33,591 bases of DNA from Oscillospiraceae bacterium. GTDB lineage: Bacteria > Bacillota > Clostridia > Oscillospirales > Acutalibacteraceae. How positions within the stretch are numbered: the first letter of the stretch is position 1; each line of letters begins with the position of its first letter. Below the pieces are notes generated by a model that saw nothing but the letters and a program-made list of their open reading frames with translations, did not search any database and was not told where the DNA came from. Location of the stretch: contig SVOA01000010.1 in the NCBI GenBank assembly GCA_015066635.1, forward strand, positions 1 through 33,591. The letters are read 5' to 3'. Below are positions 1 through 33,591 of the stretch, one piece after another. The position numbers and the translations under genes are program-made.

Positions 1-3000
1 AAATCGGAAATAATGCTTTTGCTTATATCGGCACAATAGATTACATTGATATTCCTGCGTCGGTTACAAGCATTTCGGGCGGTGCCTTTTACGGAACTCA
101 GCCGACTGAGATATACAGCTTCGCAGATCCTGACAGCTTGACATGGAGCAATACTGCTGATGAGCTTCTTCCCTCAAAGCAGACTGTTGTCCATGTTTAC
201 AGTCAGTATCTTTCACGCTATCAGGAAAAATTCGGCGACTCTGTCAATGCTACCTTTGTAGGCGACCTTGACTCAAAAATACATGATATCACGGTTGTTC
301 AGCCAGCTCACGGTACTGTTACCGCTGATTGTGAGACAGTTCATACGGGAACAGTTGTCAGGCTTACAAATACCGCTGATTCAGGCTACGGACTTAAAAA
401 ATATGCTGTAAGAGATACAAAGAAAAATAACATTCCCGTTACCGACGGCGCCTTCGTTATGCCCGACAGAGATGTTATAGTAACCGCCGAATTCAGCAGG
501 ATTTATTCAATCGCTTATGAGGTGGCTTCGGGCGAGGGTACTATTGAGGTGCCGAATAATGCGCCTGTGGGTACAACGGTTACCGTAACCGTCAACCCAT
601 ATACAAATAATGATTTGAAGAGACTGTATTATACAGATTCGAACGGCGAGGTTACCGAAATTACAGATAATCAGTTTGTAATGCCTGCTTCCGATATTAC
701 CGTTACGGCTGAATTCGGTCCGATAGATTATAATGTAACCTATTCTGACGCTCAGAACGGCTCTGTAACAGGCGTTGCGACCGCACACCTCGGCGATTTG
801 ATTGAGCTTACTGTTACGCCGGATGAGGCATACAAGCTAAATTCACTGACAGTTACGGACAGCGAAGGCAACGAAGTGAGTGTAACCGACGATTATAAGT
901 TCAATATGCCTGCTTCCGATGTTACAGTCAGTGCAGAGTTCGTAAGGGATTATTACAGAATCACGTATTCCGATACTCAGAACGGCACTCTCAGCGGTGT
1001 TCTCACGGCTCATGAAGGCGAAACAGTAACGCTTACCGTAACATCCGATGATTATTATGAAGCAAAATCGGTGTTTTTTACGGATTCAAACGGTGATGAG
1101 TTCTCAATAACAGACGATAGGTTCGTTATGCCCGCATCGGATATAACCGTAAATGCTGCCTTTGAAAAGATTGATTATGATATCTATTATATTGAAGCCG
1201 AAAACGGCTCTGTAACAGGCGCGAGTACCGCTAACTACGGCGACGAGGTAGAACTTACCGTTACGCCTGAAATAGGTTATAAGCTTGAGACACTGAGCGT
1301 TAGGGATGCTGACGAAAACGAGATTCAGGTTACTGACGGCAGATTTACAATGCCTGGCTCTGATGTTTCAATCAGCTCAAGCTTTGCAATTGCGGACTAT
1401 AACATTAATTACGTTACCGAGCGGTGCGTCGTATCGGGACCGGAGTGTGCAAACTACGGCGATGAAATTACATTAACGATAACGCCTGATGAAAACTGTG
1501 TCATTGATAAGGTTACAGTTATGGATGCAGATAACAATGTTATCCCTGTAAACGCTGATAAGTTCATTATGCCTGCTTCCGATGTGACAGTGACGGTCGA
1601 AGCTCTTCCCATTACGGCATATGCGGAATATGACTACGAAACGCAGATTCTGTACTTCCGTTACGGACCTTACCGTGAGACTTCGGATTCGTGGGAGATT
1701 AAAGATGACTCGATAAAGCCATGGAAGTATATACGGTATATTACTAAGGCTGTTTTCGACCCCTCCTTTGTCCAAGCAAGACCGAAGAATACTCGTTCAT
1801 GGTTCGCAGCGTACGACTCGTTAACTGATATAGAAGGCATTGAATATCTGAACACATCCGAGGTAACGGATATGAACTCAATGTTCTACGGTTACACAGG
1901 TGCGTCCCTTGATGTCAGCGGCTTCGACACCTCAAAGGTAACTGATTTTGAGGATATGTTCTACGGCTGTAAAAACCTTACGTCCCTTGATGTCAGCGGC
2001 TTCGACACTTCAAGTGCTGAATCTTTAAAGAATATGTTCTATAATTGTGAGAATTTGATCTCGATCGATGTCAGCGGCTTTAACACCTCTAAGGTAACCG
2101 ATATGGGCGGTATGTTCGCATCCTGCAGTGGACTTACATCGATTGACGTAAGCAATTTTGATACTTCAAGTCTTAAAGATATAAGCACTATGTTTGCCGG
2201 CTGTACCCAGCTTAAAACGATTGATTTGCGAAGCTTTAATGTTCCGAAATACAATAATGCGGTGTTGGTTTTCCGCGACTGCGTGAATCTTGAAACAATC
2301 TATGTTGCAACTGCCGATACAGCGTGGAAGGCAAACAGCGGCTGGAATGTTTTTTATAATTGTGAAAAGCTTGTCGGAGGAACGGGTACGCCCTTTGACA
2401 GCGAAAATGTTGATATATCAATGGCGAAGGTTCAGGACGGGTACTTTACAGCCAAGCCTTTCGATATAACGGTTGTAAATGCTTCGGGCGGTGCTGTTGA
2501 GGCTGATAAGTCTCAGGCTTATATGGGTGATACGGTTTCACTTGATTTCACTTCTGATGATAATATGGTATTCAGCCACTATACCGTTACCGACAAAAAC
2601 GGCGGCAAGGTTACGGTAAACGGTGATACCTTCACAATGCCCGCTTCCGATGTAACCGTTACGGCAGTATTCAGAGAGCAGGGAATATACGATATCAACG
2701 AGGACGGCATTGAGGACATAAACGATATTGCATTTATCATCTCTGCGTCAGTCGGAGACGTTGAAATGACAGCTTCACAGCAAGCGAAAGCTGACCTTAA
2801 CGGCGACGGCGTTATTGACGGCTTTGATGCCGCAGAGCTTGACAGGATACTCTTTGCAAATGACTGCGAAGCAGGCGACGTAGATATGGACGGCGATATT
2901 GACCTTGTCGACTATGCAATAGTAAAGGCTCATATTTCGGGCGTTGACTCTGATGAGAATCATCCTGCAAATCTGCTTGATAAGAGCTATCTGACGGCTG

Positions 3001-3140
3001 AATATGACAGCATAAAGGATAGCTATGACAATGGTGTTATCATCACTCCGATTTATTACAATGCCGACATCAATAAGGACAAAGCAGTAGATGCGTTTGA
3101 CCTGTTCGATCTTGATAAACGCATAAACGGTCTTGCATAG
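1..3140 (+). CDS. BspA-like surface protein with InlB-B-like repeats and dockerin-like C-terminus (5' partial)
   Basis: The frame is open from base 3, so the gene begins left of the window; the TTG at 138 is an internal codon, not a start. About 1045 residues are visible. The first ~50 read as a BspA-type leucine-rich repeat (IPASVTSISGGAF). Bases ~280-1610 encode six tandem modules of about 70 residues, each ending in a form of MPASDVTVTAEF, resembling divergent InlB B-repeats. Bases ~1610-2330 hold DUF285-type BspA repeats built on SLDVSGFDTSKVTDM. A seventh B-like module follows (~2460-2675). The last ~155 residues carry four dockerin-type calcium loops (DINEDGIEDINDI, DLNGDGVIDGFD, DVDMDGDIDLVD, DINKDKAVDAFD). 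Such proteins are typically secreted and adhesive; a dockerin would dock on a cohesin scaffold. Role in adhesion or a cellulosome-like complex is inferred. The neighbour at 3335 shares the C-terminal module. Confidence 0.85.
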   Translation, partial: IGNNAFAYIGTIDYIDIPASVTSISGGAFYGTQPTEIYSFADPDSLTWSNTADELLPSKQTVVHVYSQYLSRYQEKFGDSVNATFVGDLDSKIHDITVVQPAHGTVTADCETVHTGTVVRLTNTADSGYGLKKYAVRDTKKNNIPVTDGAFVMPDRDVIVTAEFSRIYSIAYEVASGEGTIEVPNNAPVGTTVTVTVNPYTNNDLKRLYYTDSNGEVTEITDNQFVMPASDITVTAEFGPIDYNVTYSDAQNGSVTGVATAHLGDLIELTVTPDEAYKLNSLTVTDSEGNEVSVTDDYKFNMPASDVTVSAEFVRDYYRITYSDTQNGTLSGVLTAHEGETVTLTVTSDDYYEAKSVFFTDSNGDEFSITDDRFVMPASDITVNAAFEKIDYDIYYIEAENGSVTGASTANYGDEVELTVTPEIGYKLETLSVRDADENEIQVTDGRFTMPGSDVSISSSFAIADYNINYVTERCVVSGPECANYGDEITLTITPDENCVIDKVTVMDADNNVIPVNADKFIMPASDVTVTVEALPITAYAEYDYETQILYFRYGPYRETSDSWEIKDDSIKPWKYIRYITKAVFDPSFVQARPKNTRSWFAAYDSLTDIEGIEYLNTSEVTDMNSMFYGYTGASLDVSGFDTSKVTDFEDMFYGCKNLTSLDVSGFDTSSAESLKNMFYNCENLISIDVSGFNTSKVTDMGGMFASCSGLTSIDVSNFDTSSLKDISTMFAGCTQLKTIDLRSFNVPKYNNAVLVFRDCVNLETIYVATADTAWKANSGWNVFYNCEKLVGGTGTPFDSENVDISMAKVQDGYFTAKPFDITVVNASGGAVEADKSQAYMGDTVSLDFTSDDNMVFSHYTVTDKNGGKVTVNGDTFTMPASDVTVTAVFREQGIYDINEDGIEDINDIAFIISASVGDVEMTASQQAKADLNGDGVIDGFDAAELDRILFANDCEAGDVDMDGDIDLVDYAIVKAHISGVDSDENHPANLLDKSYLTAEYDSIKDSYDNGVIITPIYYNADINKDKAVDAFDLFDLDKRINGLA

Positions 3141-3162
3141 AATTAAGTTAAGAATAAGATTT

Positions 3163-3179
3163 AAGGCTCAGCCTTTTTT
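3163..3179 (+). terminator. Short terminator after the first surface gene
   Basis: AAGGC, loop TCA, GCCTT, followed by a T run. The flanks match the stronger terminator at 6348, but 11 bases of stem and loop are missing, leaving only five base pairs. It may be leaky. The remaining intergenic DNA to 3258 shows nothing else I can name. Confidence 0.5.
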
Positions 3180-3258
3180 GCATAGTAAAACTATGCGTTA
3201 GACGCGTATTCGGGAGAAGTCTATTGTCAAGAAAAACAAATTCTTCTTAAAATCATAT

Positions 3259-3287
3259 TTGAAACTTGCTGAGATTTATGGTATATT
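3259..3287 (+). promoter_or_regulatory. Sigma-A-type promoter for the 3335 gene
   Basis: TTGAAA (3259-3264), 17-base spacer, TATATT (3282-3287). The start codon lies about 48 bases downstream, with AAGGAG at 3323-3328. This suggests the second surface gene is transcribed on its own. Confidence 0.65.
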
Positions 3288-3334
3288 ATATAAGCAAAAG
3301 TATACGATATCGCAAATGGAATAAGGAGTAATTT

Positions 3335-6325
3335 ATGAACTTGTTAAGAAAAATAACATCGGTTTTTATGGCGGCTATATTGTTGCTTGCTGCAATTCCG
3401 TTGACAGCATCTGCAGAAACCGAAACAGGTCGTTTGGGCAGTTCTAATGTTTATTATGAGCTGAATGACGACGGAACTTTGCGCCTTTACGGCAGCGGTG
3501 CTACACCGAATTATTCGGGAACTAATCAGAGCCCGTTTGTAGAAATCGGTTACATAAATAAAATCATTGTAGATGAAGGTGTTACAAAGCTCGGCGACTA
3601 TATTTTCGAAAGATGCGATGTAACGGAGGTCAGTCTCCCGACATCTCTTCGTGATCTGGGTATGTTTGTCTTTGGCGGTTGTGAATACTTAGAGGAAATT
3701 GAGCTTCAAAGTGCTACCAGAACCTTCGGTATAGGCGTTTTTTATCATTGCTCCTCGCTTAAAAAAATAACTTTTCATGCAAATACGATTAATTGTTTTC
3801 AATTATATGAAAATGAAAACGGTTTTTCGTTTAACAGTTTGCTCAGCCCGGTTGAGAATGCTTCTGTTTACATTCCGCTTCCGATTACTGTTAACGAAAG
3901 TCTGTCGGGCGTCTCGACAAATGTTACAGGTTATGAAAAAGCAGCGGAACTTTTTAATAAAAACGGCAATACTGTCTACTGCGTAAACAGTAACGCCACA
4001 ATCAAGTGGAAAAACTACGACGGTACGGTGCTTGAAACCGACACCAATGCCGCACAGGGTGAGATACCCACTTATGACGGCGCAACTCCCGAAAAGCCTG
4101 TTGATGACAATTTCGGCTACGTTTTCAGCGGTTGGACTCCCGAGCCTTTTGCAGTTATGGGCGATATGTCATACACCGCTGTATTTGAAACCGTTGACAG
4201 AACGGCATATATTGACGAAAACGGTGTAACGCAGTATGCCGGCACTCGCACCCTTACCGGCACCGAGACCGAGCTTCCCGGCGGCTGGTATGTGGTTTAC
4301 GGTAATATTACATATAACAATAATCTCAGCTTCAAGGGCGATGTTCGTATCATTTTGGCTGACGGCGCAACAATGAATACGTTGGGAACAACAAATTATT
4401 CGGTTCTTTCTGACGCAGGTCTTTCCATATACTGTCAGGAAGGAAGGACAGGAGCTTTAATCTCTGACGGAATAGTCGCTACTTACGTTAAAATCTGCGG
4501 CGGCAACGTTAATATAGCGAATACGATTATGACTGCCTATGATGTCGATATATACGGCGGCCGGGTTGATGTCGGCTCTATTATCTGGTCTATGGGCGGC
4601 AATATGAATATTTACGGCGGTAATACGAGCGTAAACAGTTACATAGCTGTTAAAAATGCAATTACGATAGGATATAAAAAGCCCACAGACAGTATCTATT
4701 CAAAAGAATATAGAATATCAAATACGGGTACGGGTATACAAGCTATCACCTTCGCCGACGGTCAATCCTTCAAAAATGCAAATGATGCGACCGAGATATT
4801 TACCGGAACGGCTGATCTTGATGCGGTTAAAGAAAAAACTCTTGTTCCGTACTCATATAATATGATTACGTATGCTTCTGATGAATACGGAACTGTAACA
4901 GGAGTCAGCGGAGCGAATTTCGGCGATGAGATTACGCTTACCGTTTCGCCAAATACAGGATGCTATCTTGATAGCTTAACTGTTAAGGACGGCAATAACA
5001 ATGAAATTACCGTAACTGACGGCATTTTTATAATGCCCGACTCCGCCGTTACGGTTACGGCAGATTTTAAAATTCACACCTACACCGTCAACTTCGTTAT
5101 AGACGGCGTAACCGTTGAAACGGATGAAAATGTGCCTTACGGTGATTTGCCGATATTTAACGGCGAAATTACCGAAACGTATTTTGATGAAAACGGTATG
5201 GAATACAGGTTTGCGGGTTGGACTCCCGAGCCTGCCGAGGTTACGGATAATATTACCTATACTGCAACCTATGCTTTAAGCGGAAGAATCAGAGTTAATT
5301 ACCTTGATGAAAACCAAAACACTCAGACGGTTGTAGCGAATATACTGACGGGCAATGAAACAACTCTTACAGAGGGTTGGTACTTCGTCAAGGACAATAT
5401 TTCTTACAGCGGCGAGCTTAAGCTTTTGGATTCGGTTAATCTTATCCTCGGCGACAATGCCGTAATGAGTACTGCTAAGGGAATGACATACGCACACTCC
5501 GGTTCGCCCTGGCATCTGAATGTTTATGCTCAGAGCGGGCAGAGCGGACAGGTCGGAACTCTGAATATAAACGACGTAAGTACATTTTACAGCCTTAAGG
5601 TTTGCGGCGGTAACGTGAACTTTAAAAGCATTATGGCCATGAACACAAGCATTTTAGGCGGCAGATTTACATCAACCGGAATCATGGCTATAAACGACGG
5701 TGAAATCACTCTGGGCTGTAATACCGCTGACAGCAGTATTACTGTCGGCAGTTATTCCGGCACGGTTAAAATCGTTGACGGTCAAACACTGATAGACGGA
5801 AAACGTGCATACAGAGGTACTGTATCCGACAACTCAAAGCTTGCGGATAAAACTCTTGTTGCCGGCGTGCTTAAGTATGATATAAATGAGGATGACGTTG
5901 AGGACATAAACGATATTGCGTTTATTATTGCCGCCTCGCAGGGTGAGGCAACAATGACCGAAACGCAAGCCGCCAAAGCCGACCTCAACCTTGACGGTGT
6001 TGACGTATTTGATGCAGCAGAGCTTGACAGGATTTTCTACGCACCCGATACCGATGACGGCGATGTCAATCAGGACGGCAATATTGATCTTGCTGACTAT
6101 GCAATGATAAGGTCGCATATTTCAGGCGTTGACTCTGATGAGAATCATCCTGCAAACCTGCTTGACAAGAGTTATCTCTCTGCAGAATATGACAGTATAA
6201 AGGATAGCTATGACAACGGTGTTATCATCACTCCGGTTTATTACAATGCCGACATCAATAAGGACAAAGCAGTTGATGCGTTTGACCTGTTCTATCTTGA
6301 TAAACGCATAAACGGTCTTGCATAG
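3335..6325 (+). CDS. Secreted BspA-like LRR protein with beta-repeat modules and dockerin-like C-terminus
   Basis: 996 residues, ATG with AAGGAG six bases upstream. Residues 1-27 are a signal peptide (KIT, hydrophobic core, cut after TASA). Residues ~35-165 are BspA/LRR_5-type repeats. Residues ~219-288 and ~582-648 resemble Listeria-Bacteroides (Flg_new) repeats, each with the motif GWTPEP. Residues ~289-505 and ~650-845 are two copies of a glycine- and asparagine-rich module (GWYVVYGNITY / GWYFVKDNISY; both with CGGNVN) that looks like a beta-helix. One divergent InlB-B-like module lies between (~510-580). The C-terminal ~150 residues hold four dockerin-type loops nearly identical to those of the upstream protein, but the second loop (DLNLDGVDVFDAAELD) is one residue shorter. 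Probably a secreted, complex-anchored adhesin or carbohydrate-binding protein; the substrate is unknown. Confidence 0.88.
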   Translation: MNLLRKITSVFMAAILLLAAIPLTASAETETGRLGSSNVYYELNDDGTLRLYGSGATPNYSGTNQSPFVEIGYINKIIVDEGVTKLGDYIFERCDVTEVSLPTSLRDLGMFVFGGCEYLEEIELQSATRTFGIGVFYHCSSLKKITFHANTINCFQLYENENGFSFNSLLSPVENASVYIPLPITVNESLSGVSTNVTGYEKAAELFNKNGNTVYCVNSNATIKWKNYDGTVLETDTNAAQGEIPTYDGATPEKPVDDNFGYVFSGWTPEPFAVMGDMSYTAVFETVDRTAYIDENGVTQYAGTRTLTGTETELPGGWYVVYGNITYNNNLSFKGDVRIILADGATMNTLGTTNYSVLSDAGLSIYCQEGRTGALISDGIVATYVKICGGNVNIANTIMTAYDVDIYGGRVDVGSIIWSMGGNMNIYGGNTSVNSYIAVKNAITIGYKKPTDSIYSKEYRISNTGTGIQAITFADGQSFKNANDATEIFTGTADLDAVKEKTLVPYSYNMITYASDEYGTVTGVSGANFGDEITLTVSPNTGCYLDSLTVKDGNNNEITVTDGIFIMPDSAVTVTADFKIHTYTVNFVIDGVTVETDENVPYGDLPIFNGEITETYFDENGMEYRFAGWTPEPAEVTDNITYTATYALSGRIRVNYLDENQNTQTVVANILTGNETTLTEGWYFVKDNISYSGELKLLDSVNLILGDNAVMSTAKGMTYAHSGSPWHLNVYAQSGQSGQVGTLNINDVSTFYSLKVCGGNVNFKSIMAMNTSILGGRFTSTGIMAINDGEITLGCNTADSSITVGSYSGTVKIVDGQTLIDGKRAYRGTVSDNSKLADKTLVAGVLKYDINEDDVEDINDIAFIIAASQGEATMTETQAAKADLNLDGVDVFDAAELDRIFYAPDTDDGDVNQDGNIDLADYAMIRSHISGVDSDENHPANLLDKSYLSAEYDSIKDSYDNGVIITPVYYNADINKDKAVDAFDLFYLDKRINGLA

Positions 6326-6347
6326 AATAGAGTTAAGAATAAGATTT

Positions 6348-6375
6348 AAGGCTCGGGTTTATCCGAGCCTTTTTT
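6348..6375 (+). terminator. Rho-independent terminator of the 3335 gene
   Basis: AAGGCTCGG, six-base loop, CCGAGCCTT, T run. A 9-bp stem makes this a strong terminator; it is the full-length version of the shortened one at 3163. Confidence 0.85.
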
Positions 6376-6419
6376 CATTATTAGTGTCAGATTACTTAGC
6401 AGGGGGTAGGCAGTTAATT

Positions 6420-6617
6420 TTACGCCGCATAGACTCTTACATCATAGTTAACAGCATACTGCTTGTCCGGCTCAGCCGTTTCTTTTAATATCTTTTTTGT
6501 AGTGTGTCCGCATCTTGTAAAATACCTGTGCTGAATCATCAATGTGTCCAACAAAGTGTCCTCAGTAGGCACAGAGGCGCTCAGACTTGCAACCGACAAG
6601 CTGAACAGTAAAAATTT
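6420..6617 (-). pseudogene. Coding-like remnant, unrecognised
   Basis: The reverse strand is open for 66 codons with no ATG near the start and ends at a TAA at 6422-6420. The C-terminal part reads like protein (HRYFTRCGHTTKKILKE and, at the end, NYDVRVYAA). I do not recognise the family. The lack of a start and ribosome binding site, and overlap with a remnant on the other strand, suggest the tail of a lost gene rather than a live one. It could also be chance. Confidence 0.3.
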
Positions 6618-6669
6618 CTATGCCTTCAATCCGAGCTTTGATATAAAGTGCAACGGAAAAAACAAATAA
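6544..6669 (+). pseudogene. Short coding-like remnant ahead of an orphan terminator
   Basis: After an in-frame TGA the plus strand is open for about 43 codons (possible GTG at 6544), ending KCNGKNK and TAA 16 bases before a strong terminator at 6686. There is no ribosome binding site. The position just before a terminator suggests the 3' tail of a gene whose body was deleted. Family not recognised. The rest of 6376-6846 shows no gene. Confidence 0.3.
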
Positions 6670-6685
6670 AATCCAAACCGATTTT

Positions 6686-6717
6686 CCCCGAAGTGTTATT
6701 TGCTTCGGGGAATTTTT
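6686..6717 (+). terminator. Strong intrinsic terminator without a full gene upstream
   Basis: CCCCGAAG, nine-base loop, CTTCGGGG, then AATTTTT. The T run exists only on the plus strand, so it served a plus-strand transcript, presumably the gene whose tail is left at 6544-6669. Confidence 0.8.
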
Positions 6718-6846
6718 GCAATATTAAAAAACAAAAAATTTTGCCCGATTATCACGGATGCCGACAGCAAGACATTAAGGATGTAAATACCGTATAACTG
6801 AAAATCTGCAATGTTTAATATTTCTTAATAATTTGCCGATAAAATG

Positions 6847-6875
6847 TTGAACTTTTTACGGTTTTTAATTATAAT
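6847..6875 (+). promoter_or_regulatory. Sigma-A-type promoter of the STAS/PP2C operon
   Basis: TTGAAC (6847-6852), 17-base spacer, TATAAT (6870-6875), 32 bases before the first start codon. A second TATAAT at 6881 lacks a -35 at the right distance. No other promoter was seen before 12220, so the six genes probably share this one. Confidence 0.7.
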
Positions 6876-6907
6876 TAGTATATAATATTTAAACAGAGGT
6901 GTTATTT

Positions 6908-7204
6908 ATGAATTTTTCAAGCAAAAAGGAAGGCAATACGCTTACAGTCAGTGTATCGGGAAGAATAGATACAAATTCAGCACCGGAGCTTGAAAAGCAT
7001 ATTACTGATAATTTAGACGGTATTACTGAGCTTATACTTGATTTAAAGGATATTACATATACTTCATCAGCAGGGCTCAGGGTTTTTCTCAAAGCTCAGA
7101 AGCTTATGAACAAGCAGGGTGTAATGACTCTTAAAAATGTCAGGGAAGAGGTAATGGATATTTTTGAGTTAACAGGATTTTCGGGTATTTTGAATATTGA
7201 ATAA
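6908..7204 (+). CDS. STAS-domain anti-sigma factor antagonist
   Basis: 98 residues, one STAS domain of the SpoIIAA/RsbV type. The motif YTSSAGLRV (from residue 51) aligns with the phosphorylation loop of SpoIIAA, putting the likely phospho-acceptor at Ser54. In this family the unphosphorylated form binds an anti-sigma kinase and frees its partner; phosphorylation turns it off. The start is ATG 6908 because AGAGG (6895-6899) lies eight bases upstream; an earlier in-frame GTG at 6899 overlaps that site. The next gene supplies both a phosphatase and a kinase domain that could act on this Ser. No sigma factor gene is nearby, so the final target is unknown. Confidence 0.85.
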   Translation: MNFSSKKEGNTLTVSVSGRIDTNSAPELEKHITDNLDGITELILDLKDITYTSSAGLRVFLKAQKLMNKQGVMTLKNVREEVMDIFELTGFSGILNIE

Positions 7205-7239
7205 ATCTAATTGCTGTATCAAAGAACGGATTTGATTAA

Positions 7240-8991
7240 ATGGATAATACAATTTTTACAAAATTGATAGGTACGTCGGCGGTTATACTTGTAATAGCCG
7301 CGTTTATCGGCGGCAGTGATATACTCTCAAAATATATGCAGTCCGACAAGAAATGGAAATATTCGGTTATTTCGGGCATACTCGGTGGAGCGCTCGGAAT
7401 TTACGGTAATCTTTCCGGCTTTAATCTTAACGGCGCAGTTGTTTCGGTCAGAGACATAGGCCCCATGCTTTCGGGCTTTGTCGGCGGACCGGTAGGCGGT
7501 ATCATTGCCGGACTTATTGCAGGCATACACAGACTGACTCTCGGCGGCATTACCGCTCAGGCGTGCGTTGTTGCGACCTGTTGTATAGGTTTAATCAGCG
7601 GTTTGCTTTCAATGAAACGCCACGAACAGATGAAAAAGCTTTATTTTTCTTTTTTGCTCGGTGTTCTGTCAGAAGCTTTCCATCTCGGGATAGTTCTCAT
7701 TATGGTTAAGCCGTTTGAAACGGCTCTTGACATAGTCAAGCAGATAGCAGTGCCGTTTATTCTTATAAACGCTGTCGGCTTTACTTTGATGGTAGCTATA
7801 ATAACCTACACGGAGAAACAAAGGAGTCTTGTTGAGGAAAAAAGCCGTATGCAGTCCGAATTGGAGGTTGCTACGGTAATTCAGCATTCCCTGCTTCCCA
7901 CGATAAGCGAAAATTATCCCGGACGCAAAGAGATTGACGTAAGCGCATTTATGGAAACGGCCAAAGAGGTCGGCGGCGACTTTTATGACGTGTTCTTCGT
8001 TGACTCAAACCGTATTGCTTTTGAAATCGGTGATGTTTCCGGCAAGGGCGTTCCCGCCGCGCTGTTTATGGCTACGGCTAAAATGACGCTTCAGAACTGT
8101 ATAAGAGATATTCCGTCTCTTTCACAGGCAATGGCAACTGCAAACAATTCCCTCTGCGCGAGAAACGAAGCGGATATGTTTGTTACGCTCTGGGTGGGAA
8201 TTTTAGACCTTTCGAGCGGAGAGATGACATATGTGAGCGCAGGTCATAACCCTCCTGTTGCAGTCAGCGGAGACAAAGCCGATTTCCTTAAAACCAAAAA
8301 CGGCTTTGTTCTTGCCGGAATGGAGGACGTTATATACAAAGAGAATACAATTAAGTTTAACAGCGGCGACGTTCTCTGTCTTTATACGGACGGCGTAACG
8401 GAGGCGAACAATTCCGATAAAGAGCTTTTCGGCGATGATAGACTTCTGAAATGTTTTGACGGTATTCGGAATGTTTCGGCAGAGCAGCTTTTAAGCAACG
8501 TAAAGAATTCCGTTGACGAATTTGTCGGAGATGCGGATCAGTTTGACGATCTTACGATGCTCTGTTTCATATTTAAGGGCAACAAAAACGAGGATAAGCT
8601 TACGGTTGAAGCAAAAAAGGAAAACCTTGACGAGGTTATCGGCTTTGTTGACGGTTATCTTGAAAAATCGGACTGTCCGATGAAAGCACAAATGCAGATA
8701 AACCTTGCAGTTGAGGAAATATTTGTAAATATTGCTTCTTACGCTTACGGCGGTAAAAACGGGACTGCCGAAATCACGATGTCCGGTGAGGAAAATGAAG
8801 TTACGATTACTTTTGCCGACAGCGGTATCCCGTACAACCCGCTTGAAAAGGAAGATCCCGATATTTCTCTGTCCGCAGACGTACGTGAAATCGGAGGCTT
8901 GGGAATATTCCTTGTAAAAAAGAATATGGACAACGTTTCCTATGATTATACTGACGGGAAAAATATCCTGACTATTAAAAAAACAATTTGA
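7240..8991 (+). CDS. Membrane LytS-type sensor fused to PP2C (SpoIIE/RsbU) phosphatase and RsbW-like kinase domain
   Basis: 583 residues. Residues 1-195 form about six membrane helices with the 5TM-5TMR_LYT hallmark (VRDIGPMLSGFVGGPVGG, then AGIHR.TLGG). A short coiled stretch leads into a PP2C domain (~205-450) with the metal and active-site motifs GGDFYD (~244), IGDVSGKG (~263), AGHNPP, YTDGVTEA (~381) and DDLTML (~436). Residues ~455-583 are a GHKL/HATPase domain with an N box (AVEEIFVNI), ADSGIPYNP and GGLGIFLVKK, as in RsbW/SpoIIAB. Phosphatase and kinase of a partner switch are thus in one chain, presumably acting oppositely on STAS proteins such as the one 36 bases upstream. The ligand sensed is unknown. 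The ribosome binding site is weak (ACGGA). Confidence 0.88.
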   Translation: MDNTIFTKLIGTSAVILVIAAFIGGSDILSKYMQSDKKWKYSVISGILGGALGIYGNLSGFNLNGAVVSVRDIGPMLSGFVGGPVGGIIAGLIAGIHRLTLGGITAQACVVATCCIGLISGLLSMKRHEQMKKLYFSFLLGVLSEAFHLGIVLIMVKPFETALDIVKQIAVPFILINAVGFTLMVAIITYTEKQRSLVEEKSRMQSELEVATVIQHSLLPTISENYPGRKEIDVSAFMETAKEVGGDFYDVFFVDSNRIAFEIGDVSGKGVPAALFMATAKMTLQNCIRDIPSLSQAMATANNSLCARNEADMFVTLWVGILDLSSGEMTYVSAGHNPPVAVSGDKADFLKTKNGFVLAGMEDVIYKENTIKFNSGDVLCLYTDGVTEANNSDKELFGDDRLLKCFDGIRNVSAEQLLSNVKNSVDEFVGDADQFDDLTMLCFIFKGNKNEDKLTVEAKKENLDEVIGFVDGYLEKSDCPMKAQMQINLAVEEIFVNIASYAYGGKNGTAEITMSGEENEVTITFADSGIPYNPLEKEDPDISLSADVREIGGLGIFLVKKNMDNVSYDYTDGKNILTIKKTI

Positions 8992-9006
8992 CAAAAGGGG
9001 AAAGAT

Positions 9007-9666
9007 ATGGCGGTTGATTTTGAAAAAATGGCGATAAACGATACCTCCGGTTTCGTACTGCTTTCCGATTACATACCGGGTATCATACAGGAAATACGAT
9101 ATTTTTCCACATATAATTTTATAGGCGATAAAATAGACGGCTATGAAAGTCCGTGCGCACTTATTACAAAAGATGCGGCAAGGGCTCTGAAAGCCGTAGC
9201 AAATGAAATGAATGTCAAGGGTTACCGCCTTAAAATATTTGACGCTTACCGCCCTGCGACAGCTGTTAAGCATTTTGTGATGTGGGGAATAGAGGATCTT
9301 GACCAGAGAATGAAACCTTTTTTCTACCCCGATCTTGAGAAACAGGCTCTTTTTGAGCAGGGATATATTGCGAGCAAGTCAAGTCACAGCAGGGGAAGTA
9401 CCGTCGATTTGACGCTCCTTGATATGGCAACGGGTAAAGAAATAGATATGGGCAGTCCATTCGACTTCTTCAGCGATATTTCACACCCTGACTATATGGG
9501 CGTTACGGATGAACAGTATGAGAACAGAATGTTCCTTCAGTCTGTAATGGTGAGAAACGGTTTTGCACCGATAGACTGCGAATGGTGGCATTTTACACTC
9601 TGTAACGAGCCATATCCCGATACATATTTTGAATTTCCCAATGACCCTCATTTATTGAGTTTATAA
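9007..9666 (+). CDS. VanX/DdpX-like D-alanyl-D-alanine dipeptidase (peptidase M15D)
   Basis: 219 residues, close to the length of VanX-type enzymes. These zinc peptidases cut free D-Ala-D-Ala, removing cell-wall precursor or recycling it. Visible residues: Arg82 in FDAYRP (transition-state Arg), zinc ligands His127 and Asp134 in SSHSRGSTVDL, and catalytic Glu192 with zinc ligand His195 in EWWHF. No signal peptide is visible, so it probably acts in the cytoplasm like VanX. AGGGGAAAG precedes the ATG. No vanH, vanA or vanRS lie nearby, so this is more likely a housekeeping or signalling-linked dipeptidase than a glycopeptide-resistance gene. Confidence 0.85.
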   Translation: MAVDFEKMAINDTSGFVLLSDYIPGIIQEIRYFSTYNFIGDKIDGYESPCALITKDAARALKAVANEMNVKGYRLKIFDAYRPATAVKHFVMWGIEDLDQRMKPFFYPDLEKQALFEQGYIASKSSHSRGSTVDLTLLDMATGKEIDMGSPFDFFSDISHPDYMGVTDEQYENRMFLQSVMVRNGFAPIDCEWWHFTLCNEPYPDTYFEFPNDPHLLSL

Positions 9667-9676
9667 AGATACGGTG

Positions 9677-10246
9677 ATGAATATGAGCAATAATTTTGAA
9701 AACGCCGTGCGCTTTGCGTTAAAGGCACACAAAGGACAAAAGAGAAAAGACGGCAGCAGTTATATATTACATCCTTTAGAGGTTGCTGTTATTGCCGGTA
9801 CAATGACAAGAGATGAGGATGTGCTCGCTGCGGCGGTATTACATGATACGGTAGAGGACACGTCGGTAACTGCGGACGATATACTTGAAAATTTCGACGA
9901 CAGAATCGCATATCTTGTTGCAAGTGAAACCGAGGATAAGCGTCCTCAGATGAGCTCCTCGGAGAGCTGGAAAATACGCAAGGTCGAGTCGCTTGAGGAG
10001 CTTAAAAACTGTAATGACAGAGATGTCAGGGTTATATGGCTTGCAGACAAGCTGTCAAATTTGCGCTCGCTTTACCGTGATTTTTTAAAACAGGGACTTT
10101 CTGTTTTTGAAAAGTTTAATGAAAAAGATCCAAGGGAGCAGATGTGGTATCACTCGAAGGTACTTGAATATACATCAGAACTTTCGAACTATGCCGCATA
10201 TAAAGAATATAAAAACTATTTTGATTTAATATTTAAGGGTGTTTAA
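9677..10246 (+). CDS. HD-domain protein, small (p)ppGpp hydrolase-like (MESH1/SpoT HD type)
   Basis: About 189 residues containing only a RelA/SpoT-type HD domain: KGQKRKDGSSYILHP with the first His, then VLHDTVEDT with the His-Asp pair and the following Glu-Asp, and the later metal-site motif WLADKLSNLRSL. The length fits small alarmone hydrolases of the MESH1 type, which remove the 3' diphosphate of (p)ppGpp; activity on that substrate is inferred. No synthetase, TGS or ACT domain is present. Starts at 9674 (GTG), 9677 (ATG) and 9683 (ATG) are all possible, and no strong ribosome binding site decides. It lies 10 bases after the dipeptidase gene, so the two are co-transcribed. Confidence 0.75.
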   Translation: MNMSNNFENAVRFALKAHKGQKRKDGSSYILHPLEVAVIAGTMTRDEDVLAAAVLHDTVEDTSVTADDILENFDDRIAYLVASETEDKRPQMSSSESWKIRKVESLEELKNCNDRDVRVIWLADKLSNLRSLYRDFLKQGLSVFEKFNEKDPREQMWYHSKVLEYTSELSNYAAYKEYKNYFDLIFKGV

Positions 10247-10259
10247 GCAGGAGGTTATT

Positions 10260-11405
10260 ATGGAAAAAACTATCGCATTAAAAGGCAGAATCGACTCGTC
10301 AAACGCGGCTGAAAGAGAGCTCGAAATTCAAAATCAGTTAAACGGATTTGACGGCGACGTTATCCTTGACGCTTCGGAGCTTGAGTATATTTCGAGTGCC
10401 GGACTTCGGGTCATACTCAGATTAAAAAAAGCAAATCCCTCAACAAAAATCGTCAACTGTAATTCAGAGGTTTACGAGATTTTTGATATGACGGGTTTTA
10501 CCGAGATGATGAATATTTCCAAAGCTTACCGCAAACTCTCGATAGAGGGCTGCGAGGTAATAGGCGAGGGTGCAAACGGCATTGTTTACAGAACGGATCC
10601 CGATACAATCGTCAAAGTTTATAAAAATCACGATGCGCTTGAGGAAATTCATAATGAAAGAGAACTCGCAAGAAAGGCATTTGTTATGGGAATTCCAACG
10701 GCAATTCCATATGACGTTGTTCAGGTCGGCGACCTTTACGGCTCTGTTTTTGAACTGCTCAACGCAAAATCTTTTGCAAAGCTTATAAGAGCGGGCGAAG
10801 ATGTCGAAGATCTTGCAAGACAGAGCGTTGAAATCTTAAAAACAATCCATTCAACCGAATTAAAACCGGGCGAACTGCCGAGTAAAAAGCAGGAGTCTAT
10901 GAAATGGGTAAACTATACCAAAGAATATCTGCCTGCCGAAATCGGAGATAAGCTCCTTAAAATGTTTGAGGAAATCCCCGAAACAAACACAATGCTTCAC
11001 GGCGATTATCACGTCAAAAATATTATGCAGCAGAACGGCGAAAACCTGCTTATTGATATGGACACTCTTTCAATGGGACATCCCGTATATGAGTTCGCCG
11101 CAATTTATGCAGCTTATATCGGATATTCGTGCGCCGATCCGGATAATGCCGCAAATTTCTTTGAAATTCCCGGAGAAAAGTGTATTGATATGTGGAAATA
11201 CACAGTTAAGTATTACTTTGAAGGCAAGGATGAGCAGTACGTTGACGATATTATCAGAAAAGCGGCTGTTATCTGTTACACAAGGCTTCTTCGCTGGTAC
11301 GGAACAAAGAAAAGCCCCGACGATGCTGAAGCTCAGCAGGTTATAGCTTTTTGTAAGAAATATCTTTGCGAAAATGTACCTTTGATTGATTCGCTTTACT
11401 TTTAA
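10260..11405 (+). CDS. STAS domain fused to APH/choline-kinase-like phosphotransferase
   Basis: 381 residues. Residues 1-90 are a STAS domain with LEYISSAGLRV, Ser46 being the likely phospho-acceptor. Residues ~95-381 are a kinase of the aminoglycoside-phosphotransferase fold: GEGANGIVY (102-110), ATP-binding Lys119 in IVKVY, the catalytic loop HGDYHVKNI (Asp249, Asn254) and the metal-binding LIDMD (Asp266). It resembles the kinase-like family TIGR02172 as I remember it. The substrate is unknown: protein, sugar or small molecule. GCAGGAGG (10247-10254) fixes the start at ATG 10260 rather than the GTG at 10239. A STAS domain in cis suggests kinase output is switched by the phosphatase/kinase encoded at 7240. 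Confidence 0.82.
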   Translation: MEKTIALKGRIDSSNAAERELEIQNQLNGFDGDVILDASELEYISSAGLRVILRLKKANPSTKIVNCNSEVYEIFDMTGFTEMMNISKAYRKLSIEGCEVIGEGANGIVYRTDPDTIVKVYKNHDALEEIHNERELARKAFVMGIPTAIPYDVVQVGDLYGSVFELLNAKSFAKLIRAGEDVEDLARQSVEILKTIHSTELKPGELPSKKQESMKWVNYTKEYLPAEIGDKLLKMFEEIPETNTMLHGDYHVKNIMQQNGENLLIDMDTLSMGHPVYEFAAIYAAYIGYSCADPDNAANFFEIPGEKCIDMWKYTVKYYFEGKDEQYVDDIIRKAAVICYTRLLRWYGTKKSPDDAEAQQVIAFCKKYLCENVPLIDSLYF

Positions 11406-11407
11406 AA

Positions 11408-12220
11408 ATGGCATTTAAAGATAAAATTTCCGTTAACGGTTTTACAACCGAATATATAAAATTCGGCACCGGCAAAAAAACGCTTGTTATCCTTCCGGGG
11501 TTAAGTATTCAAAGCGTTGTTTCTGTCGCCGATGCCATAGAAAAACAGTACGCTGTTTTTCTGGACAAATATACGGTTTATCTATTTGAACGCAGGCAGG
11601 AATTACCCGTGAATTATTCGGTTTACGGTATGGCGGATGATATTTATACTGTTCTGCGAGCTTTAAATATAAATGACATCTGCCTTTTCGGCGTTTCTCA
11701 GAGCGGTATGATAGCTATGTTGCTGACGGCAGAGCATCCGGAACTTGTTGACAGACTTGCTGTATGCTCCACGGCGGCTTATATAGACAGCGCCCGAGCT
11801 TCGGTTATCAATGAGTGGATTTTTCTTGCCTCGCAGAAAAGAGTCGAAGACTTATATCTGTCATTTGCCAAAAGCGTTTATCCTGAAAAAATCTTTGCAC
11901 AGTATAAAGATATTTGGATCAATGCAGCTCAAAGCGTTACCGACAGAGAACTTGAGCATTTTATCGGGCTTGCAAAGGCAACAGAAGGCTTTGATATAAG
12001 AAAGCAACTTAATAAAATAACCTGTCCCGTCCTTGTTGTCGGGGATAGGCAGGATACGGTTTTGGGGTTGTCTGCAACAGAGGAAATTACAGACTGCATA
12101 AAGAATAATCTCTCGGTACGGGTTTATGTGTATAACGGCTTCGGACATGCTGTATATGATACGGCACCTGACTTTACTCAAAGGTTGTATAATTTTTTTG
12201 AGGAACGGAAAAACAAATGA
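11408..12220 (+). CDS. Alpha/beta hydrolase
   Basis: 270 residues of the alpha/beta-hydrolase fold. The nucleophile elbow is GVSQSG with Ser97 (the usual last Gly of GxSxG is Ser, followed by Gly). The acid is likely Asp216 in VGDRQD and the base His247 in GFGHAVYD. The oxyanion region is ILPGLS. The substrate cannot be read from sequence. The ATG is two bases after the preceding stop and has no clear ribosome binding site, so translation is probably coupled to the STAS-kinase gene. It is the last gene of the unit; no terminator is seen before the next promoter. Confidence 0.8.
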   Translation: MAFKDKISVNGFTTEYIKFGTGKKTLVILPGLSIQSVVSVADAIEKQYAVFLDKYTVYLFERRQELPVNYSVYGMADDIYTVLRALNINDICLFGVSQSGMIAMLLTAEHPELVDRLAVCSTAAYIDSARASVINEWIFLASQKRVEDLYLSFAKSVYPEKIFAQYKDIWINAAQSVTDRELEHFIGLAKATEGFDIRKQLNKITCPVLVVGDRQDTVLGLSATEEITDCIKNNLSVRVYVYNGFGHAVYDTAPDFTQRLYNFFEERKNK

Positions 12221-12264
12221 AAAAAGTATAGCAAAAAAACGTTATCTGCCATATTTTAATCTGT

Positions 12265-12293
12265 TTGACAATAATAAAAAAAAGATGTATATT
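12265..12293 (+). promoter_or_regulatory. Sigma-A-type promoter of the sugar transferase gene
   Basis: Consensus TTGACA (12265-12270), 17-base spacer, TATATT (12288-12293), 35 bases before the start codon. Confidence 0.75.
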
Positions 12294-12328
12294 TATGTAA
12301 CCGAAAAACTTTTCTGAAGGGTGAAGTA

Positions 12329-13729
12329 ATGGGATTTTTAAAACGTTTCAAGAGCACCGTTGTAATGCTAATAAAGTTTGCGCTTTTCATATCGCTGTTT
12401 GCGGTATTCTTTTTAATATTCGGCATTGAGAACGCCTGGCTGCTTCACGCATCGAGAACGGCGGCTATCACTATGTCGAGCTTTATGATTATAGGTATTG
12501 CGTCAATGTCGATTTACGGCGGTTACGGAATAGGTATTTATAAGAGCAAACCGATAATCAGTTCAATGAGTCTGTCAACGCTTTTTACCGATATTATAAC
12601 CTACTTCCAGCTGTGTATCATGAACACCAACAACGAGAATAACCAGAGCTTTAAGCTTGAAAATCTCGATATGCTGCTTCTCGTATATGTACTTCAGTTT
12701 ATACTCATTGTCGGCTTCACTTATTTCGGAAACTATATTTATTTCCTCATAAATTCTCCCGAAAAGTGCTGTGTTATTACAACCTCAAAGCCGTCGCTTA
12801 ACAGCATTGTACCTAAAATCAAAAAGTACAGAAAGCAGTATCTTATTACCGATATGATACTCTTTACGGCACCCAATGTTCTTGACGTAATCGACCGCAG
12901 CGACACCGTATTTTTGTACGACGTACCCGCGTCGTCAAGAACAACTCTCATTGAGTACTGCTACGATAAGAACAAAAACATTTACTATAATTTTGAGATG
13001 AGGGATATTGTTTCGCTCAGAGGCAGAACCTCGATACTTGACGACAAGCCTCTCTACGCCTCTCAGGTCAAGGAATTAACCTTTGAGCAGAGAGTTATTA
13101 AGCGAACCTTTGACCTTTTGCTGTCATTTATCGGACTTATTGTTCTTTCTCCGATGTTTCTCATTACTGCTCTGCTTATTAAGGCGGAGGACGGCGGCAA
13201 GGTAATGTTCAGACAGAAGAGGGCAACCTTAAACGGTAAAATCTTTAAGGTCTATAAATTCCGTACAATGAGAGAGGAAAATTCCGTCAACGTTTCCGTT
13301 ACCGAGGACGACGACAGAATTACCAAGGTCGGCAAACTGCTTCGTAAATTCAGAATTGACGAGCTTCCTCAGCTTATAAATATAATAAAGGGCGATATGA
13401 GTCTTGTCGGTCCGAGACCCGAAATGGTTGAGAATATTGACAGATACGAGGACTATCTGCCCGAGTTCAGCTACCGTCTGAGAGTTAAGGCGGGACTTAC
13501 GGGTTATGCTCAGATAGCAGGTAAATACAATACCTCGCCTAAGGACAAGCTTGTACTCGACCTTATGTATATTGAGAAATACAGTCTCTGGCTTGACGTC
13601 AAGATTCTTTTCCAGACGCTGACCGTATTTTTCAGAGCAGGCGACAGCACGCAGGCATTTAATCAGGGGCAGGACTTTGAGTTCTTTACTCAGAGTACAG
13701 ACGCTCCCGATGAAAATGATAAACAGTAA
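12329..13729 (+). CDS. Polyprenyl-phosphate sugar phosphotransferase (WcaJ/Bac_transf family)
   Basis: 466 residues. Membrane helices near 15-35, 45-65, 110-135 and a large hydrophobic segment at ~255-280 frame a degenerate middle domain. The C-terminal ~200 residues are a bacterial sugar transferase: KRTFDLLLSFIGL, FRQKRATLNGKIF, VYKFRTM, FRIDELPQLINIIKGDMS, LVGPRPE and AGLTGYAQIAGKYN. Such enzymes move a sugar-1-phosphate from a nucleotide sugar to undecaprenyl phosphate, starting exopolysaccharide or glycan synthesis at the inner face of the membrane. The sugar is not predictable. AAGGG lies eight bases before the ATG. No other polysaccharide genes are adjacent except the convergent YfhO gene. 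Confidence 0.9.
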   Translation: MGFLKRFKSTVVMLIKFALFISLFAVFFLIFGIENAWLLHASRTAAITMSSFMIIGIASMSIYGGYGIGIYKSKPIISSMSLSTLFTDIITYFQLCIMNTNNENNQSFKLENLDMLLLVYVLQFILIVGFTYFGNYIYFLINSPEKCCVITTSKPSLNSIVPKIKKYRKQYLITDMILFTAPNVLDVIDRSDTVFLYDVPASSRTTLIEYCYDKNKNIYYNFEMRDIVSLRGRTSILDDKPLYASQVKELTFEQRVIKRTFDLLLSFIGLIVLSPMFLITALLIKAEDGGKVMFRQKRATLNGKIFKVYKFRTMREENSVNVSVTEDDDRITKVGKLLRKFRIDELPQLINIIKGDMSLVGPRPEMVENIDRYEDYLPEFSYRLRVKAGLTGYAQIAGKYNTSPKDKLVLDLMYIEKYSLWLDVKILFQTLTVFFRAGDSTQAFNQGQDFEFFTQSTDAPDENDKQ

Positions 13730-13742
13730 AGAAACAAATTTA

Positions 13743-13775
13743 AAAGCCTTAGCGTTAAGCTAAGGCTTTATTTTT
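13743..13775. terminator. Bidirectional terminator between convergent genes
   Basis: AAAGCCTTAGC, five-base loop, GCTAAGGCTTT, with T-rich tails in both directions. It separates the sugar transferase and yfhO-like genes and touches the latter's stop codon. Confidence 0.85.
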
Positions 13776-16575
13776 ATTCCTCTGTTACGTTTTTAATGTC
13801 GGGCGGACTGTACTGTTTGACTGTTCCGCTTTCCGTAAACTCGACAAATGAAGTTTCCGCTTCGGGAATTTCGGGAGCGGCGTATAACTGCGCCCAAAGG
13901 TCAGGTCTTTGCTTTCTGCGCCTTAAAACAATAATTAAAGTCGCAATTATTACCGTAATTGCCGTTATAAACGCACCGAGTATGAAGCCCGAAGATTTAT
14001 ACTGTAAGGTTACTCTGTGGTTTCCTGCAGGGATATTGAAGCCGAGCAGAGCGTTTGAGATTTTAAACATATCATCCTTTGATGCCGGCTGACCGTCAAT
14101 GTATATATGCCAGTCAGGGTCATACGGAATTGAGGTATAAACAACGCTGTCTGTTTCTGCGTTGATACTGCCGACAAGATATGTGTCGCTGAAATTGTCT
14201 ATATTGAACTGTCCCGCTTTGAGTGAATTATAACCCTGCTCAAAGTTTTCCCTGTTGAGCATACAGGCATGGAAATTCAGCGCGCCCGTGTTTGAACTGT
14301 CCTTAATGGCTATATCAACATAGATAGTTTCGCCTGCATTCATCTGACCGAGGTCGAGAATATACGGCTCGTCAAAGTTGTTGAATGCTTTTGAATACAT
14401 TACCGACGAAACCTCAACCGTTTCAATGTTTGGGGCTTTTATATAGATATAGACGTTATCCGTTCTGTCGGGAGTAATTTCAAAGCAAACGCTTCCGATT
14501 TCTCCCTTTTCCGTCTTTGTAAATCTGAATTCTCCGTTTTCAAATTCGTCGTCATAGAATTCGTTTATATTGCTGTAAGAGGTGTTTTCAACCTCAAGGG
14601 GAGTAAAGACGTTATCTATACCCGTTGACAGTCTGAAAAGCTCTGACTGCGCAGTAAACGGATTGGTAAAGAGGTTGCTGTTCCAGTCTTTTGCACCGTT
14701 GTTTACACAGAAGGCTACGGGCAGATAATAGTTATTCTCATAAACCGTAAACTGATTGTCGCCGATAATCTTTGTATAGTAGTTACAGCTTAAATCGTCG
14801 CCCGTATTGTCAACAATGTATTTTAACGCAAAAAATGTATTGAAAACAGGCGTCTGCGGATTATAGGTATAGCTGTTTATATAGTTTCCGTAAAGTCCGA
14901 CCTCCTGCGCGAGATTTGCAACAGATTCGTAAGCCATTGAGGAAAATGCCGAAACGCCTCTGTAATTAAACCAGCAGGGGTCCATTCGGGTACGCAGGTC
15001 TGTTCGCTCCATACGGTAAAAGCTCGGATCAATTTTATCAAGCTCCGATTTTGCGTGTCTGAACTGCGCATAGTCCGAGGTGTAGTTGGGCTTTGACTGA
15101 TTCATGGTGTAATTGTTTGTGCTTGAGAGCGCAACCTCAGAGGAAATACAGCACACAAGCAGCACCGCTACCGCAGAGCTCTGAAATTTTTTGTTGTTAA
15201 ACAAATAAAGTACGATAACGTATCCCACAGTATAGATTAAGGAAAGACCGAGCACGGTATTATCGACGTTTTTCTGTGTGAACTTTTCAACAAGCACAAG
15301 GAAAAATACTATTCCCGTACCTGCGGCAAGTATCTGCCGAGCCGAGTATTCCTTAATATTGATAAGCGCCTCAAACGCAATTTTCAGCATAATAAAGCAA
15401 TACATAAATGAGAATCTGTACGGCAGGTCGTTTGGGAAGTGGAAGCCGTGCCAGAAATAATTGAGATAGTTAACGCTGAAGCTGAAATACAGAAGCGTCA
15501 GAAGTATAATACTGCAAACCTTCTTACGAAGCGTAATCTTTTTTGAGAAAAGATACAGAGGCACAAGCATAACAGTCAGAATACCGCAGTAAACATTGGG
15601 CAGTACCGTATCTCCGCTGCTTCTTATGGTTACGGTGGGCCCTGCAAGGTGGTTGGCAAGGAAGTCAAACGCCGTAAAGTACTTTGTGAAGCCTGTCGGA
15701 GAGGAACTCGAGGTCGCCGAGCTCTCGGAAAGTATGCTTATAAGCGGTACGATTGCTATTGATGCGAGCAGTGCCGCGGTAAGCGAGTACAGAGCAAATT
15801 TCTTTGTGCTCATATAAAAGACCGAATTATGAAGCTTTTTAAAAGCGTTCTTTGTATCAAGTCTGTTATCAAACTTTTTGGTTATATCAAATTCCGAGAA
15901 ATAGAAGGCAAAGAAATACAGCACCGAGAAAATACATACCATATATGCCATATAGTAATTGGCAAACATCATTACGGCAAGACTTATACAGTAAAGCTGC
16001 GGCTTGCCTTCTTTTATGATTTTCTCAATTCCGAGCATTATAATCGGGAAAAGCACCATGGCGTCAAGCCACATAAGATTCCAGTAATACGCTACAAAGT
16101 ATCCGCAGAAGGCATAGAGTATTCCGAAGCCCGAAATAAATACGGAATTATGATTATAACTCTTTTTTATATAGTAGGCGAAAGTGCCTGACGAAAGCAC
16201 GGCTTTGAGCATTATAAGGAAGGAGATGGCTTCCGTTATGTTTTTATGTCCGAAAAAAATAACGAGTATGCTCAGCGGACTTGAAAGATAGTTAAAGAAG
16301 TTGCCGAGAAATGAGGAACCGAGTCCGGAATTCCACGAGTAAATAAGAGACGAACCGCTTGCAATTCTGTCATACAGCTCAGCAAAAAGCGGACCGTACT
16401 GATGGTAAAGATCCATTCTCAGTATGGTCATATCTCCGTAGGGTATCAGGTCATAGCAAAAAGCAACGAGCTGGGTAACCGCAAATGCAATAAGCGAAGC
16501 CAACAAAACAAATCTGTTTTCGTATAAAACGGCTCCGCGTTTACTGCTTATGAATTTATTTTTTATATCGGACAT
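13774..16575 (-). CDS. yfhO: YfhO-family multi-pass membrane protein (GT-C type glycosyltransferase)
   Basis: 933 residues from the chosen ATG (MSDIKNKF), which has GAGGTGA just upstream; a longer frame from 16656 adds 27 residues without such a site. The N-terminal ~530 residues hold about a dozen membrane helices with YfhO hallmarks (YGDMTILRMDLYHQYGP, SWNSGLGSSFLGNF, YYWNLMWLDA). A large extracytoplasmic domain follows (~540-880), then a last helix and a basic tail (LRRRKQR). In Bacillus and Listeria, YfhO/YfhO-like proteins are implicated in glycosylating lipoteichoic acid from a polyprenyl-sugar donor; that role here is inferred. It converges with the sugar transferase gene and diverges from spoIIIAA. 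Confidence 0.85.
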   Translation of the reverse strand: MSDIKNKFISSKRGAVLYENRFVLLASLIAFAVTQLVAFCYDLIPYGDMTILRMDLYHQYGPLFAELYDRIASGSSLIYSWNSGLGSSFLGNFFNYLSSPLSILVIFFGHKNITEAISFLIMLKAVLSSGTFAYYIKKSYNHNSVFISGFGILYAFCGYFVAYYWNLMWLDAMVLFPIIMLGIEKIIKEGKPQLYCISLAVMMFANYYMAYMVCIFSVLYFFAFYFSEFDITKKFDNRLDTKNAFKKLHNSVFYMSTKKFALYSLTAALLASIAIVPLISILSESSATSSSSPTGFTKYFTAFDFLANHLAGPTVTIRSSGDTVLPNVYCGILTVMLVPLYLFSKKITLRKKVCSIILLTLLYFSFSVNYLNYFWHGFHFPNDLPYRFSFMYCFIMLKIAFEALINIKEYSARQILAAGTGIVFFLVLVEKFTQKNVDNTVLGLSLIYTVGYVIVLYLFNNKKFQSSAVAVLLVCCISSEVALSSTNNYTMNQSKPNYTSDYAQFRHAKSELDKIDPSFYRMERTDLRTRMDPCWFNYRGVSAFSSMAYESVANLAQEVGLYGNYINSYTYNPQTPVFNTFFALKYIVDNTGDDLSCNYYTKIIGDNQFTVYENNYYLPVAFCVNNGAKDWNSNLFTNPFTAQSELFRLSTGIDNVFTPLEVENTSYSNINEFYDDEFENGEFRFTKTEKGEIGSVCFEITPDRTDNVYIYIKAPNIETVEVSSVMYSKAFNNFDEPYILDLGQMNAGETIYVDIAIKDSSNTGALNFHACMLNRENFEQGYNSLKAGQFNIDNFSDTYLVGSINAETDSVVYTSIPYDPDWHIYIDGQPASKDDMFKISNALLGFNIPAGNHRVTLQYKSSGFILGAFITAITVIIATLIIVLRRRKQRPDLWAQLYAAPEIPEAETSFVEFTESGTVKQYSPPDIKNVTEE

Positions 16576-16597
16576 AGCTTTCACCTCATTCGGATAA

Positions 16598-16626
16598 ATT
16601 CTATCATAAATGTCTGTTTGTTTCAA
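16598..16626 (-). promoter_or_regulatory. Sigma-A-type promoter of the yfhO-like gene
   Basis: Read on the minus strand: TTGAAA (16626-16621), 17-base spacer, TAGAAT (16603-16598), 22 bases before the chosen ATG. Confidence 0.65.
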
Positions 16627-16634
16627 GTGCGCAG

Positions 16635-16663
16635 GAATATTTTGGGACAAGTACAAATATATA
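16635..16663 (+). promoter_or_regulatory. Candidate sigma-E promoter of the spoIIIA operon
   Basis: GAATATT (16635-16641) fits the sigma-E -35 pattern KMATATT. Fourteen bases on, AATATATA (16656-16663) keeps the ATA core of the -10 CATACANT but misses other positions. spoIIIA is a sigma-E operon in Bacillus, so the position is right; the -10 match is poor. Confidence 0.35.
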
Positions 16664-16681
16664 TTTTCAGAGGTGTAAATA

Positions 16682-17707
16682 ATGAACGCTTACAACCGCA
16701 AAAAGTTTAACGAAATACTCTTTATTCTGCCGCCGGATATTAAAAATATGATTTTTTCCCTTTCCGAAGATGTGAAAGATTCCATACGGGAAATAAGACT
16801 TCGCACGGGCTGTCCTTTGGTAGCGGTAAACGGTAAGGGAAGCGCCTTTATAAACTCAAACGGAAGGCTTACCTATATCTATTCTCCTACTTTGCCGACC
16901 GTCAGCGAGGACGAAATGAGCGAAACGGTAAAAAGAATATGCGGCTATTCCGTCTATTCCCACGAGGACGAAATAAACAGCGGATACGTTACGGTCAGCG
17001 GAGGACACCGCATAGGCATTTTCGGGACCGCGGTTACCGAAAAGGGAAAAATACTTTCGGTCAGGAATATAAATTCACTTAATCTGCGGATTTCACGCGA
17101 GATATTCGGCTGTGCGGATGAAATAATCAAAAAGCTTTATTATGCAAAGCTGCCGAATATCATTATCGCAGGACCGCCCATGTGCGGTAAGACAACGGTT
17201 CTGCGCGATTTAATACGGCAGATTTCGTCGGGTAATACGGGCGCTTATTTTAAATGCGCCGTGCTTGACGAACGCAACGAGATAGCCTGCTGTCAGAACG
17301 GTGTTTCCTGCTGTGAGCTGGGATATAATACCGATATTCTGTCGGGCTATCTCAAAGAAACCGCCGTTGAAATTGCAGTCCGCAGTTTATCTCCCGATAT
17401 ATTATTCTGTGATGAGACGGTAACGGAAATTCAGTCCGAAGCAATATTAAACGGAATTATGTGCGGCGTTAAATTCGCCGTTACGGCTCACTGTAACAGC
17501 CTTGCGGATATTTTTATGAGGAAGCCTCTGAAAATGCTCGCGGAAAGCGGTCTTTTTGATTATGCTGTTTTGCTCGGAACAAATGAGAATACGGGCAAAA
17601 TTATTAAAATCATAAATATAAAGGGTAATGGCGATGAAAACGGCAGGTCTGACGGTTTTGGCACTTCTGTCAGTTTTGACAGGGATTTTTTACGCAAGGC
17701 AAATTGA
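16682..17707 (+). CDS. spoIIIAA: Stage III sporulation protein AA (SpoIIIAA ATPase)
   Basis: 341 residues. A secretion-type ATPase of the SpoIIIA-SpoIIQ channel, which links mother cell and forespore after engulfment; it is expected on the mother-cell side of the membrane. The Walker A motif GPPMCGKTT is at 164-172, and LSPDILFCDE fits Walker B. GHRIGIFG and SVRNINSLNLRISRE are family signatures upstream. AGAGG lies eight to nine bases before the ATG. It is first of eight spoIIIA genes in canonical order. The frame runs 74 bases into spoIIIAB, giving a C-terminal tail longer than the Bacillus protein (about 307 residues). Confidence 0.95.
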   Translation: MNAYNRKKFNEILFILPPDIKNMIFSLSEDVKDSIREIRLRTGCPLVAVNGKGSAFINSNGRLTYIYSPTLPTVSEDEMSETVKRICGYSVYSHEDEINSGYVTVSGGHRIGIFGTAVTEKGKILSVRNINSLNLRISREIFGCADEIIKKLYYAKLPNIIIAGPPMCGKTTVLRDLIRQISSGNTGAYFKCAVLDERNEIACCQNGVSCCELGYNTDILSGYLKETAVEIAVRSLSPDILFCDETVTEIQSEAILNGIMCGVKFAVTAHCNSLADIFMRKPLKMLAESGLFDYAVLLGTNENTGKIIKIINIKGNGDENGRSDGFGTSVSFDRDFLRKAN

Positions 17708-18143
17708 AAAACGCATAAGGGTTACTGATTTCTTTATAATGCTTATAAAAGAAATTAAAATCAGAATTGCGTATTCAAGACAGCCGCTTGTTAATATTAT
17801 TTCGGACGTAATGACGCAGACAGATAACGGTAACAGCGAGTTTCTTAAACTTGTTTTAAGCCAAACGGGACAAGGCATGAGTTTTGCGGACTCATGGAGC
17901 AGAGCGCTCGTTAAATGCGGCGAAATGTCCTGCCTTAAATCTGAGGACAGGACTTTGCTGAATTCCTTTGCGTCAAAGCTCGGAACCTCTTATGCGGACG
18001 GTCAGATACAGACCTGCGAAACATATACCGAGCTGCTTACTCAAAGGAATAGACTCTTAAAGGAAAAGTCCGTAAATCAAATCAAAGTAACGCAGAGTAT
18101 GGGAGCGCTTGTCGGCGCGCTGATATTGATATTCTTCTGCTGA
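17634..18143 (+). CDS. spoIIIAB: Stage III sporulation protein AB
   Basis: 169 residues. An N-terminal membrane helix (TVLALLSVLTGIFYA), a helical middle resembling type II secretion F proteins (MSFADSWSRAL) and a C-terminal hydrophobic end (MGALVGALILIFFC) match SpoIIIAB, an inner-membrane part of the SpoIIIA channel. I chose ATG 17634 over 17628 because AAGGG (17621-17625) is eight bases from the former and only two from the latter. It overlaps spoIIIAA by 74 bases, so its translation is probably coupled. Confidence 0.93.
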   Translation: MKTAGLTVLALLSVLTGIFYARQIEKRIRVTDFFIMLIKEIKIRIAYSRQPLVNIISDVMTQTDNGNSEFLKLVLSQTGQGMSFADSWSRALVKCGEMSCLKSEDRTLLNSFASKLGTSYADGQIQTCETYTELLTQRNRLLKEKSVNQIKVTQSMGALVGALILIFFC

Positions 18144-18153
18144 CGGAGGAAGT

Positions 18154-18348
18154 ATGGAACTGAATTTTATTTTGAAAATTGCAGGTATAGCACTGATAGT
18201 TGCCGTAATAAATCAGGTGCTTTCAAAAACGGGAAGGGACGACTATGCGCTGCTTGTTTCTCTGTCGGGTATCGCGGTCATAATAGCGATGCTGCTGCCC
18301 AAGATTTCAAATCTTCTCTCAGGCGTTAAGTCGCTGTTTGACTTATAG
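18154..18348 (+). CDS. spoIIIAC: Stage III sporulation protein AC
   Basis: 64 residues, two membrane helices with the family motif TGRDDYALLVSLSGIAVI. A small integral membrane part of the SpoIIIA complex. GGAGGAAG directly precedes the ATG. Its length fits the family (about 68 residues), and it lies two bases before spoIIIAD. Confidence 0.95.
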   Translation: MELNFILKIAGIALIVAVINQVLSKTGRDDYALLVSLSGIAVIIAMLLPKISNLLSGVKSLFDL

Positions 18349-18350
18349 CC

Positions 18351-18734
18351 ATGTTTAAGGCGGCAGGACTTGCCCTGATAGCATCGGGGTTCATAGTGTA
18401 TATAAAAACGGTAAAACCCGAGTTGTCGTTTCTCATACGAATCGGAGGTATCTGCGCGGTCTTTACGGCAGTATATGCTTCGTTTGAATTTGCACGGGAC
18501 AGACTTGATTATCTGATTTCACTCGGAGATTCGGAAATTGCTTTTGTCAGAACCGCTCTGAAAATTACCGCTGTCTGTCTTGTTACGCAGACGGCGGCGG
18601 ATATTTGCAGGGACTGTAATGAAACGGCACTCGCAACCGGAACGGAAACTGTCGGTAAGGTGCTTATACTGGCTCTGGCATTTCCCGTAATTGAAAATAT
18701 ACTTAAATTCGGGCTTGCTCTGCTCGGCGGATAA
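18351..18734 (+). CDS. spoIIIAD: Stage III sporulation protein AD
   Basis: 127 residues, with four hydrophobic segments. Family motifs include LSFLIRIGG and the Cys-containing TAADICRDCNETALA near residue 85. A membrane component of the SpoIIIA complex, paired with SpoIIIAC. There is no clear ribosome binding site; the ATG is two bases after the spoIIIAC stop, which points to coupling. Confidence 0.94.
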   Translation: MFKAAGLALIASGFIVYIKTVKPELSFLIRIGGICAVFTAVYASFEFARDRLDYLISLGDSEIAFVRTALKITAVCLVTQTAADICRDCNETALATGTETVGKVLILALAFPVIENILKFGLALLGG

Positions 18735-18735
18735 A

Positions 18736-19833
18736 ATGAAAAAGATAAGTGTTGTTTTAATTGCCCTGACAATAATACTGATATTCAGTATTCCCTGCTT
18801 TTCTCTTGATTCGGACGAGGAGTATAAAAGTATTTACGGCACTCTCGGAAGCTCTGCGGAGAAGCTTTTAAACGAGGCGGGAATAAGCGGTATCTGTTTT
18901 GATGAAATATTCAATATCTCCGCCGAAAAGGTCTTTAAAGCCGTTTTTGACGTTTTTAAGGGCAAGCTCCCGGTTCCGTTTAAATCTCTCGGCAAAGCGC
19001 TGATTATAATAATTCTTTTATCTCTTGTCGGCGGGTTTACGCAGAAGTATAAAAACAGCAGTGATTTTTTCGGCTTTGTATTTACCTGCTTTGCTCTTAT
19101 GACGGTGCTTGTGCCGTTTTCGGAGTGCTTTGCCTGCTCTGTCAGCGTACTGAAAACGCTTTCCGATTTTATGTTTGCGTTTATTCCTGTTTTTACGGCT
19201 CTTGTATCTTCGGGCGGACAACCGCTTACTTCATATGCTTACAGCGGAGGAATGCTGATGTTTGCCGAGTTTATCTCGGGCGGACTTTATTACTGCGGTG
19301 TGCCCGTTATTTCGGTAATAACTGTTTTAAACGTTTTCGGCTCTTCCGACGGCAAAATATCCTTTAACGGTTTAACCTCGCTTTTAAAAAGAATTCTGAC
19401 GCTTTTTCTTTCTCTTTCGGGAATGCTGTTTACTGGCTTTGTCAACATAAAAACCAACCTTGCGTTAAATGCCGACAGTCTTGCGCTCAAGGGGATAAAG
19501 CTCGTATCGGGAAGCATAATACCCGTTATCGGCTCATCTGTCGGGGACGCCGTGAATTCGGTGCTTGGTTCCGTTTCGCTTGTAAAGAATACGCTCGGAG
19601 TATTTGCAATATTTGCTTCGGTTGTTATTGTGTTGCCCGAAACTGCTGAACTTTTAATCTGGTATTTTTGTCTGAGTCTTATTTCCGCGCTCGGGGAAAT
19701 GCTCGGTTTAAGCCATATCAAAAACTCCTTTAAAGCACTTGCGGACTGCGCCGTATTATTAAACGTTACACTGCTTTTCTGCGTGCTTGTTTTTATACTG
19801 ACAACGGGTAATCTTATCGCTGTGAGGGGATAG
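18736..19833 (+). CDS. spoIIIAE: Stage III sporulation protein AE
   Basis: 365 residues, opening with a signal-peptide-like stretch (KKISVVLIALTIILIFSIP, then FSL). At least seven membrane helices follow, with family segments such as SYAYSGGMLMFAEF and VSGSIIPVIGSSVGDAVNS. The largest membrane subunit of the SpoIIIA channel. ATG 18736, one base after the spoIIIAD stop, gives a sensible signal sequence; the open frame reaches back to 18691 inside spoIIIAD, which I reject. Confidence 0.95.
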   Translation: MKKISVVLIALTIILIFSIPCFSLDSDEEYKSIYGTLGSSAEKLLNEAGISGICFDEIFNISAEKVFKAVFDVFKGKLPVPFKSLGKALIIIILLSLVGGFTQKYKNSSDFFGFVFTCFALMTVLVPFSECFACSVSVLKTLSDFMFAFIPVFTALVSSGGQPLTSYAYSGGMLMFAEFISGGLYYCGVPVISVITVLNVFGSSDGKISFNGLTSLLKRILTLFLSLSGMLFTGFVNIKTNLALNADSLALKGIKLVSGSIIPVIGSSVGDAVNSVLGSVSLVKNTLGVFAIFASVVIVLPETAELLIWYFCLSLISALGEMLGLSHIKNSFKALADCAVLLNVTLLFCVLVFILTTGNLIAVRG

Positions 19834-19834
19834 T

Positions 19835-20287
19835 ATGCAAAGCATTAAAATATGGTGTGCCGATTTAATTGTTGTAATGACGCTTGCCGCCGTTTTACGG
19901 TTTTTTGCGCCCGAGGGAAGTATTAAAAAATACGCCGAAATCGGCTTTTCGCTTATTATTCTGTTTTCGTTTTTGTTTCCATTTAAAAATATAAAAAATT
20001 TTTCCGTACCTTCATTTGCTTTTGAGAAAGCAGACGGCGTTTATAACAAAACAAGCGCAGATTTGTATTCCGACGCACTCAAAGACAGTTTAGTTAAAAT
20101 TCTTGATAAAAACGGCGTTGAGTGTCTCGGCGTCAGCTGTGATACGGAGCTTAACGGGGACGGATATTTTGTAATCAATAAAGTTACGGTAACCCTTGCG
20201 GACGGCTCCGAGGCGGAAAAGGCGGTAACCGTATTGACCGAAAATACCGAACTCACAGAGAAGGAGCTGACAGTAAATGTCGGATAA
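19835..20287 (+). CDS. spoIIIAF: Stage III sporulation protein AF
   Basis: 150 residues. Two N-terminal membrane helices (LIVVMTLAAVLRFFAP and IGFSLIILFSFLFPF) are followed by a soluble extracellular-type domain with INKVTVTLADGSEAEK, as in SpoIIIAF. GAGGGG precedes the ATG. The stop overlaps the spoIIIAG start by 11 bases. Confidence 0.93.
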   Translation: MQSIKIWCADLIVVMTLAAVLRFFAPEGSIKKYAEIGFSLIILFSFLFPFKNIKNFSVPSFAFEKADGVYNKTSADLYSDALKDSLVKILDKNGVECLGVSCDTELNGDGYFVINKVTVTLADGSEAEKAVTVLTENTELTEKELTVNVG

Positions 20288-20816
20288 AAGTCTTGTAAAA
20301 ATAAAAGAAGCCCTGCTGAAAAACAAAAAGGTTTTGCTTCTTGTTATTATCGGCTTTTTAGGTATAGGTCTTATCGTTTTATCCGAATTCGAAACCGAAA
20401 AAAAGGATACGGATGATAATTCTGTCTGCGTCAGCGAGCAGGACTACGAAAAAACGCTTGAAAAACGGCTTGAAGAAATAATATCGCAGATAGACGGCGC
20501 AGGCAGAACAATCGTAATGGTAAAGCTTTACAGCACGGAAAAGAGCGAATATTTAAAAAACACTCAGTCCGATTTTTCCTCTGACGGAAACGAAAAAAGC
20601 GAGGAGGAATACATAGTCGTCAGAAACGGGAACAGCGAGCAGGGAGTGGTGGTAAAAAAGGAATATCCTGCGGTACAGGGCGTTGCCGTGGTGTGTGAGG
20701 GCGGAAATATCGGCTCGGTAAAAAATGACATTACAAACGCCGTTTCGAGTCTGACGGGTATAAGCAAAAATAACATAGCTGTATTAAAAATGAAATATAC
20801 GGAGGAACAGAAATGA
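20277..20816 (+). CDS. spoIIIAG: Stage III sporulation protein AG (ring-forming channel protein)
   Basis: 179 residues: a membrane helix (VLLLVIIGFLGIGLIVLSEF) near the N-terminus, then a domain related to secretion-system ring proteins, with RLEEIISQIDGAGRTIVMVKL, a charged Ser/Glu-rich insertion (~residues 92-125) and the family segment YPAVQGVAVVCEGG. SpoIIIAG forms a large ring in the intermembrane space in Bacillus. It overlaps both neighbours. Confidence 0.94.
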   Translation: MSDKSLVKIKEALLKNKKVLLLVIIGFLGIGLIVLSEFETEKKDTDDNSVCVSEQDYEKTLEKRLEEIISQIDGAGRTIVMVKLYSTEKSEYLKNTQSDFSSDGNEKSEEEYIVVRNGNSEQGVVVKKEYPAVQGVAVVCEGGNIGSVKNDITNAVSSLTGISKNNIAVLKMKYTEEQK

Positions 20817-21340
20817 ATGTCAAGGTTAAAAGAAAAAGAATAGTCTTTGCGGTACTTGTGTTTTCGCTTGTCTGCGCCATGTTTGTAAACTGGTATTACA
20901 CCAAGCCCGCAAATTCGGAATCGGTGGAGAAGGAGACTGCAACACAATCGCAAAGGAACCTCGGAGACGCGCAGTTTGTAAGCGCTGAGCCCGACAGCGA
21001 TTTTTTTGCAAACGCAATTCTCAACCGTTCAAAGTCTCAGGACGAAGAAAAGCAGATGCTTACGGAAATACTTGAAAACAGCGAGGTTGACGCCGAGAGC
21101 CGCAAAAGCGCCCGTGAGGCACTCGAAAGACTTGCAGACAGAATTACGCTTCAAACGGATATGGAGAATCTTATCAGCGCCAAAAGCGGCGGGAACGTGC
21201 TTGTGTGTCTGAGTGATACGGCAGAGGTTGTACTTCAGAACGGCACCATGAGCGACGAGCTGTGTCTTAGAATAAAGGATATTATTACGAATAAAACTGA
21301 AATTTCTTCTGAAAAAATTACTATAATTGAAGCAAAATAG
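20813..21340 (+). CDS. spoIIIAH: Stage III sporulation protein AH
   Basis: 175 residues, somewhat shorter than the Bacillus protein (about 218). An N-terminal membrane helix (IVFAVLVFSLVCAMFVNWYY) is followed by a charged linker (~residues 65-110) and a YscJ/FliF-like domain ending in ISAKSGGNVLVCLSDTAEVV. It is the mother-cell partner of SpoIIQ. GGAGGA sits six bases before the ATG, whose ATGA overlaps the spoIIIAG stop. Last of the spoIIIA genes. Confidence 0.93.
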   Translation: MNVKVKRKRIVFAVLVFSLVCAMFVNWYYTKPANSESVEKETATQSQRNLGDAQFVSAEPDSDFFANAILNRSKSQDEEKQMLTEILENSEVDAESRKSAREALERLADRITLQTDMENLISAKSGGNVLVCLSDTAEVVLQNGTMSDELCLRIKDIITNKTEISSEKITIIEAK

Positions 21341-21368
21341 TTGTTTAATTTTTTCTTTGTGGTATAAT
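21341..21368 (+). promoter_or_regulatory. Promoter of the nusB-recN operon
   Basis: TTGTTT (21341-21346), 16-base spacer, extended -10 TGGTATAAT ending at 21368. The -35 is weak, but the TGn extension supports it. It starts right after the spoIIIAH stop codon. Confidence 0.55.
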
Positions 21369-21426
21369 ATAGAAAAACATAAAGAAAAAATTTACTTTTG
21401 CGAACCTTATTAACTTAATTTTGCTT

Positions 21427-21472
21427 AATGCCAAAGCTCTCTGCAAATGTAAATTTTCAGAGGGCATTTTTT
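21427..21472 (+). terminator. Terminator-like hairpin in the nusB leader
   Basis: AATGCC (21427-21432) and CTCTG (21439-21443) pair with CAGAG (21458-21462) and GGCATT (21463-21468), leaving a six-base bulge on one side; a run of T follows to 21472. It lies between the promoter at 21341-21368 and the nusB ribosome binding site at 21477. It may end spoIIIA transcripts, attenuate nusB, or both. Confidence 0.6.
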
Positions 21473-21487
21473 ATTCGGAGGTTATTT

Positions 21488-21892
21488 ATGAAACGCACCC
21501 AGGAACGCGAGCAGGCGTTTATTATGGTTTTTGAAAAGGAATTCAACAGCGAGGTTGACACGGGCGACCTTTTTGCCTACGCTTATGAAGTTGGGAACTT
21601 TGAAAAGTCCGATTTCTGCGAACTTCTTGTTAAAGCCGTATTTGAGAATATTGAAAAAATCGACGGTATTATTTCCGAGTATGCCGTCGGATGGAAGATT
21701 AACCATCTTCCCAAGGTTACATTAGCGATTTTAAGACTTGCGCTGTGTGAAATTCTGTACGTTGATTCCATACCCGAGAGCGTTACGGTAAACGAAGCGG
21801 TTGAGCTTGCAAAGACTTACGGCGGCGAGAGCGACGCTTCGTATATAAACGGAATTCTCGGCAAGTTTTTAAGAGACGGCAGGGATGAGTAG
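21488..21892 (+). CDS. nusB: Transcription antitermination factor NusB
   Basis: 134 residues, all helical, matching NusB: RTQEREQAFIMVFEKEF at the start, LPKVTLAILRLALCEILY in the middle and PESVTVNEAVELAKTYGG with SYINGILGKF at the end. NusB binds boxA RNA with NusE (S10) and prevents early termination in rRNA operons. ATG 21488 is set by GGAGG at 21477-21481; the earlier in-frame ATG at 21428 lies inside the leader hairpin. It overlaps the next gene by 8 bases. The usual Clostridia neighbour asp23 is absent between spoIIIAH and nusB. Confidence 0.94.
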   Translation: MKRTQEREQAFIMVFEKEFNSEVDTGDLFAYAYEVGNFEKSDFCELLVKAVFENIEKIDGIISEYAVGWKINHLPKVTLAILRLALCEILYVDSIPESVTVNEAVELAKTYGGESDASYINGILGKFLRDGRDE

Positions 21893-22820
21893 TTATCTCG
21901 GCTTGGATACAAGCAACTACACGACAAGCGCCTGCGTATATAAGGACGGGATATTTTATCAGAAAAAGAAACTTCTGCCCGTAAAGGATGGGGAGAAGGG
22001 CTTGCGTCAGTCGGACGCGGTATTTCATCATACGGCGGCTCTTTCAAAGATTATTACCGACTTGTTTTCAACAGCAGATTTCGGTACTCCGGACGCAGTC
22101 GGCGTTTCCGTTTCTCCGACAAGACGGGAGGGCTCGTATATGCCGTGTTTTCTTGTGGGCATAAACGTTGCCGAGTCGCTTTCGGGCGTTATGAATATTC
22201 CTCTTTATACCTTCTCTCATCAGGAGGGGCATATTGCCGCAGTGCTTGCCGGTGCAGAACGCACGGAGCTTTTATCGGAGAGATTTATTGCGTTTCATCT
22301 TTCGGGAGGCACTACCGAGGCTGTTCTGGTACAGCCCGATAAGGACAATATATTCGTTACTTCGCTTATAGCTCGCTCGCTTGACCTGAAAGCAGGTCAG
22401 GCCATTGACAGGGCGGGAGTTATGCTCGGACTGAAGTTTCCCTGCGGAGCGGAGCTTGACAGACTATCTCTGAATTCCGACAGAGAATTTGCGGTTAAAC
22501 CTTCGGTAAAGGGTGCAGACTGTTCTTTTTCGGGAATTGAGAATAAATGTATTCAGATGAAAAATGCAGGCGAAAGCGACGCCGATATTGCCCGATTCTG
22601 CATAATGAGCGTCGTATCGGGTATAGATTTTATGGCGGAGGCGCTTATAAAGGAGTACGGTAATCTGCCGCTTGTGTTTTCGGGCGGAGTTTCGTCAAAT
22701 ACTCTTTTGAGAAATCATTTTATCCAAAAATATAATGCCGTTTTTGCCGAGCCGTCATTTTCGGCAGACAATGCGGCGGGAATATCGTATCTAACTTATC
22801 TGAAAAATAACGAAGGTTGA
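21885..22820 (+). CDS. TsaD/Gcp-like protein (peptidase M22 family)
   Basis: 311 residues of the ASKHA-fold Kae1/TsaD family: LGLDTSNYTTS at the N-terminus, metal-site His112 and His116 in SHQEGH, nucleotide-binding HLSGGTTE (138-145), then SFSGIENK and FSGGVSSN. True TsaD makes the t6A modification of tRNA with TsaB and TsaE. This protein is shorter and more divergent, and sits where many Clostridia have a second M22-type gene between nusB and xseA, so I do not assign tsaD. Its function is unknown; a separate full-length tsaD is expected elsewhere in the genome. Confidence 0.8.
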   Translation: MSSYLGLDTSNYTTSACVYKDGIFYQKKKLLPVKDGEKGLRQSDAVFHHTAALSKIITDLFSTADFGTPDAVGVSVSPTRREGSYMPCFLVGINVAESLSGVMNIPLYTFSHQEGHIAAVLAGAERTELLSERFIAFHLSGGTTEAVLVQPDKDNIFVTSLIARSLDLKAGQAIDRAGVMLGLKFPCGAELDRLSLNSDREFAVKPSVKGADCSFSGIENKCIQMKNAGESDADIARFCIMSVVSGIDFMAEALIKEYGNLPLVFSGGVSSNTLLRNHFIQKYNAVFAEPSFSADNAAGISYLTYLKNNEG

Positions 22821-22824
22821 TTTT

Positions 22825-24030
22825 ATGCTTGATGTTAAGCCCGTTGTTCTGACGGTTTCACAACTTAATAAATATGTAAAATCAATTATAGACAGCGATG
22901 AGAATCTTAACTATATTCTGCTTGAGGGAGAAATCTCCAATTTTACACTCCACAGAACGGGACATCTTTACTTTACCCTCAAGGATGAATCAAGCGCCGT
23001 AAAGGCAGTTATGTTCTCACGAAATGCCGATAAACTGCGCTTTATGCCCGAAAACAGTATGAAGGTTATAGCAGGCGGCAGAGTTTCCGTCTATGAGGCA
23101 ACGGGACAATATCAGTTCTATGTCGAGAATATGCAGCCTGACGGCATAGGCGCGCTTGCGCTTGAGTTTGAGCAGCTTAAACAAAGACTTGAAAAGGAAG
23201 GTCTGTTTGACCCTGCGCATAAAAAGCCCATCCCGAAATATCCCGAAAAAATAGGCGTCATAACTTCCCCGACGGGGGCGGCGCTCCACGATATACTCAA
23301 TATTCTTTCAAGACGTTTCAAATATGCCGAGGTTGTTTTCTATCCTTCGCAGGTGCAGGGAGAATACGCCGAGGAGCAGCTTGCCGAGGGTTTGAGAACT
23401 ATCAACGGGCAGACGGACTGCGACGTAATCATCATAGGCAGAGGCGGAGGCTCCGCAGAGGACTTATGGGCGTTTAACGGGGAAAAACTTGCGCGGGAAA
23501 TATATAATTCAAAAATACCCGTAATCTCCGCTGTAGGACATGAAACAGATTTTACAATAGCAGATTTTGTTGCTGACCTCAGAGCGGAAACGCCGTCTGC
23601 GGCCGCTGAAAATGCGGTTCCCGACTCAGAAGAACAGAAGGAATATATAAATAAACTTTATTCGCTTATGACGGCGTATGTCAAAGCACGACTTGACGGC
23701 GAGCGTGAGAAAATATCGAGGCTTGTAAATTCCCCCGAGTTCAAAAACCCGTTGAGAAGCATTGAGGTAAAACAGCTGAAGCTTTCCTCTCTTTCCGACA
23801 GTCTGTATAATTCCGTGTCAAACAGAATAGAGACGGAAAAGCTTAAATTCGGCGCAGTAATTTCCAAAATGAACGCTTTAAGTCCGCTTAAAGTGCTTGA
23901 AAGGGGCTACGGAGCCGTATATAAGAACGGCAGAGCGGTAAGCTCGGTAAACGACATTAAGACAAATGATTTGCTGAATCTCCGTCTTTCCGACGGCGAA
24001 GCAATTTGTGAGGTAAAGGAGATATTATGA
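22825..24030 (+). CDS. xseA: Exodeoxyribonuclease VII large subunit
   Basis: 401 residues. The N-terminal OB-fold (~1-105) contains LTVSQLNKYVKSII and LEGEISNF, and the catalytic part contains GVITSPTGAALHDILNI, IIGRGGGSAEDLWAFN and PVISAVGHETDFTIADFVAD. The C-terminus has the coiled region and the closing LERGYGAV. With XseB it degrades single-stranded DNA to oligonucleotides in both directions. It overlaps xseB by four bases (ATGA). Confidence 0.96.
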   Translation: MLDVKPVVLTVSQLNKYVKSIIDSDENLNYILLEGEISNFTLHRTGHLYFTLKDESSAVKAVMFSRNADKLRFMPENSMKVIAGGRVSVYEATGQYQFYVENMQPDGIGALALEFEQLKQRLEKEGLFDPAHKKPIPKYPEKIGVITSPTGAALHDILNILSRRFKYAEVVFYPSQVQGEYAEEQLAEGLRTINGQTDCDVIIIGRGGGSAEDLWAFNGEKLAREIYNSKIPVISAVGHETDFTIADFVADLRAETPSAAAENAVPDSEEQKEYINKLYSLMTAYVKARLDGEREKISRLVNSPEFKNPLRSIEVKQLKLSSLSDSLYNSVSNRIETEKLKFGAVISKMNALSPLKVLERGYGAVYKNGRAVSSVNDIKTNDLLNLRLSDGEAICEVKEIL

Positions 24031-24224
24031 GCGACTTAACCTATGAGCAGGCATTAAAAAAGCTTGAGGAAACAGTAAATAAGCTTGAGAACGAGGAAAC
24101 CACACTTGACGAGTCTATAAGACTTTTTGAAGAGGGAACAAAGCTCGTTGATATATGCAATTCAAAGCTGAATACCGCAGAGCAGAAGTTTACAAAGCTT
24201 ATAAACAAAGATTTACAGGAGTAA
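24027..24224 (+). CDS. xseB: Exodeoxyribonuclease VII small subunit
   Basis: 65 residues, a helical hairpin matching XseB (YEQALKKLEETVNKLE and LDESIRLFEEGTKL). It assembles in several copies around XseA. Start overlaps the xseA stop; ispA begins three bases after its stop. Confidence 0.95.
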   Translation: MSDLTYEQALKKLEETVNKLENEETTLDESIRLFEEGTKLVDICNSKLNTAEQKFTKLINKDLQE

Positions 24225-24227
24225 TAT

Positions 24228-25115
24228 ATGGACAGAAAATATTCTCTCGGCGAGTATATTGACATCATAAATAAGGCGCTCGGCGACAGTGTCTATGCCG
24301 CAAAAGACGGTCAGGACTATATTACCGAGGCAATGCGTTACAGTCTTGAAAACGGAGGCAAAAGAGTCAGACCCGTTCTCACTCTTGAATTCTGCCGTGT
24401 TTGCGGCGCCGATATTGATAATGCAATACCGTTTGCCTGCGCGGTGGAGATGATTCACACTTATTCGTTAATACACGACGACCTGCCGTGTATGGATAAC
24501 GACGATTACAGAAGGGGAAAACCCTCCTGCCACAAAAAATTCGGAGAGGAATATGCCCTTCTTGCAGGGGACGGACTTCTTACGCTTGCTTTTGAAACGG
24601 CTCTTGACGGGCAAACCTCCGTAACGGACGCCAACAAGGTCAAAGCCATATCTGTCCTTGCCCGTCTGGCAGGTGTTGACGGTATGGTAGGCGGTCAGGT
24701 GCTTGACCTTCAGAGCGAAGGGACCTCGCCTTCACTTGAAAAACTGCAGACTATCGACAGATTAAAGACAGGCGCGCTGATTAAATCTGCGGTGCTTCTC
24801 GGCTGTTATGCGGCAAACGTAAACGATAAAAAACTTTTAAAGTCGGCAGAGGAGTATGCCGCGTGCATAGGTATTGCATTTCAGATAGTTGACGATATTC
24901 TTGATGTTACAAGCGATTCGGAAACTCTCGGCAAGCCCGTAGGAAGCGACATAAAAAATGAAAAAATCACTTATGTTTCGCTTATGGGCATTGATAATGC
25001 CAAAGCCGAGGTACGCGCTTTGACCGACAGAGCGGTAAAGGCTCTTGACGCCTTTGACGGCGATACCTCTTTCCTAAAGGAATTTGCCGTAAAGCTTGCA
25101 GACAGAAACAAATAA
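24228..25115 (+). CDS. ispA: Polyprenyl synthetase (farnesyl/geranylgeranyl diphosphate synthase)
   Basis: 295 residues. First aspartate-rich motif DDLPCMD at 84-90, second DDILD at 222-226, plus GGKRVRPVL and the substrate-binding KTGALIKSAV. It condenses isopentenyl diphosphate with allylic diphosphates. Chain length is not certain from sequence; farnesyl is most likely given the FPPS-type first motif and gene order with dxs. It feeds undecaprenyl carrier synthesis, on which the nearby sugar transferase depends. AGGAG lies before the ATG. Confidence 0.93.
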   Translation: MDRKYSLGEYIDIINKALGDSVYAAKDGQDYITEAMRYSLENGGKRVRPVLTLEFCRVCGADIDNAIPFACAVEMIHTYSLIHDDLPCMDNDDYRRGKPSCHKKFGEEYALLAGDGLLTLAFETALDGQTSVTDANKVKAISVLARLAGVDGMVGGQVLDLQSEGTSPSLEKLQTIDRLKTGALIKSAVLLGCYAANVNDKKLLKSAEEYAACIGIAFQIVDDILDVTSDSETLGKPVGSDIKNEKITYVSLMGIDNAKAEVRALTDRAVKALDAFDGDTSFLKEFAVKLADRNK

Positions 25116-25139
25116 ATAAATCTTCTTACGAGGTGCGTA

Positions 25140-26990
25140 ATGGAGTATATTGATAAAATTAAATCTCCCGAAGATGTTAAAAAGCTTGACAAAAAAGACT
25201 TGCCGAAGCTTGCAGAGGAATGCAGGCAGGTCCTTATTGACACCGTTTCAAAAAACGGCGGTCATCTTGCTTCCAATCTCGGAGTTGTGGAGCTTACTAT
25301 TGCTCTGCACAGAGTTTTTAATTCTCCGAACGACAAAATTATATGGGACGTCGGTCATCAGTGCTATACTCACAAGCTGCTTACGGGCAGATATGATGAG
25401 TTCGGTACTCTGCGCCGTGAAAAGGGTCTTTCCGGCTTCTCCAAGCCGAGCGAGAGCGAGCATGATATTTTCTACTCGGGACACTCAAGCGTTTCCATTT
25501 CCGAGGCGCTCGGAATTGCCATTTCCAACAGTCTGTCAAACGATAAGAACACAACCGTTGCCGTTATAGGCGACGGAGCTCTGACGGGCGGACTTGCTTA
25601 TGAAGCGCTCAACAATGCCGGGCGTGTCGGCAAAAGACTTATAGTTATTCTCAACGATAACGAAATGTCCATTTCCAAAAATGTCGGCTCGGTTGCAAGA
25701 TATCTTGCGGTTGTACGTTCCACACCCCGTTATTACCGTTTAAAGGCGAATACCGAGAATTTACTCAATCATATTCCCTTAATCGGTAAAAGGTTATCCT
25801 CTCTGATTTTTAAAATTAAGACAAGATTTAAAAACTTTATGTATAAAAGTACCTTCTTTGAGGACCTCGGTTTCCGTTATATGGGTCCCATTGACGGGCA
25901 TAATATTGACCAGCTTTGCGAGGCGCTTGAAACGGCTAAAATGGTTAAAAGCGTACCCGTGCTTCTACACATAAACACCACCAAGGGCAAGGGTTATGAC
26001 TTTGCCGAGAATAATCCGAGTGAGTTTCACGGCGTTTCGGAATTCAACATAAATACGGGAGAGCCCAATTACTCGGGCACAAACTTCTCTGAGGAATTCG
26101 GTAACCTTCTCTGCGATATGGCGTCCAAGGATAAGCGAATCTGTGCCGTTACAGCCGCTATGGCTCTCGGCACGGGACTTAAAAAATTCAGCGAGGAATA
26201 TCCCGACAGATTTTTTGACGTGGGTATTGCCGAGGAGCACGCCGTAACGTTTTCTTCGGGACTTGCAAGGGGAGGAAGCGTACCCGTATTTGCCGTTTAT
26301 TCAACATTCCTTCAGCGTTGCTTTGACCAGCTCGTTCACGACGGCACAATGCAAAAGCTTCATATGATTATTGCCGTTGACAGGGCAGGATTTGTCGGCG
26401 AGGACGGAATCTCTCATCAGGGCATACTTGACGCGTCCTTCCTTAACAGTATCCCCGAGATAACTGTTTATTCACCGAGTTCGTACAGCGAACTCCGACA
26501 TTGTTTTGTCCTCGGTATATATCATTCGGATAATGTAGTTGCCGTAAGATATCCGAGAGGCGAGGAGAAAAATGAACCCGAGGAGTATGCGATACGGAAC
26601 GACAACTATTCCGTTTACGGAAATCCTCAGGCAAAGAACGTTATTATTACATACGGCAGAATATTCTCTCACGCCGTTTCTGCGTGCGACAGACTCAATG
26701 AACAGGGTAAAGACTTCTGCGTTCTGAAGCTTACACGGATTAAGCCCATTGACAACGATGCTGTTGAATTTGTTACGCACTGCAACAATGCCGCGTTCTT
26801 TGAGGAGGGCATCAAAAACGGAGGTATTGCAGAAACCTTCGTCAGTATGCTTATGGAAAACGGCTATAAGGGTACATACAGAATAAATGCCGTAGAAAAC
26901 GAATTTGTCGAACACGCACCCGTTTCGAGACTGTACGGTAAATATAAACTTGACGCTGACGGAATTTACGGCGTCTGCCTGGAGATATGA
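25140..26990 (+). CDS. dxs: 1-deoxy-D-xylulose-5-phosphate synthase
   Basis: 616 residues. A thiamine-diphosphate enzyme that condenses pyruvate and glyceraldehyde 3-phosphate, the first step of the MEP isoprenoid pathway. Visible: DVGHQCYTHKLLTGR (~68-82), the ThDP motif GDGALTGG (~144) ending in LNDNEMSIS, the catalytic Glu in AEEHAVTFSSG (~365), and DRAGFVGEDGISHQG, close to the family's DRAGLVGEDGPTHHG. The length is normal. GAGGTG precedes the ATG. It is adjacent to ispA, in the same operon. Confidence 0.96.
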   Translation: MEYIDKIKSPEDVKKLDKKDLPKLAEECRQVLIDTVSKNGGHLASNLGVVELTIALHRVFNSPNDKIIWDVGHQCYTHKLLTGRYDEFGTLRREKGLSGFSKPSESEHDIFYSGHSSVSISEALGIAISNSLSNDKNTTVAVIGDGALTGGLAYEALNNAGRVGKRLIVILNDNEMSISKNVGSVARYLAVVRSTPRYYRLKANTENLLNHIPLIGKRLSSLIFKIKTRFKNFMYKSTFFEDLGFRYMGPIDGHNIDQLCEALETAKMVKSVPVLLHINTTKGKGYDFAENNPSEFHGVSEFNINTGEPNYSGTNFSEEFGNLLCDMASKDKRICAVTAAMALGTGLKKFSEEYPDRFFDVGIAEEHAVTFSSGLARGGSVPVFAVYSTFLQRCFDQLVHDGTMQKLHMIIAVDRAGFVGEDGISHQGILDASFLNSIPEITVYSPSSYSELRHCFVLGIYHSDNVVAVRYPRGEEKNEPEEYAIRNDNYSVYGNPQAKNVIITYGRIFSHAVSACDRLNEQGKDFCVLKLTRIKPIDNDAVEFVTHCNNAAFFEEGIKNGGIAETFVSMLMENGYKGTYRINAVENEFVEHAPVSRLYGKYKLDADGIYGVCLEI

Positions 26991-26992
26991 GT

Positions 26993-27814
26993 ATGCCGAA
27001 TAATAACACAAGACTTGATACGGCTCTTTTTGAGCAGGGCTACGCTCAGTCGCGGGCAAAAGCAGCGGCTTTGATAATGGCGGGTCAGGTTTATGTAAAT
27101 TCTCAGAAAATCACAAAGGCGGGCTATTCCTTGAAACCCGACGATAAAATAGAGGTCAGGGGAGATAAACTCCCCTTTGTCAGCCGCGGCGGACTTAAAC
27201 TGCAAAAGGCGATGAAAGAGTTTGATATATCGCTTGACGGTAAGGTCTGTATGGATATAGGCGCCTCAACGGGCGGCTTTACCGACTGTATGCTTCAGAG
27301 CGGGGCAAAAAAGGTTTATGCCGTTGACGTCGGTTACGGTCAGTTGGCGTGGAAACTTCGGAGCGACGGCAGGGTTGTAAATATGGAGAGAACAAATTTC
27401 CGTTACCTTACCGAAAACGATATAGCCGAAAAGCTTGATTTCGCAAGCGTGGACGTTTCGTTTATTTCGCTTAAAATTATTCTTCCCGTGCTTTATAATC
27501 TTCTTGATGACGGCGCTTATGCCGTATGCCTTATAAAGCCGCAGTTTGAAGCAGGGCGCGACAAGGTCGGCAAAAAGGGAGTTGTCAGGGAGATTTCGAC
27601 TCATAAAGAGGTAGTAAAAACCATTACCGAATTTGCATTTGAAAACGGTTATTCGGTACTCGGACTCAGTTTTTCTCCGATAAAGGGACCCGAGGGCAAT
27701 ATCGAGTACCTTATGTATATCCGGAAGTCCGGCGCTGAAAAAGAATTCTTAATTGACGCTGCGAACTCGGTTGTGGAGCAGTCGCACAGTTTACTTGATA
27801 AGGCAGGTAATTAA
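26993..27814 (+). CDS. tlyA: TlyA-family rRNA 2'-O-methyltransferase
   Basis: 273 residues. An S4 RNA-binding domain (1-62, RLDTALFEQGYAQSRAKA) is followed by an FtsJ-like Rossmann domain with the SAM motif DIGASTGGFTD (88-98) and VDVGYGQLAWKLR, then LIKPQFEAGRDKVGKKGVVR. TlyA proteins methylate ribose in 16S and 23S rRNA; some were described as hemolysins. GGAG (26981-26984) is eight bases from ATG 26993 but only two from ATG 26987, so I prefer 26993. It overlaps or abuts dxs. Confidence 0.93.
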   Translation: MPNNNTRLDTALFEQGYAQSRAKAAALIMAGQVYVNSQKITKAGYSLKPDDKIEVRGDKLPFVSRGGLKLQKAMKEFDISLDGKVCMDIGASTGGFTDCMLQSGAKKVYAVDVGYGQLAWKLRSDGRVVNMERTNFRYLTENDIAEKLDFASVDVSFISLKIILPVLYNLLDDGAYAVCLIKPQFEAGRDKVGKKGVVREISTHKEVVKTITEFAFENGYSVLGLSFSPIKGPEGNIEYLMYIRKSGAEKEFLIDAANSVVEQSHSLLDKAGN

Positions 27815-27815
27815 A

Positions 27816-28676
27816 ATGAAAATTGCGCTTTTACCTAATCTGACAAGACAGAATGCCGCCGAGGTAACAAAGAATATCTGTTTGTTTCTCGAAAACAGCA
27901 ATGTTGAAATTATGTTTGAGAAAAAAATGAAAGGCGTTTTTTCGGACAGATACGCTTACCTTGACGATGCTCAGTTGTTTTCGTCCTGCGATATTGTTGT
28001 TGCGGTAGGAGGGGACGGCTCGATAATTCACGCGGCAAAAAAAGCATATAAGTATTCCAAAGCAATACTCGGCATCAACGCGGGAGGACTTGCCTTTATG
28101 GCAGGACTTGAAAAGCATGAAACGGAACTGCTGTCAAGACTTGTTCAGGGCGATTACTCCACCGACAGACGTATGCTTCTCGAAATGCAGATATTTGACG
28201 CGGACGGCAGTATGTTTGCCGAGGAAAGCTGCTGTGTCAACGATATAGTGATAGCGAGAGGAAAGATGATTAAACTTGTCCGTCTCAATGTTTCCTGCGA
28301 CGGCAACAGAATAAACGAGTACTATGCCGACGGTATAATCGTTTCAACTCCGACAGGCACAACGGCATATTCGCTGTCAGCGGGCGGACCCGTAGTTGAC
28401 CCGAGAATCGAGAGTATAGTTCTGACGCCCATCTGTACGCACTCGCTGTTTTCCCGTTCAATTATTTTTGACTCGGAATCGGAAATCTGCGTTTCGGTTC
28501 CCGAGGACGAAAAAGATGAAATCTGCGTTTCGGTTGACGGCGAAGATTCGATAGTAATAAAACCCTCAAGCAGGGTTGTGATAAAAAAATCGGCTGACTA
28601 TGCCGACTTCATAAGAATAAAGAACGATTCGTTTATTGACGTACTTAACAGTAAACTTGCTCAAAGGAGAGTCTGA
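27816..28676 (+). CDS. nadK: NAD kinase
   Basis: 286 residues. ATP-dependent phosphorylation of NAD to NADP. The GGDGS motif (65-69, catalytic Asp67) and the NAD-binding TPTGTTAYSLSAGGP are intact. The usual NE pair in the middle motif appears as Asn-Asp (VNDIVIARG). ATG 27816 lies one base after the tlyA stop; the open frame reaches back into tlyA but has no ribosome binding site there. Confidence 0.95.
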   Translation: MKIALLPNLTRQNAAEVTKNICLFLENSNVEIMFEKKMKGVFSDRYAYLDDAQLFSSCDIVVAVGGDGSIIHAAKKAYKYSKAILGINAGGLAFMAGLEKHETELLSRLVQGDYSTDRRMLLEMQIFDADGSMFAEESCCVNDIVIARGKMIKLVRLNVSCDGNRINEYYADGIIVSTPTGTTAYSLSAGGPVVDPRIESIVLTPICTHSLFSRSIIFDSESEICVSVPEDEKDEICVSVDGEDSIVIKPSSRVVIKKSADYADFIRIKNDSFIDVLNSKLAQRRV

Positions 28677-28677
28677 T

Positions 28678-29127
28678 ATGAAAAAGAAAAGACATGAACT
28701 GATTTTATCTCTTATTAAGGAGAATGATATTGCAACTCAGGAGGAATTGCTCGAGAAACTGCTTAAAAATGGCTTTTCCGTTACTCAGGCAACTGTTTCG
28801 AGGGATATTAACGAGCTTCATCTTATAAAGGTTCAGGGCAAATTCGGTCAGAAGTATGCCATAAATGAGGACAATTCCCATAATCTTAATAAATTCCATA
28901 CAATTTTTGCTCAGTCGGTTATAGGCATTGATGTCGGCGGTAATATCTGCTGCGTAAAGTGCTTTGCAGGTACTGCAAACGCCGCGGCGGCAACTATCGA
29001 CGCTCTGAAATTTTCCGAGGTAGTGGGAACTCTTGCGGGCGACGACACCCTGTTTGTACTGCTTAAAACAGAGCAGAGTGCAAATGAATTCAAAGAAAAA
29101 CTTTTAACTTTCTTACACGAGGGATAA
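28678..29127 (+). CDS. argR: Arginine repressor ArgR
   Basis: 149 residues, the usual ArgR/AhrC length. N-terminal winged helix (ATQEELLEKL and QATVSRDINEL, the recognition helix) and C-terminal arginine-binding hexamerisation domain with GTLAGDDT (117-124). It represses arginine synthesis genes at ARG boxes when arginine is abundant. AAGGAGA at 28664-28670 sets ATG 28678. Its place between nadK and recN is typical of Firmicutes. Confidence 0.96.
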   Translation: MKKKRHELILSLIKENDIATQEELLEKLLKNGFSVTQATVSRDINELHLIKVQGKFGQKYAINEDNSHNLNKFHTIFAQSVIGIDVGGNICCVKCFAGTANAAAATIDALKFSEVVGTLAGDDTLFVLLKTEQSANEFKEKLLTFLHEG

Positions 29128-29130
29128 GAT

Positions 29131-30807
29131 ATGCTTTCTAACCTGCGTATTGAGAATATTGCCATAATCAAAGAAGCCGTCATTGATTTCAGGGACGGCT
29201 TTAATGTCATGACCGGCGAAACGGGCGCAGGTAAATCTATTATCATAGATTCTCTTAATGCCGTGCTCGGCGAAAGAACATCAAGAGAGCTTATCAGAAC
29301 GGGCTGTGAATACGCGGAGGTAAGCGCGCTGTTTTTCGATAAGGGTAAAACTGTCAGCGAAATTCTTTCGGAATTTGACATAACTCCCGAATCGGAGGGA
29401 GAAATTATTATCAGCCGTAAAATGTCTGCCGACGGCAAGAATATCTGTAAAATCAACGGTGTTGCCGTTACAGTTTCAATGCTTAAAAAAATCGGCAAAG
29501 CGCTTGTAAATATTCACGGTCAGTCCGACAGTCAGGCGCTTTTGAATCCCGAATTTCATCTCGGCTATATTGACAGTATCGCTGACGACGGAAAAGAGCT
29601 TGAAGATTATTCGGCTTCTTTTTCTGAATACACAGACGTTAAAAACAGACTCGCAAAGCTTAATTTTGACGAGGAGCAAAAAAACAGACGCCTTGATATG
29701 CTCAACTTTCAGATAAATGAAATCGAGAGCGCAGGCATACGCGAGGGCGAATATGACGAGTTAAAAGAGAAGCAAAGCTTTTACAGAAATTCGGAAAAAC
29801 TCTCGACCGCTCTTTTGAACGCCTATGAGGCGCTTAACGGCAATTCGGAGAACGAGGGCGCGGTTTCGCTCAGCTTTGCTTCGGTAAATTCCCTTAAAAA
29901 CTGTTCGGGCTTTTCCGAGAGCACAGATAAAACAGCGGAGCTTATAGAGAATTCAGCGTATTCTCTTTCCGAGGCTTCCGACGAGATAAAAGATTTGCTT
30001 GAAAAGCTCGACTTTGACGAGTCTGACGTAAACGCTGTCGAGGAAAGACTTGACGTTATTTATAATCTGTCGAGGAAGTACGGCAAAACCGAGAGCGATA
30101 TACTGAAGTTTTATGATGAGGCGGTTAAGGAGAGAGACAGTATAGAAAATGCCGACACACTCAAAGCTGAGCTTGAAAATAAACTGTCGGTACTTTTCAA
30201 GGAATGTTCCGATAAGGCGGAGAAACTGTCTGCGGTGCGCAAAGAAGCAGGGGACAGCTTCTGCAAAAATGTCTGCAAAGAACTTGAGTTTCTCAATATG
30301 CCGTCGGTTAAATTCTTTGTTGACTTTAAAAAATGCGAATTAAATGAAACGGGTGCAGACAGCGTTGAGTTTTTCCTGTCCGCAAATCTCGGCGAGGAGC
30401 CGAAGCCGTTACATAAAATTGCGTCGGGCGGCGAACTTGCAAGAATTATGCTCGCCATTAAAAATGTACTTGCCGAAAAGGATGAAATTGCTACCCTTGT
30501 ATTTGATGAAATTGATACGGGCGTAAGCGGCAGCGCGGCGCAGAAAATTGCGGTCAAATTAAAGAGCGTATCGCAAAACCATCAGGTTATCTGTGTAACG
30601 CACCTTGCTTCAATAGCGGCTTATGCGGACGAGCATATGTATATAGAAAAGCAGGAGAAGGACGGCAAGACCTTTACTTCGCTTACATCTCTTGACTATG
30701 ACGGCAGAGTAAACGAGCTTGCGCGAATTATGGGCGGCGCAACCGTATCCGAAGCCATGCTTGCCGGCGCAAGACAGCTTTTAAATGAAGCGGGAATTGA
30801 CGGTTGA
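29131..30807 (+). CDS. recN: DNA repair protein RecN
   Basis: 558 residues, an SMC-like ATPase acting in double-strand-break repair. Walker A GETGAGKS at 29-36, long coiled-coil arms in the middle, the signature region KIASGGELARIMLAI, Walker B LVFDEIDTG (~455-463) and the closing VTHLASIAAYAD. Full length. Last gene of the nusB operon; its stop codon lies inside the -35 box of the tyrS promoter. Confidence 0.96.
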   Translation: MLSNLRIENIAIIKEAVIDFRDGFNVMTGETGAGKSIIIDSLNAVLGERTSRELIRTGCEYAEVSALFFDKGKTVSEILSEFDITPESEGEIIISRKMSADGKNICKINGVAVTVSMLKKIGKALVNIHGQSDSQALLNPEFHLGYIDSIADDGKELEDYSASFSEYTDVKNRLAKLNFDEEQKNRRLDMLNFQINEIESAGIREGEYDELKEKQSFYRNSEKLSTALLNAYEALNGNSENEGAVSLSFASVNSLKNCSGFSESTDKTAELIENSAYSLSEASDEIKDLLEKLDFDESDVNAVEERLDVIYNLSRKYGKTESDILKFYDEAVKERDSIENADTLKAELENKLSVLFKECSDKAEKLSAVRKEAGDSFCKNVCKELEFLNMPSVKFFVDFKKCELNETGADSVEFFLSANLGEEPKPLHKIASGGELARIMLAIKNVLAEKDEIATLVFDEIDTGVSGSAAQKIAVKLKSVSQNHQVICVTHLASIAAYADEHMYIEKQEKDGKTFTSLTSLDYDGRVNELARIMGGATVSEAMLAGARQLLNEAGIDG

Positions 30808-30831
30808 CAAAACTTATAAATAATGTATAAT
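30804..30831 (+). promoter_or_regulatory. Sigma-A-type promoter of the tyrS T-box transcript
   Basis: TTGACA (30804-30809), 16-base spacer, TATAAT (30826-30831). Both boxes are consensus; the -35 overlaps the recN stop codon. Confidence 0.85.
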
Positions 30832-30837
30832 ATCACA

Positions 30838-31090
30838 TAAGATAAAGACCGTGAAGCGAAGAAGTAGCATTTCTTTCAAGGCGCAGAGAGTTTCCGTTGG
30901 GTGTAAGGAAATACTGAAAGCTTGCGAAATACATCGCCGAGTCGTTACCCTGAAACGGCAGTAGGGGTAAACGGGAGTACCCGTTACAGTACGGAGTTTT
31001 ATACTCGCTGAGGCTGTGTCCGTGAGGGCGCGGCAAATATGAGGTGGTAACACGGTAATTCGTCCTCTGTCAGATGACAGAGGATTTTTG
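30838..31090 (+). promoter_or_regulatory. Tyrosine T-box riboswitch
   Basis: About 250 bases of structured leader between the promoter and tyrS. Stem I is seen with GCGA near 30855 pairing with TCGC near 30934; the specifier codon TAC (30930-30932), followed by A, marks tyrosine. The T-box sequence GGTGGTAACACGG (31042-31054) contains TGGT, which pairs with a tRNA ending ACCA, the right discriminator for tRNA-Tyr. It competes with the terminator at 31064. Uncharged tRNA-Tyr is expected to favour the antiterminator and turn tyrS on. Confidence 0.92.
31064..31089 (+). terminator. T-box regulated terminator
   Basis: CCTCTGTC, loop AGAT, GACAGAGG, then ATTTTT. Its 5' arm lies within the CGTCCTC part of the T-box antiterminator, so the two structures exclude each other. 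Confidence 0.88.
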
Positions 31091-31119
31091 TTTTATAAAT
31101 AATCCGGAGGTAAAAATAT

Positions 31120-32343
31120 ATGGGAATTTATGAAGAATTACAGCAAAGAGGTCTGATTGCTCAGGTTACAAACGAGGAAGAAATCAGAGAAATGGTAAAT
31201 GCGGGCAAAGCAAAGTTCTATATCGGCTTTGACTGTACCGCAGACAGCCTGACGGCAGGTCATTTTATGGCGTTGACTCTTATGAAAAGACTTCAGCAGG
31301 CGGGAAATCAGCCGATAGCCCTTATCGGCGGCGGTACAACTATGATAGGCGACCCCTCGGGCAGAACAGATATGAGAAAAATGCTTACCCGTGAGGATAT
31401 TGACCACAATGCGGAGTGCTTCCGCAAGCAGATGGAGAAATTTATCGAGTTCGGCGAGGGCAAGGCAATAATGGTTAATAACGCCGACTGGCTTCTTGAC
31501 CTTAATTATGTCGAGGTTTTAAGAGAGGTCGGAACCTGCTTCTCGGTCAACAATATGCTTCGTGCAGAGTGTTATAAGCAGAGAATGGAAAAGGGACTTT
31601 CCTTCTTTGAATTTAACTATATGATAATGCAGAGCTATGATTTCTACTATCTGTTTAAGAATTACGGCTGTAATATGCAGTTCGGCGGAGACGACCAGTG
31701 GAGCAATATGCTCGGCGGTACAGAGCTTATCCGTAAAAAGCTCGGCAAGGACGCACACGCCATGACCATAACTCTGCTGACCGATTCCAACGGCAAAAAG
31801 ATGGGCAAGACCGCGGGCAACGCAGTTTGGCTTGACCCGAATAAGACAAGTCCGTTTGAATTCTATCAGTATTGGAGAAATGTCGATGACGCAGATGTCC
31901 TCAAATGCATCAGAATGCTGACTTTCCTTCCTCTTGAGGAAATCAATAAGATGGACTCATGGCAGGGCAGTGAGCTTAATAAGGCAAAGGAAATTCTCGC
32001 ATTTGAACTTACAAAGCTTGTTCACGGAGAGGACGAAGCGTTAAAAGCGCAGGAGGGCGCCAAAGCGCTGTTCTCGGGCGCAGGCAATACCGACAATATG
32101 CCGACCTTCGCTCTCAGCGCAGACGATTTTACAGACGGTAAAATTCAGATAAATGAGATTATGCTCAAAGCAGGTATGATAGCCTCAAAGGGCGAGGGCA
32201 GACGCCTTATCGAGCAGGGCGGCGTAAGCGTTGACGACGTTAAGGTTGCTACCCCGTTTGATACTGCCTCTCTGTCCGACTTTGACAAGGGCTATATTAT
32301 CATTAAAAAGGGCAAAAAGGTCTTTTACAAAATTACACTTTGA
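31120..32343 (+). CDS. tyrS: Tyrosyl-tRNA synthetase
   Basis: 407 residues, class I synthetase. The HIGH-like motif is AGHFMAL (~47), the KMSKS-like motif KMGKT (~227), with FGGDDQWSNM between, and a C-terminal S4 domain (~340-407). It charges tRNA-Tyr. GGAGG lies ten bases before the ATG, and expression is set by the upstream T-box with the matching TAC specifier. Confidence 0.97.
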   Translation: MGIYEELQQRGLIAQVTNEEEIREMVNAGKAKFYIGFDCTADSLTAGHFMALTLMKRLQQAGNQPIALIGGGTTMIGDPSGRTDMRKMLTREDIDHNAECFRKQMEKFIEFGEGKAIMVNNADWLLDLNYVEVLREVGTCFSVNNMLRAECYKQRMEKGLSFFEFNYMIMQSYDFYYLFKNYGCNMQFGGDDQWSNMLGGTELIRKKLGKDAHAMTITLLTDSNGKKMGKTAGNAVWLDPNKTSPFEFYQYWRNVDDADVLKCIRMLTFLPLEEINKMDSWQGSELNKAKEILAFELTKLVHGEDEALKAQEGAKALFSGAGNTDNMPTFALSADDFTDGKIQINEIMLKAGMIASKGEGRRLIEQGGVSVDDVKVATPFDTASLSDFDKGYIIIKKGKKVFYKITL

Positions 32344-32351
32344 TTAAAATG

Positions 32352-32381
32352 CGCCGTGCAGGTTTACTGCACGGCGTTTTT
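32352..32381 (+). terminator. Terminator of tyrS
   Basis: CGCCGTGCA, seven-base loop, TGCACGGCG, T run. A 9-bp GC-rich stem. Confidence 0.9.
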
Positions 32382-32391
32382 GTGTTATGAT
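32363..32391 (+). promoter_or_regulatory. Possible promoter of the small membrane protein gene
   Basis: TTTACT (32363-32368), 17-base spacer, TATGAT (32386-32391), overlapping the tyrS terminator. Weak match, but the only candidate before 32416. Confidence 0.3.
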
Positions 32392-32415
32392 AAATAAAAA
32401 AGGGAGGCAGAGTAT

Positions 32416-32700
32416 ATGAAAGACAGTAAAATATTTGACTTTCTGTACGGCTTGTTCTTTATGCTTTTCTGGAGAATAAGCAGCTGGATATGTTCTTTGC
32501 CGATGTGGATAACGCTTCTGCTTCATTTCCTTATAGGACTGCCTCTGTATTGGTTCTGGGCGACTCTCGGCGCATGGCTTCTTGTCGGCATTATACGGTA
32601 TATGCTGATAATCTTTGCCCGCTGGGGGTCAAATGACAAAGATGAATACAAAACCAACAAAAACCCGTATTCCAGATCAAATGACGATATGTATAAATAA
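32416..32700 (+). CDS. Small two-helix membrane protein, function unknown
   Basis: 94 residues. Two hydrophobic, tryptophan-rich segments (~residues 8-27 and ~31-68, the latter long enough for two passes) are followed by a charged, polar tail (~70-94, rich in Asn, Asp and Lys). No family recognised. GGGAGG at 32402-32407 gives a good ribosome binding site, and a terminator follows directly, so it looks like a real single-gene unit between tyrS and the disrupted right end. Confidence 0.7.
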   Translation: MKDSKIFDFLYGLFFMLFWRISSWICSLPMWITLLLHFLIGLPLYWFWATLGAWLLVGIIRYMLIIFARWGSNDKDEYKTNKNPYSRSNDDMYK

Positions 32701-32703
32701 AAG

Positions 32704-32728
32704 AAGCACTCAGTCGAGTGCTTTTTTT
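32704..32728. terminator. Bidirectional terminator
   Basis: AAGCACTC, loop AGTC, GAGTGCTT, with T runs on both strands. It serves the small membrane gene on the plus strand and the thioredoxin-like remnant on the minus strand. Confidence 0.85.
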
Positions 32729-32868
32729 ATTTGTCTATTTCCGCAATATAATCCCGTAGCATTTTCTCGCTCATGGAACCGATGCGGCTGTCAACAATAT
32801 TACCGTCCTTATCAATAAACAACGTTAAAGGAATTGAGCTTACACCGTATCTTGCTTCACTTGGAAAG
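32727..32868 (-). pseudogene. TlpA/ResA-type thioredoxin-like protein, C-terminal fragment
   Basis: The minus strand reads FPSEARYGVSSIPLTLFID, then KDGNIVDSRIGSMSEK and ends DYIAEIDK with TAA. This is the cis-Pro region and C-terminus of a TlpA-like thioredoxin-fold protein (cis-Pro in SIPLT). The active-site CxxC half and signal sequence are absent, because at about 32868 the sequence changes to AT-rich DNA of another origin. The intact terminator downstream suggests the gene was recently whole. Confidence 0.75.
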
Positions 32869-33081
32869 ATGATAAATAAATATCAAACAAAAGAAAGAAG
32901 CTATCCATTATTAATTGGTGTTGGATAATATGATAATGAAATGGCTAAAAAAGCATCTATGATTTGGCATGAATCTGAACCACAAAGTGAATATGTAGAA
33001 TTTGAAGGTGCTGGTCATATTGTCAATATGGATACACCAGAACAATTTAATAAAGTATTAAAAAAGGTTATTAGATTATAG
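32851..33081 (+). pseudogene. Alpha/beta hydrolase C-terminal fragment, AT-rich, with in-frame stop
   Basis: The frame reads LGKMINKYQTKERSYPLLIG, VG, a TAA stop at 32926, then YDNEMAKKASMIWHE, and FEGAGHIVNMDTPEQFNKVL to a TAG at 33079. GAGHIVNMDTPEQF is the typical catalytic-His end of an alpha/beta hydrolase. The N-terminal two thirds, including the nucleophile Ser, are missing. Codons are strongly A/T-ending (TTA, AGA, AAT, ATT), unlike the rest of the window. It is not a copy of the hydrolase at 11408. Either decayed foreign DNA or an assembly chimera. Confidence 0.7.
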
Positions 33082-33171
33082 TTCGGAATATTAAGATAGC
33101 ATAATATATTTTATGGCTATATATAATTGAATTTGTTATAAATGAATTATTTGTTTGTTTACAATACCATT

Positions 33172-33591
33172 TAAAAAACCGTACAGAAAACTGTACGGCT
33201 TTTTTGGTGGAGATGGCGGAAACCGAAGCTACGCTGCGCAAAGCTTCGTTCGGTTGCCATGCAACCCTTTCGCATTTATATATCCCTTGTGTCTCCGCCT
33301 GCGGCGAACCGACACAAGATGGATTACGGTTTCGATTACCTTACAATTAAAAGAAAAAACCGTACAGAAAACTGTACGGCTTTTTTGGTGGAGATGGCGG
33401 TAATCGAAACTTCGCTACGCAAAGCTTCGTTCGGTTGCTATGCAACCCTTTCGCATTTATATATCCCTTGTGTCTCCGCCTGCGGCGAACCGACACAAGA
33501 TGGATTACGGTTTCGATTACCTTACAATTAAAAGAAAAAACCGTACAGAAAACTGTACGGCTTTTTTGGTGGAGATGGCGGTAATCGAAAC
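33172..33591. repeat. 181-bp tandem repeat, two full units and a third cut by the window end
   Basis: Units begin at 33179, 33360 and 33541, exactly 181 bases apart. Each opens with the hairpin CCGTACAG-AAAA-CTGTACGG and a T run, then GGTGGAGATGGCGG, a variable patch, GGTTGC-TAT/CAT-GCAACC, and a second hairpin CTTGTGTC...GACACAAG (33286-33318 in unit 1) with an inner CCGC/GCGG. Inverted 12-mers GTTTCGATTACC (33329-33340) and GGTAATCGAAAC (33399-33410) flank the terminator hairpin. Units 1 and 2 differ mainly at ~33219-33237. Short open frames across the units are chance. Read on the minus strand, CGCCATCTCCACCA followed by A-rich sequence and the hairpin resembles the 3' end of a tRNA or tmRNA plus its terminator. 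Confidence 0.9.

Follow-up and report, generated by a model that had tools for sequence, protein, structure and literature searches.

A conserved partner-switching cassette of Clostridia with a STAS-fused kinase as its candidate output

Partner switching is the textbook means of freeing sigma factors. The locus described here raises the question of what such a switch would control where no sigma factor is encoded beside it. It lies on contig SVOA01000010.1 (positions 1 to 33,591, forward strand) of assembly GCA_015066635.1, from an Oscillospiraceae bacterium of the family Acutalibacteraceae; this whole stretch of 33,591 nucleotides is called the window. A sequence-only reading had described a run of six genes behind one promoter and had pointed out that a neighbouring sigma factor was missing. 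Pfam searches recovered all six ORFs with their domains as first described, all on the plus strand between 6908 and 12220 (Table 1), and found no sigma factor among the 27 window proteins scanned.

Table 1 Features of the cassette in the window
Feature	Positions	Strand	Evidence
Candidate sigma-70 promoter, TTGAAC-17-TATAAT	6847..6875	+	10/12 matches, consensus match only
Free STAS protein (anti-anti-sigma type)	6908..7204	+	Pfam STAS 9.6e-17
5TM_LYT sensor + SpoIIE/PP2C + HATPase (RsbW-like kinase) fusion	7240..8991	+	Pfam, PDB relatives
VanX-like D-Ala-D-Ala dipeptidase (M15), accessory	9007..9666	+	Pfam Peptidase_M15 3.2e-40
HD_4 protein, small-alarmone-hydrolase-like	9683..10246	+	Pfam HD_4 2.2e-22
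STAS-APH kinase fusion	10260..11405	+	Pfam STAS 8.8e-10, APH 1e-15
Alpha/beta hydrolase, accessory	11408..12220	+	Pfam Abhydrolase_1 7.7e-13

The six genes are separated by 2 to 35 bases, with the HD gene directly upstream of the STAS-APH gene; an alternative GTG start of the HD gene is possible at 9674. The unit contains no terminator-like site on the plus strand; a further 10/12 promoter match falls within the last gene (11991-12018). The gene after the unit is preceded by an 11/12 match (12265-12293). Promoter matches are weak evidence here, since the scan returned 23 promoter-like sites where shuffled sequence gave 14.8 +/- 4.1. The free STAS gene is low in G+C (0.350; the other five cassette genes 0.408-0.444), and the codon composition of the six genes gave no clear signal.

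The free STAS protein has Ser54 in 41/41 homologues, aligned with the phosphorylated serine of RsbV/SpoIIAA, which we take to be Ser58 in SpoIIAA. Against the SpoIIAA equivalog TIGR02886 it scores 50 bits, under the cut-off of 114.75. The sensor protein carries 5TM-5TMR_LYT (7.7e-42), SpoIIE (4.5e-47) and HATPase_c_2 (1.1e-21) domains in one chain (Pfam). Its PP2C domain matches Rv1364c (3.8e-12) and SpoIIE (3e-5) in the PDB, and its HATPase domain matches RsbW (1.8e-8) and SpoIIAB (1.9e-6) by profile. Residues E50, N54, D84, G86, G110 and G112, presumably the N, G1 and G2 boxes, are kept in 28/28 HATPase domains; scores against the RsbW/SpoIIAB equivalogs all fall under the cut-offs (33.2 of 145, 28.5 of 155.05 and 27.1 of 135 bits). 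The parts of a partner switch are present as a STAS protein with a conserved serine, a HATPase with intact boxes and a PP2C of SpoIIE/RsbU type; the sigma factor encoded alongside is missing. A search of the window's genome, which is 97% complete, with the STAS_2 model yields the two domains of the cassette and SpoIIAA, three in all, and none beyond these. The cassette pair is 41% identical to each other, against 24% and 20% to SpoIIAA of the same genome. The membrane sensor differs between loci; it is exchangeable, so no single signal is implied.

The APH part of the STAS-APH protein starts at about residue 92. Ser46 of its STAS domain aligns with RsbV and SpoIIAA, is found in 61/61 homologues and is the predicted phospho-acceptor. 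Lys119, Asp249, Asn254 and Asp266 (61/61) and Asp268 (60/61) are, we assume, the kinase catalytic residues. Membership of the APH superfamily PF01636 is clear (58.6 bits, cut-off 23.2, Pfam), and the fold is supported by structure matches whose alignments cover the APH part only (residues 88-377), the STAS part being assigned by sequence. Narrower models fit poorly: TIGR02172 gives 115.4 bits, far under its cut-off of 228.2, and the STAS part 27.4 bits against the 114.75 of TIGR02886. Many APH enzymes appear in the fold searches, but a common fold shows no substrate and an antibiotic kinase was rejected on that ground. STAS-APH has no match in plasmid or phage collections, and its origin as a plasmid or phage gene was set aside. 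Likewise, none of the six cassette proteins matched a PADLOC defence model at E <= 0.01, and a known anti-phage defence system was discarded. Among the open-licence papers listed for partner switching, STAS or APH, no title or abstract opening describes a STAS-APH fusion.

The HD protein (187-190 aa) is a stand-alone HD_4 domain whose PDB relatives are Lmo0812, RelA/SpoT and MESH1. It retains H30, H54, D55, E58, D59 and D122, which we take to be catalytic, in 41/41 sequences. Stand-alone HD domain, catalytic residues and the lack of a synthetase domain are the marks of a small alarmone hydrolase, and in the whole cassette Pfam detects no alarmone synthetase domain.

The cassette recurs in other Clostridia, reshuffled and with changed sensors; a ruminant host is named for 34 of the best 80 loci. 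Neighbourhoods were counted from tblastn rather than from ORF clustering, in which 70 of 81 STAS-APH genes fell into one cluster; ORF cluster c8, by position taken as frames antisense to STAS-APH, was set aside. Among 44 loci flanked by 4 kb or more on each side, a STAS or PP2C/HATPase gene lies within 6 kb in 36, and HD, STAS or PP2C/HATPase is near STAS-APH in 40. None of these partners is found in the other four (L036, L045, L065 and L069), of which L036 is among the three closest relatives (80% identity). HD is directly upstream of STAS-APH on the same strand in 41/78 loci. When one locus was taken from each of 17 STAS-APH genomes (four of these loci also being among the best 80), STAS, HATPase or SpoIIE was present in 15 and HD directly upstream in seven. 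The conserved neighbourhood that the sequence-only reading had proposed to look for in Clostridia is borne out for a unit of four families: free STAS, 5TM_LYT-SpoIIE(PP2C)-HATPase, HD_4 and STAS-APH.

The same association is seen between genomes. In a sample of 150 genomes from the window's family, STAS-APH is present over most of its length in 18. The HD protein (called at E <= 1e-25) occurs in nine, all among these 18, and abuts STAS-APH in eight of the nine, which upholds the suggested tie to an alarmone-hydrolase-like protein. HATPase is found in 16 of the 18. It also occurs without full-length STAS-APH in 21 of the 150, so the switch would have other outputs too, possibly sigma factors. 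A Dxs tree covering 136 genomes shows STAS-APH to be patchy, with 17 changes where shuffling gives a mean of 17.2. On this tree HD follows STAS-APH about 7:0, and HATPase about 11.4:0.3, over 14 independent pairs. Part of this genome-level co-occurrence could stem from shared habitat.

The remaining two genes behave differently. The VanX-like protein matches VanX structure 1r44 (6.6e-47) and scores 206.9 bits against NCBIfam VanX NF033115, under the 320-bit cut-off. Residues that we take to be the zinc ligands, catalytic Glu and conserved Arg align with 1r44 and are invariant in 10/10. Of the 27 window proteins scanned, Pfam identifies none as a D-Ala-D-lactate ligase or dehydrogenase. Close relatives L035 and L134 have neither the VanX-like nor the hydrolase gene in their cassettes; the L034 cassette also has no VanX-like gene, its contig stopping 258 bases past STAS-APH. 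Within 10 kb of STAS-APH the VanX-like gene is found in 10, and the hydrolase in 14, of the best 80 loci. Six genes as one unit, the original proposal, must therefore be given up, and the two are accessory cargo of the operon in the window. Both genes are nonetheless enriched in STAS-APH genomes, so a link to the wall is possible but weak; these counts by genome may reflect shared habitat.

The spoIIIA genes downstream of the cassette in the window raised the further candidate of a sporulation switch. SpoIIAA, SpoIIAB and SigF of the window's genome are clustered separately, on C33. Against the SigBFG model this genome gives 10 matches, SigF included (SigF-like at C33:60917, best at C12:3026). 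A relative, G015 (97% complete), has STAS-APH and a best SigBFG match of only 5.4e-40, the level at which long-frame sigma factors show in many genomes. The separate cluster and the lack of a SigF-level match in G015 led us to reject this candidate as the main reading.

The layout of the cassette suggests that the switch may turn an enzyme, not genes, on and off. We consider it probable that this is a partner switch with a kinase rather than a sigma factor as output, and with the HD enzyme as a close accomplice. The evidence for this reading is (i) fusion of STAS-APH and HATPase in one chain in six genomes (L013, L014, L016, L017, L019 and L129); (ii) the conserved neighbourhood and the co-occurrence of HD and HATPase with STAS-APH; (iii) the closer relation of the cassette STAS pair to each other than to SpoIIAA, with no further STAS_2 domain; (iv) invariance of the acceptor serine, HATPase boxes, and kinase and HD catalytic residues; (v) a SigF-like frame in just 3/97 STAS-APH loci. 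The fusions, the neighbourhood and the missing sigma neighbour likewise speak for the STAS-kinase as the likely output of a membrane-sensed phospho-switch, as proposed earlier. Against this, about half of the loci have no HD close to STAS-APH, four well-flanked loci, close relative L036 included, have none of the partners, and 21 genomes have HATPase and no full-length STAS-APH; a remote sigma target is also possible, given the SigBFG matches.

In such a switch, a signal would be sensed through the 5TM domain of the membrane protein. Its HATPase domain would phosphorylate, and its PP2C domain dephosphorylate, two paralogous STAS domains, one free and the other within STAS-APH. With the phosphatase active, unphosphorylated free STAS would be predicted to take up the HATPase domain. 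The STAS domain of STAS-APH would then be left unbound and unphosphorylated, altering the activity of the APH-fold kinase, whose substrate would be a small molecule or a protein. Judged by its family, the HD enzyme may strip pyrophosphate or phosphate from a nucleotide, for example (p)ppGpp, (p)ppApp or NADPH. If it does, the cassette would tune nucleotide signals and the kinase product in concert.

An ordinary sigma switch is one alternative: HATPase would hold a sigma factor encoded elsewhere, free STAS would release it, and STAS-APH would be a second input or simply co-regulated. RsbU/V/W have the same set of domains, and both the 10 SigBFG matches and the 21 genomes with HATPase but no full-length STAS-APH fit. 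We nevertheless regard it as unlikely, given the absence of a sigma gene from the window proteins scanned, the rarity of SigF-like frames at STAS-APH loci, the separate SpoIIAA/SpoIIAB/SigF cluster, the modest best match in G015 and the six single-chain fusions. These fusions, together with unfused G036, form one clade (100/100) in a tree of 19 STAS-APH proteins. HD is absent from the five fusion genomes in the family sample, and none lies in the 12 kb examined for G464. This pattern, the invariant Ser46 and the many STAS-APH genes with no HD nearby also make it rather improbable that kinase and HD enzyme are a metabolite pair, in which STAS-APH phosphorylates a small molecule, HD degrades that molecule or a related nucleotide, STAS is there for oligomerisation or localisation, and co-regulation is all that links the switch proteins to the pair. 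That pair would account for HD abutting STAS-APH in over half of 78 loci, for HD never occurring without STAS-APH at the threshold used in the 150 genomes, and for the APH part matching mostly small-molecule kinases in the PDB.

A toxin-antitoxin-like or defence pair, with the HD enzyme reversing the kinase product, agrees with the patchy distribution; since about half of the STAS-APH loci have no adjoining HD, and neither PADLOC nor the plasmid and phage collections gave a match, we give it very little credence. Chance grouping of unrelated genes behind a single promoter seems just as far-fetched. It could describe the VanX-like and hydrolase genes, with their absence from related cassettes, and is refuted for STAS, PP2C/HATPase, HD and STAS-APH by repeated, reshuffled clustering on one strand and by co-occurrence.

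The switch with kinase output may belong to something broader. A symporter of sodium/dicarboxylate type with a degenerate RsbW-like domain is encoded at 15 sister loci; the fold of this N-terminal domain is assigned by comparing profiles (probability 95.9, E 6e-9), the structure model being of low confidence (pLDDT 65). We tentatively suggest, as a possibility we hold at less than even, a non-transcriptional partner switch that gates enzymes and transporters directly: STAS-APH in most loci, self-contained STAS-APH-HATPase in one clade, and in the 15 sister loci a symporter possibly binding the same STAS proteins. The family would be horizontally spread and sensor-swappable, with an alarmone hydrolase as regular partner. 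A STAS-kinase fusion, with HATPase fused to the same protein, points to a non-sigma output that can be tested and is linked to an alarmone-hydrolase-like enzyme. If true, gut Clostridia would have a route for passing a membrane signal straight to metabolism. A simple rule for finding other outputs also follows, namely to look for enzymes and transporters that carry a STAS or RsbW-like domain.

The cassette resembles RsbU/RsbV/RsbW and SpoIIE/SpoIIAA/SpoIIAB of Bacillus in its STAS protein, RsbW-type HATPase, SpoIIE-type PP2C and serine at the acceptor position. Unlike these, it has no sigma gene nearby, unites kinase and phosphatase in one membrane protein and joins a second STAS domain to an APH kinase; that N-terminal STAS domain also sets it apart from the APH/choline/MTR kinase fold of TIGR02172. 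The VanX-like protein keeps the zinc ligands, base and Arg of VanX/DdpX, and differs in its score under the VanX cut-off and in the lack of D-Ala-D-lactate genes among the window proteins scanned. The HD protein is, like Lmo0812 (compared by PDB name) and the small alarmone hydrolases MESH1 and XccSAH (in the available part of PMC9765508), a stand-alone HD_4 domain with intact catalytic residues; unlike them it is linked to a STAS-kinase. Partner switches with no known sigma target, in the available part of PMC8256260, include SypE/SypA, BtrU/V/W, RbaV/W and HmpU/V/W, SypE being both kinase and phosphatase. SiaABCD has a diguanylate cyclase output, SiaC-SiaD being a case of an enzyme as output (PMC8457831, in excerpt). 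The cassette shares with all of these an output that has no tie to a sigma factor encoded beside it, and differs from them, as described in those excerpts, in its STAS-fused APH kinase and HD hydrolase partner.

All six open reading frames of the cassette, with their domains, were recovered as the sequence-only reading had given them (ORF and Pfam scan of the window): free STAS, 5TM/PP2C/HATPase sensor, VanX-like protein, HD protein, STAS-APH kinase and alpha/beta hydrolase. Domain scanning to the right of the cassette identified a YfhO protein on the opposite strand, then sporulation stage III genes (SpoIIIAA, AB, AC/AD family, AE, AF and AH matches in the window), together with nusB, exonuclease VII, dxs, NAD kinase, argR, recN-like and tyrS-like genes. 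The gene content of the window (spoIII, nusB, dxs, argR and others) therefore marks the stretch as chromosomal. The genome itself comprises 1.73 Mb in 38 contigs with a completeness of 97.38%. At L071:14120-19119, in a relative of 67% identity, a cassette of this type adjoins genes related to YfhO and SpoIIIAA of the window, the position that it has in the window too.

Features of the window and of related loci
Feature	Position	Strand	Remark
Two large proteins	138-3140, 3335-6325		left of cassette; leucine-rich-repeat, Flg_new_2 and dockerin matches
Terminator-like hairpin	6684-6712		precedes cassette
Cassette	6847-12220	+	from promoter-like site at 6847 to end of hydrolase gene
Promoter-like site	12265-12293		ahead of next gene, polyprenyl glycosylphosphotransferase
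Symporter (cluster c4) examples	L096:7578-9173; L038:11141-12736		plus 13 further loci
Fusion loci	L013, L014, L016, L017, L019, L129		one member (G464) from another family

Genome-wide, the STAS_2 model (PF13466) has three matches, two in the cassette and one at C33:60194. Behind the C33 match lie a HATPase (C33:60528) and then a SigF-like sigma factor (C33:60917); this C33 cluster is the sporulation switch. The two cassette STAS domains share 41% identity with each other, and 24% and 20% with the C33 SpoIIAA. Since the STAS_2 model finds only three domains and the third sits in the sporulation switch, the cassette HATPase has two obvious predicted clients, its neighbours. Elsewhere in this genome, HATPase_c_2 matches G000:C16:16899-17255 (a 176-aa frame) and, below threshold, C21; SpoIIE has a long match on C37 and a partial one at C27:3038-3259. 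No relative of the cassette proteins was found in the C16 stretch (L151).

A scan with one genome per species yielded 500 pattern matches, of which 477 are STAS-APH-related stretches; the best 80 loci were retained, and 34 of their record titles name a ruminant host. In 41 of the 78 loci with at least 700 bases upstream of STAS-APH, HD immediately precedes it on the same strand, fewer than 150 bases away. Among these best 80 of 477, 39 have a STAS gene within 3 kb of STAS-APH, and 53 have PP2C or HATPase no more than 6 kb away, in 48 cases on the STAS-APH strand. Short flanks are common (28/80 loci reach at least 21 kb), so all distance-based counts for these loci are lower bounds. Where at least 4 kb is present on both sides (n=44), one or more of HD, STAS and PP2C/HATPase lies within 6 kb in 40; the other four are L036, L045, L065 and L069. 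The conserved neighbourhood in Clostridia proposed as a check on all six families holds for STAS, PP2C/HATPase and HD, but not for the VanX-like protein or the hydrolase, found within 10 kb in 10/80 and 14/80 loci, respectively, always on the same strand. L036 (80% identity) has no partner gene anywhere in its 15.6 kb, which counts against a conserved cassette. Gene order in the window is STAS-PP2C/HATPase-VanX-HD-STAS-APH-hydrolase, in L035 (STAS-APH identity 91%) STAS-PP2C/HATPase-HD-STAS-APH, and in L134 (G098, of the window's genus) HD-STAS-APH-STAS-5TM/PP2C/HATPase. The sensor part varies (5TM type in 7 and another N-terminal part in 30 of the best 80 of 477), and the HATPase can be a separate small protein in some relatives. 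STAS-APH at 66% identity also turns up in two records titled Bacilli (L059, L064), which reflects either labelling or transfer.

In a family sample of 150 genomes, own included, STAS-APH has partial matches (E <= 0.001) in 56, many of them a STAS or APH domain alone, and matches over most of its length (E <= 7.3e-93) in 18, the G089 copy being truncated where its contig begins. Nine genomes, all among these 18, have HD (E <= 1e-25), which is adjacent in eight; in G015 it is on a different contig. The VanX-like protein (E <= 1e-40) occurs in eight, six at ≥74% identity, all with STAS-APH, and two at 51-55% outside these; the window and G065 are the only cases in which it shares a contig with STAS-APH. 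Eighteen genomes, 13 of them with STAS-APH, have the hydrolase (E <= 1e-25), but the window alone has it adjoining STAS-APH. For HATPase (E <= 1e-15) the count is 37, including 16/18 STAS-APH genomes. The 21 family genomes with HATPase and no full-length STAS-APH (e.g. L024, L026) have a STAS gene alongside in several cases. Hypergeometric p values, treating the 150 genomes as independent, are 5.9e-10 (HD), 3.4e-11 (hydrolase), 1e-9 (HATPase) and, for the VanX-like protein, 1.3e-6 (≥74% identity) or 3.1e-5 (all eight); without the own genome they are 4.9e-9, 2e-10, 3.8e-9, and 1.1e-5 or 2e-4. Across the phylum-wide sample, STAS-APH matches (E <= 1e-20) occur in 5/398 genomes: our own, G464 at full length, G395 and G545 over roughly the APH part, and G178 over the first 60%.

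Because species are not independent, a Dxs tree was built (one gene, FastTree; 136/150 genomes, 11 lacking a match and three with a broken gene being dropped). STAS-APH undergoes 17 changes on it against a shuffled mean of 17.2 (295/500 shuffles as low), so its distribution is patchy, as transfer or recurrent loss would produce. In 14 independent pairs, the ratio of partners differing in the same direction as STAS-APH to those differing in the opposite one is 7.0:0 for HD (median p 0.016), 8.8:0.2 for the hydrolase (0.004), 11.4:0.3 for HATPase (0.001) and 4.5:0 for the VanX-like protein (0.06; too few). Shared habitat is a possible alternative cause of this genome-level co-occurrence. The searches for a sigma output point away from one near the cassette. 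When the SigF-like protein of the window's genome was used as query, related frames were absent from all but three (L085, L087, L147) of 97 STAS-APH loci (93 distinct places, four counted twice). G015 (97% complete) has STAS-APH, but its best SigBFG match is 5.4e-40, a level reached by long-frame sigma factors in many genomes. It is possible that the switch acts on a sigma factor encoded at a distance.

The best evidence for HATPase acting on STAS-APH, as predicted from gene architecture, comes from six genomes in which HATPase is fused to the STAS-APH C-terminus in a single open frame of ~530-555 codons. All six fall in one clade (100/100) of the STAS-APH tree, which also includes the unfused G036; HD-adjacent forms lie outside it, the placement of G074 on its long branch being unsure. 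HD (E <= 1e-25) was not found in any of the five fusion genomes of the family sample, nor in the 12 kb around the G464 fusion.

We propose that the output of the switch would be an enzyme. The sensor-PP2C/HATPase protein would determine how far free STAS and STAS-APH are phosphorylated, and the kinase activity of STAS-APH would depend on whether its STAS domain is bound or phosphorylated. HD would be the frequent accomplice. The small alarmone hydrolase family acts on alarmones or NADPH (PMC9765508), and by analogy HD probably does likewise. A wall link is weakly suggested by the VanX-like protein in the window and by YkuD or DUF218 proteins in a few sister loci (ORF clusters of five and four members, family by one member each).

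A second, transporter output is possible. ORF clustering places a sodium:dicarboxylate symporter (cluster c4; SDF match 6.4e-51, one member scanned) in 15 loci, directly after STAS-APH in ten. Its residues 1-125 match the cassette HATPase profile (probability 95.9, E 6e-9). At the aligned places that we take to be the N, G1 and GGLG boxes (14/15 aligned), the G1 Asp and two GGLG glycines are retained in 0/14 and the N-box Asn in 1/14, the N-box Glu in 11/14 and the G1 Gly in 13/14. We read the N-terminal domain as a degenerate RsbW-like HATPase. Symporter matches including the N-terminal part occur in three family-sample genomes, all with STAS-APH, and transporter-part-only matches in five, none with it. 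The own genome has no c4 symporter match at E <= 1e-20.

Several partner switches have non-sigma targets of unknown identity, as stated in part of a review (PMC8256260), and SiaABCD has a diguanylate cyclase as output (PMC8457831, in part). The STAS-APH kinase of the cassette appears in none of the switches described in those portions of the two papers, and the cassette would therefore represent a new form of partner switching, the principle itself being known.
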